A stretch of DNA of 64,000 nucleotides, taken from the NCBI GenBank assembly GCA_003963145.1, contig RXJJ01000003.1, positions 362,146-426,145 on the forward strand, read 5' to 3'. Shown piece after piece: positions 1 to 64,000 of the stretch (positions within the stretch are counted from its first letter, which is position 1; each line of letters begins with the position of its first letter). Made by a program: the position numbers and the translations under genes. This stretch comes from Bradyrhizobiaceae bacterium (GTDB lineage Bacteria; Pseudomonadota; Alphaproteobacteria; Rhizobiales; Xanthobacteraceae). The notes below the pieces were generated by a model, which saw only the letters and a program-made list of their open reading frames with translations, had not been told where the DNA came from and searched no databases.

Positions 1-879
1 GCGGCGCTCAAGCGCATGTTCAACGCCAAGCGCGTCGGCCATGCCGGCACGCTCGATCCCCTGGCTTCGGGCGGCCTGCCGATCGCTCTTGGCGAAGCCA
101 CCAAGACGGTTCCCTTCGTGATGGACGGCCGCAAGCGCTATCGCTTCACCGTGAGCTGGGGCGCCGAGCGCGACACCGACGACACCGAAGGCCGCGTCAC
201 CGCGACCAGCGAGGCCCGCCCTTCGGTGGACGCCATCCGGGCACTGCTGCCGCAATTCACCGGGACCATCGCGCAGGTGCCGCCCCAGTTCTCGGCCATC
301 AAGATCGCCGGCGAGCGGGCCTACGACCTTGCCCGCGACGGCGAAACCGTCGATCTACAACCCCGGCCGGTCGAAATTCACGAATTAGTGCTTTTGGAAC
401 ATGCTGATAACGGCCACTCGGTGTTCGAGGCCGAGTGCGGCAAGGGAACCTATGTCCGGGCGCTGGCCCGCGATATGGGCCGGATTCTGGGCTGTTACGG
501 GCATATTTCGGCCCTCCGGCGCACTTTATGCGGCCCTTTCACCGAAGCGGACATGATTCCGCTGGCAGAATTGGAGGCTTTGTGCGATAGAGCCGCGTCT
601 GGCGAGGGTAGCCTCGCCGACGCGCTATTACCCGTTGAGACCGCGCTGGACGACATCCCGGCACTGGCCGTCACACGGGCTGATGCCGCAAGGCTCGCAA
701 GAGGCCAGGCGGTTTTGTTGCGCGGACGGGATGCGCCCCAATTTAGCGGCACAGTCTATGTCACCGTCGGCGGAAGGCTTTTAGCCCTCGCCGAGACTGG
801 CAATGGCGAACTCATCCCCAAGCGCGTGTTCAACCTGACCGGACTGACTGCCAGCTCCGGACGCCAAGAGGAAGTTTGA
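1..879 (+). CDS. truB: tRNA pseudouridine(55) synthase TruB (5' partial)
   Basis: TruB isomerises U55 of the T-loop in nearly all elongator tRNAs to pseudouridine. The reading frame is open from the first base, so the true start lies before the window; 292 residues remain against about 300-315 for the family, so only the extreme N-terminus is missing. The catalytic motif [12 protein letters not shown] sits at visible residues 14-25, with the nucleophilic Asp at residue 19. The [11 protein letters not shown] stretch, typical of TruB, and a C-terminal PUA-like region follow. The stop lies 2 bp before rpsO, so the two are probably co-transcribed, the usual truB-rpsO-pnp order. Confidence 0.97.
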
Positions 880-881
880 CG

Positions 882-1151
882 ATGTCGATTACCGCAGAAC
901 GCAAGGCGGAAGTCATCAAGACGAGTGCCAAGAAGGCCGGCGACACCGGTTCGCCGGAAGTCCAGGTCGCGATCCTTTCGGAACGCATCAACAATCTGAC
1001 CGAGCACTTCAAGACCCACAGCAAGGACAATCACTCCCGCCGTGGTCTTCTCAAGCTCGTGTCGACGCGCCGCTCTCTTCTCGATTACGTGAAGAAGAAG
1101 GACGAGGCGCGCTACAAGGCGCTGCTCGAGAAGCACAACATCCGCCGCTAA
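882..1151 (+). CDS. rpsO: 30S ribosomal protein S15
   Basis: S15 is a primary 16S rRNA-binding protein of the small-subunit platform. The 89-residue product ([12 protein letters not shown]...) has the family length and the GDTGSPEVQ and [12 protein letters not shown] signatures. The frame could be opened by a TTG at 876, but the ATG at 882 gives the standard N-terminus and has an AGAGGAAG ribosome-binding sequence just upstream. It follows truB by 2 bp and is closed by a strong hairpin terminator, so pnp is probably transcribed at least partly from its own promoter. Confidence 0.98.
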
Positions 1152-1158
1152 CGAATTC

Positions 1159-1186
1159 ACGCGCGCAGTCATCTGCGCGCGTTTTT
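1159..1186 (+). terminator. Rho-independent terminator after rpsO
   Basis: A 10-bp perfect stem (acgcgcgcag / ctgcgcgcgt) with a TCAT loop is followed by a T run. It starts 7 bp after the rpsO stop codon. Confidence 0.9.
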
Positions 1187-1460
1187 GCATGATCCATACG
1201 ATTGTGTTTGCGATCATGTTTTGACCAGCGCGTGGACCGAAGAAAGATCCACGCGGCGTGTCCAGCGGCAATCCGGCCTCTGGGCGATAACGGGTGAAAT
1301 GCCCGTACCATCGAAAGGATGGACGCCATACGAAGTTCAGAAACCATGGCAGGATCGCAGGACGCCGCGCGCGCAGATCGCGTTTCGGCGTCCCGCAATC
1401 TTGCGCATGGTTTTTGTTTTTCGGGCGTTCGCCGTTTCGCGAACCTGAAAGAAAAATAGA
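1187..1460. other. rpsO-pnp intergenic region, pnp leader
   Basis: The 309 bp between rpsO and pnp hold the rpsO terminator, then an inverted repeat (catgatc at 1188-1194 and gatcatg at 1212-1218) and a T-rich stretch near 1408-1420. Weak open frames here have no family resemblance and no convincing ribosome-binding site. PNPase controls its own mRNA through a leader structure in other bacteria, so this is the natural place for such control, but I cannot point to a specific element. No other gene is visible. Confidence 0.5.
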
Positions 1461-3611
1461 ATGTTCAAGACTCATAGCGTTGAGATCGATTGGGGCGGAC
1501 GTCCGCTCAAGCTCGAGACCGGCAAGATCGCCCGCCAGGCCGACGGCGCGGTGATCGCCACCTACGGCGAGACCGTGGTGATGGCGACCGTGGTATCCGC
1601 CAAGACGCCGAAGGAAGGCATCGACTTCCTGCCGCTGACCGTCAACTATCAGGAGAAGGCGTTCGCTGCGGGGCGCATTCCCGGCGGCTATTTCAAGCGC
1701 GAAGGCCGTCCGAGCGAAAAGGAAACGCTGGTTTCCCGCCTGATCGACCGTCCGATCCGCCCGCTGTTCGCGGACGGTTATCGCTGCGACACCCAGGTGA
1801 TCGTCACCACCCTCTCCCACGACATGGAGAACGATCCGGATATCGTGGCGATGGTCGCGGCCTCCGCCGCGCTCACGCTGTCGGGCGTGCCGTTCATGGG
1901 TCCGGTCGGCGCCGCGCGCGTCGCCTTCGCCAATAACGAGTTCATCCTTAATCCTTCGCTCGATGAAATGACCGAGAGCCAGCTCGATCTTGTGGTCGCA
2001 GGCACCGCAACCGCCGTGCTGATGGTCGAATCCGAAGCCAAGGAACTGCCGGAAGAGGCGATGCTGGCCGCCGTGATGTTCGGCCACAAGCACTTCCAGC
2101 CGGTCATCAAGGCGATCATCGAACTCGCCGAGCAGGCCGCGAAGGAACCGCGCGATGTCGTCGCGACGGTCAACACCGATCTCGAAAAGGAAATTCTCGG
2201 CATCGTCGAGCAGGACCTGCGCAAGGCTTACTCGATTCCGGTGAAGCAGGACCGCTACGCCGCCGTCGGCGCCGCCAAGGAAAAGATGCTCGAGCATTTC
2301 TTCCCCGAAGGCATCGAGCCGCGTTACGAGAAGCTGCGCGTCCTTGACGTGTTCAAGGAGCTGGAAGCCAAGATCGTTCGCTGGAACATCCTCGACACCG
2401 GCAAGCGCATCGACGGCCGCGACCTGAAAACGGTCCGTCCGATCGTCGCCGAAGTCGGCGTGCTGCCGCGCGCCCATGGTTCGGCGCTGTTCACCCGCGG
2501 CGAGACGCAGGCGCTGGTCGTCACCACGCTCGGCACCGCCGAGGACGAGCAGTTCATCGACGCGCTGGCGGGTACGTACAAGGAAACGTTCCTGCTGCAC
2601 TACAACTTCCCGCCCTTCTCGGTCGGTGAAACCGGCCGTATCGGCTCGCCGGGCCGCCGCGAAATCGGCCACGGCAAACTCGCCTGGCGCGCGATCCACC
2701 CGGTCCTGCCGGCGCATCACGAGTTTCCGTACACCCTGCGCGTCGTCTCGGAGATCACCGAGTCCAACGGCTCGTCGTCAATGGCGACCGTCTGCGGTTC
2801 CTCGCTCGCTCTGATGGATGCCGGCGTGCCGCTGAAGCGGCCGACCGCGGGCATCGCGATGGGTCTCATCCTCGAGGGCGAGCGCTATGCGGTGCTCTCC
2901 GACATTCTCGGCGACGAGGATCATCTCGGCGACATGGACTTCAAGGTGGCGGGCACAGAAAAGGGCGTCACCTCGCTGCAGATGGACATCAAGATCGCCG
3001 GCATCACCGAAGAGATCATGAAGGTGGCGCTGACGCAGGCCAAGGAAGGCCGCATCCACATTCTGGGTGAGATGTCCAAGGCGCTGACTGCGGCCCGCGC
3101 CGAGCTCGGCGAACACGCGCCGCGCATCGAGGTGCTGCAGATCCCGACCGACAAGATCCGCGACGTGATCGGCACCGGCGGCAAGGTGATCCGCGAGATC
3201 GTGGAGAAGACCGGCGCCAAGATCAACATCGAGGACGACGGCACCGTGAAGGTCGCGTCCGCCAACGGCGAATCGATCCGCGCGGCGATGAAGTGGATCA
3301 AGTCGATCACCTCCGATCCGGAAGTCGGCGAAATCTACGACGGCACCGTGGTCAAGGTGATGGAGTTCGGCGCGTTCGTGAACTTCTTCGGACCGAAGGA
3401 CGGTCTGGTTCACATCAGCCAGCTCGCGCCCGGCCGCGTGCAGAAGACCTCCGATGTCGTCAAGGAAGGCGACAAGGTCAAGGTCAAGCTGCTCGGCCTC
3501 GACGATCGCGGCAAGGTCCGCCTGTCGATGAAGGCGGTCGACCAGACCACCGGCGAGGACCTGGAGGCCAAGCAGAAGGCATCCGAGAACGCGGCCCCCG
3601 CAGCCGAGTAG
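1461..3611 (+). CDS. pnp: polyribonucleotide nucleotidyltransferase (PNPase)
   Basis: PNPase degrades RNA 3' to 5' by phosphorolysis and acts in mRNA turnover, often bound to RNase E. The 716-residue product has the complete architecture: a first RNase PH-like domain, a helical domain, and a second RNase PH domain containing [21 protein letters not shown] and the [10 protein letters not shown] metal/catalytic segment. A KH domain ([15 protein letters not shown], about residues 565-580) and a C-terminal S1 domain ([18 protein letters not shown], about 620-690) follow. It lies downstream of truB-rpsO as in most proteobacteria and ends in a strong terminator. Confidence 0.98.
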
Positions 3612-3630
3612 TTTTCGCAAAAACATCACG

Positions 3631-3664
3631 AAGGGCGGCTGAAACCACAGCCGCCCTTTTTGTT
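3631..3664 (+). terminator. Rho-independent terminator after pnp
   Basis: A perfect 10-bp stem (aagggcggct / agccgccctt) with a short loop is followed by a TTTT-rich tract. It starts 19 bp downstream of the pnp stop. Confidence 0.9.
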
Positions 3665-3735
3665 TGCCCGATTGACGGCGCGGACGGATTTGTTTCCATT
3701 AGCGCGCCGCCAAAAAGGCGATAGGGAGCGACGCC

Positions 3736-4332
3736 ATGATGAAACTTTACTGGTCACCGCGTTCACGCTCCTTCGCCGCGCTCTGGCTCATGGAGGAAGT
3801 GGGCGAGCCCTATGAGCGCGTGCTGATCGACATCAGCAAGGGGGCGCAGAAGACGCCGGACTATCTCGCCATCAACCCGATGGGAAAAGTTCCGGCGCTG
3901 GCGGATGGCGAGGTCAGCATGTCGGAATCGGCGGCGATCTGCGCCTATGTCGCCGAGCGTCATCATGACAAGAACCTCGCTCCGCCGATCGGCGATCCAC
4001 TGCGCGCCAAATATCTACAATGGATGTTCTTCTCGCCGGGCTGCATCGAACCGGCGATGGTTCAGGTCGCCACCAAACTCGAACTCTCTCCGGTCGCGGC
4101 AGGCTGGGGCAGCACAACACAGGTGCTCGATGTGCTCGACAATGCGCTCGCGAAGGGCCCGTGGATTCTCGGCGAGATGTTCTCGGCCGCCGATGTCGTG
4201 ATCGGCTCAAGCCTGAATTTCGCGGTGCGGCTTTTCAAGATGATCGAGGCGCGGCCGAATTTCGACCGCTATATCGACGCCTGTTCGGCGCGGCCCGCGT
4301 TTCAGCGCGCGCAGGTGCTGGCGGCGGGATAG
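3736..4332 (+). CDS. glutathione S-transferase family protein
   Basis: This 198-residue cytosolic protein has the two-domain GST layout. The N-terminal thioredoxin-like domain starts MMKLYWSPRSRSFAALW and contains the cis-proline segment NPMGKVPAL and the glutathione-binding ES pair in SMSESAAICAYV. An all-helical C-terminal domain follows, with FSAADVVIGSSLNFAV (the N-capping box region). The substrate cannot be told from sequence. A GGGAG ribosome-binding site precedes tandem ATG codons at 3736. The gene is convergent with fabI, and the two stop codons abut with no base between them. Confidence 0.88.
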   Translation: MMKLYWSPRSRSFAALWLMEEVGEPYERVLIDISKGAQKTPDYLAINPMGKVPALADGEVSMSESAAICAYVAERHHDKNLAPPIGDPLRAKYLQWMFFSPGCIEPAMVQVATKLELSPVAAGWGSTTQVLDVLDNALAKGPWILGEMFSAADVVIGSSLNFAVRLFKMIEARPNFDRYIDACSARPAFQRAQVLAAG

Positions 4333-5136
4333 TTACGCTTCATCGCCTTTCAGCGCGTCCGGATGCGGCATCGAAATGATGTTGTAGCCAGAATCGGCGA
4401 AGTGCGTTTCGCCCGTGACGCCGCCCGACAGATCGGACAGCAGATACAGCGCGGTGCCGCCGAGTTCATCCAGCGTCACGCCCCGGCCGAGCGGCGAATG
4501 TTTTTGCTGGAAGGCGAACATCGCGCGCGAATCGCCGATGCCGGAGCCGGCCAGCGTGCGCACGGGACCGGCCGAGATCGCATTGACGCGGATGTTATTG
4601 CGGCCGAAATCGGCGGCGAGATAGCGCACCGACGCCTCGAGCGCCGCCTTCGCCACGCCCATGACGTTATAATTCGGCATCACGCGGGTCGAGCCGCCGA
4701 AGGTCAGCGTCACCAGCGCGCCGCCGTCCGGCATCATCTTCGAGGCACGCAATGCGACCTCGGTGAACGAGAAACAGGAAATCACCATGGTGCGCGAGAA
4801 ATTCGCGCGGGTGGTGTCGGCATAACGTCCCTTGAGTTCGTTCTTGTCGGAAAAGCCGATGGCGTGAACGACAAAATCAAGCTTGCCCCAGGCGTCTTTC
4901 AATGCGGCGAAGGCCGCATCCACGCTTTCGATATTCTCGACGTCGCAGGGCAGGATCAGCTTCGCGCCAAGCTGCTCCGCCAGTGGCTTGACGCGTTTTC
5001 CAAGAGCGTCACCTTGATAAGTAAAAGCGAGTTCCGCGCCATGAGCGTGCAGCGTTTTGGCGATGCCCCATGCGATCGAGTGATCGTTGGCGACGCCCAT
5101 GATGAGCCCGCGCTTGCCCTGCATCAGTCCAGCCAT
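4333..5136 (-). CDS. fabI: enoyl-[acyl-carrier-protein] reductase (NADH) FabI
   Basis: FabI catalyses the last reduction of each fatty-acid elongation cycle. The 267-residue product is an SDR protein with the divergent FabI cofactor motif (GLIMGVANDHSIAWGIA), the AIGFSDKNEL segment and the catalytic pair Tyr156-x6-Lys163 (YNVMGVAK), at the same numbering as the E. coli enzyme. It is the third gene of a minus-strand fabA-fabB-fabI operon, separated from fabB by a palindromic repeat. Alphaproteobacteria often carry more than one FabI; this is the copy linked to unsaturated fatty-acid synthesis. Confidence 0.97.
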   Translation of the reverse strand: MAGLMQGKRGLIMGVANDHSIAWGIAKTLHAHGAELAFTYQGDALGKRVKPLAEQLGAKLILPCDVENIESVDAAFAALKDAWGKLDFVVHAIGFSDKNELKGRYADTTRANFSRTMVISCFSFTEVALRASKMMPDGGALVTLTFGGSTRVMPNYNVMGVAKAALEASVRYLAADFGRNNIRVNAISAGPVRTLAGSGIGDSRAMFAFQQKHSPLGRGVTLDELGGTALYLLSDLSGGVTGETHFADSGYNIISMPHPDALKGDEA

Positions 5137-5149
5137 ACCGCCATCCTCT

Positions 5150-5240
5150 CGTCATGGCCGGGCTTGTCCGGGCCATCTACGTCCTAAACTTCAACACCTG
5201 TCAGAAGACATGGATGCCCGGGACAAGCCCGGGCATGACG
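5150..5240. repeat. GTCATG-type palindromic repeat, copy 1 (fabB-fabI)
   Basis: A 91-bp imperfect palindrome begins cgtcatggccgggcttgtcc and ends in the reverse complement of that arm (gggacaagcccgggcatgacg), with a variable centre. The same arms occur at 9796-9906, 33949-34038 and 60354-60443. It sits between fabB and fabI. A transcribed copy would fold into a long GC-rich hairpin, so it may affect fabI mRNA level; this is inference. Confidence 0.9.
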
Positions 5241-5264
5241 CTCTTCCTTCAAGGAAAGACAATC

Positions 5265-6488
5265 TCACGCATCCAGCCGCTTGAACACCAGCGTTGCGTT
5301 GGTGCCGCCGAAACCGAACGAATTCGACAGCACGGTGCCGACCTTGACGTTGTCGATGCGCTTGCGGACGATCGGCATGTCGGCGAAGACCGGATCGAGT
5401 TCCTGAATGTTCGCGCTCTCGCAGATGAAGCCGTTGTTCATCATCAAAAGCGAATAGATCGTTTCCTGCACGCCGGTCGCGCCCAGCGAGTGCCCCGTCA
5501 ACGCCTTCGTGGCCGAGATCGGCGGGCACTTTTCACCCGCGCCGAACACATTGCGGATCGCGTTGATCTCGGGCGGGTCGCCCGCCGGTGTCGAGGTCGC
5601 ATGCGGATTGATGTAATCGACCGGCGTTTTCACGGTTGCGAGCGCCATGCGCATGCAGCGTTCCGCGCCTTCGCCGGACGGCGCGACCATGTCGTAGCCG
5701 TCCGATGTCGCGCCATAACCCACGATTTCACCGTAGATGCGCGCGCCGCGGGCCTTGGCATGCTCAAGCTCTTCCAGCACCACCACGCCCGCGCCGCCGG
5801 CGATCACGAAGCCGTCGCGATTGACATCATAGGGGCGCGAAGCGGTCGATGGCGTGTCGTTGTATTTGGAGGACATTGCGCCCATCGCGTCGAACAGCAC
5901 CGAGAGCGACCAGTCGAGCTCCTCGCAACCGCCGGCGAAGATGATGTCCTGCTTGCCGACCTGGATCGTCTCATACGCGTTGCCGATGCAATGGTTCGAC
6001 GTCGCACAGGCCGAGGAGATCGAGTAATTCACGCCCTTGATCTTGAACCATGTGGCGAGCGTGGCGGAAGCGGTGGACGACATCGCCTTGGGCACGGCGA
6101 ACGGTCCGACGCGCTTGGGTCCCTTGGTGCGCGCGGTGTCCGCCGCTTCAACGATGGTACGCGCGGACGGGCCGCCCGATCCCATGATGATGCCGGTGCG
6201 CTCGTTGGAGATATCGGACGGCTCGAGGCCGGAATCGCGGATCGCCTGCTCCATTGCGACGTGATTCCAGGCCGCGCCTTCGGCGAGAAAACGCATCGCG
6301 CGGCGATCGACGACTTCGGACGGATCGAGCGTCGGCGCACCGTGGACCTGCGAGCGGAAGCCCATCTTGGCATAGTCATCCGCCCGCGAAATTCCCGGCT
6401 TCGCCTCGTACAGGCTCGCCAGAACCTCCTGAGTGTTGTTTCCGATGGATGAGACAATGCCCATCCCCGTGACGACAACCCGTCTCAT
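5265..6488 (-). CDS. fabB: beta-ketoacyl-ACP synthase I (FabB type)
   Basis: This condensing enzyme elongates acyl-ACP with malonyl-ACP; with FabA it is required for unsaturated fatty acids. The 407 residues contain the thiolase-fold catalytic triad Cys161 ([10 protein letters not shown]), His296 ([11 protein letters not shown]) and His333 (TGHSLGATG), and the C-terminal [10 protein letters not shown] loop. Length and the 'HATSTPAGD' form favour KAS I over FabF. It lies 84 bp downstream of fabA, the classic fabA-fabB pair, with fabI next. Confidence 0.95.
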
Positions 6489-6572
6489 GATCGCCTCGCC
6501 TTTGCTTCCATTTTGTTGATTGTTGGCCGGCTCCCGCTACTTGCCATGCATCGCAACACAGCCGGCACTGCA

Positions 6573-7097
6573 TTACTTTCCAGGCTGGGCGTCCTGCTGA
6601 AACAGCCCAACCTTCAGATCGCTCGCCCGATAAATAATATCGCCATCGGTCGAAAGCCACCCATCTGCGACACCGAGCACAAGCTTCGAACGCATCACCC
6701 GCTTGATGTCGATGTGATACACCACGCGGGTGACATTCGGCAAAACCTGGCCGGAAAATTTCAGATCGCCAAGGCCGAGCGCACGGCCGCGCCCCGCTCC
6801 GCCGGTCCAGCCGAGGAAAAAGCCAACCATCTGCCAAAGTGCGTCAAGACCGAGGCAACCGGGCATCACCGGATCACCCTTGAAATGGCATCCGAAAAAC
6901 CAGAGGTCCGGTTTGACATCGAGTTCGGCGCGAATGACGCCCTTGCCGAATTCGCCGCCAGTGTCGGAAATCTCGACAATGCGATCGAACATCAGCATGG
7001 GGGGCAGCGGAAGCTGGGCGTTGCCCGGTCCGAAAAGCTCCCCCCGGCCGCAGGCCAGCAAATCTTCATATCCGTAGCTGCTGCGACGTTCGTGCAT
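6573..7097 (-). CDS. fabA: 3-hydroxyacyl-ACP dehydratase/isomerase FabA
   Basis: FabA dehydrates 3-hydroxydecanoyl-ACP and isomerises trans-2- to cis-3-decenoyl-ACP, the branch point to unsaturated fatty acids. The hot-dog fold carries the active-site segment [17 protein letters not shown], with His71 and Asp85. The frame is open further upstream (to 7172), but the ATG at 7097 aligns with the E. coli N-terminus, gives 174 residues, and has AAAGGA ten bases upstream; the ATG at 7106 lies only one base from that site. First gene of fabA-fabB-fabI, divergent from irr. Confidence 0.96.
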
Positions 7098-7238
7098 GCG
7101 GCCCATGTCCTTTCGCTCGTTGCCGCTCCAAAGACGGCTGGGACCCTCTAACATAGGCTTTTCAGCCGTCAAAGCGGCGGAATTAACCTATTCCACCCCG
7201 CAAGCGGGGCCAAAATCCTTGATCCAGTTGCGAAAAAC

Positions 7239-7266
7239 TTGCATGTATCTGCATCCTTCCTATACT
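7239..7266 (+). promoter_or_regulatory. candidate sigma-70 promoter of irr
   Basis: TTGCAT (7239-7244), a 16-bp spacer and TATACT (7261-7266) match the -35/-10 consensus at 4/6 and 5/6. The irr start codon lies about 60 bp downstream of the predicted initiation point. Its presence argues against longer irr starts that would begin inside the promoter. Confidence 0.6.
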
Positions 7267-7334
7267 GTTGGAGAAGGCCGGGGCAGCGCGCTGCCCGAGC
7301 CAGTCATGCGTTGGAAATGAGACCGGACCAGAAG

Positions 7335-7820
7335 ATGAGCGAGATGGAAACCTCCGACCAGCCGCGTACCGATCTTGTCGGCGCCCACGCCCATGACCCG
7401 GTGCTCACCGGATGTCCGTGGCATGACGTCAACGAGATGTTGCAATCGGTCGGTCTGCGTCCAACCCGTCAGCGCATGGCGTTGGGCTGGCTTCTGTTCG
7501 GCAAGGGCGACCGCCATCTGACAGCGGAAATGCTTTACGAGGAAGCGACGCTCGCCAAGGTGCCGGTGTCGCTGGCGACCGTCTACAACACCCTGAACCA
7601 GCTCACCGAGGCCGGTCTGCTGCGCCAGGTCAGCGTCGACGGCACCAAGACCTATTTCGACACCAACACCAGCGCCCATCATCATTTCTATGTCGAGGGC
7701 AATCACGAGCTGGTGGATATTCCGGATCCGAACCTCATGCTGCAGAAGATGCCCGAGGTGCCGGAAGGCTACGAGATCAGCCGTATCGACATGGTCGTGC
7801 GTCTGCGCAAGAAGCGCTGA
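7335..7820 (+). CDS. irr: iron response regulator Irr (Fur superfamily)
   Basis: Irr is the global iron regulator of Rhizobiales and Bradyrhizobiaceae. It accumulates under iron limitation, controls heme synthesis and iron transport genes, and is degraded when it binds heme. The 161-residue product has the Fur winged helix (RPTRQRMALGWLLF ... SLATVYNTLNQLTEAGLL), the heme regulatory motif GCPWHDV (Cys27) characteristic of the Bradyrhizobium-type protein, and the second heme-site His cluster AHHHFYVE. The start at 7335 (MSEMETSDQ) gives the known family length; ATG 7317 is an alternative. A promoter candidate lies at 7239-7266. Confidence 0.96.
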   Translation: MSEMETSDQPRTDLVGAHAHDPVLTGCPWHDVNEMLQSVGLRPTRQRMALGWLLFGKGDRHLTAEMLYEEATLAKVPVSLATVYNTLNQLTEAGLLRQVSVDGTKTYFDTNTSAHHHFYVEGNHELVDIPDPNLMLQKMPEVPEGYEISRIDMVVRLRKKR

Positions 7821-7963
7821 GTTTCAGCGAACCGTCATTGTCCGGCATTAGGTCGTCGTCCGCCGGAGACCGGCGTGAACGCTCCTTGCTCAGGCAATCT
7901 ATAAAGAAAGTCTGTTGATGAGTGCGCGGGTCAATTCCGCGCACGGCACATCGCTTGCGGCGC

Positions 7964-8491
7964 TCAGTCGACTTTCTCGTCAGCGTAAACGCCCCACAGC
8001 CGTTCCTGCTCGATCCAGCCGTCGAATCCGTTGCCCGTGATACGGCACCAGCTGCCGTTGCAACGCTTGACCTGCGCCACGACGCCGGCCTGCAGACGAG
8101 CCGCCACCGCGCTGTCTTCATCGGGACTGTCGTGAAGCGAGGCGAGCTGATCCTTCTTCTTCATGGTGATGACGGCGGTGCGCTTGCCCGACAGCAGGGA
8201 GTGATAGACCCAGCCTTCCGCGCCCTCCGAATCGCGCACCCTTCGCCAGTTCTCGAATTCGGCGGTGACCTCCACCGGCAGGCCGGAGCGGGTGTAAATC
8301 CAGCTCACATCCTGATCCTTGGTCGGACCGGCGCGCACATTCACATGGTCGGATTTCAGGCTGACATAGCGGGGGACCGGAAGGCCGCTTGTCGTCGGCA
8401 CTGTATCCCGCGCGGTGGCTCCGCCGCACCCCGCAATGCCCCACAGCCCGGCCAGCAGAAGGGCCGTTCCCCTGTTCCCGAATACCGCCAT
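7964..8491 (-). CDS. SH3-domain envelope protein, probable lipoprotein
   Basis: The 175-residue product starts with a signal peptide (RGTALLLAGLWGIAGC); the IAGC tetrad fits a lipobox, so it may be lipidated at Cys22. The mature part contains two bacterial SH3-like repeats: one with VNVRAGPTKDQDVSWIYTR and GAEGWVYHSLLSG, and a second, shorter one with CNGSWCRITGNGFDGWIEQERLWGVY. Such domains often bind peptidoglycan or protein partners in the periplasm. The exact role is unknown. It stands alone between irr and a divergently oriented dehydrogenase. Confidence 0.85.
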   Translation of the reverse strand: MAVFGNRGTALLLAGLWGIAGCGGATARDTVPTTSGLPVPRYVSLKSDHVNVRAGPTKDQDVSWIYTRSGLPVEVTAEFENWRRVRDSEGAEGWVYHSLLSGKRTAVITMKKKDQLASLHDSPDEDSAVAARLQAGVVAQVKRCNGSWCRITGNGFDGWIEQERLWGVYADEKVD

Positions 8492-8757
8492 CGCCCTGTC
8501 CCTAACGTCGCCCGCTTCAAGCGGAATTCCCCAAGCGGCTCCGGGCTTTAGTCCGCAGCCAAAATCACGTTCCCAGGTCCCGGGGGGCGTCGTTTGGGGT
8601 TCTTGTCTTGGCCCGGCCTTCTGCTAGAGAGGGACCGTCGCGAGGGGCCAGACAAGCTCCAGAGCCTTGAAACATCCACCGGGACTGTGTCGGTACCTTC
8701 GAACAGGCGGGTTAACGGGGACTGAACAGCCGGATGGAAGCGTCCTGAAGAGCCAAC

Positions 8758-9759
8758 ATGTCGGGTAAGAAAAAGCCTCTGGTCGTCGTCACCCGCAAGC
8801 TGCCGGACAGCACCGAAACGCGCATGCGCGAATTGTTCGACACAAGGCTCAATCTCGACGACACGCCGCTGACGCCGGCCCAGCTGGCCGAGGCGGTCCG
8901 GACCGCCGATGTGCTTGTGCCGACCGTCACCGACCAGATCACCGCCGAAATTCTCGACCAGCCCGAAGCGAAGCTGAAACTGATCGCGCATTTCGGCAAT
9001 GGCGTGAACAATCTCGACGTCGCCGCCGCGCATGCGCGCGGCATCACCGTGACCAACACACCCAAGGTCCTGACGGAAGACACCGCCGACATGACCATGG
9101 CGCTGATCCTTGCCGGTCCGCGCCGTCTGATCGAGGGCTCGGCGATCCTGACCGAGGGCAAGGAATGGGCGGGATGGTCCCCGACCTGGATGCTCGGTCA
9201 CCGTCTCGGCGGCAAGCGGCTCGGCATCGTCGGCATGGGCCGGATCGGTCAGGCGCTCGCGCGGCGGGCGCAGACCTTCGGCATGCAGATTCATTATCAC
9301 AACCGCCGCCCGGTCGCCGCGCGCATCGAGGAAGAACTCAACGCCACCTATTGGGAAAGCCTCGACCAGATGCTGGCGCGCATGGACATCATCTCGGTGA
9401 ACTGCCCGCATACGCCCGCAACATTCCATCTGCTGTCGGCCCGCCGGCTGAAGCTGATCCGCAAGGACGCCTATGTCGTCAACACCGCGCGCGGCGAAAT
9501 CATCGACGAGACCACTCTCATCAAGATGCTCGAGGACAACGAACTTGCGGGCGCTGCGCTCGACGTGTTCGAGCACGAGCCGGCGGTCAATCCGAAACTC
9601 GTGCGCCTCGCCAAGGCCGGCAAGGTGACGCTGCTGCCGCACATGGGCTCCGCCACCGTCGAGGGCCGCAACGACACAGGCGAGAAGGTCATCATCAACA
9701 TCCGCACCTTCCTCGATGGCCACAAGCCGCCGGATCGCGTGCTGCCGAATATGCTGTGA
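8758..9759 (+). CDS. D-2-hydroxyacid dehydrogenase (glyoxylate/hydroxypyruvate reductase family)
   Basis: This NAD(P)-dependent cytosolic dehydrogenase interconverts 2-oxoacids and D-2-hydroxyacids. The 333 residues show the Rossmann motif GIVGMGRIGQALA (about 156-168), the catalytic Arg245 in VNTARGEIID, the Glu in LDVFEHEP and His295 in LLPHMGSAT. The closest recognisable group is GyaR/hydroxypyruvate reductase, but substrate specificity cannot be fixed from sequence. The 266 bp upstream, shared with the divergent SH3 gene, contain no other gene. Confidence 0.9.
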   Translation: MSGKKKPLVVVTRKLPDSTETRMRELFDTRLNLDDTPLTPAQLAEAVRTADVLVPTVTDQITAEILDQPEAKLKLIAHFGNGVNNLDVAAAHARGITVTNTPKVLTEDTADMTMALILAGPRRLIEGSAILTEGKEWAGWSPTWMLGHRLGGKRLGIVGMGRIGQALARRAQTFGMQIHYHNRRPVAARIEEELNATYWESLDQMLARMDIISVNCPHTPATFHLLSARRLKLIRKDAYVVNTARGEIIDETTLIKMLEDNELAGAALDVFEHEPAVNPKLVRLAKAGKVTLLPHMGSATVEGRNDTGEKVIINIRTFLDGHKPPDRVLPNML

Positions 9760-9795
9760 GCCATGATCGGCCGGACTTGCGAGAATATTTCCGTG

Positions 9796-9906
9796 CGTCA
9801 TTGCCGGGCATAGCCGTTCGAAGAACGGCGTCGCTTCGCTCGCCTATGACCCGGTAATCCATTCCTTTCAAAAAGATGGATGCCCGGATCACGTCCGGGC
9901 ATGACG
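9796..9906. repeat. GTCATG-type palindromic repeat, copy 2 (variant)
   Basis: The outer ends match the other copies (cgtcattgccgggca at left, gtccgggcatgacg at right). The left part carries a different internal segment with its own small palindrome (gccgttcgaagaacggc), making the element about 20 bp longer and composite. It lies between two convergent genes (dehydrogenase and moeB). Confidence 0.8.
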
Positions 9907-9919
9907 GGAGACGATATTC

Positions 9920-10720
9920 TCAGCGGTGAATGCTTAAATCCACAATCGCCGGATTGTCGCCGTTGAGCGGATTGGCCGGATCGCGCGCATAGCGCAGCGT
10001 TTCGAACCGCATCGCACGGGCGTCGATCATCACCAGCCGCCCCACCAGACTCTCGCCGAAACCGACGATTTCGCGGATCGCTTCCAGCGCCATCATCGAT
10101 CCCAGAACGCCCGCAAGCGCGCCGAGCACGCCCGCCTCCTCGCAGGTCGGCACGGTGCCGGGCGGCGGCGGCTCCGGAAACAGGCAACGATAGGTCGGAT
10201 TCAAAACGCCTGCGGCGTTTTTCTCGTGCGCGCGGATCGTGGTCAGCGAGGCGTCGAACACGCCCAGTGCGCCGGCAACCAGCGTGACCTTCGCAAAATA
10301 ACAGGCGTCGGAGACGAGATAGCGGGTGGAAAAATTGTCCGAGCCGTCGACCACGATGTCGTAGTCGCGAATGAGATCGAGCGCATTGTCCGCAGTCAGC
10401 CGCACCGCATGCGTACGGACGATGACGTGCGGGTTGAGTTCCTTGATCCGCGTCGCGGCGCTGTCCACCTTGGGCCGCCCGACGTCGGGAGTGCCGTGAA
10501 TGATCTGGCGCTGCAGATTGGAAAGAGACACCTCGTCGTCATCGACGACGCCAAGGAGTCCGACGCCCGCCGCCGCCAGATACATCAACACCGGCGCGCC
10601 GAGCCCGCCCGCGCCGACCACCAGAACGCGCGCCGTCTTCAGCGCCGCCTGACCGGGACCGCCGACCTCGCGCAGAACGATATGGCGCGCGTAGCGTTCA
10701 AGTTCTTCGGAGCTTAGCAT
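9920..10720 (-). CDS. moeB: MoeB/ThiF-family adenylyltransferase
   Basis: MoeB adenylates the C-terminal glycine of the molybdopterin synthase small subunit before sulfur transfer; ThiF does the same for ThiS. The 266-residue product has the ATP-binding GAGGLGAPV loop (36-44), the RQIIHGTPDVGRPK segment with the Arg finger, VVDGSDNFSTRYLVSD, and Cys193 in VPTCEEAGVLG. The two CxxC pairs that bind zinc in E. coli MoeB are absent: only Cys179 (TYRC) remains of the first, and the second region reads DPANPLNG. No moaD or thiS is nearby, so the MoeB versus ThiF assignment is by similarity only. Confidence 0.85.
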   Translation of the reverse strand: MLSSEELERYARHIVLREVGGPGQAALKTARVLVVGAGGLGAPVLMYLAAAGVGLLGVVDDDEVSLSNLQRQIIHGTPDVGRPKVDSAATRIKELNPHVIVRTHAVRLTADNALDLIRDYDIVVDGSDNFSTRYLVSDACYFAKVTLVAGALGVFDASLTTIRAHEKNAAGVLNPTYRCLFPEPPPPGTVPTCEEAGVLGALAGVLGSMMALEAIREIVGFGESLVGRLVMIDARAMRFETLRYARDPANPLNGDNPAIVDLSIHR

Positions 10721-10782
10721 GATGTGTCACTTATGCGCCGTTCTGATCTGTCGCAATGTCCGCATCCGAACGATCGTGCCGT

Positions 10783-11571
10783 TCATGTCCGAACGCGGCC
10801 CTTGACCGCATTGGCAAAGGCCGAGACCGTGACGCGCCCGTCGGCTTCTTCATGCAGGTGAACCCGCACCCGCGCTTTCAGTTCGGCAATCTGCGCCGGG
10901 TCCATTTTGGCAAGAGCTGCCTTGAGCGATGCCGAGCCTGGCGCGGCATTCCAGAAATCATCGACGTCCAGATACGTTCGCGTCACGTCGATGCGGCGCG
11001 TCTCGACATTCTCGAACCCGGCATCGGTCCACAATCTCATCATTTCCTCGCGGCGCGATGCATCGGCGCTCGGCGGCCATATCGGCGAGAGCCCCGTCGC
11101 TCGCAATTCCTTGAGAATGACTTCGAGCGGAAAGCCTCCTCCATTCATGTCCCAGGCGTAAGCCGCGACGGTGCCGCCGGGCCGCACCACGCGCGCCATT
11201 TCCGCGACCCCCCTGGCCGGCTCGGGAACGAAGAAGATCACGAGCGCCATCACGGCGGCGTCGAAACTGTCCTTATCGTAAGGCAGCGCCATCGCATCGC
11301 CGATACGGAAATGCGCCATGCCTGTTGCCGCGCGTGTCTTCGCATAGGCGATCTGCCCTTCCGACGGATCGATGCCTTCCACCCTTGAGGGCGCGTTATG
11401 TCTGACGATCTGCTCCGTGAACGCGCCATTGCCGCATCCGATATCGGCCCATGACAGGTTTTTCTGTAGCGCCAGCCAGTCCAGAAATATCTCTCCGGCC
11501 TTTGCACTCCAGATTCCCATCATCCGCTCATAAGCGGCGCCATCGTCGAACCTGATCGGCGTGTCGGTCAC
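10783..11571 (-). CDS. class I SAM-dependent methyltransferase
   Basis: A 262-residue cytosolic methyltransferase of the UbiE/Methyltransf_11 type. SAM motif I is WADIGCGNGAFTE, motif II includes VEGIDPSEGQ, and the post-I segment is FRIGDAMALPYDKDSFDAAVM with VRPGG following. The acceptor is unknown. The GTG at 11571 is chosen as start: AAAGGA lies seven bases upstream, and the upstream part of the open frame (to 11922) runs antisense into mutM with no family resemblance. It sits 28 bp downstream of mutM on the same strand. Confidence 0.82.
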   Translation of the reverse strand: MTDTPIRFDDGAAYERMMGIWSAKAGEIFLDWLALQKNLSWADIGCGNGAFTEQIVRHNAPSRVEGIDPSEGQIAYAKTRAATGMAHFRIGDAMALPYDKDSFDAAVMALVIFFVPEPARGVAEMARVVRPGGTVAAYAWDMNGGGFPLEVILKELRATGLSPIWPPSADASRREEMMRLWTDAGFENVETRRIDVTRTYLDVDDFWNAAPGSASLKAALAKMDPAQIAELKARVRVHLHEEADGRVTVSAFANAVKGRVRT

Positions 11572-11599
11572 GGTGTTATCCTTTCGAGGCCGGCCGCAT

Positions 11600-12481
11600 T
11601 CATTTCTGACATTTCGGGCACCAGAAAGTCGAGCGGCCGTTTTGCGTGAAGCGCTTGACGATCCCGCTGCACCCCGCGGTCCTGCATTTTTCGCCTTCGC
11701 GGTCATAGACCTGAAACGAATGCTGAAAATATCCGAGTTCGCCGTCGGTCCGGCGATGATCGCGCAGCGAGGAGCCGCCGGCCTTGATCGCCGCATGGAG
11801 TACTGCGTGGATCGCGCCGACAAGACGTTTGGCATGATCGGTCGGCTCGCCGCTTCGTGTCGCCAATGTCGAGGCCTGCCGCTTCGGCGACAGATGTGCG
11901 CGAAACAGCGCCTCGCAGACATAGATGTTGCCGAGGCCCGCGACCACGCGCTGATCGAGCAGCGCCGCCTTCAGCGAGGTCTTCTTGCCCGCGCAGACCC
12001 GCGCCAGCATCGCGGCGTCGAACTCGTTGCCCAGAGGCTCCGGCCCGAGGCCGCGCAACAGCGGCTCGTCCGCCAATCCGGCGCGCGACACGATTTTCAT
12101 ATAGCCGAAACGGCGCGGATCGTTGAACGAGATCATCGCGCCCGACGCCATGTGAAACACCACATGATCGTGCGCACGTTCCTCGCCGCGCGGATGATGA
12201 AACGCGCCCGGCGTGACGGCGTTTTCGTCATGAACGACGCGGAACGATCCCGACATGCCCAGATGCATCAAAAGCACATCGCCGGAAGACAAATCGGCCG
12301 TGAGATATTTGGCGCGGCGGCCGAGACCCGTCACGATCTGGCCTTCCAGCCGCGTGACGAAATCCTTCTGCAATGGAAAACGCAGATCGCCGCGCCGCGC
12401 CTCGACCCGCGCGATCACCTGTCCCTCCATCACCGGCTCAAGGCCGCGGCGGACGGTTTCAACCTCGGGTAATTCAGGCAT
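11600..12481 (-). CDS. mutM: bifunctional DNA-formamidopyrimidine glycosylase/AP lyase Fpg
   Basis: MutM excises 8-oxoguanine and formamidopyrimidines from DNA and cleaves the abasic site by beta/delta elimination. The 293 residues begin [14 protein letters not shown], with the catalytic Pro after Met removal and the adjacent Glu. They contain the conserved Lys in GRRAKYL, the H2TH region ([23 protein letters not shown]), and a C-terminal zinc finger with CRTAGC and FWCPKC cysteine pairs. It is divergent from ubiE with 79 bp between the two starts, a common alphaproteobacterial arrangement near dnaA. Confidence 0.97.
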
Positions 12482-12560
12482 TGCGCATTCACCTTGAGAC
12501 GTGGTGGTGATAGCGCCATTGCGCGGGGCGCGCTATGGTCGCCCCGCCGGAGAGCCAAAA

Positions 12561-13325
12561 ATGAGCGAACCCACGGATTTCACAACACATTTCGGATACA
12601 GGGACGTGCCGCTTGGCGACAAGCAGGCGCTGGTGAACGACGTGTTTCACAGCGTCGCCCGCCGCTACGACCTGATGAACGATCTGATGTCGGGCGGGCT
12701 GCACCGCGTCTGGAAGGACGTGATGATCACCACGCTGAACCCGCCGCGCGACGGCGCGCCGTTTGATCTGCTCGATGTCGCGGGCGGCACCGGCGATATC
12801 GCCTTCCGCGCCGCCGGCGCTGCCGGTCCGAACTTTCAGGCCACCGTGTGCGACATCAATACCGACATGCTGGCGATCGGCCGCGAGCGCGCCGAGGCAA
12901 AGCATCTCGATCACCGCGTCACCTTCGTCGAAGGCAATGCCGAAGCCTTGCCGTTCGCCGATGGCAATTTCGATGCCTACACGATCGCATTCGGCATCCG
13001 CAATGTGCCGCGCATTCCGCTGGCGCTGAAGGAAGCGTATCGCGTGCTCAAGCCGGGCTCGCGCTTCCTGTGCCTCGAATTCTCCACCGTGACGGTGCCG
13101 GGCCTCGACCGGCTCTACGATTTCTTCTCGTTCAATATCATTCCGCAGCTCGGCCGCGCGGTGACGGGCGACGCCGAATCCTATCGCTATCTCGTCGAAT
13201 CGATCCGGCAGTTTCCGCGCGCGGAGCCTTTCGCGGAAATGATCCGCGAGGCCGGATTCAGCCGGGTCAAATACGACATCATGTCCGGCGGCATCGTGGC
13301 GCTGCATTCGGGCTGGCGTTTGTGA
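12561..13325 (+). CDS. ubiE: demethylubiquinone/demethylmenaquinone C-methyltransferase UbiE
   Basis: UbiE C-methylates the quinone ring in ubiquinone synthesis. The 254-residue product shows the family signature motifs: [17 protein letters not shown] near the N-terminus, SAM motif [15 protein letters not shown], and the terminal [20 protein letters not shown] region with [11 protein letters not shown]. The frame is open 60 bases further upstream, but the ATG at 12561 ([12 protein letters not shown]) follows GGAGAG and matches the family N-terminus. It overlaps ubiB by four bases. Confidence 0.96.
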
Positions 13326-14887
13326 TCTCATCGCTATCCCATATCGTCCGGCTCGGGCGCGCCGGCTTCGTGTTCGCGCGCGAGGGCGTGTTCGGCCTTG
13401 TCGATCCCTCGCCGCTGCCGCCGCCGGCACAGGCCGCCATTCGTGTCGCGCGCCTGATCGAGCGGCGCGACGCCAAATCAGGCGCGCGGCTGTCACGTGC
13501 GCTGACGCGCCTCGGGCCCACATACGTCAAGCTCGGGCAGTTTCTCGCGACACGGCCGGACGTGGTGGGCGTCGCGATGGCGCGCGACCTTGAAAGCCTT
13601 CAGGACAGGCTGCCGCCTTTTCCACGCGACGAAGCCGTCTCAATTATCGAGGAGTCGCTTGAAAAGCCTGTTTCCCAGGTGTTTTCGAGCTTCAGCGAGG
13701 CTGTCGCTGCTGCCTCCATCGCCCAGGTGCACCGCGCCGAGATCGCCGCGAACGGAGAGACGAAGACCGTCGCCGTCAAGGTGCTGCGGCCGAATGTCGG
13801 CGCGCGCTTCGCCCACGATCTGGACGCCTTCCGCTATGCCGCGCGCAAGGCCGAATCCGTGTCGTCCGAAGCGCGGCGGCTGCGGCTGACGGAGATCGTC
13901 GAAACGCTGGCGCGCTCGGTCGCGATGGAAATGGATCTGCGGCTTGAGGCCGCGGCGCTCTCCGAAATGGCGGAGAACACCCATAACGATTCCGATTTTC
14001 GAGTTCCCGGCGTCGACTGGGACCGCACCAGCCATCATGTCCTGACGATGGAATGGATCGACGGCATCGCGCTGAACGATCACGCGCGTCTCGATGCCTC
14101 GCATATCGACCAGCCCGCACTGGGGCGCAAGATCATCCAGAGCTTCCTTCGGCATGCCTTAAGGGATGGCTTCTTTCACGCCGACATGCATCCCGGCAAT
14201 CTGTTCGTCGATAGCCAGGAGCGCCTTGTTGCGGTGGATTTCGGCATCATGGGCCGGCTCGGCATGAAGGAGCGCATGTTTCTGGCGCAAATTCTCTACG
14301 GCTTCATCACCCGCGACTATCGTCGCGTCGCCGAGGTGCATTTCGAGGCCGGCTATGTGCCCGCGCATCATTCGGTCGAGAATTTCGCGCAGGCGATTCG
14401 CGCCATCGGCGAGCCGATCCACAACCGCTCCGCCGACGAAATCTCGATGGCGAAACTGCTGACGCTGCTGCTCGAGGTCACCGGGCTGTTCGACATGCGG
14501 ACCCGGCCCGAACTGATCCTGCTGCAAAAGACCATGGTGGTGGTCGAGGGCGTGGCGCGCGGCTTCGATCCCAAGCTCGATATCTGGACCACCGCCGACC
14601 CGGTGGTGCGCGAATGGATCGAGCGCAATCTCGGGCCGCTGGGCCGCATTCAGGCGGCGGTCGGCGGCGCGGGCGAGATGGGACGGGCGCTGTCCGGCCT
14701 CCCGGCGCTGGCATCCCGGTCGGTCGCGTTGCTGGGCCATATCGAGACGATTACCCGCGACGGGCTGGTGCTGTCCCCCGAAACCGTTCAGGCGATTGGC
14801 GCTGCCAAGGCCAAGGCAACGCGCTGGCAAAGCGCCGCCCTGTGGCTTATCGCATTGATACTTGTCCTTATTTTTCTTTCATCCTGA
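13322..14887 (+). CDS. ubiB: UbiB, ABC1-family protein of ubiquinone biosynthesis
   Basis: UbiB is an atypical kinase-like ATPase needed for ubiquinone biosynthesis, anchored at the inner membrane by a C-terminal helix. The 521-residue product has the family's inhibitory KxGQ motif ([13 protein letters not shown]), the alanine-rich nucleotide loop ([11 protein letters not shown]), the lysine motif VAVKVLRP, the [10 protein letters not shown] catalytic-loop equivalent and AVDFGIMG. The C-terminus ends in a hydrophobic segment ([14 protein letters not shown]). The start is a GTG overlapping the ubiE TGA (GTGA), so translation is coupled; a much longer open frame upstream runs inside ubiE and is rejected. 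Confidence 0.95.
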
Positions 14888-14911
14888 ATTGAAATCATTG
14901 GCAAGCACATT

Positions 14912-14928
14912 TGATTGCATCGCAATCA
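14912..14928. promoter_or_regulatory. palindrome TGATTGC-ATC-GCAATCA upstream of coaBC, candidate operator
   Basis: A perfect 7-bp inverted repeat with a 3-bp centre ends 33 bp before the coaBC start. A TTGATT (14911-14916) and TAGGCT (14934-14939) pair with 17-bp spacing gives a weak promoter overlapping it. Short inverted repeats of this size are typical ribbon-helix-helix operators, and the downstream protein carries such a domain at its N-terminus. Autoregulation is inference. Confidence 0.45.
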
Positions 14929-14961
14929 TTTGCTAGGCTGGACCCGTTGGATGAGGGCGCC

Positions 14962-16395
14962 ATGGCCAGCCTCACGGTTCGCAAGCTGGATGACGAGATC
15001 AAGGCTGCGCTCAAGCTGCGCGCGGCCAGAAGCGGCCGCTCGGTCGAGGACGAGGTCCGCGTGATCCTGCGCGAAGCGGCGGAGACGCCGGCCCAGAGGC
15101 CGGCGGCACCAGAGCCTATGGAGTCAGTTCCACGCAACCAGCGGCTCCGCCCCGCCGAGAATGGCCGCCCGCGCGTCACGCTGATCATCGGCGGCGGCAT
15201 CGCGGCCTACAAGGCGCTCGATCTGATCCGGCGGCTGAAGGATCGCGGCTGCCATGTCGGCTGCGTGATGACGCGCGCCGCGCAGCAATTCGTTACGCCG
15301 CTGACGGCGAGCGCGCTGGCGGACGAACCCTGTTACACAGACCTGTTCGACTCGCGCAGCGAATTCGACGCCGGCCACATTCGCCTCGCGCGCGACAGCG
15401 ACATGATCGTGGTCGCGCCGGCCACCGCCGACCTGATGGCGAAGATGGCACAGGGCCACGCCGACGATCTTGCAACCGCGATCCTGCTCGCGACCAACCG
15501 CCCGGTGCTGATCGCGCCTGCGATGAACCCGATGATGTGGACCAACAGCGCGACGCGGCGCAACGTCGCGCAGCTCGAACGCGACGGCATCGCTTTTATC
15601 GGTCCGAATTCCGGTGAGATGGCCGAAGCCGGCGAAGCCGGTGTCGGACGCATGGCCGAACCGGCGGAAATCGCCGCCCGTGCCGATGCCATTCTTCGCC
15701 CGCCGCAGGCGCGTATCCTTTCGGGGATTCGCGTGCTGGTCACGGCAGGGCCGACCCACGAGCCGATCGACCCGGTGCGCTATATCGCCAACCGCTCCTC
15801 GGGCAAGCAGGGCTTCGCCATTGCGGCCGCCGCTGCCAGGGCGGGAGCTGATGTCACGCTGATCTCGGGTCCCGTCGATCTCGACGATCCTGCAAATGTC
15901 CACATCATTCACGTCGAATCGGCGCGCGATATGCTGGATAACGTCCAGAAGGCGCTGCCGGTCGACGTCGCAGTGTTCGCCGCCGCCGTGGCCGACTGGC
16001 GCGTCGCCAATGCCGGCGCGCAGAAAATCAAGAAAACCCAAGGCAGCCTGCCGCAACTGGAGCTGACCGAAAATCCCGACATTCTCGCCACTGTTTCAAA
16101 GCTCACAGTCAACCGGCCGAAGCTCGTGATCGGCTTTGCAGCAGAAACCGAAAATCTCATCGCCAATGCAAGATCGAAACTCGCGCGCAAGGGCTGCGAC
16201 TGGATCGTCGCCAACGACGTCTCGCCCGGCAGCGGCGTGATGGGCGGCGATCGCAACACCGTGCATCTGATCACGAGGGATGACCCACCGGATCACGCGC
16301 CGGATGTCTGGCCGGTAATGACCAAGGAGGATGTCGCCGCCACCCTGGTCGCGCGCATCGCGGGCGCCGTCAAAAAGGACGTATCAAGATCATGA
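14962..16395 (+). CDS. coaBC: ribbon-helix-helix domain fused to CoaBC (phosphopantothenoylcysteine decarboxylase / phosphopantothenate-cysteine ligase)
   Basis: CoaBC performs two steps of coenzyme A synthesis: CTP-dependent joining of cysteine to phosphopantothenate, then flavin-dependent decarboxylation. Residues 1-43 of this 477-residue protein form a ribbon-helix-helix domain like the antitoxin FitA (beta strand SLTVRKLD, then helices around [11 protein letters not shown] and [13 protein letters not shown]), followed by a Pro/Glu-rich linker to about 68. CoaC follows ([10 protein letters not shown], His139 in [15 protein letters not shown]), then CoaB ([34 protein letters not shown]). 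The decarboxylase clamp at 217-231 ([15 protein letters not shown]) has no cysteine. The ATG at 14962 follows GATGAGGG; an internal ATG at 15118 would omit the RHH domain. It overlaps dut by 4 bp. Confidence 0.93.
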
Positions 16396-16850
16396 GCGAA
16401 ACGCTTCGTCTCGAAATCCAGCAGCTTGCGCACGGCGAAGGGCTCACTTTGCCGGCCTATCAGAGCGAATTGGCCGCAGGCCTCGATCTGCTTGCTGCGA
16501 TCCCCGAAGACAAGCCGCTGATTCTGGAACCGCAATCCTATGCGCTCGTGCCGACGGGCCTCGCCATCGCCCTGCCGCCGGGGTTCGAGGCGCAAGTGCG
16601 CCCGCGCTCCGGTCTCGCCGCCAAACACGGCATTACGGTACTGAACGCGCCGGGCACGGTCGACGCCGATTATCGAGGCGAGATTTTCGTCCCGCTCATC
16701 AACCACGGGGCAAGCGCCTTCACCATCCGGCGTGGCGAACGCATCGCGCAGATGGTGATCGCCCGCGTCGCCCATGCGGAACTTGTCACCGTGGCGACAC
16801 TGGCTCCGACCGCGCGCGGCAGCGGCGGCTTCGGCTCGACCGGACGGTAA
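16392..16850 (+). CDS. dut: deoxyuridine 5'-triphosphate nucleotidohydrolase
   Basis: The trimeric dUTPase hydrolyses dUTP to dUMP, keeping uracil out of DNA and feeding dTMP synthesis. The 152-residue product has all five family motifs in order: [41 protein letters not shown] and the C-terminal [11 protein letters not shown]. The start codon overlaps the coaBC stop (ATGA), the widely conserved coaBC-dut pairing. Confidence 0.97.
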
Positions 16851-16864
16851 TTTCAGCGCCATTC

Positions 16865-16887
16865 GGCTCAATCCGAGCCTTATTTTT
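16865..16887 (+). terminator. weak terminator-like hairpin after dut
   Basis: A 5-bp stem (ggctc / gagcc) with a 5-base loop is followed by ttattttt. It is short, so read-through towards divL is likely. Confidence 0.4.
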
Positions 16888-16997
16888 CAAGCTCGATTCA
16901 CGTTCACGGTCTGGACTCTTACCCGCCGACTCCTGTTGAGGATATTGTCTTTCGATTCGAGCCAGTTGGTTCGCGCTGGCGGCGGTTGGGATCATTC

Positions 16998-19508
16998 ATG
17001 TCGAGCGTCCTCGGGGCGATGCGTCGAACGTTGCTGTCATGCACGACGATGGTGCAGGGCGGCGTTGTGGCGGCCGTCTCGGGAATTTGTCCTGCCAACG
17101 CCCGCGAAATGACGCTGATGGAGACCGCCCGTGCCGCACTCGCCGGTCTGCACCGGCAGGAAGCCGCGGCGCTGACCGTATCCGCCTCGGTGCTCGGGTT
17201 TTCCGTGGTGGCCGCCATTCTTCTGATGCGAACGCGGGTCCGTGCGTCCGCGGTCGAGGCGAAGCTGCGTGTCGAAAATCAGCTGCTTCAGAACGAATCC
17301 GACCGCTATCGCGCTTTGCTGTTTGCCGAACCGCAGATTCTGATTTCCTGGGTGGCGGGCGGCGACAGACCAGAGATCAGCGGAGATATCGCGTTGCTGA
17401 TCCCGCAAGGCAACCAGAACTACGCGCAGCAGCGGGTGCTCGCGTTCGGCACGTGGCTGCATCCGGAACAGGCGCTTGAAATGGATCGCGCGGTCGAGAG
17501 CCTGCGCGAATCCGGCGAGGGTTTTCTTCTCAATCTGACCACTGCCGCAGGACGCTCGATCGAGGCGATGGGCCGCGCCATTGGCGGCCAGGCGATCGTG
17601 CGGATTCGCGAGCTCTCCGGGTTGCGCAAGGAACTGGCGGAAATGTCGATCCGCCATCGCCATCTTGCGGAAGAAACCGATGCGCTGCGCGCCTTCGCCG
17701 CAGCCATCCCGCAGCCGATCTGGGCGCGCCGCGCCAACGGCACGCTGAGCTTCGTCAATCCTGCTTATGCGCGCGCCGCCGAGGCGGGCAGTCCGAATGA
17801 AGCGATCGAGCAAAACATCGAATTGCTTGAAAGCGCCGAGCGCGCCGAGATGGAACAGAAGCTGGCGCAGGGGCAGGCGTTCAGCGCCCGGATGCCGGTC
17901 GCCATCGGCGGGCGGCGGCGCATTTTCGACGTTTACGCGCTCAATGTCGGCGAAGGCAGCGCGGGCATCGCCATCGATTCGAGCGAAGCCGCCGAACTGG
18001 CCGCGGCGCTGCAGCGGATGACCGACGCGCACCGGCGCATGCTCGATCAGCTGTCATCGGGAGTCGCGGTGTTCGACGCGAACAAGCGCCTCACTTTTTA
18101 TAACGACTCCTATCGCCGGCTATGGGACCTCGATCCGGCTTTCCTCGATTCAGAACCGGACGATTCCAGCGTGCTGGAAAGATTGCGTGCCTCGCGCAAG
18201 ATTTCCGAGCAGCCGGATTTTCGCGCCTGGAAGAACAAGCTGCATGAAGCCTATCGGGCGGTCGAGCCTGCGAAGGACACCTGGTATCTGCCCGACGGCC
18301 GCGCCATCAGTATCGTCACCACGCCCAATCCCGAAGGCGGCGTGACGTATCTTTTCGATGACGTCACCGAAAGCCTGAAACTTCAGCGCCAGAACGATGG
18401 CCTGATGCGCGTGCAGCGCGAGACGCTGGACAATCTGGCCGAAGCCGTCGCCGTGTTCGGCGGCAATGGCCGCGCGCGGCTGTTCAATCCGCCTTTTGCG
18501 CGGATGTGGAAGCTCGCACCCGAAGCGCTGGCCGAGCAGCCCCATATCGAGACCATCGAGCAATGGTGCCGTCCGCTGTACGACGACAATGAGGCCTGGC
18601 AGGCGCTGCGCGCGTCGATTACCTCGATCGACAATCGCTCGAGCGTACAATTAAGAATGGAGCGCAAGGACGGCAGCGTGCTCGATTGCATGACCATCCC
18701 GCTGCCTGACGGCGCGACCATGCTGACGTTCCAGGACGTCACCGACAGCGTCAATGTCGAGCGGGCGCTGCGCGAGCGCAACGAGGCGCTGGAGACCGCC
18801 GACCAGATGAAGGTCGATTTCGTTCATCACGTCTCCTACGAACTGCGCTCACCTCTGACAACGATCATCGGCTTTGCGCATTTCCTCAACGATCCGGCCA
18901 CCGGGCCTCTGACCTATAAGCAGAGCGAATATCTCGGCTACATCACGACATCGACCAACGCGCTGCTGGCGATCATCAACAACATCCTCGATCTTGCCAC
19001 CATCGATGCCGGAGCGATGACGCTTGATCTCGGTCCCGTCGATCTGCGCAAGACGGTGGAAGAGGCGACCGCCGGATTGCAGGATCGCCTCGCGCGCGAC
19101 AACATTCACCTCGACGTTAATATCAGTCCTGCGATCGGCCATTTCATCGCGGACGAGCGGCGCGTCGTGCAGGTGCTTTATAATTTGCTCGCCAACGCCA
19201 TCGGCTTCTCGCCGCAGGGCGGCACCATCGTCATCTCGGCGCGGCGAAGCCATAACAGCATCGTCTTCTCGGTCGCGGATTCCGGCCCGGGAATTCCGCC
19301 GGAGGTGCAGGACAAGGTGTTCGACTGGTTCGAGAGTCGCGCCAATGGCTCACGCCATCGCGGCGCCGGCCTCGGGCTGTCGCTGGTGCGCTCCTTTGTC
19401 GAATTGCATGGCGGAACAGTGCGCGTCGATTCCGTGCCCGGACGCGGCACCGTGGTCACCTGCGAATTTCCAGCCGACCAGACAGCGCATCGCAGCGCAG
19501 CCGAATGA
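16998..19508 (+). CDS. divL: DivL-type PAS pseudo-histidine kinase (Tyr in place of phospho-His)
   Basis: DivL is a cell-cycle regulator that controls the CckA-CtrA pathway and binds DivK in Caulobacter; it differs from normal kinases by a tyrosine at the phospho-acceptor position. The 836-residue product has an N-terminal membrane segment (about 59-77), several PAS-like regions (near 237-330, 350-460 and 475-590) and a dimerisation helix reading VSYELRSPLT, where Tyr614 replaces the usual His. The ATPase core (NLLANAIGFSP, DSGPGIP, GAGLGLSL) is intact. The ATG at 16998 is chosen over a TTG at 16986. It overlaps the next gene by 4 bp. Confidence 0.92.
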   Translation: MSSVLGAMRRTLLSCTTMVQGGVVAAVSGICPANAREMTLMETARAALAGLHRQEAAALTVSASVLGFSVVAAILLMRTRVRASAVEAKLRVENQLLQNESDRYRALLFAEPQILISWVAGGDRPEISGDIALLIPQGNQNYAQQRVLAFGTWLHPEQALEMDRAVESLRESGEGFLLNLTTAAGRSIEAMGRAIGGQAIVRIRELSGLRKELAEMSIRHRHLAEETDALRAFAAAIPQPIWARRANGTLSFVNPAYARAAEAGSPNEAIEQNIELLESAERAEMEQKLAQGQAFSARMPVAIGGRRRIFDVYALNVGEGSAGIAIDSSEAAELAAALQRMTDAHRRMLDQLSSGVAVFDANKRLTFYNDSYRRLWDLDPAFLDSEPDDSSVLERLRASRKISEQPDFRAWKNKLHEAYRAVEPAKDTWYLPDGRAISIVTTPNPEGGVTYLFDDVTESLKLQRQNDGLMRVQRETLDNLAEAVAVFGGNGRARLFNPPFARMWKLAPEALAEQPHIETIEQWCRPLYDDNEAWQALRASITSIDNRSSVQLRMERKDGSVLDCMTIPLPDGATMLTFQDVTDSVNVERALRERNEALETADQMKVDFVHHVSYELRSPLTTIIGFAHFLNDPATGPLTYKQSEYLGYITTSTNALLAIINNILDLATIDAGAMTLDLGPVDLRKTVEEATAGLQDRLARDNIHLDVNISPAIGHFIADERRVVQVLYNLLANAIGFSPQGGTIVISARRSHNSIVFSVADSGPGIPPEVQDKVFDWFESRANGSRHRGAGLGLSLVRSFVELHGGTVRVDSVPGRGTVVTCEFPADQTAHRSAAE

Positions 19509-21043
19509 GCGAGCCGCCGCACGAGCCGACGGTGTTTGCCGTGGCGCTGGCCAACGAGGCAGCCACCGCGCATCTCATGGAGGATCTCGGGCTGCTGCTG
19601 CGGCCGGGAGACGTCATCACGCTGTCCGGCGATCTTGGAGCGGGCAAGACCTCGGCGGCGCGCGCGCTGATCCGTTACCTCGCCGGTGACGATGAGTATG
19701 AAGTTCCCAGCCCGACCTTCACGCTCGCTCAGACCTACGATCTACCGCCCTATCCGGTGCTGCACGCAGACCTCTACCGCATCAGCGATTCATCCGAGCT
19801 TGAGGAAATCGGCATGTCGCCGCTGCCCGAGGGCACGCTCGCGGTGATCGAATGGCCGGAACGCGCGCCTGAAGCGATGCCGCCCGATCGCATCGACATC
19901 GCATTCAGCCACCGCCCCTCGCTCGGCAGTTCCGCGCGCGCTGCCGAGATCGTCGGCTATGGCGCTTGCGCGCCCACGATCACGCGGCTGATTGCCTTGC
20001 GGCGGTTTCTCAATCTTTCCGGAAACGCCAATGCCCGGCGCGAGCGCGTGACGGGCGATGCATCGACACGGTCCTATGCCCGGCTGATCCGCGACGGCAA
20101 ACCGGCCATGCTGATGAATTCGCCGCAGCGTCCGGATGGGCCGGCGCTCTATGACGGAAAATCCTACAGCGCCGTGGTGCATCTGGCCGAGGATGTCAAA
20201 CCCTTCGTCGCCATGGCTGGGGCGCTGCGCGAGCGCGGCTATTCGGCGCCCGCGATCTATCATGCCGATCTCGATGCCGGTTTCCTGATCACCGAGGATT
20301 TCGGCACCGCGTCCTTCGTTCAGGGCACTCCGGCGACACCAATTCTCGAGCGCTATCAGGTCGCGGTCGACATGCTGGCGTCGCTGCACCATGAGGAGTT
20401 GCCGCAAACCGTCGCACTCGCCCCCAAGGTCGATTACCGCATTCCGCTGTTCGATCTCGATGCGATGATGGTCGAGGTCGGCCTCATCATCGAATGGTAT
20501 CTTCCGGATCGCGGCGTCGAGCTGACCGGCATGATGCATGCCGATTTCATTCTGGTCTGGCAGCAGCTGTTCGCAAGGCTCGATGGCGTGCCGACGACAT
20601 GGATGCTGCGCGACTTCCATTCGCCCAACCTGATCTGGCTCGAGCATCGCGCCGACACCGGCAAGGTCGGGCTGCTCGATTTCCAGGATGCCGTGATCGG
20701 GCCCCCCGCCTACGATCTTGTCTCGCTGCTGCAGGACGCCCGGATCGACGTGCCGGGGGATGTCGAGATCGCCATGCTGGCGCGCTACGTCGCGGCCCGC
20801 CGGGCAGCCGATCCCGCCTTCGATCCCGTGGCCTTCGCCGAGCAATACGCCATCATGTCGGCGCAGCGGAATACCCGCCTGCTGGGCACCTTCGCGCGCC
20901 TCAACCGCCGTGACGGCAAGCCGCAATATTTGCGTCACCAGCCCCGGATCTGGGCCTACCTCAATCGTGCCTTCGCACACCCTTCTCTGTCGGGCGTGAA
21001 GGAATGGTGCATCGCAAACGTGCCCCCGCCACCCGCGGTATGA
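19505..21043 (+). CDS. tsaE: TsaE fused to aminoglycoside-phosphotransferase-like sugar kinase (AmgK type)
   Basis: A two-domain protein of 512 residues. Residues 1-150 are TsaE, the ATPase of the t6A37 tRNA modification machinery, with Walker A GDLGAGKTS (42-50) and SPTFTLAQTY and HADLYR. Residues about 160-512 are a phosphotransferase domain with RDFHSPNLIW (369-378, catalytic Asp370) and LLDFQDAVIGPPAYDLVSLL, resembling AmgK, the anomeric MurNAc/GlcNAc kinase of cell-wall recycling. MurU, the enzyme that uses the kinase product, lies two genes downstream. The start overlaps the divL stop (ATGA). The kinase substrate is inferred from context. Confidence 0.92.
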   Translation: MSEPPHEPTVFAVALANEAATAHLMEDLGLLLRPGDVITLSGDLGAGKTSAARALIRYLAGDDEYEVPSPTFTLAQTYDLPPYPVLHADLYRISDSSELEEIGMSPLPEGTLAVIEWPERAPEAMPPDRIDIAFSHRPSLGSSARAAEIVGYGACAPTITRLIALRRFLNLSGNANARRERVTGDASTRSYARLIRDGKPAMLMNSPQRPDGPALYDGKSYSAVVHLAEDVKPFVAMAGALRERGYSAPAIYHADLDAGFLITEDFGTASFVQGTPATPILERYQVAVDMLASLHHEELPQTVALAPKVDYRIPLFDLDAMMVEVGLIIEWYLPDRGVELTGMMHADFILVWQQLFARLDGVPTTWMLRDFHSPNLIWLEHRADTGKVGLLDFQDAVIGPPAYDLVSLLQDARIDVPGDVEIAMLARYVAARRAADPAFDPVAFAEQYAIMSAQRNTRLLGTFARLNRRDGKPQYLRHQPRIWAYLNRAFAHPSLSGVKEWCIANVPPPPAV

Positions 21044-21146
21044 ACGGCTAATTTACTGCTTGTTAGCGATCCGGCCGCTAATTTGGGTCAAAGCAGGAAA
21101 GCAGCCGCGGGCTGCGCGGGGACTCTAGGACGGAGAGACGCAGGCC

Positions 21147-21467
21147 ATGGCCACCGAACGGCGCAAGGGCGAACGCGTGGTTTTCGAGCGCGGCTTTGCG
21201 GCGCAAATGATGGGCATTGACGGTACCTGGCGGCGCAATTGTCTGGTCGAGGATGTTTCCGAAACCGGAGCCAAGCTCGCGGTCGAGGGCTCGGTGACCG
21301 GCCTCGCTCTCAAGGAATTCTTTCTTTTATTGTCGTCCACCGGTCTGGCCTATCGCCGCTGCGAACTCTCCTGGGTCAACGGCGGGCAGATCGGCGTCAC
21401 ATTTCTAAAACCCGAAACGCGCAAGAAACAGCCGCGCAAGTCGCAGTCGCAGATGATCGAGGTCTGA
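21147..21467 (+). CDS. PilZ-domain protein
   Basis: A 106-residue single-domain PilZ protein. PilZ domains bind cyclic di-GMP through an RxxxR motif and a D/NxSxxG motif; here ERRKGER at the N-terminus and VEDVSETGAKLAV match. A basic, Gln/Lys-rich tail (RKKQPRKSQSQ) follows. It sits between the AmgK-like kinase gene and murU on the same strand, with 103 bp before it and 115 bp after it, so it may be independently transcribed. The target is unknown. Confidence 0.88.
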   Translation: MATERRKGERVVFERGFAAQMMGIDGTWRRNCLVEDVSETGAKLAVEGSVTGLALKEFFLLLSSTGLAYRRCELSWVNGGQIGVTFLKPETRKKQPRKSQSQMIEV

Positions 21468-21582
21468 CACCGTGCCGCACCGGCGCGAGTCGCATCCCCG
21501 TCACATTGGACGATTAGAGCGGTATGATCGCTGCGCCGCGCATCATCGATGCTAGTCTGGCGCGCCATTGTGAGCTGTCCGA

Positions 21583-22332
21583 ATGATTTCGCATTTACAA
21601 CCTCCGTCAGCCAAATCCGCTCCCAGGACAGCGATGGTGCTGGCCGCCGGTCTTGGCATGCGGATGCGGCCTTTGACCGACCATATGCCGAAGCCTCTGG
21701 TCGAAGTCGCGGGTAAGCCTTTGCTCGACCATGTGCTCGACCGCCTGAAGGATGCCGGCGTCACCACCGCGGTGTTGAACGTGCATTATCTCGGCGACCA
21801 GATCATCGAGCATGTCGCCTCGCGCACGCAGCCCAAGGTGCTGATTTCGGATGAGCGCGACGGCGCGCTTGGCACCGGCGGCGGTGTCAAGAAGGCGCTT
21901 CCGCTTCTGGGACATGAGCCGTTCTTTCACATGAACGCCGACACCATGTGGATCGACGGCGTGCAGCCGAATCTCGAGCGGCTCGCCACGGCGTTCGATC
22001 CCGCGCGCATGGATATCCTGCTTCTGCTGGCGCCGACCGCCAGCAGCATCGGCTATGACGGCGCCGGCGATTACAACATGCTGCCCGACGGCACGCTCCG
22101 CAAGCGCAAGGAAAATCAGGTGGTGCCGTTCGTCTATGCGGGAGCCGCCATCCTTTCGCCGGCGATTTTCGCGAACGCGCCGGATGGCGACTTTTCGCTG
22201 ACCAGACTGTTCGATGTCGCCGCCGAGCAGGAGCGGCTGTTCGGACTGCGCCTTGAGGGCGTGTGGATGCATGTCGGCACGCCGGATGCCGTGCGCGCCG
22301 CCGAGGAAGCGTTTCTCGCCAGCGTCGCGTAA
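21583..22332 (+). CDS. murU: nucleotidyltransferase, probable N-acetylmuramate-1-phosphate uridylyltransferase MurU
   Basis: MurU converts MurNAc-1-phosphate and UTP to UDP-MurNAc, bypassing the fosfomycin-sensitive de novo route. The 249-residue product has the sugar-nucleotide pyrophosphorylase signature (MVLAAGLGMRMRPLTDHMPKPL), the DERDGALGTGGGVKKAL segment and HMNADTMW with the metal-binding Asp. Its length fits MurU rather than larger GlmU or RmlA enzymes. Partnership with the AmgK-like domain encoded just upstream supports the assignment. The start is the ATG at 21583. Confidence 0.9.
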   Translation: MISHLQPPSAKSAPRTAMVLAAGLGMRMRPLTDHMPKPLVEVAGKPLLDHVLDRLKDAGVTTAVLNVHYLGDQIIEHVASRTQPKVLISDERDGALGTGGGVKKALPLLGHEPFFHMNADTMWIDGVQPNLERLATAFDPARMDILLLLAPTASSIGYDGAGDYNMLPDGTLRKRKENQVVPFVYAGAAILSPAIFANAPDGDFSLTRLFDVAAEQERLFGLRLEGVWMHVGTPDAVRAAEEAFLASVA

Positions 22333-22396
22333 TCGCTTCTCCCGATACGTCCTCCCATGGCATGATGCGTCCTGATCCCTCCCGAGTCGGGCTTTC

Positions 22397-25300
22397 ATGC
22401 GCGTTTTCAATGTTCCGGCTTCCGCGCCGTTTCTGCGCACCGTCATCGCGGCGCTGGTCGACGGCAAGCTCGTCCGCGGATTTGAGGCGCGCACGCGGCC
22501 CGAACTCCTGCTTCAGGCGACGCTCTACCTGCCGACCCAGCGTGCCTGCCGGATGGCGCGGGAGATCTTTCTCGACGTGCTTGGCACCGACGCGGTGCTG
22601 CTCCCGCGTATTGCCGCGATCGGCGACATCGACGAGGATGAGCTTGAATTCTCGCAGATCCAGTCCGCCCCGGATTTTACGACTCTCGACGTTCCGCCCG
22701 CACTGGACACGCTGCAGCGCCGGCTGACGCTGGCCCGCCTTGTCGCGGCATGGGCAAAACAGCTCAAGCCGGGCGATCCCGCCGCGACACCTCTGGTCAC
22801 GGGCGGTCCGGCCGCGACGCTGGCATTGGCGGACGATCTCGCGCGGCTGATGGACGACATGACCACGCGCGGCGTGGACTGGAGCGCGCTCGACGGTCTG
22901 GTGCCGGACGATCTCGACCGCTATTGGCAACTGACGCTGGAGTTTCTGCGGATCGCAAAGGAGACCTGGCCCGGTATCCTAAAGGCGACCGGAACGATCG
23001 AACCCGCACAGCGCCGTGACCGGCTGATCGAGGCCGAAGCGGCGCGGCTTGCCGCACAGCATCAGGGACCCGTGATCGCCGCCGGATCGACCGGCTCGAT
23101 GCCGGCGACAGCAAGATTTCTTCATGCCATCGCAAAGCTGAAACAGGGCGCCGTCGTGCTGCCCGGGCTGGATACCGACCTCGATGAAGCGGCGTGGAAT
23201 GCCATCGGGGGCACTGACGAATCCGCGCCGCTGCCGAGCCACCCGCAATTCGCGCTGCACGCCTTGCTGGCGCGTTTCGGCCTCAAGCGCGGCGACATCG
23301 AACAGCTCGCTGCGCCCGCTCCGCATGCCCGTGACCTGCTGACATCGGAGACGATGCGGCCCGCGAGCGCCAGCGCGGACTGGTACACGCGGCTTGCAGA
23401 GCCTGACATTGCCCAAAAAATTGACGACGGCACCCATCGTCTGTCCGTGATCGAGGCCGCAAATCCGGAAATGGAAGCGCTCGCGATCGCAGTGGCGATG
23501 CGCGACGCAAGCGCGAAGGGCATGTCGGCGGCGCTGGTCACGCCGGACCGGGCGCTGGCGCGGCGGGTGATGGCGGCGCTCGGCCGATGGAAACTCGCAT
23601 TCGACGATTCTGGCGGCGATTCGCTGATGGACGCACAGGCCGGAATTTTCGCGCGGCTTGCCGCGCAGACCGCGGCTGACGATCTGGCGCCTGTGAGTTT
23701 GCTTGCATTGATAAAGCATCCGTTGTTCCGGCTAGGCGGTGCAGCCGGCGCGCATACGCAAACCATCGCTGATCTTGAAGTGGCGCTGTTCCGCGGCACA
23801 AGGCCGGCAAGCGGTTGCGCCGGACTTGCACGAGACTTCGCGCGCTTTGCCGAAGAGCACGCGAAGCTGTTGCGCAAGGAATTGTCGGCCATCCATTCTT
23901 CCGAGCTTCGTGCAACGCTCGATGCCGAGCGCATCGCTCGCGTTCAGGACTTCATCGGTCGTCTGTGCGCGGCATTGGCACCGCTGGATGCGATCAAAAA
24001 CGACACGTCGCATGACTTCGCGGCCATCGCGGTGCTGCACCGGAGCGTCCTGACCGAATTGTCGCGGGACGACAATGGCGTTATCGCGGTCTTTGAGGGC
24101 GACGATGGTGAAGCCCTTGCAGCAGCATTCGACGACCTTACCGGACCGGAAGCTGCAAGCGGCCTTGCTGTCACGCGCGGGGACTATCCCGAACTGTTCA
24201 AGACTGCCTTCGCCGAGCGCGTGGTGCGGCGGCCGCAAAACGCTCAGGCGAAGCTACGCATCTACGGCCCGCTTGAAGCGCGCCTCACGCAGAACGAGCG
24301 CGTGATTCTGGGCGGACTCGTCGAGGGCATATGGCCTCCCGCGCCGCGCATCGACCCCTGGCTCAGCCGTCCGATGCGCCACGATCTCGGCCTCGATCTT
24401 CCCGAGCGGCGTATCGGACTGTCCGCTCATGACCTCGCGCAACTGCTCGGCGCGCCTGAGGTAATCCTGACCCACGCCGCCAAAATCGGCGGCGCGCCGG
24501 CGGTCGCATCGCGATTCCTGCATCGGCTTGAGGCCGTTATTGGCGAAACACGCTGGAAGGAGACGAAGCAGCGCGGCGACACCCTCGCCGCCTGGGCCGG
24601 AATGCTGGATGAGCCCGCGGACGTCTCGCCGCAACCGGCTCCGCAGCCCAAGCCTCCCCGTGCGTTGCGTCCGCTTCGCATGTCGGTCACCGAGATCGAG
24701 CACTGGCTGCGCGATCCCTATACGATCTACGCCAGGCGCATTCTCAAGTTGCTGCCGCTCGATCCCGTTGACATGCCGCTGTCGGCCGCGGATCGCGGGT
24801 CGGCGATCCACGCCGCGCTCGGTGAATTTGCCGAGACATATCCAGGCAAGCTGCCGGACGATCCTGCCCGTGCGCTGATCGATATCGGCAAAAAACATTT
24901 CGCGCCATTGATGGAGCGGCCGGAGGCGCGTGCGCTGTGGTGGCCACGCTTCCTGCGCATCGCCGAATGGTTCGGCGGCTGGGAGACCGGACGGCGCATT
25001 AACGTTGCCAGCGTGGACGCGGAGACACGCGGTGAAATTTCGATCCCTCTCGATGGCGGACGCAGCTTCATTCTGTCCGCGCGCGCCGACCGCATCGAAC
25101 ATCGCGAGGACAGAACTTTCGCCATCGTCGATTACAAAACGGGAAGTCCGCCCAGCGGCAAGCAGGTGCGTCTTGGATTGTCGCCGCAACTGACCCTCGA
25201 GGCAGCGATCCTGCGCGAAGGAGGATTTGGCGGCATCGACGCAGGCGGCTCCGTAAGCGAGATCGTCTATGTCAAACTCAGCGGCAACAATCCCCCGGGC

Positions 25301-25534
25301 AAGGAACAGCTGCTTGAACTCAAGCTCGACCGCTCCGACGAACCCCAGTCGCCGGACGACGCCGCCGTCGAGGCCCGGCAAAAGCTGGAAGCATTGATCC
25401 GCGCCTTCGAGAGCGAAGACCAGGCTTATAATTCGATGCAGGCGCCGATGTGGTCGAGCCATTACGGAACCTATGACGATCTCGCCCGCGTCAAGGAATG
25501 GTCGGCCAATGCCGGCAAGGGTGACGAGCAATGA
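22397..25534 (+). CDS. addB: double-strand break repair protein AddB
   Basis: AddB is the second subunit of the AddAB helicase-nuclease, which resects double-strand ends for RecA. The 1045-residue product resembles alphaproteobacterial AddB: an inactivated helicase-like body and a C-terminal RecB-family nuclease with VDYKTGSPPSGKQ (about 913-925) as the PD-(D/E)xK core. The cysteine cluster that binds an iron-sulfur centre in Bacillus AddB is not visible near the C-terminus. The stop overlaps the addA start by 4 bp, ensuring equal translation. Confidence 0.94.
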   Translation: MRVFNVPASAPFLRTVIAALVDGKLVRGFEARTRPELLLQATLYLPTQRACRMAREIFLDVLGTDAVLLPRIAAIGDIDEDELEFSQIQSAPDFTTLDVPPALDTLQRRLTLARLVAAWAKQLKPGDPAATPLVTGGPAATLALADDLARLMDDMTTRGVDWSALDGLVPDDLDRYWQLTLEFLRIAKETWPGILKATGTIEPAQRRDRLIEAEAARLAAQHQGPVIAAGSTGSMPATARFLHAIAKLKQGAVVLPGLDTDLDEAAWNAIGGTDESAPLPSHPQFALHALLARFGLKRGDIEQLAAPAPHARDLLTSETMRPASASADWYTRLAEPDIAQKIDDGTHRLSVIEAANPEMEALAIAVAMRDASAKGMSAALVTPDRALARRVMAALGRWKLAFDDSGGDSLMDAQAGIFARLAAQTAADDLAPVSLLALIKHPLFRLGGAAGAHTQTIADLEVALFRGTRPASGCAGLARDFARFAEEHAKLLRKELSAIHSSELRATLDAERIARVQDFIGRLCAALAPLDAIKNDTSHDFAAIAVLHRSVLTELSRDDNGVIAVFEGDDGEALAAAFDDLTGPEAASGLAVTRGDYPELFKTAFAERVVRRPQNAQAKLRIYGPLEARLTQNERVILGGLVEGIWPPAPRIDPWLSRPMRHDLGLDLPERRIGLSAHDLAQLLGAPEVILTHAAKIGGAPAVASRFLHRLEAVIGETRWKETKQRGDTLAAWAGMLDEPADVSPQPAPQPKPPRALRPLRMSVTEIEHWLRDPYTIYARRILKLLPLDPVDMPLSAADRGSAIHAALGEFAETYPGKLPDDPARALIDIGKKHFAPLMERPEARALWWPRFLRIAEWFGGWETGRRINVASVDAETRGEISIPLDGGRSFILSARADRIEHREDRTFAIVDYKTGSPPSGKQVRLGLSPQLTLEAAILREGGFGGIDAGGSVSEIVYVKLSGNNPPGKEQLLELKLDRSDEPQSPDDAAVEARQKLEALIRAFESEDQAYNSMQAPMWSSHYGTYDDLARVKEWSANAGKGDEQ

Positions 25535-28500
25535 GCGCGCCGCGCAGCAACATTCCCGACGCGGTGCGGAACGCTCAGGCGCGCGCCTCGAATCCGGAAA
25601 GCTCGGTATTCGTCGCCGCCAATGCCGGTTCGGGAAAAACCCATGTGCTGGTCAATCGCGTGATCCGCCTGTTGCTCGGCGGTGTCGCGCCGGAAAAGAT
25701 TCTCTGCATCACCTTCACCAAGGCGGCCGCCGCCAACATGGCGGAACGCGTGTTCACGACGCTCGGACGCTGGGTGGCGATGGACGACACCGAACTCGAT
25801 GCCGCGATCCGCGAGGCAGGCGCGCAACCGAACGCGAAACTTCGCCGGCGCGCCCGGGAATTGTTCGCCTGCGCGCTGGAAACGCCGGGCGGGTTGAAGG
25901 TCCAGACCATTCACGCGCTCTGCACGCGGCTGCTTCAGCAATTTCCCTTCGAGGCCAATGTGCCGGCACGGTTCGCCGTACTCGACGACCGCGATCAGGC
26001 GGAGATGATGGAGCGCGCCAATATGTCGGTGCTGCTCGCTGCGTCCGCCGATCCGGACAGCATTATCGGACGTGCGCTGAACACCGCGATGACAAACGCC
26101 GCGGACTCGACATTCAGGGACGTGGTTCGCGAGGCTAGCCTGAGCCGGGATCGCTTGATGGCCGAGGCGAATGGCGCATTGGATCCGGCTGCAATCCTGA
26201 TGCAACTCAACAGTGCGCTTGGCCTCTCGGCCGGCGACACGATCGAAAGGATCGAGCGGGATATCGTCGATGGCCCGCTGATGCCATCGTCGCAATGGGA
26301 CGTCTTCGCCGCAAAATTCGATTTGGGCACCAAGACAGATGCAAATCAGGCGGAGCGTCTGCGAGAGGCCCTCGCGCAGAGCGCAAGTGCACGCGTCGAC
26401 AGTTATCTCAGTCTTTTTCTTACCGACAAACTCGAACCGCGCAGCAGCGTTTACACCAAGGCACTGGCCAAAACGGAGCCTGCATTCGCATCGCTGCTTG
26501 ATCGCGAGCAGCCGCGCGTGCTTGCGATACTCGAGAAGCGCCGGGCCGTCATCGCGCGCGACCGTACTCAATCATTGCTTACCATCGCCGCCGCCGTCGC
26601 CGCGAATTATCGCGCCGAAAAGCAGACGCGCGGGCTGCTCGATTACGACGACCTGATCGACAAAACGCTGGCGATGCTGGACAACGTCTCCTCCGGCTGG
26701 GTGCATTTCAAGCTCGACCGCGGCGTCGATCATCTCCTGATCGACGAGGCGCAGGACACCAGCCCTCGCCAGTGGGACATCATTACGCGAATCGTTGCCG
26801 AGTTTTTTGCGGGAAAGGGCGCGAAAGAAGATACAAAACGGACTTTGTTCGCGGTCGGCGACGAGAAACAATCGATCTTCTCATTTCAGGGAGCCGAGCC
26901 GCGCGAATTCGACGAGCGGCGGCGTTATTTCGATTCGCGTTTCAAGGACGCCAACCTGAGTTTCGAGAAGGTCTCGTTCGACTATTCATTCCGCTCCGGT
27001 GAAAGCGTTCTGCAGTCCGTTGCGGCGACATTCCAGACGCAGGAGATATTCAGCAGCATCACGACCGACGAACGGGGCATGCCGCCGCACATGGCGCTGG
27101 CGGATGCCGCGCCAAGCATGGTCGATCTGTGGGAGCCTGAAGCGCCGGACGAGAGGCAAGAGACCGAGGGCTGGCTCGCGCCATTCGACGCAGTTTCCGG
27201 GACGAGCCCTGAAGTCCGGCTGGCGCATCGCGTGCAGCTTGCGATCCGCGACCTGATCGATCGCGGCGAGACGACGGGCTCCGGGACAAAACGGCGGCCT
27301 TTGTCCTATGGGGACATGCTGGTGCTGGTGCGAAAGCGCGGGCGCGCATTCGACACCGTGATCCAGACGCTGAAACATGCCGGCATTCCGGTCGCCGGCG
27401 CGGACCGGCTGAAACTCACCGAACACATCGCGGTCATCGATCTGATGAATCTGGCCGATGCGCTGCTGCTGTCCCGCGACGATCTCGCGCTTGCGGTGGC
27501 GTTGAAGTCCCCGCTGTTTGGTCTCGACGACGACGACCTGATGAAAATCGCGCCACTGCGCCTGGGCACCTTGCGCGAGGCGCTCGCGCTGCACGCACCC
27601 GGCGATACGAAACTTCAACGCGCGCTGGAACGCCTGCAGGAGTGCGAAAGGCGATTTTCGAGCGACACGCCTTTTTCATTCTATGCGTGGCTGCTGGGAG
27701 GAAGTGGCGGCCGTGCGCGGATTCTCGAAAGACTGGGCCCGGAAGCCAATGACGCGCTCGACGAGTTTCTCGAGCTTGCGCTGAGTTACGAGCGCAAGGC
27801 GCCCGCCTCGCTGCAGGGCTTCATGGCGTGGCTGCGCGCGTCCGACACCGAAGTCAAACGCGACATGGAGATCAGGCGCGACGAAGTGCGGGTGATGACG
27901 GTGCACGGCGCGAAAGGCCTCGAAGCGCCCGTGGTTTTTTTGATCGACACCACCGGGTCGCCGACCGATCCGTTCCGGGTGAATCTTTTGCAGCTGCCGC
28001 AAGGCAACGCCGCGCCGAACGCGCCCGGCATTACCGTCTGGGCAGGGCGCAAAGCGGACGACACGTCCACGATGGCTGCGGCGCGCGAAAAGATGAAAGT
28101 CGAGAGCAACGACGAATATCGCCGGCTTTTGTATGTCGCGATGACACGGGCGGCGGACCGCCTGATCGTTGGCGGCGCCTTGCCTCGCAAGCCCAAGGAG
28201 CCCTTGCCCAACTCTTGGTACTGCCTGATCCGCGACGGCCTTGGACGCTCCGGGCTGCAATCGCAAAATCTGGAAACGCCGCATGGCCCGGTCCGGCGCT
28301 ACTGCCGCCCGGAGGATTTCGTCATTGTCGGCACAGCCGCGCCTGGAGCAACTACGCTGCCATCCGGAACGTCAGTTGAAACGCCTCCCTCGTGGCTGCG
28401 TGAGCCAGCGCCGCCGGAAGCCGTTGCCACGGTGCTACTGAGGCCTTCCGATTCCGCGAATGACAGAGCGCCAGTGCTGCGGTCTGATGAAACTGCGCGG

Positions 28501-29055
28501 GCGAGGTCCATCGCGCGGCAGCGCGGCACGCTGGTGCATCGTCTGCTGCAGTCGCTGCCGGATCTTTCGCCGGACATCCGCGCGGAGGCTGCCGAGAAAT
28601 TTCTCGCAAGAAATGCCCGCGACGATGAAGGATGGACTGATGAGTTGCGCCGCGCAACAGCACGTCAGGTTTTGCAACTCATCACGGACGTTCGATTCGC
28701 TGCCTTGTTCGGTCCTGGCAGCCGCGCCGAAGTTTCGATCGCCGGCCGGCTGCCGCGCCCCGGCCTTCCCGCTGCAACTATTTCAGGCCAGATCGACCGG
28801 CTGGTCGTCGGCGACAGCGAAATTCTGATTGCGGACTACAAGACCAACCGGACGCCGCCCTCGCGCGCGGAGGATATTCCGCAAAACTATGTGGGTCAGC
28901 TCGCGCTTTACCGGGCGGTCCTTGGCCGCCTGTATCCCGGCCGTCCGATCCGCTGTTTCCTGCTCTGGACGGAAAGCGCTGAAATAATGGAGCTTTCCGA
29001 AGCCGCCCTTGACGCGGAGACGGCGCGGCATCATCTGATCGTGACCAAACCTTGA
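25531..29055 (+). CDS. addA: double-strand break repair helicase AddA
   Basis: AddA is the UvrD-like helicase/nuclease subunit of AddAB. The 1174 residues show the superfamily 1 motifs in order: Walker A AANAGSGKTHVL (about 29-40), CITFTKAAAANMAERV, LLIDEAQDTSPRQWD, VGDEKQSIFSFQGA, VMTVHGAKGLEAPVVFL and LLYVAMTRAADRLIV. A C-terminal RecB-like nuclease follows with ILIADYKTNRTPP. It is the downstream partner of addB, followed 78 bp later by trxA. Confidence 0.97.
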   Translation: MSAPRSNIPDAVRNAQARASNPESSVFVAANAGSGKTHVLVNRVIRLLLGGVAPEKILCITFTKAAAANMAERVFTTLGRWVAMDDTELDAAIREAGAQPNAKLRRRARELFACALETPGGLKVQTIHALCTRLLQQFPFEANVPARFAVLDDRDQAEMMERANMSVLLAASADPDSIIGRALNTAMTNAADSTFRDVVREASLSRDRLMAEANGALDPAAILMQLNSALGLSAGDTIERIERDIVDGPLMPSSQWDVFAAKFDLGTKTDANQAERLREALAQSASARVDSYLSLFLTDKLEPRSSVYTKALAKTEPAFASLLDREQPRVLAILEKRRAVIARDRTQSLLTIAAAVAANYRAEKQTRGLLDYDDLIDKTLAMLDNVSSGWVHFKLDRGVDHLLIDEAQDTSPRQWDIITRIVAEFFAGKGAKEDTKRTLFAVGDEKQSIFSFQGAEPREFDERRRYFDSRFKDANLSFEKVSFDYSFRSGESVLQSVAATFQTQEIFSSITTDERGMPPHMALADAAPSMVDLWEPEAPDERQETEGWLAPFDAVSGTSPEVRLAHRVQLAIRDLIDRGETTGSGTKRRPLSYGDMLVLVRKRGRAFDTVIQTLKHAGIPVAGADRLKLTEHIAVIDLMNLADALLLSRDDLALAVALKSPLFGLDDDDLMKIAPLRLGTLREALALHAPGDTKLQRALERLQECERRFSSDTPFSFYAWLLGGSGGRARILERLGPEANDALDEFLELALSYERKAPASLQGFMAWLRASDTEVKRDMEIRRDEVRVMTVHGAKGLEAPVVFLIDTTGSPTDPFRVNLLQLPQGNAAPNAPGITVWAGRKADDTSTMAAAREKMKVESNDEYRRLLYVAMTRAADRLIVGGALPRKPKEPLPNSWYCLIRDGLGRSGLQSQNLETPHGPVRRYCRPEDFVIVGTAAPGATTLPSGTSVETPPSWLREPAPPEAVATVLLRPSDSANDRAPVLRSDETARARSIARQRGTLVHRLLQSLPDLSPDIRAEAAEKFLARNARDDEGWTDELRRATARQVLQLITDVRFAALFGPGSRAEVSIAGRLPRPGLPAATISGQIDRLVVGDSEILIADYKTNRTPPSRAEDIPQNYVGQLALYRAVLGRLYPGRPIRCFLLWTESAEIMELSEAALDAETARHHLIVTKP

Positions 29056-29133
29056 CCCGGCCACGGGCGGTTCATAGGTTGGCCCTATCAAAAGAGCGCG
29101 ATTCTGACCCGCGCTGGAACAACGAGGCATATC

Positions 29134-29454
29134 ATGAGCGTGAGCAAGGTTTCGGACGCCACCTTCGAGGCTGAAGTCCTGAAGGCGGAAGGTCCGGTCG
29201 TGGTGGATTTCTGGGCGGAGTGGTGCGGCCCGTGCCGCATGATCGCGCCTGCGCTCGACGAAATCGCCGGCACGCTTGGCGACAAGGTCAAGATCGTCAA
29301 GCTGAACGTCGACGAGAGCCCGAAGACAGCGTCGAAATACGGCGTGATGTCGATCCCCACTCTGATGGTCTTCAAGGGCGGCGAGATGGCGTCGCGTCAG
29401 GTCGGCGCCGCGCCGAAGCAGAAGCTCGAGCAGTGGATTACCGCTGCGGTCTGA
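29134..29454 (+). CDS. trxA: thioredoxin 1
   Basis: A cytosolic disulfide reductase of 106 residues that passes electrons from thioredoxin reductase to ribonucleotide reductase and other clients. The active site is WCGPC (Cys31 and Cys34), with the buried Asp in VVDFWAEW and the cis-Pro loop MSIPTLMVF. The start has an ACGAGG ribosome-binding site. It follows addA, a common alphaproteobacterial order, and closes with a strong terminator. Confidence 0.97.
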
Positions 29455-29478
29455 TCGATTGGAAGTTCGGATTTGAAG

Positions 29479-29509
29479 ACGGCCGGTGAACATCACCGGC
29501 CGTTTTTGT
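29479..29509 (+). terminator. Rho-independent terminator after trxA
   Basis: A perfect 11-bp stem (acggccggtga / tcaccggccgt) with a 3-base loop is followed by TTTTGTTT. It separates trxA from the convergent folC. Confidence 0.92.
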
Positions 29510-29528
29510 TTGCGCATTCGGGACGCAA

Positions 29529-30872
29529 TTATTGCGGCGGCGTTCCGTTCGCCGCCAGAACATGCCCGGCGAGATAGAGCGAGCCGGTCATCAGAATGCG
29601 CGGCGGGGCTTCATAAGCAAGCTGTGCGATCGAGCGCAGTGCGGCCTCGATGCCGTCGGCGATATCGACACGCATGCCGAGCGAGCGGGCCGCGTCGGCC
29701 AGCGCCTGCGGGGACATGGCGTTGTCGTTACCGGGGATCGGCACCGCGATGATATGGCGAGTCAGTCCGGAGAAATTGGACAGAAAGCCCGCCGCATCCT
29801 TGTTGCCCATCATTCCCGCGATTACAACGAGGGGACGCGGCACGCGCTCCTCAAGATCGCCGAGTGCAGCGGCAATCACCCGACCGCCGTCGATATTGTG
29901 TCCGCCATCGAGCCACAATTCGGAATCTTTCGGCGCAAGCGACAGTAGCGCTCCGTTTGAGAGCCGCTGCATACGGGCCGGCCATTGCGCGCTGGCAATG
30001 CCTTGCTCGAATGCCGACGATTCGATTCGGAATTTATCGATGGCGCGCAGCGTCGCAATCGCAAGCCCGGCATTGTCGAACTGGTGGCGGCCGAACAACC
30101 GAGGCGCAGCAAGGTCCAGCAGCCCGCGCTCGTCATGATAGACCAGCCGCCCGCGCTCGATATTGACGTGCCATTGCTGCGTGGCGGTGTGAAGCGGAGC
30201 GCGAAGCCTGTCCGCAGTGCGCTCTATCACCGCCGTCGCCTCATCGGGTTGCTCGGCGCAGATGACGGGAATATTTTTCTTGATGATGCCGGCCTTTTCC
30301 GAGGCGATTTTCGCGAGCGTGTCCCCGAGAAACTCGGGATGATCCATGCCGATGGGCGTAATGACGCTGGCCAGCGGAGCGTCGATCACGTTCGTTGCGT
30401 CAAGCCGTCCGCCAAGACCGACTTCCAGCAGCAGCACATCCGCCGGATTTCGCGCAAATAGCAAGAACGCCGCCGCCGTCTCGATCTCGAAGACGGTGAT
30501 CGGCTGACCGCCATTGGCCCGCTCGCAAAGATCGAGCGCATCGCGCAGCTGATCGTCGGCAGCCAGCACGCCGCCACCAGCTCTGCCGAGCCGGAAGCGC
30601 TCGTTGAACCGGACCAGATGCGGCGAGGTATAGACATGCACGCGAAGCCCGGCGGCTTCAAGGATGGCGCGCATAAACGCCACCGTCGAGCCCTTGCCGT
30701 TGGTGCCGGCGACATGAATCACCGGCGGCAGTTTTTTCTGAGGGTCATCGAGCGCGGCGAGAATGCGCCACATGCGGTCGAGCGTGAGATCAATCCGCTT
30801 GGGATGCAGCGCCGTCAGCCGCGTCAGAAGATCGTCAAGTGCGTCCGTTTTCTTTGGCGTAGCCGGATTCAC
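29529..30872 (-). CDS. folC: bifunctional folylpolyglutamate synthase/dihydrofolate synthase
   Basis: FolC adds glutamate to dihydropteroate and to reduced folates. The 447-residue product is a Mur-ligase-fold protein with the P-loop [40 protein letters not shown] and the C-terminal [12 protein letters not shown]. The chosen start is a GTG at 30872 that overlaps the accD TGA (GTGA), implying coupled translation; the open frame continues upstream but only inside accD. The accD-folC pair is conserved in many proteobacteria. Confidence 0.94.
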
Positions 30873-31786
30873 GCGGGCGACGCGCTCGCCGCAGCGTCCG
30901 TCAAGGCGGGCGTGCGAACCTGAGCCACCTCGCCGCTCGGCGGCGCCTTGGTCAAAAGCCGGCACAGCCGTGCCAGCGTGGTGCGCAGATCGTGACGATG
31001 CACGACCATATCGACCATGCCATGCGCTTTAAGATATTCGGCACGCTGGAAGCCTTCGGGCAATTTTTCGCGGATGGTCTGCTCGATCACGCGCGCGCCG
31101 GCAAAGCCGATCAGCGCGCCAGGTTCAGCGAGCTGCACATCACCCAGCATCGCATAGGACGCCGTAACGCCGCCGGTGGTCGGATTCGTGAGCACAACGA
31201 TATAGGGCAGCTTCGCTTCGCGCAGCAGCTGGATCGCGACCGTCGTGCGCGGCATCTGCATCAGGGACAGAATGCCTTCCTGCATCCGCGCCCCGCCCGA
31301 GGCCGCGAACATGATGAAGGGCGCCTTTTTCTCGAGCGCCAGTTCGAGCCCTTTGACGATGGCTTCACCGGCGGCCATCCCCAGCGAGCCGCCCATGAAA
31401 TCGAAATCCTGCACAGCGACAACCGCCGGTGTTCCTTCGACGCGGCCATAGCCGACCTTCAACGCGTCGTTCATACCTGTCTTGGCGCGGGCGTCCTTGA
31501 TGCGGTCGACATATTTTCGCTCGTCACGAAATTTCAGCGGATCGGCGGCGACATCCGGCAGCGCCACGTCGAACCAGGTCTCATTGTCGAAAATCGACTT
31601 GAGCCGCGCTGTCGCACCCATTCGCATATGGTAGTTCGAGCCTGGAATGACGAACTGGTTCGCCTCGACATCCTTGTAGAATACAAGCTGTCCGGAATCC
31701 GGGCATTTGATCCACAAATTCTCCGGCGTTTCGCGCCGAAGGAAACTGCGAATTTTCGGCCGGACGACATTGGTCAACCAGTTCAT
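30869..31786 (-). CDS. accD: acetyl-CoA carboxylase carboxyltransferase subunit beta
   Basis: AccD with AccA transfers CO2 from biotin-BCCP to acetyl-CoA, giving malonyl-CoA. The 305 residues contain the crotonase-fold carboxyltransferase core, including [28 protein letters not shown] and [16 protein letters not shown]. The N-terminal zinc ribbon, four cysteines as two CxxC pairs in E. coli, has decayed: Cys28 remains (IKCPDSGQL), while the second position of that pair and both positions of the next (VIPGSN) are non-Cys. It lies between trpA and folC. Confidence 0.96.
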
Positions 31787-31887
31787 GTTTCAAGCTCCGT
31801 GCGTCACCGGATGGTGACCCTTACCTGCCTCGCCGGTTATGTGCGGCCCGGCGCAGCTTCGCACAAGGGATAATTAGAAGAATAAAT

Positions 31888-32724
31888 CTATTCCGCAGCC
31901 TGTTTTGCGCCGCGCACACCCTGCGCAAGCGAAGCGACAAAATCGGCAACCGCGGGAACCGTTTTCGCGGTGGCGCGGCCATCGGCATCGAGCGTCGAGC
32001 GCAGCACATCGATCAGCGCCGAACCGACCACCGCACCGTTCGCGGCCTGTGCGATATCGCGCGCGGCATCTGGTGTACGGATACCGAAACCGACGCAGAC
32101 CGGCAATTGGGTATGGCGTTTGATGCGCGCCACAGCGTCCTTAACCTGCGTCGTGTCGGCGCTGGCGGAACCGGTAATGCCGGTGATCGACACGTAATAG
32201 ACAAAGCCCGACGTGTTCTCGAGAACGGCCGGCAAACGCTTGTCGTCCGTCGTGGGCGTTGCGAGACGGATGAAGTTCAATCCGGCCTTGAGCGCGGGCA
32301 GGCACAGCTCTGTGTCTTCCTCGGGTGGCAGGTCAACCACGATCAGACCGTCGACACCCGCCGCCTTCGCGTCGGCAAGGAATTTGTCGACGCCATAAAT
32401 GTAGATCGGGTTGTAATAACCCATCAGCACCACGGGCGTCGCGGCGTCATCCTTGCGGAACGCGCGCACGACACCGAGCGTCTTGTGCAGCGTGGTGCCG
32501 GCTTTCAGCGCACGAAGTCCGGCCGCCTGTATCGCGGGGCCGTCCGCCATTGGGTCGGTGAACGGCATTCCGATCTCGATGATGTCCGCTCCGGCCTTCG
32601 GCAAGGCCTTGATGATCGCGAGCGAGGTGTCGAGATCGGGATCGCCGCACATCACGAACGTGACGAATGCCGCGCGGCCTTCCGTCTTCAGTTCGGCAAA
32701 GCGTTTATCGATGCGGGTGGTCAC
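31888..32724 (-). CDS. trpA: tryptophan synthase alpha subunit
   Basis: TrpA cleaves indole-3-glycerol phosphate to indole and glyceraldehyde 3-phosphate and channels indole to TrpB. The 278-residue TIM barrel has the catalytic Glu50 and Asp61 in [16 protein letters not shown], the mobile loop, and the phosphate-binding glycines ([13 protein letters not shown] and GAVVGSALI). The start overlaps the trpB stop by 4 bp, so the subunits are translationally coupled. Confidence 0.97.
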
Positions 32725-33938
32725 GATTTGCGGCCTTTCAGAATATCGCCGACCTGCGGCACATCCTTGTCGCCACGTCCCGAGAGATTGACAACCATCA
32801 GATGATCGCGTGGACGTTTCGGCGCGAGCTGCAGCACCTTGGCGATAGCGTGCGCCGGTTCGAGCGCGGGGATGATGCCCTCAAGACGCGAGAGCAATTG
32901 GAATGCCTCCAGCGCCTCTTCATCGGTCGCGGAAAGATAGGTCACGCGGCCGGTTTCGTGCAGCCATGAATGCTCCGGTCCAATGCCCGGATAGTCGAGC
33001 CCCGCCGAGATCGAATGTGCGTCCTGGATCTGGCCGTCATCGTCCATCAGAAGATACGTTCGGTTGCCGTGCAGCACGCCGGGACGGCCACCCGCGATCG
33101 AGGCCGCGTGCAATTGCGTCAGACCGTGACCGGCCGCCTCGACGCCGAAAATCTCGACGCCAGGATCGTCGAGGAAGGGATGAAACAATCCCATCGCGTT
33201 CGAGCCGCCGCCGATACAGGCGATCAGCGAGTCCGGCAGTCTGCCCTCGGCCTCCTGCATCTGTGTGCGGGTTTCGTGCCCGATCACCGATTGAAAGTCG
33301 CGCACCATCATCGGATAAGGATGCGGGCCTGCGACGGTGCCGATGCAATAGAACGTGGTCGCGACATTGGTCACCCAGTCGCGCAGCGCATCGTTCATCG
33401 CGTCCTTGAGCGTTTTCGTGCCCGACTGCACCGGCACAACCTTGGCGCCAAGCATCTCCATGCGGATCACGTTCGGCTGCTGCCGCGCGACATCCACTGC
33501 GCCCATATAGACGATGCATTCAAGTCCGAAGCGCGCGCACAAGGTTGCGGTGGCGACACCATGCTGACCCGCGCCGGTTTCCGCGATGATGCGCTTCTTG
33601 CCCATCCGCCGCGCGACCATGATCTGGCCGAGCACGTTGTTGACCTTGTGCGAGCCGGTGTGGTTCAGCTCTTCGCGCTTGAGATAAATCTTCGCGCCGC
33701 CCAGATGCTCGGTGAGGCGCTCGGCGAAATACAGCGGCGAGGGACGGCCGACATAGTCCTTCAGATAGCCGTTCATTTCCTGCTGAAATGACGGATCGGC
33801 CTTCGCATCGGCATAAGCCTTTTCCAGTTCAAGGATCAGCGGCATCAGGGTTTCGGCGACGAACCGACCGCCAAAAATACCGAAATGACCGCGTTCGTCC
33901 GGACCGGCGCGGAATGAATTGGGTTTTGCGAGACTCAT
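32721..33938 (-). CDS. trpB: tryptophan synthase beta subunit
   Basis: TrpB condenses indole with serine using pyridoxal phosphate. The 405-residue product starts [20 protein letters not shown] and carries the PLP lysine Lys98 in [11 protein letters not shown], the ETGAGQHG segment and the phosphate-binding GGGSNAMG loop. It is preceded by a palindromic repeat that separates it from trpF in the trpF-trpB-trpA order. Confidence 0.98.
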
Positions 33939-33948
33939 AACTGCCCTT

Positions 33949-34038
33949 CGTCATGGCCGGATTTATTCCGGCCATCCACGTCTTTCTTTCCATTACCTTC
34001 AACAGACGTGGATGCCCGGGACAAGCCCGGGCATGACG
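33949..34038. repeat. GTCATG-type palindromic repeat, copy 3 (trpF-trpB)
   Basis: A 90-bp palindrome with arms cgtcatggccgg...ccggccatccacgtc and gacgtggatgcccggga...gggcatgacg. It lies 10 bp upstream of the trpB start and 20 bp downstream of trpF, so it would be within any trpFBA transcript. Confidence 0.9.
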
Positions 34039-34058
34039 GCTGTCGTGATGTGACGATG

Positions 34059-34736
34059 CTATCTCGCATGTGAGATCGCTTCGCTCAAATTTATCTCCGC
34101 CTCCCGCGCGGCGCGAATGAAGGCCCGGATCATCTCTGAATCCTTCGCGCCGGGCGCGCGTTCGACACCCGATGACACGTCGACACCACCGGGCCGGGCA
34201 ATGCGGATGGCTTCGGCGACATTCGCAATGGTCAAGCCGCCCGACAGAATGAAGGACTGGTCGCGCGTGGCGCCGTCCAGCACATGCCAGTCGAACGGCA
34301 CGCCAAGCCCGCCGGGCCTCGTCGCGTCTTTCGGCGCACGCGCATCGAACATGATGCGATCGGCAACCGCCGCGTAGCCGGGCAAGGGCGCAAGATCGTC
34401 TTTACTCTTTACGCCAATGACCTTCATCACCGGCAGGTCGTAGCGTTGCCTGATATCGCGTACCCGCGCCACGCTTTCCTGGCCGTGAAGCTGCAGCCAG
34501 TCGGGCCTCAGGGTCTCGATGATGTTGGCGAGCGTCGCGTCGTCTGCATCGACCGTCAGCGCAACCTTTTGAGCACGGACCCCGACCTCGCGGCCGAGTT
34601 TGCGTGCCGCTTCGAGCGAAAGGTGCCGCGGCGACGCCTCGAAGAAGACGAACCCGACCATATCCGCGCCCGCGTCGAGAGCCGCGCTCAGCGTCTCGGA
34701 CGTGGACAGGCCGCAGATTTTCACGATCAGGGACAA
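34059..34736 (-). CDS. trpF: phosphoribosylanthranilate isomerase
   Basis: TrpF converts phosphoribosylanthranilate to CdRP in tryptophan synthesis. The 225-residue barrel has the catalytic Cys near the start (VKICGLST), the general-acid Asp in LTVDADD, the QLHGQE strand and the C-terminal GVDVSSGVE. No ATG is available near the N-terminus; a TTG at 34736 gives MSLIVKICGL, the usual family start, with GGGA upstream. The long open frame beyond it (to 35093) overlaps lapA and is rejected. Confidence 0.93.
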   Translation of the reverse strand: MSLIVKICGLSTSETLSAALDAGADMVGFVFFEASPRHLSLEAARKLGREVGVRAQKVALTVDADDATLANIIETLRPDWLQLHGQESVARVRDIRQRYDLPVMKVIGVKSKDDLAPLPGYAAVADRIMFDARAPKDATRPGGLGVPFDWHVLDGATRDQSFILSGGLTIANVAEAIRIARPGGVDVSSGVERAPGAKDSEMIRAFIRAAREAEINLSEAISHAR

Positions 34737-34857
34737 AATATATTCCCGTAGAATGGGTGCCGTTTGCAATCGGAACAGGCCCTTTTGGGTGCAATCCGAA
34801 GGGCATGCAGATGACTTAGCCCGCGCATCCCGCGGGTCAAGTGGTGAAGGCGGCGTT

Positions 34858-35274
34858 CTACAACGCCGCGCCCGGCTTGTCTTGCGGCTTGTCCTGCCCA
34901 ATGGCCGGCAACGAGCCCGGATAGGGGCCCGCCGGCACCGCCGCGCCGGGTCCAAACCTCTCGCCCGAAACCTGAGGAATCCGCGCGGTGAGTTCCGCCA
35001 ATCTCTGGCGCGCCTCATAGGCTTCGGCCTCGTGACGGCGCGAGGAACGACGCCAATGGCGCTGCCCGACCCAGGTTGCGATGCCGCCGGCAATTACGCC
35101 GATGATGGCCGCGGCGATGATCACGATGAAAAGCGGAAGGGTCAGCGCCAGCGATGCGTCGGCGGAATCGAAGGGGTTGAACGAAACCATCACCAGATGG
35201 CGGTTCGCCACCGCGAAGGCAAGCAACACCAGCGCGATCGGCGCGATCACCAGCGTCTTGAGGAATTTACTCAT
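34858..35274 (-). CDS. lapA: LapA-domain (DUF1049) inner-membrane protein
   Basis: A 138-residue protein with two membrane segments: residues 8-24 (LVIAPIALVLLAFAVAN) and about 47-68 (PLFIVIIAAAIIGVIAGGIA). A charged, probably coiled cytoplasmic region (HWRRSSRRHEAEAYEARQRL) and a Pro/Gly-rich tail follow. This is the LapA layout; LapA works with LapB in LPS-level control in E. coli, although the alphaproteobacterial protein is not well characterised. It follows ihfB by 42 bp, the same neighbourhood as in E. coli (ihfB-lapA). Confidence 0.82.
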   Translation of the reverse strand: MSKFLKTLVIAPIALVLLAFAVANRHLVMVSFNPFDSADASLALTLPLFIVIIAAAIIGVIAGGIATWVGQRHWRRSSRRHEAEAYEARQRLAELTARIPQVSGERFGPGAAVPAGPYPGSLPAIGQDKPQDKPGAAL

Positions 35275-35316
35275 CTCGATCGCTTTCCGTTGCGATCAGA
35301 GACCGCATGAGGCGGA

Positions 35317-35637
35317 TCAGGACGCCGCGCCAAGATCGCCGGCGGCCTCGGACTTGCTGTCGCGATTCAGGCGTTCGCGCATTTCCTTGCCGGTCTTGAA
35401 GAACGGCACGCTTTTCTGCTCGACAGGAACGTGCGCGCCGGTGCGCGGGTTGCGGCCCGCGCGCGCCGGACGGTGCTTCACCGAAAATGCGCCGAAACCG
35501 CGCAGCTCCACACGATCGCCGCGCGCGAGCGCGGCGACGATCTCATCGAGGATCGCATTCACGATATTCTCCACGTCCCTCTGGTAGAGGTGCGGATTGT
35601 GCTCGGCGATACGCTGGACCAGTTCGGATTTAATCAT
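35317..35637 (-). CDS. ihfB: integration host factor subunit beta
   Basis: IHF is a heterodimer that bends DNA sharply and shapes promoters, replication origins and recombination sites. The 106-residue product has the HU/IHF fold: [34 protein letters not shown] and the beta-arm tip GRNPRTG with the intercalating proline. A short acidic/Ala tail extends beyond the E. coli length. A perfect TTGACA (minus strand, 35699-35694) lies 57 bp upstream, a possible -35 box without a good -10. Confidence 0.96.
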
Positions 35638-35808
35638 CGCGTCAAGGTGCTCATGAAACTTGCAGAAGCCATTTCCTTGAAAAAGCCTTGAACTGTCAAG
35701 CCGCTAAATCCGATGGAAGCGTACGAAATCACGTGACAATCAGCCGATTCCCTACGCAGGAAAATGTGACAAAGGGGGCGCCGCGCAGCTGAAACGCGAT
35801 TCAGACAT

Positions 35809-36789
35809 TCAGTTCTGCGGCGAGGGTTGCCATACAGCGAGCAACCCGTCGAGATCAAGACGATCGGCTGCGGCGACCACGCCTGTCTGCTCCAGCCGGC
35901 GCGCGACAGACGTCAGGCCAAGGGCGTCGAACGCGACCGAAGCGGCTGTGCGAAGAAACGTCATGTCGCCAAAACGCGGCGTCAGACGAAAATCCCGCAC
36001 CGGCAAGGCCGAGCCGATTTTCTTTTCAGAAACCAGCCATGCCACAGCGGTTTTTTCATCGCCAAGTTCGTCAATCAGCTTCAGGCCCACCGCTTGCCGC
36101 CCGGTGAAGACGCGGCCGTCCGCCACGGTTTCAAGCGTGGCGTCATCCATGTGACGCCGGGTCTTCACCAGATCGCGGAACCATGCGTAGGAATCCTTCA
36201 CCAGCGAATCCAGCGCGGCGCGCGCTTCCGGGCTGGTCGGCTCATAGCCGTTCGGCGCGGCCTTGAGCGGCGAAGACTTCACTTCCTCGACCTTGACGCC
36301 GATGGTCTTCAAAAGCTCCGCCACGTTCGGAATCTGGAACAGCACGCCGATCGAACCGACGAGCGAGGTCTGCTGTGCGACAATGTGATCGGCGGCGATC
36401 GCGGCGATATAGCCGCCCGATGCGGCGAGGCCGTCGACAACCACCACGAGCGGCTTTTTGGCCTTCAGCCGGATCAGCGCGTCATGAAGCTGCTCGGAGC
36501 CGGCCGTCGTGCCGCCCGGTGAATTGATGTGAACGATGACGGCGGGAGCCGAAGATTTTTCCAGCCGCTCGAGTGCTTCGACCCGGCTCTGGTCGCTGCG
36601 GATCAATCCTTCGATCCGAACTCGCGCGATCGCATTCTGGCCGGTGATGGCGCTTCGTCCTGCCGGCGTCGCCAGCATGCCCACGGTGACGACTGCGGCG
36701 ATGATGGCGAGAGCCGCCAGCACACGCCAGAATGTCAGCTTGCGGCGGATGCGGCGGCGATCGACGATCGCATCGGATTCAAACGACAT
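35809..36789 (-). CDS. sppA: signal peptide peptidase SppA
   Basis: SppA degrades leftover signal peptides in the inner membrane using a Ser-Lys dyad. The 326-residue product is the short single-domain form, with one N-terminal membrane anchor (LAALAIIAAVVTVGML, about 25-43). It has the serine in DGLAASGGYIAA, the lysine in SSPLKAAPNGYEPTSPEAR, and INSPGGTTAGSE. It is read in the same direction as rpsA upstream and ihfB downstream. Confidence 0.94.
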   Translation of the reverse strand: MSFESDAIVDRRRIRRKLTFWRVLAALAIIAAVVTVGMLATPAGRSAITGQNAIARVRIEGLIRSDQSRVEALERLEKSSAPAVIVHINSPGGTTAGSEQLHDALIRLKAKKPLVVVVDGLAASGGYIAAIAADHIVAQQTSLVGSIGVLFQIPNVAELLKTIGVKVEEVKSSPLKAAPNGYEPTSPEARAALDSLVKDSYAWFRDLVKTRRHMDDATLETVADGRVFTGRQAVGLKLIDELGDEKTAVAWLVSEKKIGSALPVRDFRLTPRFGDMTFLRTAASVAFDALGLTSVARRLEQTGVVAAADRLDLDGLLAVWQPSPQN

Positions 36790-36954
36790 TCAACTCTCCC
36801 GCAAGCAATTTAAAAGCGTAACCCTGCGCAACCGGTTCGATGCCGTTCTGTCGGTACGGCGTTGAGATGAGGTGACTTCATTACATCAATTGCGATGCAA
36901 TTTGAAGGAAACAACGCTTCAAAATCGCGCGCACGATCATGGCAACACCGCATG

Positions 36955-36984
36955 AAAAAGGGCCCCGGAAATATCCGGAGCCCT
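36955..36984 (-). terminator. Rho-independent terminator after rpsA
   Basis: On the minus strand a 10-bp stem (gggctccgga / tccggggccc, one G-T pair) is followed by TTTTT. It starts about 30 bp past the rpsA stop, so sppA probably has its own promoter. Confidence 0.85.
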
Positions 36985-37014
36985 TGTTTTGCGGTCTGCC
37001 TTCGCGAGGCGAGC

Positions 37015-38715
37015 TTACTTCTCGCGCTTCTTGAGAGCGTTGCCGAGAATATCGCCCAGCGTCGCGCCCGAATCGGACGAGCCGTATTGCGCGATGGCTT
37101 CCTTCTCCTCGGCGACTTCCAGCGCCTTGATCGACACCTGGACCTTGCGGGCCTTCTTGTCGAACTGGATGACGCGGGCATCGACCTTTTCGCCGACGGC
37201 AAAGCGTTCGGCGCGCTGGTCGTTGCGGTCGCGCGCGAGCTCCGAGCGCTTGATGAAGGTGGTGAAGTCGGTGCCCTGGATCTGCACCTCGATGCCGGTG
37301 TCCTTGACCTCGAGGATTTCGCAGGTCACGACCGCACCCTTCTTGACGTCACCCGGCTCGGCGAACGGATCGCCCTCGAGCTGCTTGACGCCGAGCGAGA
37401 TACGCTCCTTCTCGACATCAACATCGAGAACGATGGCCTTGACCATGTCGCCCTTCTTGAAGTTGTCGATCACCTGCTCGCCCGGAAGCTTCCAGTCGAG
37501 ATCGGACAGATGCACCATGCCGTCGACGTCGCCTTCGAGGCCGAGGAACAGGCCGAACTCGGTCTTGTTCTTGACCTCGCCCTCGACGGTCGAACCGACC
37601 GGGAACTTCTCGACGAACACTTCCCACGGATTGCGCATGGTCTGCTTGAGACCGAGCGAGATCCGGCGCTTGGAGGAATCGACCTCGAGCACCTGCACCT
37701 CGACTTCCTGCGAGGTGGAGACGATCTTGCCGGGGTGCATGTTCTTCTTGGTCCACGACATTTCGGAGACGTGGATCAGGCCTTCAATGCCGGGCTCCAG
37801 TTCGACGAACGCGCCGTAGTCGGTGATGTTTGTGACGCGTCCGGTGAAGCGCGAATTCAGCGGATACTTCGCCTCGATGCCCTGCCACGGATCGTCCAGC
37901 AACTGCTTCATGCCGAGCGAAATGCGGTGGGTCTCGTGGTTGATCTTGATGATCTTGACCTTCACCGTCTGGCCGATGGTCAACACCTCGGTCGGATGAT
38001 TGACGCGGCGCCATGCGATGTCGGTGACATGCAGCAGGCCGTCAATGCCGCCGAGATCGACGAACGCTCCGTAGTCGGTGATGTTCTTGACCACGCCGTC
38101 GATGATCTGACCCTCTTCGAGGTTCTGCACCAGTTCCTGACGCTGTTCGGCGCGGGTTTCTTCGAGAACCGTGCGGCGCGAGACGACGATGTTGCCGCGG
38201 CGACGGTCCATCTTGAGAATCTGGAACGGCTGCGAGTTGTTCATCAGCGGCGCAACGTCGCGGATCGGACGGATGTCCACCTGCGAGCGCGGCAGGAAGG
38301 CGACAGCGCCGTCGAGATCGACGGTGAAACCACCCTTGACCTGATTGAAGATGACGCCGTTGACCTTCTCGTTGTTGTTGAAGGCCTTCTCGAGCTTGCC
38401 CCAGCTTTCCTCGCGGCGCGCCTTGTCGCGCGACAGCACGGCTTCGCCGAGTGCATTCTCGATCCGGTCAAGAAACACTTCGACCTCATCGCCGACCTTG
38501 AGGTCGCTTTCGCGGCCGGGACCGGAAAATTCACGCAGAGCCACGCGGCCCTCGGTCTTCAGGCCGACGTCGATGACGGCCATGTCCTTTTCAATCGCCA
38601 CAACCTTGCCCTTGATGACAGAGCTTTCCTGAAGGTTGCCGCCCGAGAAGGACTCGTCGAGCATGGCCGCGAAATCGTCGCGGGAGGGATGATAGGTATC
38701 AGCAGTCGAAGCCAT
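37015..38715 (-). CDS. rpsA: 30S ribosomal protein S1
   Basis: S1 recruits and unfolds mRNA on the 30S subunit. The 566-residue product contains six S1 repeats; the clearest are GQIIDGVVKNITDYGAFVDLGGIDGLLH, NSRFTGRVTNITDYGAFVELEPGIEGLIH and GSTVEGEVKNKTEFGLFLGL in shortened form. The ATG at 38715 (MASTADTYHPSRDDF) has TGGAGA upstream and the family N-terminus; the frame is open to 38847 but that extension has no similarity. It lies downstream of cmk, as in most proteobacteria, and ends at a strong terminator. Confidence 0.97.
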   Translation of the reverse strand: MASTADTYHPSRDDFAAMLDESFSGGNLQESSVIKGKVVAIEKDMAVIDVGLKTEGRVALREFSGPGRESDLKVGDEVEVFLDRIENALGEAVLSRDKARREESWGKLEKAFNNNEKVNGVIFNQVKGGFTVDLDGAVAFLPRSQVDIRPIRDVAPLMNNSQPFQILKMDRRRGNIVVSRRTVLEETRAEQRQELVQNLEEGQIIDGVVKNITDYGAFVDLGGIDGLLHVTDIAWRRVNHPTEVLTIGQTVKVKIIKINHETHRISLGMKQLLDDPWQGIEAKYPLNSRFTGRVTNITDYGAFVELEPGIEGLIHVSEMSWTKKNMHPGKIVSTSQEVEVQVLEVDSSKRRISLGLKQTMRNPWEVFVEKFPVGSTVEGEVKNKTEFGLFLGLEGDVDGMVHLSDLDWKLPGEQVIDNFKKGDMVKAIVLDVDVEKERISLGVKQLEGDPFAEPGDVKKGAVVTCEILEVKDTGIEVQIQGTDFTTFIKRSELARDRNDQRAERFAVGEKVDARVIQFDKKARKVQVSIKALEVAEEKEAIAQYGSSDSGATLGDILGNALKKREK

Positions 38716-39108
38716 ATGTTCTCCAGATGCGGGATGCCGGCAGCGGGTTAAGGGCGCAGCGCGCGTGAAGTGCCAAAGGTCCGCAACCCTTGACGACCGT
38801 TTCCGCGAGATTCGCGAAAACGGGCCGGCTGATGCCTGCACGAGCAATGCGATGATGTCTTGCCGGAGCTGGTCTCAAAATCAAATCGACGCCGAAGACA
38901 CGGGAGCGAGCTCTCCTCCAATGACGGCAGGGATCACCTGAATAAACAGTCCCGTTGCCGGCTCGCTCGGACGGTCTCGACATATGCCGATGTCAGGTCC
39001 GGACGGGGCTGATATAGCCGTGGAAACCCCTGTGGGCAAGGCGAATTGGCCCCGAAATCCTTTAAAAGAATTCGGAAAATCGCCCTCTAACGGCCCTAAA
39101 ACGCCATT
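38716..39108 (-). other. cmk-rpsA intergenic region, rpsA leader
   Basis: These 393 bp contain no gene that I can support. On the minus strand they hold a promoter candidate (39039-39011) and would give a leader of about 290 nt. A near-perfect 11-bp hairpin (38798-38822, arms cgtttccgcga and tcgcgaaaacg) and a separated 7-bp inverted repeat (gagcgag at about 38903 and ctcgctc at about 38962) lie in that leader. S1 represses its own translation in E. coli, so structure here is plausible, but no known element is recognised. Confidence 0.45.
39011..39039 (-). promoter_or_regulatory. candidate sigma-70 promoter of rpsA
   Basis: On the minus strand TTGCCC (39039-39034), a 17-bp spacer and TATATC (39016-39011) match the consensus at 4/6 each. 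It lies between cmk and rpsA and would start a leader of about 290 nt. Confidence 0.4.
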
Positions 39109-39738
39109 TCAGCGGCCAGTCCGGACCCTGTCCACGATCGCAATGGCCGCGCGGACACCGCCTTCAATGTCCAGCTCCGAGTTGTCGAGCTCGATGGCGT
39201 CATCAGCGCGGCGAAGTGGCGCAGCGGCCCGGTTCTTGTCGCGCTCGTCGCGCTTGAGGATGTCGGCCAGCACCGCTGCCTCGTCGGCGCTCTCGCCCCG
39301 GGCCCGCATTTCCAGCGCCCGGCGCTGCGCCCGCACTTCCGGCCGCGCCACCACGAAAATCTTCACCTCGGCTTCAGGACAGATCACGGTGCCGATGTCG
39401 CGGCCGTCGAGCACGGCACCGGGTGGGCCGGCGGCAAAGTTGCGCTGAAACGCCAGCAGTTCGCGCCGCACTTTCGGATGGGCGGACACGACCGACGCGG
39501 CGGCGCCGACCTCCTGGGTCTTCAGAGCCGCGTCGCCGAACACCGCCGGATCGAGCGCCTGCGCAAAGGCCGCCGCAGCCGCTTCATCGGCAAGATCGGC
39601 GCGCTCATCCAACATCGCCTTGGCCACCGCGCGATAGATCAGGCCGGTGTCGAGATGGCGGAAGCCGTAATGAATGGCGAGGCGCTTGCCGAGCGTGCCC
39701 TTGCCCGATGCGGCCGGTCCGTCGATGGCGATAATCAT
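39109..39738 (-). CDS. cmk: cytidylate kinase
   Basis: Cmk phosphorylates CMP and dCMP. The 209-residue product has the P-loop [19 protein letters not shown], the [12 protein letters not shown] substrate loop and [14 protein letters not shown], plus [13 protein letters not shown] in the lid. In related genomes it lies between aroA and rpsA; here a divergently oriented methyltransferase gene (39910-41199) separates it from aroA. Confidence 0.96.
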
Positions 39739-39909
39739 GCGTATTCCCGATCTTCCCGGCAGCTTTATAATCGACTGTCACAATGGTCGGGGAGGTTCAA
39801 CACCTCCCGCGCCCAACTTTCAAGCGGGTGGCGTTCCAGTTCCTCCCCCTATAGGTTGCCGAGCAGGCAGGCGCGCGGCGTGTGCCGTTCTTCCCGCGCG
39901 GAGCCCACC

Positions 39910-41199
39910 ATGAATCGCATCGACGCCTTTCGGAAACTGCTGGTGCATGTCCGGGAACGATTGAGTCTCGAACCAGGCTTCGTGCTGTGGGACGGCTCAA
40001 CCGTGCCCGATGCGCTCCCTCGCGATGCCCTGGCGATCAAGATTGCCGACGAAAACGTGATCGCGGCGCTCATCCGCAGGCCAGGCCTGCCGACGCTTTG
40101 CAATCTGTGGGTGTCGCAACGCCTGGATATTCTCAACGGATCGCTGTTCGATCTCATCGCAGCCCGGCCCAAGGTCCGCACCCGCGATACACGCAAGGCG
40201 CTCGACAAGGGACTCTTGCTCAATACGCTGCGCCGGTTTCTGTTTCTGCCCCGCGGCGGACCATGGCCACTCGAAAATATCGGAACGCGAGAAGAGCCGA
40301 GCGATGGCAGCGCCGCGCGCAATCAGGAGAACATCCAGTACCACTACGATTTGTCGAACGCATTCTATGCGCTCTTTCTCGATCCCGAGATGGTCTATTC
40401 GTGCGCCTATTTCACGGCGCCAGACAACGACATCGCGATCGCGCAGCGCGACAAGCTGGAGATGATCTGCCGCAAGCTCCGGCTTCAGGAGGGCGAACGG
40501 TTTCTCGATATCGGATGTGGCTGGGGGGCGCTGGTTTGCCACGCCGCGCGGCATTACGGCGTGACGGCCCACGGCGTAACGCTGTCGCGACAGCAATTCG
40601 ATCTCGCACAGGAGAAAATCGCAAGGCTCGGCCTCGCCGACCGCGTCACAATCGAGATGAAGAACTTTTCCGATCTGAAGGGAGGTTTCGACAAGATCGC
40701 TTCGATCGGCATGTTCGAACATGTCGGCATCGCCAACCATCCCACCTATTTCCAGACCATTCACAGGCTGCTTCGCCCCGGCGGGGTTTACCTGCATCAC
40801 GCCATCACCCGGCCGGCGAAGCGCACCAACCGCCGGTTCAAACGCAGCAGCCCCGAATATCGCGCGATCCAGAAATACATTTTCCCGGGCGGCGAACTCG
40901 ACCATATCGGAATGTCCACGGCCAATCTTGAGCGCTACGGATTTGAAGTGCACGACACCGAAGGCTGGCGCGAACATTACGCCAGAACATGCCGGCACTG
41001 GCACGACCGCCTGCTGGAGAACCGCGCGGCGGCCGAGCGCGAGGTCGGCGTGGAAAAAACCCGGCTCTGGCTATTATATCTCGCCGGCTGCTCGATCGGT
41101 TTTGAACGCAACAGCATCGGAATATTCCAGACCGTGGCGTCCCGCCGTCAACGCGGCCCATCAGGCCTGCCGCTGACCCGCGCTGATCTTTATCGCTAG
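39910..41199 (+). CDS. cfa: cyclopropane-fatty-acyl-phospholipid synthase family methyltransferase
   Basis: Enzymes of this family use SAM to add a methylene group to unsaturated acyl chains of membrane phospholipids. The 429-residue product has a CFA-type N-terminal region, then IQYHYDLSNAFYALFLDPEMVYSCAYF (in pieces the typical CFA substrate segment), SAM motif I FLDIGCGWGALVCHAA, SIGMFEHVG and a C-terminal region with WREHYARTCRHW. Exact product (cyclopropane or another methylation) is uncertain. The ATG at 39910 follows GGAG; the upstream open frame lies antisense to cmk. It is convergent with aroA, 12 bp apart. Confidence 0.9.
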   Translation: MNRIDAFRKLLVHVRERLSLEPGFVLWDGSTVPDALPRDALAIKIADENVIAALIRRPGLPTLCNLWVSQRLDILNGSLFDLIAARPKVRTRDTRKALDKGLLLNTLRRFLFLPRGGPWPLENIGTREEPSDGSAARNQENIQYHYDLSNAFYALFLDPEMVYSCAYFTAPDNDIAIAQRDKLEMICRKLRLQEGERFLDIGCGWGALVCHAARHYGVTAHGVTLSRQQFDLAQEKIARLGLADRVTIEMKNFSDLKGGFDKIASIGMFEHVGIANHPTYFQTIHRLLRPGGVYLHHAITRPAKRTNRRFKRSSPEYRAIQKYIFPGGELDHIGMSTANLERYGFEVHDTEGWREHYARTCRHWHDRLLENRAAAEREVGVEKTRLWLLYLAGCSIGFERNSIGIFQTVASRRQRGPSGLPLTRADLYR

Positions 41200-41211
41200 T
41201 TTGAAGCCCTT

Positions 41212-42549
41212 TCAGGCGAAGCCGGCACCAAGCCTGCGCATCATCGGAACGAAGTCCGGAAAGCTGGTGGCGATAAAGGCGGTGTCGTCGACCTTCACCG
41301 GTTTGCCGGAGGCCAGCCCCATCACCAGCGCCGACATCGCGATGCGATGATCCATATGGGTCGCGACAAGCCCGCCGCCGGGTACATGGCCTTTGCCCTC
41401 GACGATCAAGTCGTCGCCGGAAATCTCCACCTTGACGCCGTTGACGCGGAGCATGTCGGCGGTCGCCTCGAGACGATCGGATTCCTTCACCCGCAATTCC
41501 TTCAACCCCTGCATCCGCGTGACCCCCTCCGCGAAAGCGGCGGCGACCGCGAGCACGAGATATTCGTCGATCATCGATGGCGCGCGCTCAGGCGGCACCG
41601 TCACCCCGCGCAGCTTCGATGCGCGCACGCGCAGTTGCGCCATCGGCTCTGCGGTGTCCTTACGCGCGGCGCCCTCCTCAATCGAGGCGCCCATTTCACG
41701 CAAAGTGGTAAAAAGCCCCGTGCGAAGAGGGTTGGTCATGACATCCTCGAGCGTGACATCCGAATCCGGCACGATCAAAGCCGCGACCAGAGGAAACGCC
41801 GCTGACGATGGATCGGCCGGCACTGCGACATCCGCACCGTGAAGTTCCGGCTGGCCTTGCAGTGTGATGCGCCGTCCATGCGCGCCCTCTTTTTCCGAGG
41901 AAATTTCTGCGCCGAAATGGCCGAGCATCAGTTCGGTGTGGTCGCGGCTGGCTTCGGCCTCGATCACCGTGGTCACGCCCGGCGCCGACAGGCCGGCAAG
42001 CAACACAGCGGATTTGATCTGTGCGGAAGGCACAGGCGTCTTGTAGGTCATCGGAATCGGATCGCGCGCGCCCTGGAGCGTCATCGGCAGGCGGCCGCTG
42101 TCGCCCTCGCCGGTGATGCGCGCGCCCATCAGTTCCAATGGATCGAGAATCCGGCGCATCGGTCGCTTGCGCAGGGACGCGTCGCCATCGAAGGTCGCGA
42201 CGATGGGAGAACCGGCGACAGCACCCATCGCCAGACGGCAACCCGTGCCGCTGTTGCCGAAATCGAGCGGCGCGTCGGGTGACTTGAAGCCGCCGACGCC
42301 GACACCCTCCACCGTCCATGCGCCCTCGCCTGTCCGTTCGACGCGCGCGCCGAGTGCCTGCATCGCCTTGGCGGTATTGAGAACGTCCTCGCCCTCCAGC
42401 AAGCCCGAAATCCGGGTCTTGCCCACGGCCAGCGCCCCCAGAATGAGTGCCCGGTGAGAGATCGACTTGTCGCCGGGAACGCGGACCCGGCCCTGCAAGG
42501 CGGCGCTGCGGCGGGCTTCAAGCGGTGATTTTGGCGTGGAATGGGGCAA
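41212..42549 (-). CDS. aroA: 3-phosphoshikimate 1-carboxyvinyltransferase (EPSP synthase)
   Basis: AroA joins PEP to shikimate 3-phosphate in aromatic amino acid synthesis. The 445-residue product has [46 protein letters not shown] and [10 protein letters not shown], the class II-like form common in alphaproteobacteria. At the position where the Agrobacterium CP4 enzyme has Ala100 (NAATGCR), this one has Gly (NSGTGCR). The start is a TTG at 42549 preceded by AGAGGA; an upstream open stretch to 42603 lacks similarity. It diverges from the FYDLN gene. Confidence 0.95.
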
Positions 42550-42727
42550 ATGGCGGTCCTCTTTGATCCGTCGGCTCCTAACATGGAGCGCGGGGCAGGT
42601 CACGCGACCGCCAATACGTCATGCTGCCGCCATTATGCTCGTTAACCGCTATTGACAGCAGCGGCGCAACTAGCCAAGTGAAGCACCGTTTTTCAAGAAA
42701 AACCCAAAATCCCTTCAGGACGCAACC

Positions 42728-43135
42728 GTGGCCAAAGCCGATCTCGGAACCAAGCGAACCTGCCCGACCACGGGCAAGAAGTTCTACGACCTCAACAAAA
42801 CTCCCGTGATCTCGCCCTATACCGGCGAAGTCGTGCCGATTGCGCCGGTCGCCCCGCCGCGCGGACGTGGCGAGGCCGCCGCCCGCGCGTCAGCCGCCGC
42901 GGCAGCGCCCGAGCCGGTGGAGGCCGAAGAGGAGTTGGTGTCGCTCGAGGAGGCCGATGCCGAGGAGAATACCGGCAAGGTCAAGGCCGTGGTGCCCGAG
43001 TCCGAGGACGACATCGAAGTCGACGAAACGCTGGACGACGATGACGACGATTCGACCTTCATTCCCGAAGAGGAAGAGGACAATGAGGACGTCACCGATA
43101 TCATTGGCGACGTTTCCGACGACGAAGAGACTTGA
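42728..43135 (+). CDS. TIGR02300 family protein (FYDLN acid domain)
   Basis: A 135-residue protein whose N-terminal third has the family signature: KADLGTKRTCPTTGKKFYDLNKTPVISPYTGE, which looks like a degenerate zinc-ribbon with a single Cys. An Ala/Pro-rich link follows, and the C-terminal half is extremely acidic, including the run ETLDDDDDDSTF and EEEEDNEDVTD. The function is unknown. The family is essentially alphaproteobacterial and is usually found divergent from aroA, as here. It ends at a 10-bp hairpin. Confidence 0.92.
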   Translation: MAKADLGTKRTCPTTGKKFYDLNKTPVISPYTGEVVPIAPVAPPRGRGEAAARASAAAAAPEPVEAEEELVSLEEADAEENTGKVKAVVPESEDDIEVDETLDDDDDDSTFIPEEEEDNEDVTDIIGDVSDDEET

Positions 43136-43139
43136 GATC

Positions 43140-43166
43140 GCGCCTGAACTGTGATTGTTCAGGCGC
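43140..43166 (+). terminator. perfect 10-bp hairpin after the FYDLN gene
   Basis: Arms gcgcctgaac (43140-43149) and gttcaggcgc (43157-43166) flank a 7-base loop. No T run follows, so it may be an mRNA 3'-end stabiliser or a weak terminator rather than a classic one. Confidence 0.5.
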
Positions 43167-43196
43167 TCCGGCGTTCGCGTAGGGCTTAAGCCGCCC

Positions 43197-43220
43197 AATT
43201 CGAAGAACCAGCTTCGAATT
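43197..43220. promoter_or_regulatory. 9-bp perfect inverted repeat upstream of tRNA-Ala
   Basis: aattcgaag and cttcgaatt are separated by six bases and end 12 bp before the tRNA. It may be an operator or a second transcript-end hairpin; no known regulator site is recognised. Confidence 0.4.
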
Positions 43221-43232
43221 CGCAGCACTGAT

Positions 43233-43308
<76 letters not shown>

Positions 43309-43346
43309 TCGCTCCGAAACACCCTGTTTACCGGTGTTTGACCGAT

Positions 43347-43375
43347 CTTGAACCTGCCGCCGTGATATCCATATT
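43347..43375 (+). promoter_or_regulatory. candidate heat-shock (sigma-32) promoter of hsp20
   Basis: CTTGAA (43347-43352) and CCATATT (43369-43375) with a 16-bp spacer resemble the alphaproteobacterial RpoH consensus (CTTG, about 17-18 bases, CYTATNT). Transcription would start near 43382 and produce a leader of about 97 nt. Confidence 0.5.
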
Positions 43376-43381
43376 GGTGTG

Positions 43382-43478
43382 ACGGGGTGCCGTAAGGGCC
43401 CCGGTGCTCGTTCAGAGGAGGGATCTTCACCTTTTACTGATGGGCACGTGTCAAAGTCGCTTCGAGAGGACTTTGTGA
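43382..43478 (+). promoter_or_regulatory. ROSE-like RNA thermometer in the hsp20 leader
   Basis: ROSE elements are 5'-UTR structures that hide the ribosome-binding site of small heat-shock genes in rhizobia at low temperature. The last hairpin, 43453-43474, pairs aaagtc with gacttt and places the conserved UYGCU motif (UCGCU, 43457-43461) opposite the Shine-Dalgarno AGAGGA (43465-43470), leaving a G mismatched or bulged as in described ROSE elements. Upstream sequence (43383-43440) can form further stems. The start codon lies 8 bases after the hidden site. The outer boundary of the element is approximate. Confidence 0.78.
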
Positions 43479-43904
43479 ATGAGTCGTGTTCCTTCGTTAT
43501 CCAGTCCGTTCCTTTTGGGATTCGACGAGATCGAGCGTGCGCTCGACCGCGTCGTCAAGGGCGCTGACGGTTATCCTCCCTACAATATCGAGCGGTGTGA
43601 GCGCGAAAGCGGTCAGCCCGAACGTCTGCGGATCACGCTGGCGGTCGCGGGGTTCACCCGGGACCAGCTCGACGTTTCGACCGAGGAAAACCAGCTTGTG
43701 ATCCGGGGTCGCCAGCAGGACGACAAGGCCAGGCAATATATCCACCGCGGCATCGCCGCGCGGCACTTCCAGCGCACCTTCGTGCTGGCGGACGGGATGT
43801 ACGTGCTGGGCGCGGATTTGAAGAACGGATTGCTGTCTATCGACCTCGCCCGGCCAGAACCCGAGCGGATCGTTAAGCAGATAGCCATCAATGAACACGA
43901 ATAA
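43479..43904 (+). CDS. Hsp20 family small heat-shock protein
   Basis: A 141-residue ATP-independent chaperone that holds unfolding proteins, resembling E. coli IbpA and rhizobial class A small Hsps. It has a short N-terminal arm (SPFLLGFDEIERALDR), the alpha-crystallin domain (YNIERCERE ... RLRITLAVAGFTRDQLDVS ... LVIRGRQ ... GIAARHFQRTFVLADGM ... ADLKNGLLSIDLARPEPE) and a C-terminal IAI-type anchor (KQIAINE). Expression is likely set by a heat-shock promoter and the ROSE-like leader. The DUF1150 gene follows by 50 bp. Confidence 0.95.
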   Translation: MSRVPSLSSPFLLGFDEIERALDRVVKGADGYPPYNIERCERESGQPERLRITLAVAGFTRDQLDVSTEENQLVIRGRQQDDKARQYIHRGIAARHFQRTFVLADGMYVLGADLKNGLLSIDLARPEPERIVKQIAINEHE

Positions 43905-43954
43905 TGGAACCTATAGCGGACTCGACCGCTTGTTGATGAAGAGGAGTCGAGGAC

Positions 43955-44218
43955 ATGACTGACGCCACTGTTACCTTCGAACCGGATGTCTCCCTGGAGA
44001 CGCTGGCCACCCTTGGCGAGGGACATATCGCCTACGTCAAACAGATTCGCTCTGAGGACGTGCCAGGCCTTTTCCCGCAGGCGCCGCAGATCGCGCCCGG
44101 CCTGAAGCTGTTCGCGCTTCATGCCGCAGACGGCACGCCCATCATGCTGACCGACAGCCGCGAGGCGGCGATCGCGAATGCATGGAGCAATGAGCTGGAG
44201 GCTGTCAGCGTTCACTGA
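43955..44218 (+). CDS. DUF1150 family protein
   Basis: An 87-residue soluble protein with the DUF1150 pattern: a short acidic N-terminus, AYVKQIRSEDVPGLFPQAP, LKLFALHAADGTPIMLTDSREAAIANAWSNELEAVSVH. The function is unknown. The family is alphaproteobacterial and is typically found next to Hsp20 genes, as here, which suggests a stress-linked role. A TCGAGGA ribosome-binding site precedes the ATG, and a strong terminator follows. Confidence 0.93.
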   Translation: MTDATVTFEPDVSLETLATLGEGHIAYVKQIRSEDVPGLFPQAPQIAPGLKLFALHAADGTPIMLTDSREAAIANAWSNELEAVSVH

Positions 44219-44260
44219 GCGCTGACGCCGATCGTTGCGGCGCAATGCAACCTTTTGATT

Positions 44261-44293
44261 AGCGGCTGCGCTTTTGCGCGGCCGCTTTTTTTA
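44261..44293 (+). terminator. Rho-independent terminator after hsp20-DUF1150
   Basis: An 11-bp stem (agcggctgcgc / gcgcggccgct, one G-T pair) with a TTTT loop is followed by seven Ts. It ends the heat-shock unit before ilvD. Confidence 0.95.
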
Positions 44294-44411
44294 TTGTCCG
44301 ACCCGCCCCTCCCTTGCCGTTTGCCCGGGTATGGCTGCTATACCTTGAGAACCCTTATGGGGCCGCGAGCCGCCATGTATGGGACACGATCCGCTTTTTG
44401 AGGAATCTCGC

Positions 44412-46256
44412 ATGCCTGCCTATCGCTCCCGCACCTCCACCCATGGCCGCAACATGGCCGGCGCGCGCGGCCTTTGGCGCGCCACGGGCATGAAGAACGA
44501 GGATTTCGGCAAGCCGATCATCGCGGTGGTGAATTCGTTCACCCAATTCGTCCCCGGCCACGTTCACCTGAAAGACCTCGGCCAGCTCGTCGCGCGCGAG
44601 ATCGAAAAGGTCGGCGGCGTCGCCAAGGAGTTCAATACCATCGCGGTCGACGACGGCATCGCCATGGGCCATGACGGCATGCTCTACAGCCTGCCCTCGC
44701 GCGAGATCATCGCCGACAGCGTCGAGTACATGGTCAACGCACACTGCGCCGACGCGATGGTCTGCATCTCGAACTGCGACAAGATCACGCCCGGCATGCT
44801 GATGGCGGCGCTGCGCCTCAACATTCCAGCCGTATTCGTTTCCGGCGGCCCGATGGAATCCGGCAAGGTCAACATCAAGGGCAAGATCCGCTCCGTCGAT
44901 CTGATCGATGCGATGGTGGCGGCGGCCGACGACAAGGTCAGCGACGCCGAAGTCGAGGTGATCGAGCGCTCCGCCTGCCCGACCTGCGGTTCCTGCTCGG
45001 GCATGTTCACCGCGAACTCCATGAACTGCCTCACCGAGGCGCTCGGTCTTGCGCTTCCGGGCAACGGCTCGGTGCTCGCCACCCATGCCGACCGCAAGGG
45101 CCTGTTCGTCGAAGCCGGACATCTGATCGTGGATCTGGCGCGCCGCTATTATGAGCAGGATGACCAGACGGCGTTGCCGCGCAACATCGCCAGCTTCAAG
45201 GCGTTCGAAAACGCGATGACGCTCGACATTTCGATGGGCGGCTCGACCAACACCGTGCTGCATCTTCTGGCCGCTGCCTATGAAGGGCAGGTGCCGTTCA
45301 CCATGAAGGATATCGACCGGCTGTCGCGGCGCGTGCCCGTATTGTGCAAAGTCGCTCCGTCCGTACCCGATGTGCATCTGGAAGACGTGCATCGCGCCGG
45401 CGGCATCATGGCGATCCTCGGCGAGCTCGACCGCGCCGGCCTGATCGACACGAGCCTGCCGACAACTCACAGCCCGTCGCTGAAGGACGCGCTAGAACGC
45501 TGGGACGTTATGCGCAGCAAGAGCGAGAGCGTGCGGAATTTCTATCGCGCGGCGCCCGGCGGCGTGCGCACCGAGGAAGCGTTCAGCCAGGACAAGCGTT
45601 ACGAGGAGCTCGACACCGATCGCGCCCATGGCTGCATCCGCGACGCCGAACATGCGTTTTCGAAAGACGGCGGCCTTGCGGTGCTGTTCGGCAACCTCGC
45701 GACCGATGGCTGCATCGTCAAGACCGCGGGCGTCGATAACAGCATCCTGAAATTCTCCGGTCCCGCGCGCATTTTCGAAAGCCAGGACGCCGCGGTGGAC
45801 GGCATCCTTGGCGGCAAGATCAAAGCCGGAGACGTGGTGCTGATCCGCTATGAAGGACCGCGCGGCGGCCCCGGCATGCAGGAAATGCTCTACCCGACGA
45901 GTTATTTGAAATCGAAGGGCCTCGGCAAGGCGTGCGCGCTGATCACCGACGGACGCTTCTCGGGCGGCTCGTCAGGATTATCCATCGGGCACGTTTCGCC
46001 CGAAGCGGCGGAAGGCGGCCTGATCGGTCTTGTCGAGGAAGGCGACACGATCCTGTTCGATATTCCGAACCGGAAGGTTCATCTCGATGTCGACGACGCG
46101 ACGATCGAGCGCCGCCGCGCGGCAATGCTCGCACGCGGCGACAAAGCGTGGAAGCCGTCGGCGCCGCGCAAGCGCAACGTCTCGATGGCGCTCAGGGCCT
46201 ACGCCGCGCACACGACCAGCGCGGCGCTTGGCGCGGTGCGTATCGTCAGGGATTGA
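44412..46256 (+). CDS. ilvD: dihydroxy-acid dehydratase
   Basis: IlvD dehydrates 2,3-dihydroxyisovalerate and its homologue in branched-chain amino acid synthesis, using an iron-sulfur cluster. The 614-residue product starts [20 protein letters not shown], as in E. coli, and carries cluster cysteines in SNCDKITPG and [14 protein letters not shown], plus GGSTNTVLH and GDKAWKP. The ATG at 44412 (with GAGGAAT upstream) is preferred over 44379. It stands alone between the heat-shock unit and the convergent ptsN. Confidence 0.97.
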
Positions 46257-46298
46257 TTCTGAAAAATTTTCCGGAGGCCTTGAAGGCTTGAGCGAAGC

Positions 46299-46760
46299 TC
46301 AGGCCGCGGTCGCGGGCGGCAGCGCCAGCACCGAATACAGCGCCTGCGCGTCACGCGAGGCGCGAAGTTTCTTGGCGATATCCTGATCGCGCAGCAGGCG
46401 CGCGATACGTGCCAGCGCCTTCAGATGATCAGCGCCGGCGCCTTCCGGCGCGAGCAGCAGAAACACAAGATCGACCGGCGCGCCGTCCATGGCCTCGAAA
46501 TCGATCGGGCGCTCAAGCCGCGCGAACAGGCCGACCAGCTTCTCAAGCTTGGGCAGCTTGCCGTGGGGAATGGCAACGCCATAGCCGACCGCCGTGGTGC
46601 CGAGCTTTTCCCGCTGCAGCAGAACCTCGAAAATCGTGCGCTCATTCTGCCCGGTCAGCTGCGCAGCGCGCGCGGACATCTCCTGCAACGCCTGCTTCTT
46701 GCTGTTCACTTTTAATGCGGGGAGAATCGCTTCCGGCGCGACCAGATCGGTAATCGTCAT
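46299..46760 (-). CDS. ptsN: PTS IIA-like nitrogen regulatory protein PtsN (EIIA-Ntr)
   Basis: PtsN is the terminal phosphoacceptor of the nitrogen phosphotransferase system, acting on potassium transport, nitrogen and carbon control rather than sugar uptake. The 153 residues show the EIIA fold with the phosphorylated His in VAIPHGKLPKL, the EVLLQREKLGTTAVGYG strand and FLLLAPEGAGADHLKALA. It is the last gene in the minus-strand order rpoN-hpf-ptsN, a long-conserved proteobacterial linkage. Confidence 0.95.
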   Translation of the reverse strand: MTITDLVAPEAILPALKVNSKKQALQEMSARAAQLTGQNERTIFEVLLQREKLGTTAVGYGVAIPHGKLPKLEKLVGLFARLERPIDFEAMDGAPVDLVFLLLAPEGAGADHLKALARIARLLRDQDIAKKLRASRDAQALYSVLALPPATAA

Positions 46761-46910
46761 GGAGCGTTCCGAAGAAGGAGTTCAAGCGTTAACGAGGGTG
46801 AAGAGCATTTAATTCTGCGGGCCCGGCCAAGCCGGACCTCACGCCTTCTTAAGGCCGCGGACCATATTGGCGGTCCGCCGGTGCGTCAAGACGTCCTGCG
46901 GCCGTCATGG

Positions 46911-47513
46911 TCAGTTGGTCGCAGGCGGATCGACCCATCCGACGTTACCGTCAGAGCGCCGGTAGATAACGTTAACACGCCCGCTGCTGCCATGCTGGAA
47001 CACGAGAGCGGATGCACCTGTCAGATCCAGTTCCATCACAGCCTCGCTGACGGAGCATCGTCTCAGCGACTGCGTCGATTCGGCAATAATGACCGGATTA
47101 AAAACCGTGACTTCCTCATGACTGTCGAAGTCCGGTCCCTCGATGACATAATTCGAGGCATCGATGCCCGACATTTCCATCGCGGCCATCGCGGCATTCT
47201 CGGCATGCGCCTTGCGCGCCGAGCGATCCTTCAGCCGGCTCTTGTAACGTCTCAATCTTTTCTCGATCAGCAGCAGCGCCTGATCGGCGCTCGCGTAGGC
47301 GTCCGCCGCCATCGAATCCGCTTCGAGCGTGATGCCGGAATCCAGATGCAGCGCGCAGTCGGTGCGAAAGCCGAACCCGTCCTTGCTCAAGGTGATGTGG
47401 CCCGAATAGTTGCCGTCGAAATATTTCCGCAGCACTTCATCGGTGCGAGCGGCGACGCGATCGCGCATGGCCTCGCCAATGCTGATGCTTTTGCCGGAGA
47501 CACGGAGCGTCAT
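46911..47513 (-). CDS. hpf: long-form ribosome hibernation promoting factor
   Basis: The long HPF binds the 30S mRNA/tRNA channel and dimerises ribosomes into 100S particles in slow growth. The 200-residue product has the N-terminal sigma-54 modulation domain (MTLRVSGKSISIGEAMRDRV ... DKAL-like ASADQALLLIEKRLRRYKSRL), a linker, and the C-terminal dimerisation domain (VTVFNPVIIAE ... MELDLTGASALVFQHGSSGRVNVIYRRSDGNVGWV). It lies 57 bp downstream of rpoN. A 7-bp hairpin (46857-46878) follows on the transcript. Confidence 0.95.
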   Translation of the reverse strand: MTLRVSGKSISIGEAMRDRVAARTDEVLRKYFDGNYSGHITLSKDGFGFRTDCALHLDSGITLEADSMAADAYASADQALLLIEKRLRRYKSRLKDRSARKAHAENAAMAAMEMSGIDASNYVIEGPDFDSHEEVTVFNPVIIAESTQSLRRCSVSEAVMELDLTGASALVFQHGSSGRVNVIYRRSDGNVGWVDPPATN

Positions 47514-47570
47514 GAGATACCTCCCTTCTCGTCAGACCGGAGAACAGGATCGCCAAACCTCCGGCAGCCG

Positions 47571-49256
47571 TCAAGCCGGAGCTGTGTCGCGGGATTTGTC
47601 GTTCGATGGTACAGCCGGGCTCAGCGAGTTTCCAAGCATGTTCTGCTTGTCACGCCGCCGCTGCACCGAGGAGGGAATTCGCATCGCTTCGCGGTATTTG
47701 GCAACTGTTCTTCGGGCAATATCAATGCCCTCGGCACGCAAACGTTCCACCAGCGTATCGTCTGACAGGATCGCGGCCGCTTCCTCCGCATCGATCAGCT
47801 GTTTGATGCGGTGCCGCACGGCTTCCGCCGAATGCGCCTCGCCGCCATCCGCAGATGCAATCGAGGCGGTGAAAAAATATTTTAATTCGAAAATACCGCG
47901 ATTGGTCGCCATGTATTTGTTGGCGGTCACGCGCGAGACGGTCGATTCATGCATTTGAATGGCGTCGGCAACCGCCTTGAGATTGAGCGGGCGCAGATGC
48001 GAGACGCCCTGCGTGAAAAAGCCGTCCTGCTGGCGCACAATTTCGGACGAAACCTTCAGGATTGTCCGGGCGCGCTGATCGAGCGCGCGCACCAGCCAGG
48101 TCGCGTTCTGCAGGCAATCGGTGAAATAGGATTTGTCGCCGTCCTTGCGGATCGTCTTCGACAACTCCGTATAGTAGCTTTGATTGACGAGAACACGCGG
48201 CAACGTATCGCTGTTGAGTTCGACAAGCCAGCCGCCGTCCGGCCCCGGGCGCACATAAACGTCCGGCACCACGGTCTGGGCCTTGGTCGAACCGAATTTC
48301 AGGCCGGGCTTGGGATCGAGATGACGGATTTCGCCGATCATGTCGGCGATATCCTCGTCGTCGACACTGCAGATTTTACGCAACGCCCCGAAGTCGCGCT
48401 TGGCCAGCAGATCGAGATTCTCGACCAGCGCCTGCATCGCGGGATCGTAACGATCGCGCTCGCGCAACTGGATAGCAAGACACTCGCCCAGCGAGCGCGC
48501 ACAAACGCCGGGCGGATCGAATGTCTGCAACACCGACAGCACGCCTTGCACGTCGTCGGAGTTCGCGCCGAGTTTCTCGGCGGCCTGGCCAAGATCGGGC
48601 GGCAAATAACCCGCATCATCGACAAGATCGATAAGGTATTTTCCGATCATGCGCTGCGCAGGATCGGTCAGCGCCACAGCAAGCTGTTCGGCCAGATGGT
48701 CATGCAGCGACAATTCGGCCGCGACGAACGCTTCGAGATTATAGTCGTCGTCATTGGACGAGCCGCCGCCCCATTCGGTGAAGGCGGTGGGCGCGGCGTC
48801 CTGGGCATTGCGCGCGGCGGCTTCTGACGGCTCCTCGCTGAAAACGTTATCCAGTCCGTTGTCGAAGGTCTGCTCCATGTCGGAGCGCGTGCCGAGGTCG
48901 CGATTGATCCAGTCGTCGCCGCCACCCTCGAATTGATCGCCTGCGGAATAATCGCCGCTGTCGTCACCGGAGGACGGGCCGGCCCCTGAGTCGGGCGAAA
49001 AATCATCCATGGCAGTGTCGGCCTTGGCAAAATCGCCCGGTTCCCCGGCCGTACCAGCAGCCTGTTCCTCACCGCGAACCGGCGGTTCGCCATTGTCGCC
49101 CGCCCGCTCCAGCAGCGGATTCCGCTCCAGTTCTTCCTCGACAAAGGCCACCAGATCGAGGTTGGATAGCTGCAACAGCTTGATCGCCTGCATCAATTGC
49201 GGCGTCATCACCAGTGACTGCGACTGGCGGAACTCCAAGCGTTGCGTTAGTGCCAT
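47571..49256 (-). CDS. rpoN: RNA polymerase sigma-54 factor
   Basis: Sigma-54 directs transcription from -24/-12 promoters and needs enhancer-binding ATPases. The 561-residue product has the Gln/Leu-rich activator region (ALTQRLEFRQSQSLVMTPQLMQAIKLLQLS), a long acidic region II (about 50-140), a core-binding domain, the helix-turn-helix, and the RpoN box ARRTVAKYREAM near residue 525. A GAGGGA ribosome-binding site precedes the ATG. Position after lptB and before hpf-ptsN is the standard one; Bradyrhizobium species often have a second rpoN elsewhere. Confidence 0.97.
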   Translation of the reverse strand: MALTQRLEFRQSQSLVMTPQLMQAIKLLQLSNLDLVAFVEEELERNPLLERAGDNGEPPVRGEEQAAGTAGEPGDFAKADTAMDDFSPDSGAGPSSGDDSGDYSAGDQFEGGGDDWINRDLGTRSDMEQTFDNGLDNVFSEEPSEAAARNAQDAAPTAFTEWGGGSSNDDDYNLEAFVAAELSLHDHLAEQLAVALTDPAQRMIGKYLIDLVDDAGYLPPDLGQAAEKLGANSDDVQGVLSVLQTFDPPGVCARSLGECLAIQLRERDRYDPAMQALVENLDLLAKRDFGALRKICSVDDEDIADMIGEIRHLDPKPGLKFGSTKAQTVVPDVYVRPGPDGGWLVELNSDTLPRVLVNQSYYTELSKTIRKDGDKSYFTDCLQNATWLVRALDQRARTILKVSSEIVRQQDGFFTQGVSHLRPLNLKAVADAIQMHESTVSRVTANKYMATNRGIFELKYFFTASIASADGGEAHSAEAVRHRIKQLIDAEEAAAILSDDTLVERLRAEGIDIARRTVAKYREAMRIPSSVQRRRDKQNMLGNSLSPAVPSNDKSRDTAPA

Positions 49257-49402
49257 TCCCTCAAGATCCGGCCGAAAGTTGGTCCAAATCTTGCTTATTA
49301 CGTTTATGAGGCAATGTACACGACTTGACGGACGGGAATTTTGAGCTAGTGGGCGTCCGGTCCCTGTTTAGCTCCGGTTGGTAAACAGCCGGCCTTCCGG
49401 CC

Positions 49403-50641
49403 TCAAAGGCGGAATTCTTCTCCGAGATAAAGCCTGCGGACATCCGGATCGTTGACGATCTGCTCCGGGCTGCCTTCGGTCAGCACTTCACCAGCATAGA
49501 CAATATAGGCGCGGTCGGTGAGCCCGAGCGTTTCGCGGACATTGTGGTCTGTAATGAGAACGCCGATACCGCGATTGGTGAGATGGCGCACCAATTGCTG
49601 AATGTCGCCGACCGCAATGGGATCGATGCCGGCGAAGGGTTCGTCAAGCAGCATGTAACTCGGCCGCGAGGCCAGCGCGCGCGCGATTTCCACGCGGCGG
49701 CGTTCGCCGCCGGACAATGCGATCGACGGCGATTTCCTCAGGCGAGTGATGTTGAATTCCTCAAGCAGGGAATTCAGCTCCATCTCGCGCTTGCGCCTGT
49801 TGGGCTCAACCACTTCGAGCACCGCGAGGATATTCTCCTCCACGCTCAAGCCGCGAAAGATCGAGGCTTCCTGCGGCAGATAGCCGATCCCGAGCCGCGC
49901 CCGCTGATACATCGGCATCGCCGTGACATCGTGACCATCGAGTTCGACACGGCCGCGATCAGCCTTGATCAGTCCGGTGATCATGTAAAAGACCGTCGTC
50001 TTGCCCGCGCCATTGGGGCCGAGCAGGCCGACAGCTTCGCCCCGCCGCACGTAGATGCTGACGCCGCGCACGACGTGTCGCGAACCGAAGCTTTTTTCGA
50101 CACCGTGAATCGCGAGGTATCCCGGGCGCGGGGCACGCCGTGCGGGCGCCACGCCATTGCCGCTTACATTGGCGAATGATTGAACGGCAAAGGGCTGATT
50201 TGCCCGGGCACTTTGAGGTGGATTTAATGGCACAGTCGATTGTCCGTTCGGCGAGGCGCGGCGCTCCTGGCGCGCAGGCTCGCGAGGCAGTTCTCTCTGC
50301 ACTTCCCTTTGAGTTTCTCTTCGAGCTTCTCTTGGCTGGTCCCGCCGAATCGGCTGGGCGGAATGGTTGAATGAAAAAGGCTCGGCCGGCTCAAGCTCGG
50401 CGACAGAGGGAGCGGGCGGCGCCGACACAGCGCGCTGACGCACTTCGCGAGCCGGGGGCTGTTCAAAGAAGGAAGCGGAATCCTCGCGGGCACTCTCGGC
50501 GCGGCCAGAATCTCCACGCACGGTTCTGAAAATATCGCCCATCCGCTCACCCAGCGAGGTGATATCGGGACGCGAACGCGCAAAGCCCTGCCGTCCCCGG
50601 GCGGGTGCCTTGCGACGGAATATGCCCAGGAAATCCACCAT
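49403..50641 (-). CDS. lptB: LPS export ABC transporter ATPase LptB with long N-terminal extension
   Basis: LptB powers extraction of LPS from the inner membrane by LptFGC. Residues 174-412 are a complete LptB ATPase: Walker [10 protein letters not shown] (208-216), Q-loop YLPQEASIF, signature [15 protein letters not shown], Walker [14 protein letters not shown] and H-loop [10 protein letters not shown]. coli LptB is 241 residues; here about 173 extra residues precede it, rich in Arg, Glu, Gln, Pro and Ser, with an [15 protein letters not shown]-type charged stretch (103-117) and no predicted fold. ATG 50641 gives the full protein; an internal start would make a normal-sized LptB. It lies downstream of lptC-lptA. 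Confidence 0.93.
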
Positions 50642-50784
50642 ATCGCTTCGATTAGCCTTTCAGGTGGCTCGATTGCGCTTCGCGGCCAATCGCCAGCGAA
50701 ACATCCTACGCTGGAACGGCGAAGGCCGTATCATTTCTCGAACGGCTTCGCATATGTCGGTGATACAGGCTTGGCGTGGTAGGT

Positions 50785-51570
50785 TCAACCTCGGGGCGGC
50801 GAGACTTGCTGCAAGCTATTGAGTTTAAGCGGCTTTCCGGCCGCCGCCGGTTGGGACGGCGTCTCCCGGGACGCTCCGCCGCCGCTGGCACCGTTGGGAA
50901 CAAAGCCGGCCGGACCGCCGCCCTGGGTGGAGGATTGGAACATTCCCTGCACCCCGCGGCCACCTTCCGATTCGACGCGCGAGACGCCTGTGGTCATGTC
51001 CACGATCAGCCTGTCACCACGCAGCACATTTTTGTCCTTGGTGAGAACAACACCACCGAGCATCGTCACTGTGTTGGCCCGCATGTCGAACACACCAGTC
51101 TGACCGGTGACGGTCTGATCCTTCTGCGTCACCGTCACCCCGCCCTTGGCTTCGAGCCGGCGGATCGACGACGCGCCGCCAGGGCCGGGTGTGGCGGACT
51201 TCATCGCGCCCGATTTCGGAGCCTTTGGATCCTGATCGTAATAGACCACCAGCGACTGCGCGCGCATTGTGGTGTCGCCCTGCACCACCTTGACGTTGCC
51301 CGAGAACGTGGCCGCCTTGTCCTTGTCGCGCATCTCCAGCGACAGCGCGTCGATCTGGATCGGCTTGTCGCGGTTCTGCGAAAAGCCCTGCATCGCATTC
51401 GGCACGCCGGTCATGGTGCTCGTCTGTGCATGCGCGCCTGCCGCGGCGGATATCGCAACGACGAAAATACCCGCGCGGCACAAAATTCGCGCAGCGCTGC
51501 GCGCGAATGCCGTCGGGTTGCGGCCGCCCTTAAATCTGATGGCTGACTGTATCGAAGGGACTGTCATCAT
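50785..51570 (-). CDS. lptA: LPS transport periplasmic protein LptA (OstA-like)
   Basis: LptA forms the periplasmic bridge that carries LPS from LptC to LptD. The 261-residue product has an N-terminal signal peptide ending AAAGAHA (about residue 48) after a long basic lead. The OstA/LptA jellyroll repeats follow (PIQIDALSLEMRDKDKAATFSGNVKVVQGDTTMRA ... GGVTVTQKDQTVTGQTGVFDMRANTVTMLGGVVLTKDKNVLRGDRLIVDM), with a Gly/Pro/Ser-rich tail. It overlaps lptC by 4 bp. Confidence 0.93.
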   Translation of the reverse strand: MMTVPSIQSAIRFKGGRNPTAFARSAARILCRAGIFVVAISAAAGAHAQTSTMTGVPNAMQGFSQNRDKPIQIDALSLEMRDKDKAATFSGNVKVVQGDTTMRAQSLVVYYDQDPKAPKSGAMKSATPGPGGASSIRRLEAKGGVTVTQKDQTVTGQTGVFDMRANTVTMLGGVVLTKDKNVLRGDRLIVDMTTGVSRVESEGGRGVQGMFQSSTQGGGPAGFVPNGASGGGASRETPSQPAAAGKPLKLNSLQQVSPPRG

Positions 51571-52289
51571 TTCGGAGCCGTTGCGTCTTGTGCGGCAGCA
51601 GGCTGACCGCCCGTACCCGCTGTGTCGTCCTTATTCGTCTGATCCGGCTTATTCATGATCAGGATCATCGTTACACCGCCATCGAAACGAACCAGTTCGC
51701 CATTTTCGGTAATGCGCAGGTTTTGCGCGTCGAGCGTGCCATCGAGAAGCTTCACTGCCACCGGATTGTCCGACGACACAGTGCCGTTGGCCATGTCGAC
51801 GTCGGCCTGAGTCAGGCGCGCCTCATAGCCGGTGCTTGACTGCAAAAGAATGTCATCGCGCAGCGTCAGAACCTGCGATTTGGTATCGAACCGGCCGACC
51901 CGCGCGTCGAGCGTAAGCCCGGATTTATCCTCCATCTGGATTTTCGCGCGCATGTCCTGAAGCTCGACGATACTCGGCTTCGTCACATCCTGTGTCGCGG
52001 CCCTGGCCCATAATTCGTACGGCCGCTGATCCGGCGTGAAGCCTGCCAGATGCGGCGAATCCATCGTGATGGTGGTGCCGGACATCGAGAGCTGGCCCAT
52101 GTCCAGCGGCAGTTTCACGAAAAAGCGGAACGGATTGAAAATCGAGGCCAGCAAGATCACCAACAGTGACACCACGACCACAGCCGGAACGGCCTTGCGC
52201 AGCAGCCGCACGCGACGGCTGTGGCGCAGCGCGATGGCGTACCGCGCGTCGGCGCTTGCCTGATAATTCTGGCCTTGAACCGAGGACAC
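51567..52289 (-). CDS. lptC: LPS export ABC transporter periplasmic protein LptC
   Basis: LptC receives LPS from LptB2FG and hands it to LptA. The 240-residue product has a cytoplasmic lead, one membrane helix (AVPAVVVVSLLVILLASIF) and a periplasmic LptC jellyroll (LSMSGTTITMDSPHLAGF ... QVLTLRDDILLQSSTGYEARLTQADVDMANGTVSSDNPV). A GTG at 52289 with GGAG six bases upstream is the best start; the open frame to 52442 overlaps rnd and shows no family resemblance. The stop overlaps the lptA start (ATGA). Confidence 0.9.
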   Translation of the reverse strand: MSSVQGQNYQASADARYAIALRHSRRVRLLRKAVPAVVVVSLLVILLASIFNPFRFFVKLPLDMGQLSMSGTTITMDSPHLAGFTPDQRPYELWARAATQDVTKPSIVELQDMRAKIQMEDKSGLTLDARVGRFDTKSQVLTLRDDILLQSSTGYEARLTQADVDMANGTVSSDNPVAVKLLDGTLDAQNLRITENGELVRFDGGVTMILIMNKPDQTNKDDTAGTGGQPAAAQDATAPK

Positions 52290-52408
52290 CCCATGCTCCG
52301 GATTAGAGACTCGTGCGGATCGCGCATGACGGCGTATTCTATGCTCGATTTGCCGTCTCTGCACCCCCAAGAGGACAATGAGTGTGACCGAAACGGGGCA
52401 ACGCGCAT

Positions 52409-53023
52409 TTATGAATGCGCGAAAATATCCTCGTTCTCCCACCCTTCGAGATCGAGCAACGCACGGGTCGGCAGAAATTCGAAACAGGATTTTGCAAGTG
52501 AAGTGCGATTCTCGCGCGACAGCATCGCATCGAGCTTTTCGCGCAAGGCGTGCAAATACAGCACGTCTGACGCAGCGTAAGTAAGCTGGGCTTCACTCAG
52601 CGAGGCCGCGCCCCAATCGCTGGACTGCTGCTGCTTGGAAATCTCGACACCCAGAACCTCGCGCGTCAGGTCCTTCAGGCCGTGGCGATCTGTATAGGTC
52701 CGCACCAGCTTCGAGACGATCTTGGTGCAATAGACCGGCTGCGGCAGCACGCCGAAAGCGTGATACAGCACGGCAATATCGAACCGGCCGAAATGAAAGA
52801 TTTTCGTGATCTTCGGATCGCCAAGCAGCTTCTTCAGATTCGGCGCGTCGGTGTGACCCGCCGGAATCTGCACCACGTCCGCCGTGCCGTCGCCATTGGA
52901 CAACTGCACCACGCAAAGCCGGTCGCGGTGCGGATTCAGGCCCAGCGTCTCGGTGTCGATCGCCACCGAGTCGGTATAGCGCGAAATATCCGGCAGATCG
53001 CCGCGATGCAGGCGGATGGTCAT
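52409..53023 (-). CDS. rnd: ribonuclease D-like 3'-5' exonuclease
   Basis: A DEDDy exonuclease that trims the 3' ends of tRNA and other stable RNA. The 204-residue product holds only the catalytic domain: motif I AIDTETLGLN, motif II HFGRFDIAVLYH, motif III YAASDVLYLHAL with the Tyr. It lacks the HRDC domains of E. coli RNase D, the usual short form in alphaproteobacteria. The ATG at 53023 (MTIRLHRGDLPD) fits the family. tRNA-Leu lies 143 bp upstream on the same strand. Confidence 0.93.
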   Translation of the reverse strand: MTIRLHRGDLPDISRYTDSVAIDTETLGLNPHRDRLCVVQLSNGDGTADVVQIPAGHTDAPNLKKLLGDPKITKIFHFGRFDIAVLYHAFGVLPQPVYCTKIVSKLVRTYTDRHGLKDLTREVLGVEISKQQQSSDWGAASLSEAQLTYAASDVLYLHALREKLDAMLSRENRTSLAKSCFEFLPTRALLDLEGWENEDIFAHS

Positions 53024-53166
53024 GTCCCGAAAGCCTTGTGCAGAGTGTCTCGTCGAATCGGTAGCGGCCAAATTACCGCTCTCAGGTTACCGCTCAATGG
53101 CCCGGCGCACGAGGGGCTTCGCGCCACTCCCGAAGCCGCAACAAGGGCCGAAAAATTCCGAACGAG

Positions 53167-53251
53167 TGGTGCCCAGGAAAGGACTCGAACCTTCACGCCT
53201 TGCAGCACAGGTACCTGAAACCTGCGTGTCTACCAATTCCACCACCTGGGC
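53167..53251 (-). tRNA. tRNA-Leu (anticodon CAG)
   Basis: An 85-base class II tRNA with acceptor stem gcccagg/cctgggc, the leucine-type D-arm (tggtggaattggtagacacg), anticodon loop ttcaggt (anticodon CAG; plus-strand positions 53215-53217), a variable arm, T-arm with ggttcgagtcc, and an encoded ACCA end. It reads CUG codons, the major leucine codon in this GC-rich genome. Confidence 0.97.
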
Positions 53252-53431
53252 GCGAAGGGGTTAGTACGGATCGCCCGTGCGCTTGTCAAATTCAGTTGTT
53301 AGGATCGGGCCGCCAAATGCCCCGATCCGGCCCTGTACAGCTCTTGGCTGATGGCGTATCGCGGAAATAGTATAGAGCGGCCAAGTCCAAACCGGCTAAA
53401 GCCTAACCCCGGCAAATTGCAGGAACTCTCC

Positions 53432-54397
53432 ATGACAGCGCCCATCGACACCCTCGTCACGGTTTTCGGCGGATCGGGCTTTATCGGCCGCCATGTGGTG
53501 CGAGCGCTGGCCAAGCGGGATTACCGGCTCCGGATCGGTGTCAGGCGGCCCGAACTGGCGGGTCATTTGCAGCCGCTCGGCAAGGTCGGCCAGATCAATC
53601 CGGTGCAGGCCAACATCCGCCATCAGGCCTCGGTGGAAGCCGCCATGCGCGGCGCCAGCGTCGTGGTCAATCTGGTCGGCATTCTGTCCGAGAGCGGCGC
53701 ACAGAGCTTCGACGCGGTACAGAATCTGGGCGCGAAAACGGTCGCCGAAGCCGCCAGCCGGATCGGCGCGCGCGTCGTGCATATGTCGGCAATCGGCGCG
53801 GATGAAAATTCCTCCTCGCGCTACGCACGCGCCAAGGCCGCGGGCGAAAAAGCCGTGCTGGCCGCGGCACCGACTGCGACAATCATCCGGCCCTCGGTGG
53901 TGTTCGGACCGGAAGATCAATTCACCAACCGCTTTGCGGCGCTGGCCCGGATGTCGCCGGTCCTGCCGCTGATCGGCGGCGAAACCAAGCTCCAGCCGGT
54001 CTATGCCGGCGATGTCGCCACGGCGGTTGCCGATGCCGTCGACGGCAAGACGAAGCCGGGCGCGACCTACGAGCTCGGCGGACCCGAAGTCATGACGATG
54101 AAGGAAATTGTCGAGCTTGTTCTGCGTACCATCGAACGCGAGCGGGCGCTGGTGCCGCTGCCTTTCGCGCTGGCGCATTTGAAGTCGCAGTTCTTGCGCT
54201 TCGCGCCGGGCGATCTGAAGCTGACGCCCGATCAGGTCGAATTGCTGCGTACCGACAATATCGTGTCGGATGCCGCAAAAACTGCGGGGCTGACGCTGGA
54301 AGGCCTTGGCATTCCGCTGGAGTCGATGGAGGCGGTGATCCCGTCCTATCTCTGGCGTTTCCGCAAGACCGGACAGTTCGCGCACAAGGGCGCGTAA
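53432..54397 (+). CDS. NAD(P)-dependent SDR, complex I NDUFA9-like
   Basis: A 321-residue atypical short-chain dehydrogenase resembling the mitochondrial complex I accessory subunit NDUFA9. It starts MTAPIDTLVTVFGGSGFIGRHVVRAL with the GxxGxxG cofactor loop, and shows VVNLVGILSESG, HMSAIGADENSSSRYARAKAAGE and IIRPSVVFGPEDQF. The usual catalytic YxxxK is replaced by RYARAKA, consistent with a non-classical member. A role as a complex I assembly or accessory factor is inferred from similarity. The ATG at 53432 is chosen over 53351. It is convergent with uppP, 3 bp apart. Confidence 0.88.
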   Translation: MTAPIDTLVTVFGGSGFIGRHVVRALAKRDYRLRIGVRRPELAGHLQPLGKVGQINPVQANIRHQASVEAAMRGASVVVNLVGILSESGAQSFDAVQNLGAKTVAEAASRIGARVVHMSAIGADENSSSRYARAKAAGEKAVLAAAPTATIIRPSVVFGPEDQFTNRFAALARMSPVLPLIGGETKLQPVYAGDVATAVADAVDGKTKPGATYELGGPEVMTMKEIVELVLRTIERERALVPLPFALAHLKSQFLRFAPGDLKLTPDQVELLRTDNIVSDAAKTAGLTLEGLGIPLESMEAVIPSYLWRFRKTGQFAHKGA

Positions 54398-54400
54398 GTC

Positions 54401-55207
54401 CTATTTTCCGAGCGCCAGCGCGATCAGGCCGAGCGTGCCGACGACCACGCGCCACCATGCGAACAGCGCAAAACCATTGCGCGTGACGAAATCCAGAAAC
54501 GTCTTCACCACGATCAAAGCCGTGATGAAGGACACTACGAAGCCGACCGCGATTGTCAGCGAGTGATCGAACGTCATGTCGCCGCGGCTCTTGTAGAAAT
54601 CGTAGGCGAACGCGCCGATCATCGTGGGAATCGCCAGAAAGAACGAGAACTCGGCGGCGGAGCGCTTGTCCGCGCCGAACAGCATCGCCGCCACGATCGA
54701 CGCACCGGAACGCGACACGCCCGGTATCATCGCCGCGCATTGCGCGATGCCGATGCCAAGATACATCGGCAGCGGAAATGTCATGGCGTTGTGGTGGCGC
54801 GGATGCATGTCCTGCTGATCGACCCACAGCAGCACGGCGCCGCCGGCAATCAGCGAGAAACAGACCACCCACGGATTGAACAGTACGTCCTTGATGAAGT
54901 GGCCGAACAGCAAACCGAGAATAACGGCCGGCAGAAATGCAACGAGCACGCCGATAACAAAGCGCCGCGCCGCCGGATCGGTGAACATGTGGGTGGCGAC
55001 ATGCCAGAGCCGCCGGAAATAGATCAGCAGGATCGCCAGAATCGCACCGAGCTGGATCATGACCGCAAAGGTCTTCCAGAATTCCTGCTGGTCGAGATTG
55101 AAGAAGCGTTCCACCAGCAACAGGTGTCCGGTGGACGACACGGGCAGAAATTCGGTGACACCCTCGACAATGCCGAGGAACACGGCCTTCAGGAAATCGG
55201 GCAACAT
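54401..55207 (-). CDS. uppP: undecaprenyl-diphosphate phosphatase UppP/BacA
   Basis: UppP regenerates undecaprenyl phosphate, the lipid carrier for peptidoglycan and polysaccharide synthesis; it also confers bacitracin tolerance. The 268-residue polytopic membrane protein has the two family motifs, EGVTEFLPVSSTGHLLL (15-31) with the catalytic Glu and Ser, and PGVSRSGASIVAAML, along with at least seven hydrophobic segments. It is divergent from fzlA. Confidence 0.97.
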   Translation of the reverse strand: MLPDFLKAVFLGIVEGVTEFLPVSSTGHLLLVERFFNLDQQEFWKTFAVMIQLGAILAILLIYFRRLWHVATHMFTDPAARRFVIGVLVAFLPAVILGLLFGHFIKDVLFNPWVVCFSLIAGGAVLLWVDQQDMHPRHHNAMTFPLPMYLGIGIAQCAAMIPGVSRSGASIVAAMLFGADKRSAAEFSFFLAIPTMIGAFAYDFYKSRGDMTFDHSLTIAVGFVVSFITALIVVKTFLDFVTRNGFALFAWWRVVVGTLGLIALALGK

Positions 55208-55373
55208 GGAGGGCGATCCGAAAGGGCTGGAGGGCTGGCAACGGCCGCTCTTGTGGCCTATTCGTCAGCGCCCCGCAACGTGAAAAGCGGTCAAACGGCG
55301 GTTGCCCCGCAGGCAGGCTCGGGTAGTTTGGCCGGCGGCCGCCACGGCACGCGATTTTCGCTTTCGGACTCAT

Positions 55374-55391
55374 CTTAAGGTTCTCCTTAAG
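55374..55391. promoter_or_regulatory. 7-bp inverted repeat upstream of fzlA
   Basis: CTTAAGG-TTCT-CCTTAAG lies 25 bp before the fzlA start codon, in the uppP-fzlA divergent region (55208-55415). It could be an operator or a leader hairpin. No other gene is seen in that region. Confidence 0.35.
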
Positions 55392-55415
55392 TTTCACCGG
55401 GCTATCAAAGATCTG

Positions 55416-56108
55416 ATGTTTACCCTGTTTCACCATCCCTTCTGTCCGCGCTCGCGATTCATTCGCCTCGCCCTCGGCGAGCACGGCTTGGACACGCGCC
55501 TCGCCGAGGAGCGTGTCTGGGAACGGCGCGAGGCCTTTGTCGCCCTCAATCCCGCCGCTGAAACTCCGGTCCTGATCTCGGAAGGATTACCGCCGATTCC
55601 GGGCGCGGCGATCATCGCCGATTATCTCGACGAAGCACATGGCGCGGCGCTCGGCAGCCACCGGCTGCTTCCGGCGAACATGTCGGACCGGATCGAGGTG
55701 CGCCGGTTGATCTCCTGGTTTTGCGACAAGTTCTATGCCGAGGCGGTCGGCCCGCTTGTCACCGAGCGTATCTACAAGCGTTTCATGAATGTCGAGCAGG
55801 GCGGCGGGGCACCGTCGACCGACGTGATGCGTGCGGCAAGAACCAACGTCCGCTATCATCTGGCCTATATCGGCTGGCTCGCCCGCACTCGAAATTTCCT
55901 CGCCGGCGACGATCTCACCTTCGCCGATCTGGCCGCCGCGGCGCATCTGTCCGCGATCGACTATCTCGGCGACGTGCCGTGGGATACTGATGCCGCGGCG
56001 AAAGCCTGGTATGTGCGGATCAAGTCGCGGCCCGCGTTCCGTCCGCTGTTGAACGAATGGCTTCCAGGTCTCCCGGCGCCAGCGCATTACGTCGATCTGG
56101 ATTTTTGA
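55416..56108 (+). CDS. fzlA: FzlA-like GST-fold cell division protein
   Basis: FzlA binds FtsZ filaments and signals to the septal wall synthase FtsW-FtsI in Caulobacter; it has a GST fold but no known transferase activity. The 230-residue product has the thioredoxin-like start MFTLFHHPFCPRSRFIRLALGE, ERVWERREAFVALNPAAETPVL, the segment WFCDKFYAEAVGPLVTERIYKR, DYLGDVPWDTDAAAKAWYVRIKSRP and the terminal YVDLDF tail characteristic of FzlA. The start at 55416 restores the normal N-terminus; the open frame to 55302 has no similarity. The name rests on these motifs recalled from the family. Confidence 0.87.
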   Translation: MFTLFHHPFCPRSRFIRLALGEHGLDTRLAEERVWERREAFVALNPAAETPVLISEGLPPIPGAAIIADYLDEAHGAALGSHRLLPANMSDRIEVRRLISWFCDKFYAEAVGPLVTERIYKRFMNVEQGGGAPSTDVMRAARTNVRYHLAYIGWLARTRNFLAGDDLTFADLAAAAHLSAIDYLGDVPWDTDAAAKAWYVRIKSRPAFRPLLNEWLPGLPAPAHYVDLDF

Positions 56109-56133
56109 AGCGGCTCTTGCACGGCGAAAAACG

Positions 56134-56919
56134 CTAGGACAGTTCCTCGACCGCCGCCAGCATTCGCGCGATATCCTGCGGCCGCGATAGCCGGTGATCG
56201 CCATCCTGAATCAGAGTCAGCACGACATCGTCGCTCGGCAGGCAGTGCGTCAGTGCGAAGGCATGTTGCCAGGGCACGTCCGGATCCTGCGCACCTTGCA
56301 GAATGCGCACCGGGCAACCGACCTTGATCGGGCCCTTGAGCAGCAGGTGGTTGCGGCCTTCCTCGATGAACCGGCGAGTGATCGGATAAGGTTCGCCATA
56401 TTCCGAAGGGCGATACCACGCACCGTCCTTTTCGATCTGGTCGCGTATCTCCTGCGGAAACGCCTTCCACATCAGTTCCTCGGTAAAATCCGGCGCCGGC
56501 GCGATCAGCACAAGGCCGGCCAGCGAGGCGCGCTGCGCCGTGCCTCGCCGCCTGGCCAGCGCACGCGCCAGCAACAGCGCCATCCATCCGCCCATCGACG
56601 ATCCGATCACGATCTGTGGGCCTTCGCAAAACGCATCGAACACCGCGACGCTTTCCTCGATCCACTGGCCAATCGTTCCGTCGGCGAAATCGCCGGAGGA
56701 TTCGCCGTGACCGGAATAGTCGAACCGCACACAGGCGCGGGCCTTTTCCGCGGCGAAGACATCCAGCGCCGCCGCTTTTGTGCCTTTCATGTCGGATTTG
56801 AATCCACCCAGCCAGAACAGGCCCGGCAGCGCGCCCTTTCGCGCGCGGACCGCGATGCGGCGCTTGCCGTCGGATGTTTCAACGTCAAGGTAAACGGGCA
56901 GCTCGGCTGAATTCATCAT
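56134..56919 (-). CDS. alpha/beta hydrolase
   Basis: A 261-residue cytosolic alpha/beta hydrolase. The nucleophile elbow is GSSMGGWMA, the oxyanion-side motif is RFDYSGHGESSGDF, and the acid and base are in QGAQDPDVPW and DGDHRLSR. The overall pattern resembles the ABHD10/BAAT-like carboxylesterase group, but the substrate is unknown. It is convergent with fzlA (25 bp between stops) and divergent from the glycosyltransferase. Confidence 0.88.
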   Translation of the reverse strand: MMNSAELPVYLDVETSDGKRRIAVRARKGALPGLFWLGGFKSDMKGTKAAALDVFAAEKARACVRFDYSGHGESSGDFADGTIGQWIEESVAVFDAFCEGPQIVIGSSMGGWMALLLARALARRRGTAQRASLAGLVLIAPAPDFTEELMWKAFPQEIRDQIEKDGAWYRPSEYGEPYPITRRFIEEGRNHLLLKGPIKVGCPVRILQGAQDPDVPWQHAFALTHCLPSDDVVLTLIQDGDHRLSRPQDIARMLAAVEELS

Positions 56920-57011
56920 CAGAAAATTTTCGCGGATCGATTGGCCGGTTCGCCTGTTATTGATGCAGGCGATGTGCTACGTCAACGGACCTTCCCTGGT
57001 ATCAATTTCTC

Positions 57012-57037
57012 CCATGATCGAGCCCATTCGATCATGG
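57012..57037. promoter_or_regulatory. perfect 10-bp inverted repeat in a divergent promoter region
   Basis: CCATGATCGA and TCGATCATGG flank a six-base spacer, midway between the divergent hydrolase (start 56919) and glycosyltransferase (start 57136). The symmetry and position fit an operator for one or both genes. No regulator gene is adjacent. The rest of 56920-57135 shows nothing recognisable. Confidence 0.45.
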
Positions 57038-57135
57038 AATCGTTTTTCCGGCAGAAAATTTAAAGCAGCGTGCATGGCGAAGGTGGCTTTCTTTCTTATT
57101 TCCCTACCGGCGGCGAACGCTTCCATCGGAAACTC

Positions 57136-58422
57136 ATGATGCAGGACGGCTCTACGGCACGCCAGATCGAAAGCCGGCCACTGAATGAAGCGGCGCCCGC
57201 CGCTTTCGCCGGCCTTGAGATGCCGGCGCCCGCCAACCGCAACCTGTCCAAGAACCTGACAATCCTGATCGCGGTTCCGACGCTCGAAAGCGGTGCGGCC
57301 GACACCAACGCGCTCGATCTGGTCAAGCTGCTGCACGCTGCGGGTCACCGTCCGATCGTGGTGTCGAACGGCGGCAAACTGACCGGTGCGGTGATCGCCA
57401 ATGGCGGCGAGTTTGTCGCGATGAATGTCGCGAGCAAAAATCCCCTCGTCATGATGCAATGCGCGCGGCAATTGTCGATGCTGATCGCCCAGCGCAAATG
57501 CGACGTGGTGCACGCGCTCGGCCGCGCGCCGGCATGGAGCGCTTATGCGGCTGCCCGCATCAACGGCAAGCCGTTTGTCACCACATGGTACAAAGGCTTT
57601 CGCGAGCAGAACGCGCTCAAGCATTTTTACAACGGCGTGATGGCCAAGGGCGATCGCGTGATCGCGACCGGAGAGGACATCGCCGATTTGGTCCGTGATC
57701 GCTACGATACGCCGCCGGCCCGGCTCGCCGTGCTGCCAGCGATGTTCGATGCCGCGCAATTCGATCCACAGACGGTCACAGCCGAACGCGGCGACCGCCT
57801 CCGCCGCGAGTGGGGCGCTTCACCGTCCTGCCGCGTTGTTGTCGCACCCGGCCGCATGGTCCGCCGCAAGGGCCATCATCTCATCGTCAGGGCCGCGGCC
57901 CGCCTGAAGGAGGCCGGGGTCAGGGATTTCATGATCGTCTTTACCGGCGAGGATCAGGGCCGCACCAGCTATACCGGCGAATTGTGGGATCTGATTGCCT
58001 CGACCGGAACCAATGACGTTATTCGCCTTGCCGGTTCTGGCGCCGATCTGCCCGCCTCATTCGCCGCGGCCAATGTTGCGGTCTTCGCGTCGACGCAGGC
58101 CGAAGGAACCAGGCGCGCCGTGCTCGGCGCGCAGGCGATGGGTGTTCCCACGATTGCGTCCGATTTGAGCGCAGGCCCCGAGATTGTGCTGTCGCCGCCA
58201 GCCGTGGCCGAAGATCGCATGACCGGACTGCGCTTTACCTCCGGCGACGACGCGGCGCTGGCTGCAGCCCTGATCCGGATGCTCGGCCTGTCCGAAACTG
58301 CACGCCGGACGATCGGCCTGCGAGGCAGGGACTGGATTCTTGCCCAACATAACCCGAAGGACCTTGCGGAGCGCATATTGCAGCTTTACGTGGACGTCGC
58401 CGGCCACCGGGCGCAGACGTGA
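57136..58422 (+). CDS. glycosyltransferase family 4 protein
   Basis: A 428-residue retaining GT-B glycosyltransferase. The N-terminal Rossmann domain runs ILIAVPTLESGAADTNALDLVKLLHAAGHRPIVVS, and the C-terminal GT4 domain has VVVAPGRMVRRKGHHLIVRAAARLKEAG and AVFASTQAEGTRRAVLGAQAMGVPTIAS in place of the usual E-x7-E. Donor and acceptor are unknown; LPS core or surface polysaccharide are typical targets. The tandem ATG at 57136 is preferred; 57070 (450 residues) is possible. It lies 103 bp upstream of infC. Confidence 0.87.
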   Translation: MMQDGSTARQIESRPLNEAAPAAFAGLEMPAPANRNLSKNLTILIAVPTLESGAADTNALDLVKLLHAAGHRPIVVSNGGKLTGAVIANGGEFVAMNVASKNPLVMMQCARQLSMLIAQRKCDVVHALGRAPAWSAYAAARINGKPFVTTWYKGFREQNALKHFYNGVMAKGDRVIATGEDIADLVRDRYDTPPARLAVLPAMFDAAQFDPQTVTAERGDRLRREWGASPSCRVVVAPGRMVRRKGHHLIVRAAARLKEAGVRDFMIVFTGEDQGRTSYTGELWDLIASTGTNDVIRLAGSGADLPASFAAANVAVFASTQAEGTRRAVLGAQAMGVPTIASDLSAGPEIVLSPPAVAEDRMTGLRFTSGDDAALAAALIRMLGLSETARRTIGLRGRDWILAQHNPKDLAERILQLYVDVAGHRAQT

Positions 58423-58525
58423 CCCCGATACCTCGCATTTGAGCCTTTTCCCAGCGCGTCCTTGCCGCGCAGGCCAATATCCTTCAAAATAGACGCCTTC
58501 TTTCAACAACAGTGGAGACTATCCC

Positions 58526-59065
58526 ATTCGCCGTCCGAACAGAGCCCCGCCGTCCGTCGCCAAAGACGGGCCGCGCATCAACGATGAAATCCGCAACGCT
58601 CAAATCCAGCTCATCGACCAACATGGTGCCAATCTTGGCACCGTCGAAACCGTGGTTGCCGTGAAGATGGCCGCCGAGGCCGGCATGGATCTCGTGGAGA
58701 TCTCGCCGAACGTCAGTCCGCCCGTCTGCAAGATCATGGACTACGGCAAGTACAAGTTTCAGGCCCAAAAGAAGGCCGCCGAGGCGCGCAAGAAACAGAA
58801 GGTGGTCGAGATCAAGGAGATCAAGCTGCGGCCGATGATCGACGATCACGACTATGACGTGAAAATGCGCGCGATGCTCCGCTTCTTCGAAGAAGGCGAC
58901 AAGGTCAAGATCACGCTGCGCTATCGCGGCCGTGAAATGGCGCATCAGGAAATCGGCACCAAGCTGCTCGATCGCGTCAAGTCGGAAACCGCCGAAGTCG
59001 CCAAGGTCGAACAGGACGCCAAGTTCGAAGGCCGTCAGGTGGTCATGGTGCTCGCGCCGCGCTGA
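58526..59065 (+). CDS. infC: translation initiation factor IF-3 (ATT start)
   Basis: IF-3 keeps ribosomal subunits apart and proofreads start codons. No ATG, GTG or TTG fits the N-terminus; the frame opens at ATT (58526), encoding [22 protein letters not shown] after the initiator, with GTGGAG eight bases upstream. That gives 179 residues, the family size, and matches the rare AUU start used by infC in E. coli for autoregulation. The body has [24 protein letters not shown] and the C-terminal [18 protein letters not shown]. An internal ATG at 58652 would delete most of the N-domain. Confidence 0.96.
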
Positions 59066-59108
59066 AGCGCGCCGACTGTCCGGACGATATCTCAAGCTCC
59101 CTCATCAT

Positions 59109-59140
59109 AAAAAATGGCGCCACTTTCGGCGCCATTTTTT
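59109..59140. terminator. symmetric bidirectional terminator between infC and a small gene
   Basis: A 13-bp stem (aaaaaatggcgcc / ggcgccatttttt) with a 6-base loop gives a T tract on both strands. It can end infC from the left and the minus-strand small gene from the right. Confidence 0.92.
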
Positions 59141-59181
59141 AAAATCGACCGTTCAAAGTCGCTTGTTCAATGACTGGGAAG

Positions 59182-59316
59182 TCAGAAAACGCGGATGGCC
59201 TCGGCGAGACCGAGAACGGCGAGAAGAGAACCGGCAACCCACCAGACAACAGAGGTCTGGTTTGCCTGGACCGCAACAGCTTTTGCCTTCGAACGTTTGG
59301 CCATTGACTTGGGCAT
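59182..59316 (-). CDS. small single-span membrane protein (44 aa)
   Basis: Unrecognised, but well formed. The product starts MPKSMAKRSKAKAVAVQ, a strongly basic lead, followed by one hydrophobic helix (VVWWVAGSLLAVLGLAEAI) and a short end (RVF). The lead/helix order suggests a positively charged cytoplasmic N-terminus and an inner-membrane anchor. A strong GAGGTG ribosome-binding site lies a few bases before the ATG at 59316, and the bidirectional terminator at 59109-59140 lies just past the stop. The open frame extends upstream to 59502, but that part has no such features. Function unknown. Confidence 0.65.
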   Translation of the reverse strand: MPKSMAKRSKAKAVAVQANQTSVVWWVAGSLLAVLGLAEAIRVF

Positions 59317-59495
59317 GAGCACCTCGCAATTGAATATCCAAGCCAATATGGGTCGATTGTGGCGATTCTGCCAGCACGGCACGGACGCGCTTCGGCGTGG
59401 AGCAGCCATGCCGGAATGCGGGTCGGGGGCCGGAAGGCGGCCCAGCGGCAAGAGCTGGCTGCATTCGCTTTTGCAGGCCGCACGTGGGTTAAACA

Positions 59496-59524
59496 TTGCC
59501 AATTGGCCGTTCCTCTGCCATAAG
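59496..59524 (+). promoter_or_regulatory. candidate sigma-70 promoter of rpmI-rplT
   Basis: TTGCCA (59496-59501), a 17-bp spacer and CATAAG (59519-59524) match the consensus at 5/6 and 4/6. Transcription from here would give a leader of about 155 nt ending in the hairpin before rpmI. Confidence 0.45.
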
Positions 59525-59640
59525 CCCCTCCTTCATCGCCCGGCTGATCAAGGGCTGCCGTGGCGATGCCAATACTGGCTTTTTCTATTCGGGATAAAGC
59601 TTAGTATTTTCAACGCTCTAACGAGCATTTTAGCCGCTGC

Positions 59641-59658
59641 ACCGCCCCTCGGGGCGGT
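59641..59658 (+). promoter_or_regulatory. GC-rich hairpin in the rpmI leader, possible attenuator
   Basis: accgccc and gggcggt pair around a CTCG tetraloop, followed by TTTTG and, 10-20 bases on, the AGGAGAG ribosome-binding site of rpmI. The terminator-like form just before a ribosomal protein operon known to be autoregulated by L20 in other bacteria suggests attenuation; this is inference. Confidence 0.4.
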
Positions 59659-59686
59659 TTTGTGTTGCGGCCTTTAGGAGAGCCAA

Positions 59687-59887
59687 ATGCCCAAGCTGAA
59701 GACCAAGTCGGGCGCCAAAAAGCGCTTCAAAGTCACCGGGACCGGAAAGGTCGTGTCGGCCCATGCGGGCAAGCGCCACGGCATGATCAAGCGCACGAAG
59801 AAGCAGATTCGTCAGCTTCGCGGCACCCGCATCCTGTTCAAGACCGACGGCGACAACGTCAAGAAGTACTTCTTGCCGAACGACTGA
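59687..59887 (+). CDS. rpmI: 50S ribosomal protein L35
   Basis: A 66-residue basic large-subunit protein, [17 protein letters not shown] in full family form with [21 protein letters not shown]. An AGGAGAG ribosome-binding site precedes the ATG. The infC-rpmI-rplT order is conserved, but here infC ends at its own terminator and a promoter candidate lies between them. Confidence 0.98.
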
Positions 59888-59957
59888 TCGCCCCTGCCGC
59901 GCGCCATCGCGCGGCGCTCTGTCACCATTTTGAATTTTCAGATCGAGGAGATCAGTC

Positions 59958-60317
59958 ATGGCTCGCGTCAAACGCGGTGTGACCGCACACGCCAAGCACA
60001 AGAAAGTCTACAAGGCCGCCAAGGGTTTTCGTGGCCGCCGCAAGAACACCATCCGCGCCGCCAAGCCGGCCGTGGACAAGGCCGGACAGTACGCCTTCGC
60101 CGGCCGCAAGCTGAAGAAGCGCACCTTCCGTGCGCTCTGGATTCAGCGCCTCAACGCCGCCGTACGCCCGTTTGGCATGACCTACAGCCGTTTCATCGAT
60201 GGCCTGTCGAAGTCGGGCGTCGTGGTGGACCGCAAGGTGCTCTCGGATCTCGCGATCCACGAACCCGCGGCGTTCCAGGCGATTGCTGAAAAGGCCAAGG
60301 CCGCGCTCGCGGCTTAA
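59958..60317 (+). CDS. rplT: 50S ribosomal protein L20
   Basis: L20 is an early assembly protein of the large subunit. The 119 residues start [30 protein letters not shown] and contain [18 protein letters not shown] and [13 protein letters not shown]. The 70-bp gap after rpmI contains a perfect hairpin (gccgcgcg/cgcgcggc). A palindromic repeat separates rplT from pheS. Confidence 0.98.
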
Positions 60318-60353
60318 CGCCTTGTCCTCGTTGCCGAGGCGCAACTAACAACG

Positions 60354-60443
60354 ATGTCATGACCGGGCTCGTCCCGGCCATCCACGTCTTGCTGGGCGAT
60401 CTGAATCAAGTCGTGGATGCCCGGGACGAGCCCGGGCATGACG
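60354..60443. repeat. GTCATG-type palindromic repeat, copy 4 (rplT-pheS)
   Basis: A 90-bp palindrome with arms gtcatgaccgggctcgtccc and gggacgagcccgggcatgac, differing from copies 1 and 3 by a compensated T-to-C/A-to-G change (cttgtcc to ctcgtcc, both arms), which suggests the folded form is maintained. It lies 37 bp after rplT and 46 bp before pheS. Confidence 0.9.
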
Positions 60444-60489
60444 ATGGCGAAACAAACCGGCCAGACATTCTCGACCAGAGGATTGCCGG

Positions 60490-61572
60490 ATGTCCGATCT
60501 CGCTCAACTTGAAACTGAAATTCTGGCCGCTGTCGCGGCAGCGTCCGACGAAGCCGCGCTGGAAGCCGTACGTGTCGGCGCGCTCGGCAAGAAGGGCACG
60601 ATCTCGGCGCTGCTGGCGACCCTCGGCAAGATGTCACCCGAGCAGCGCAAGACCGAAGGCGCCGCGATCAACGCGGCCAAGGACAAGATCACACAGGCGC
60701 TAGGCGAACGCCGCGACGTTCTGAAAAACGCTGCGCTCGATGCGAGACTCGCATCGGAGACCGTGGACGTCACCTTGCCGCTGCGCGAGGCGCCCGCCGA
60801 GCAAGGCCGCATCCATCCGCTCAGCCAGGTGATGGACGAACTCACCGCGATTTTCGCCGACATGGGCTTTTCCATCGCCGAGGGCCCGGACATCGAGACC
60901 GACGACTACAATTTCACCAAGCTGAATTTCCCCGAAGGCCATCCGGCGCGGGAAATGCACGACACCTTCTTCTTTCATCGCAAGGAAGACGGCTCGCGGC
61001 CGCTGCTGCGCACGCATACTTCGCCGGTGCAGGTCCGCACCATGCTCAGCCAGAAACCGCCGATCCGGGTGATCTGCCCGGGCCGCACCTATCGCATCGA
61101 CTCTGACGCAACCCATACGCCGCAATTCCACCAGGTCGAGGGCCTTGTCATCGACAAGGGCTCGCATCTCGGCCATTTGAAATGGATTCTCGCCGAATTC
61201 TGCAAGGCGTTCTTCGAGGTCGATAACGTCAACATGAAATTCCGGCCCTCGTTCTTTCCCTTCACCGAACCGTCGCTGGAAGTCGATATCCAGTGCCGCC
61301 GCGAGAAGGGCGAAATCCGGTTCGGCGAGGGCAATGACTGGCTGGAAATTCTTGGCTGCGGCATGGTGCATCCGAACGTGCTGCGCGCCTGCGGCATCGA
61401 TCCTGACGTCTATCAGGGCTTCGCCTGGGGCATGGGCATCGACCGCATCGCGATGCTGAAATACGGCATCAACGACCTGCGCCAGATGTTCGAAAGCGAT
61501 GTCCGCTGGATCAACCATTACGGCTTCAAGCCGCTGGATGTACCGACGCTGGCCGGAGGGCTATCGTCGTGA
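60490..61572 (+). CDS. pheS: phenylalanine-tRNA ligase alpha subunit
   Basis: PheS carries the catalytic core of the heterotetrameric PheRS. The 360-residue product has the N-terminal coiled coil ([30 protein letters not shown]), class II motif 2 ([26 protein letters not shown]) and motif 3 ([18 protein letters not shown]). It overlaps pheT by 4 bp. Confidence 0.98.
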
Positions 61573-63992
61573 AATTTACCCTCTCCTGGCTGAAGGATTA
61601 TCTCGACACCGACGAGCCGCTGGAAAAGCTCGCCGACAAGCTCACCATGATCGGGCTTGAGGTCGAGCATCTCGACGACAAGGCCAAGTCGCTTGCGCCG
61701 TTCACCATCGCAAAAATTATTTCCGCGCAGCAGCATCCGAATGCGGATCGTCTGCGCGTGTGCATGGTCGATACCGGCGATGGCGGCGCGCCGGTGCAGG
61801 TGGTCTGCGGCGCACCGAATGCGCGCGAGGGACTCGTCAGCGTGTTCTCGCCGCCCGGGACCTATATTCCTGCGAAGAACATCACGCTGAGCGTCGGCAC
61901 CATTCGCGGCGTCGAAAGCCGTGGCATGCTGTGTTCGGCCGCCGAGCTTGAACTCTCCGAAGACCACGACGGCATCATCGAATTGCCGGCGGACGCGCCG
62001 ATTGGAAAACCTTACGCGGAGTGGGCAGGCCTCGGCGATCCTGTGATCGAGATCAATCTCACGCCGAACCGCGCCGACTGCACCGGCGTGCACGGCATCG
62101 CGCGCGATCTGTCCGCCGCCGACATGGGCAAGTTCAAGGATAATCCGCCCAGGCCGATCAAGGGCGAATTTCCCTGCCCGGTGCAGGTGAAAATTGAGGA
62201 TGCGAAGCTGTGTCCGGGCTTCGCGCTGCGCTTCGTGCGCGGCGTGAAAAACGGCCCGTCGCCCGAATGGCTGCAAAAGCGCCTGACCTCGATCGGCCTG
62301 CGCCCGATCAATGCGCTGGTCGACATCACCAACTTCATGACCTTCGACCGCGCGCGGCCGCTGCACGTGTTCGACGCCGCAAAGGTCAAAGGTAATCTCG
62401 TCGTGCGCCATGCCAAGGAGGGCGAGACGCTGATCGCTCTCGACGGCAAGACCTATACGCTCGACGACACCATGTGCGTGATTGCCGATGAAAACGGGGC
62501 CGAGTCGCTTGCCGGCATCATGGGCGGCGAAGCATCGGGCTGCGACGACAACACCACCGATGTGCTGATCGAATCCGCGCTGTGGAACGAGATCAACATC
62601 GCGCAGACCGGCCGCAAGCTCGGCATCAATTCAGACGCGCGCTATCGTTTCGAGCGCGGCGTCGATCCGGCCTTCATGGTGCCGGGACTCGCGATGGCGA
62701 CGAAGCTCGTGCTCGACATCTGCGGCGGCAAGCCGTCCGAGATCGTTGTCGCGGGAAATCCGCACGCCGAAGATCGCATCATCGAATTTCCCCTCGATGA
62801 GGTGAAACGGCTTTCCGGCATCGAGGTGCCATTTCCGCAAGTGAAATCGATCCTCAGCCGTCTCGGCTTCATGGTCGCCGGCACGGGTCCCATCGTGAAA
62901 ATCGCTGTGCCCTCCTGGCGCGCGGACGTTCACGGCAAGGCCGATATCGTGGAAGAGATCGTGCGTATCGTCGGCGTGGACAGTGTGCCGCTGACGCCGT
63001 TCGATCGCGGTGATGCGCCGCGCAAGGCGGTGCTCACATCGCTGCAGCTGCGGACCCGCCGCGCCAAGCGCGCGCTCGCCGCGCGCGGCATGATGGAAGC
63101 GGTGACATGGTCGTTCGTCTCCAAGGCACAGGCCGAGCTGTTCGGCGGCGGACAGCGCGATCTTGAACTCGCCAACCCCATCGCCGCCGATCTGTCCGAC
63201 ATGCGGCCCTCACTGGTGCCGGGCCTCATTGCCGCGGCCCAGGCCAACGTGGATCGTGGCTTGACGGATATTGCGCTGTTCGAGGTCGGGCAGATTTTCA
63301 AGGGCGACAAACCGGAAGATCAGTTCATGGCCGCGAGCGGCGTCCGGCGCGGACTGGCCTCGTCGAAAGGTACGGGCCGCTCCTGGTCTGGTACCTTCGA
63401 AATCGATGCCTTCGATGCGAAGGCCGATGCATTCGCCGTGCTCGCTGCCGCGGGCGCGCCGGTGCAAGCCCTGCAAATCGTGCCCTGCAACGAAGCCAGA
63501 AACGCGCCGGCATGGCTGCATCCCGGCCGGTCGGGCGTCATCCAGATCGGACCGCAGAATGTGCTCGGCTATTTCGGCGAATTGCATCCGCGCACGCTGG
63601 AGGCCCTGAAAGCCGATGGACCGCTGGTGGCGTTCGAAATCATTCTCGAGCGGATTCCCGACGCCAAGGCCAAGCCGACCCGCGCCAAGCCGTTGCTCGA
63701 ACTTTCGGCCTTCCAGCCGGTATCGCGTGACTTTGCCTTCGTGGTCGATCGGGCGGTGAAAGCCGGCGACATCATCCGTGCCGCGCAGGGCGTCGACAAA
63801 AAGCTGATCACCGGCGTCACAGTGTTCGATGTCTATGAAGGCAAGGGCGTCGAGGACGGCAAGAAATCCGTCGCGATCGCCGTGACGCTGCAGCCGCGCG
63901 AAAAGACGCTGACCGATCAGGAGATCGAGGCCGTCGCCGCGAAGATCGTCGCCGAGGTCGGCAAGAAAACTGGTGGGGTGCTGCGAGTCTGA
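61569..63992 (+). CDS. pheT: phenylalanine-tRNA ligase beta subunit
   Basis: PheT binds tRNA-Phe and edits mis-charged Tyr-tRNA. The 807-residue product is complete: an EMAP/tRNA-binding fold ([21 protein letters not shown]), B3/B4 editing domains ([20 protein letters not shown] ... [10 protein letters not shown]), B5, and the C-terminal anticodon-binding domain ([19 protein letters not shown] ... [29 protein letters not shown]). The start is a GTG at 61569 overlapping the pheS TGA (GTGA). The last 8 bases of the window after its stop hold nothing. Confidence 0.98.
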
Positions 63993-64000
63993 TGTTATCG

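Follow-up and report, generated by a model that had tools for sequence, protein, structure and literature searches.

In a bacterium of the Bradyrhizobiaceae, a ribbon-helix-helix (RHH) domain of the FitA antitoxin type is fused in frame to the full metabolic enzyme CoaBC, and this union is not an accident of a single genome. We judge it highly likely that, through the domesticated antitoxin head, CoaBC represses its own gene in the manner of PutA, and that both the head and its operator were captured from a FitAB-type operon. In many Afipia and Bradyrhizobium relatives, RHH-bearing CoaBC very probably governs its own production, as judged from the loci compared below. Control of the coenzyme A pathway is known chiefly as feedback inhibition acting on the enzymes themselves. 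If our reading is true, it would add transcriptional self-control of coenzyme A synthesis, as well as a further kind of RHH trigger enzyme besides PutA.

An earlier, sequence-only reading of this locus had already proposed that the enzyme could be its own repressor. That reading is supported overall, and its proposal of self-repression is strengthened by a FitA-type candidate operator in the promoter that co-occurs with the domain. Both this operator and the likely origin of the head were absent from the earlier account.

Architecture of the fusion gene

The window, which is the whole stretch of 64,000 nucleotides (64 kb) that was analyzed, holds the fusion gene and its downstream neighbor at the following positions.

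14962..16395, + strand: RHH-CoaBC fusion gene, 477 aa, opening at ATG 14962 and comprising a FitA-type RHH domain, a variable linker, and a complete CoaBC
14965..15081, + strand: FitA-type RHH domain, residues 2–40 (PF22513)
15082..15168, + strand: variable Pro/Ala/Glu-rich linker between RHH and CoaC
15172..15684, + strand: CoaC, phosphopantothenoylcysteine decarboxylase domain (Flavoprotein, PF02441), residues 71–241
15718..16272, + strand: CoaB, phosphopantothenate-cysteine ligase domain (DFP, PF04127), residues 253–437
16392..16850, + strand: dut, dUTP diphosphatase (NF001862), whose start overlaps the coaBC stop

The N-terminal fold had been recognized as FitA-like from the letters alone, and profile searches agree: the Pfam model PF22513 (FitA-like_RHH) matches residues 2–40 with 62.2 bits (cut-off 27, E 4.3e-17). 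The nearest solved structures by sequence are those of FitA (2h1o and 2bsq, E 0.002 with a single-sequence query), and FitA chains are top-ranked when a 16-row profile of fused domains is used (2h1o, E 1.4e-7). The NCBIfam model TIGR00521 (CoaBC) matches residues 71–466 with 392.9 bits (cut-off 219.7), which indicates that CoaC and CoaB are both complete. Together with the Pfam domains, this match confirms the earlier claim of an in-frame join to a whole CoaBC through a Pro/Glu-rich linker. No trace of an antitoxin's toxin-binding tail was found in the linkers: a profile of seven such tails matched none of 95 (best E 0.8).

There is one coaBC match in the whole genome, and it is flanked by ubiB and dut. 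Because the dut start overlaps the coaBC stop, the two genes are probably co-transcribed. An internal start at ATG 15118 was judged unlikely: this codon sits in the nonconserved linker, the part upstream of it and the start codon are conserved, and the candidate operator lies 5′ of ATG 14962.

Within CoaC, the flap before GRM (window positions 15601–15654) is the place of catalytic Cys158 in the E. coli enzyme. A cysteine precedes GRM there in 0 of 165 CoaBC cores, whether fused or unfused, and the alignment to M. smegmatis CoaBC (6TGV) likewise has none at that position.

Conservation of the fusion among relatives

The family sample comprised 149 genomes, 147 of which gave a CoaBC match, and 145 loci were read after the partial matches in G004 and G138 were left out. 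At one locus, L098, the contig ends 61 bases short of the CoaC homology; this locus is counted within the 55 unfused family loci in the box counts and within the 70 unfused loci used to examine origins. The RHH domain lies in frame just before CoaC in 90 of the 144 judgeable loci (90 fused, 55 others including L098), and by a count of tree labels the fusion is spread over 24 genera of the family. All 90 have a start codon at the same place, which is ATG in 85, GTG in four, and TTG in one. Residues R7, R20, A22, R26, S27, E29, E31, R33, and L36 are found in every one of these relatives and T5 in 89 of them. The linker is free in both sequence and length, with about 21–51 residues.

Within the window's genus, a PF22513 match above the cut-off was found in all 23 genomes searched, nine of which were also matched as CoaBC in the family sample. 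In 22 of the 23, the match falls within an open frame of 468–504 aa, the size of the fusion. A second match at E 0.001 is absent from 22 of these genomes, and the one present in G682 is under the cut-off. Thus, the suggestion that the domain might be conserved in this bacterial family proved correct, both at the 90 family loci and throughout the genus genomes. In one genome of the genus (G684, locus L224), a frame break next to a run of C in the linker parts RHH from CoaBC, and this may be a sequencing error or a real split.

The fusion is also matched from residue 1 by an Afipia sp. MAG (L172) and a Bradyrhizobium MAG (L173). Outside the family, fusions occur at least at L151 (f15) and, within f22, in genus g98 (L152, L154, and L155, as well as L153 with a different RHH domain), and each of these has tandem boxes just upstream. 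Among the matches listed for the class sample, which was searched with the 16-row profile, none outside the genome itself starts in the RHH domain (lowest query start 50). For plasmid records, the best 15 of 49 rows start at query residue 51 or later.

The valine of FitA that contacts a thymine methyl is reported to be replaced in most other RHH proteins by a neutral hydrophilic residue (PMC3325190). On the basis of the profile alignment, residue 5 of the fusion is probably at the position of that valine.

This pattern of conservation bears on the idea that the domain is a passenger, a neutral remnant of an antitoxin fusion that has no present role. Fusions may arise readily, given that the fused label switches several times on the CoaBC tree and that toxin–antitoxin genes lie upstream in some relatives. 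However, mean pairwise identity among the fused family loci is 0.694 for the RHH domain, near the 0.727 of the CoaBC core, while the linker is unconserved. The domain has also been kept in 23 of 23 genus genomes searched. We therefore consider it very improbable that the head is carried without a function.

A candidate operator upstream of coaBC

Three features were noted upstream of the fusion gene.

14912..14928, no strand: candidate operator pair TGATTGCA-T-CGCAATCA, two octamer boxes with a 9-bp step and one mismatch
14890..14897, no strand: third box TGAAATCA, lying 22 bp before the pair's first box, as read from the sequence
14911..14939, + strand: possible sigma-70-like promoter TTGATT-17-TAGGCT, a weak prediction, with the putative operator in and around its spacer

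The palindrome TGMWWKCA sums up repeated octamers found upstream of fused genes, for example TGATTGCA, TGATATCA, TGCTAGCA, and TGCAATCA. It was derived from the fused set itself, with the unfused set as its control. One or more exact boxes lie no further than 200 bp from the start in 86 of 90 fused family loci versus one of 55 unfused loci, and a box pair with the 9-bp step and at most one mismatch is present over that distance in 80 of 90 versus none of 55. When the fused set is shuffled with a first-order Markov model, a box arises on average in 8.1 loci and a pair in 0.12. Within 350 bp, the exact pair occurs in 59 of 90 fused loci and the pair with at most one mismatch in 81 of 90, versus none of the 55 unfused loci in either case. 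A relaxed TGNNNNCA pair is found over the same distance in 89 of 90 fused loci versus five of 55 unfused loci, and two of these five have a toxin–antitoxin pair. In the 64-kb window, the pair at 14912–14928 is the sole match with at most one mismatch (0.15 expected).

An offset of 9 bp leads among exact boxes (58 of 90 fused loci), followed by 18, 22, and 23 bp, and the 22-bp offset recurs in 21 of 90 fused loci. The pair with at most one mismatch is absent from nine of 95 fused loci, six of which belong to a group that has N for S at residue 3 and relaxed-looking boxes. Several box sets in this Asn-3 group (L032, L038, L040, L041, L044, L045, L050, and L055) drift to TGNNNNCA, and it is possible that the drift represents a change in operator specificity accompanying the strand residue. 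Judged by eye, L034, L054, and L055 carry an apparent REP-like insert between operator and start, with the boxes pushed further up. No more than one exact box remains at L105, an unfused locus within a fused clade.

L003 and L005 have a good promoter (TTGATT...TATAAA) whose 17-bp spacer is taken up by the pair, with TATAAA placed like the −10 element of the window. The arrangement TTGATN-16/17-TANNN(T/A) is found in 33 of 90 fused versus two of 55 unfused loci. A scan for strict consensus promoters and terminators returned none in the region upstream of coaBC in the window, where the −10 hexamer is poor.

A different role for the head would be that of a dimerization or assembly module of the CoaBC oligomer only, with DNA binding lost and the boxes persisting as relics of an antitoxin promoter. 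RHH domains dimerize. Combined with the dodecamer reported for mycobacterial CoaBC (PMC7794376), this makes extra contacts within the oligomer plausible. However, the palindrome and the 9-bp phase are kept in fused loci even as the letters of the boxes vary, the pair is retained in none of the 55 unfused loci, and T5 and R7, both in the strand, hardly vary. We find an exclusively structural role unlikely on these grounds. The sequence-only reading had offered a captured antitoxin serving as a dimerization module as its second possibility. The capture is supported by antitoxin–toxin pairs at the same place in relatives, but dimerization alone would leave the operator unexplained.

Possible readers and targets of the boxes in other contexts

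Across the 149 family genomes, the exact pair is seldom seen: 83 have it at any position, and five have the reversed pattern. From the matches listed, 20 sites not associated with coaBC were taken, leaving out eight copies of one G086 sequence and one G093 site. At seven of the 20, a stand-alone RHH antitoxin gene starts 9–21 bp after the boxes, and a PIN gene comes next in six of these seven, as called with profiles built from the loci at hand. Two of the stand-alone antitoxins were scanned with Pfam, and L211 is above and L220 below the PF22513 cut-off. The other 13 sites are not located before an RHH gene; some lie inside ORFs and may be due to chance. The sequence omitted from G086, TGAAATCAWTGATTTCA, occurs eight times in that genome and resembles a dispersed repeat. 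As far as their sequence associations tell, the boxes belong to FitA-type antitoxins.

The situation in the window's own genome is simpler. Its one PF22513 match is that on CoaBC, and a search of the whole genome for PIN toxins (PF01850) gave no match, which extends the earlier remark that no VapC/FitB-type PIN gene is nearby. Sites with at most one mismatch exist at four places, and the three besides coaBC are in or near unrelated ORFs. Because there is one PF22513 match, no PIN match, and one convincing site, the sole FitA-type reader found and the sole convincing operator are the two ends of one gene.

These data also speak to the possibility that the fusion chiefly acts in trans, controlling other genes or foreign FitAB loci. 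The same boxes are present at stand-alone FitAB-type operons elsewhere in the family, and one site in the window's genome (L148, one mismatch) lies 40 bp before a transporter-like ORF and may be a second target. Against such a role, the coaBC promoter holds the only convincing site in this genome, and no PIN toxin was found there. We give very little credence, therefore, to a regulator devoted mainly to distant targets.

A model for autoregulation and its known counterparts

In the autorepression model, the CoaBC oligomer would supply RHH dimers that occupy the octamer boxes arrayed in tandem across the promoter. This binding would repress coaBC and probably also the overlapping dut, and such negative autoregulation would hold the output of the enzyme, as PutA does for the put genes. 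We infer from sequence comparisons that the fusion binds DNA, that it represses, and in which direction evolution proceeded; substrate or CoA level might modulate the repression.

PutA of E. coli, Salmonella, and Pseudomonas putida is described as a bifunctional proline catabolic enzyme with an N-terminal RHH domain that represses its own gene (PMC5879082). RHH-CoaBC shares this layout, an RHH at the N-terminus of a bifunctional metabolic enzyme, and, as predicted here, has a candidate operator in its own promoter. In contrast to PutA, the enzyme works in biosynthesis, as a flavin decarboxylase and ligase; its RHH belongs to the FitA antitoxin family; and a likely toxin–antitoxin origin is visible in relatives.

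The operator of FitAB has half sites TGCTATCA and TGATAGCA with 12 bp between them. Unlike this arrangement, the coaBC boxes are in tandem with a 9-bp step. RHH-CoaBC otherwise resembles FitA and VapB-type antitoxins, such as that of FitAB in Neisseria gonorrhoeae, in its PF22513 membership and its putative octamer half sites, and its boxes are common to the stand-alone FitA-type antitoxins of the family. The FitAB half site is reported to be 8 nt long, with specific contacts at six positions (PMC6118392). Unlike a FitA-type antitoxin, the fused head lacks a toxin-binding tail and is part of an enzyme, and no PIN partner for it was found in the genome.

In its catalytic portion, RHH-CoaBC resembles other CoaBC (Dfp) proteins, such as that of M. 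smegmatis (6TGV), in having complete CoaC and CoaB. The solved full-length M. smegmatis protein has no RHH domain, because its residue 4 is the first to align, to query residue 68. Mycobacterial CoaBC is described as a dodecamer that is itself inhibited by CoA thioesters, and the accessible text of that report describes no transcriptional self-control (PMC7794376). By analogy with this inhibited dodecamer, a signal reflecting the state of the enzyme would be possible for RHH-CoaBC. In the open-licence literature, no description of CoaBC (phosphopantothenoylcysteine) with ribbon-helix-helix or of coaBC with an antitoxin was found among the matches listed.

An extension of the autorepression model, which we hold only tentatively, is that toxin–antitoxin pairs upstream of coaBC have repeatedly been domesticated into a metabolite-sensing trigger enzyme. 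As many as six RHH dimers might bridge paired boxes and repress coaBC-dut according to occupancy by substrate or by CoA and acyl-CoA. If true, this would amount to a transcriptional CoA thermostat made from an antitoxin and gained several times. In B. subtilis, coaBC is reported to be essential (PMC11487621), which would fit tuning rather than on-off switching.

Likely origin of the antitoxin head

The gap between ubiB and coaBC was examined in 70 unfused loci, 55 from the family and 15 from other families of the order, and ubiB was within reach in 48. In eight of the 70 (L094, L122, L143, L144, L145, L156, L158, and L166), this gap is occupied by an RHH antitoxin gene and, after it, a PIN gene, with the PIN stop located 8–46 bp before the CoaC homology. 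The PIN assignment was confirmed by Pfam in the six loci scanned, and L143 and L144 resemble L145. In two further loci (L093 and L110), the antitoxin is intact and the toxin is reduced to its ends. For these ten loci with an upstream antitoxin, tandem boxes with at most two mismatches precede the antitoxin in six and an extra RHH gene in L156, and the box pair was not found at L093, L143, and L144. The RHH domain of the L153 fusion is 71% identical over 38 residues to the stand-alone RHH in the ubiB-coaBC gap of L156, which belongs to the same supported clade.

On a CoaBC tree of 165 rows made by a quick method, the fused label takes eight changes, at least five of which are on supported branches. 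This indicates that fusion or loss has recurred, with gain and loss being indistinguishable. Presence of the fusion and of the operator agree in five of five independent pairs on supported branches (sign test, median p 0.0625, where five pairs cannot reach 0.05). A small number of events may lie behind most of the 90 fused family loci, and locus counts therefore overstate independence.

These relatives would show a visible route of insertion, toxin loss, and fusion, and we infer that the steps ran in this direction. In the proposed course of events, a FitAB-type toxin–antitoxin operon inserted between ubiB and coaBC. The toxin and the toxin-binding tail of the antitoxin would then have been lost, leaving the N-terminal 40 residues as the remaining DNA-binding head. 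The operator of that operon would have been retained, such that it now lies within the coaBC promoter.

A review notes that antitoxins can leave their pair and take on regulatory roles, and that they may be the source of RHH regulators (PMC8987985). RHH-CoaBC is unlike such exapted antitoxins in that the captured RHH and the promoter with its putative sites belong to the same enzyme, and in that decaying pairs are present at the same locus in relatives. Because the intact pair, decaying pairs, and fusions share one place, the domestication of an antitoxin can here be traced gene by gene.

Genes of other kinds were also seen in this gap. GNAT acetyltransferase genes lie there in L107 (confirmed by Pfam) and, by resemblance, in L109, L117, and L126. 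The gap of L097 holds a HicA gene with a HicB-like partner, and that of L111 holds a DUF4258 gene with a small partner that has no Pfam match. With HicA/HicB-like and DUF4258 genes present as well, the ubiB-coaBC gap looks like a settling place for such genes.
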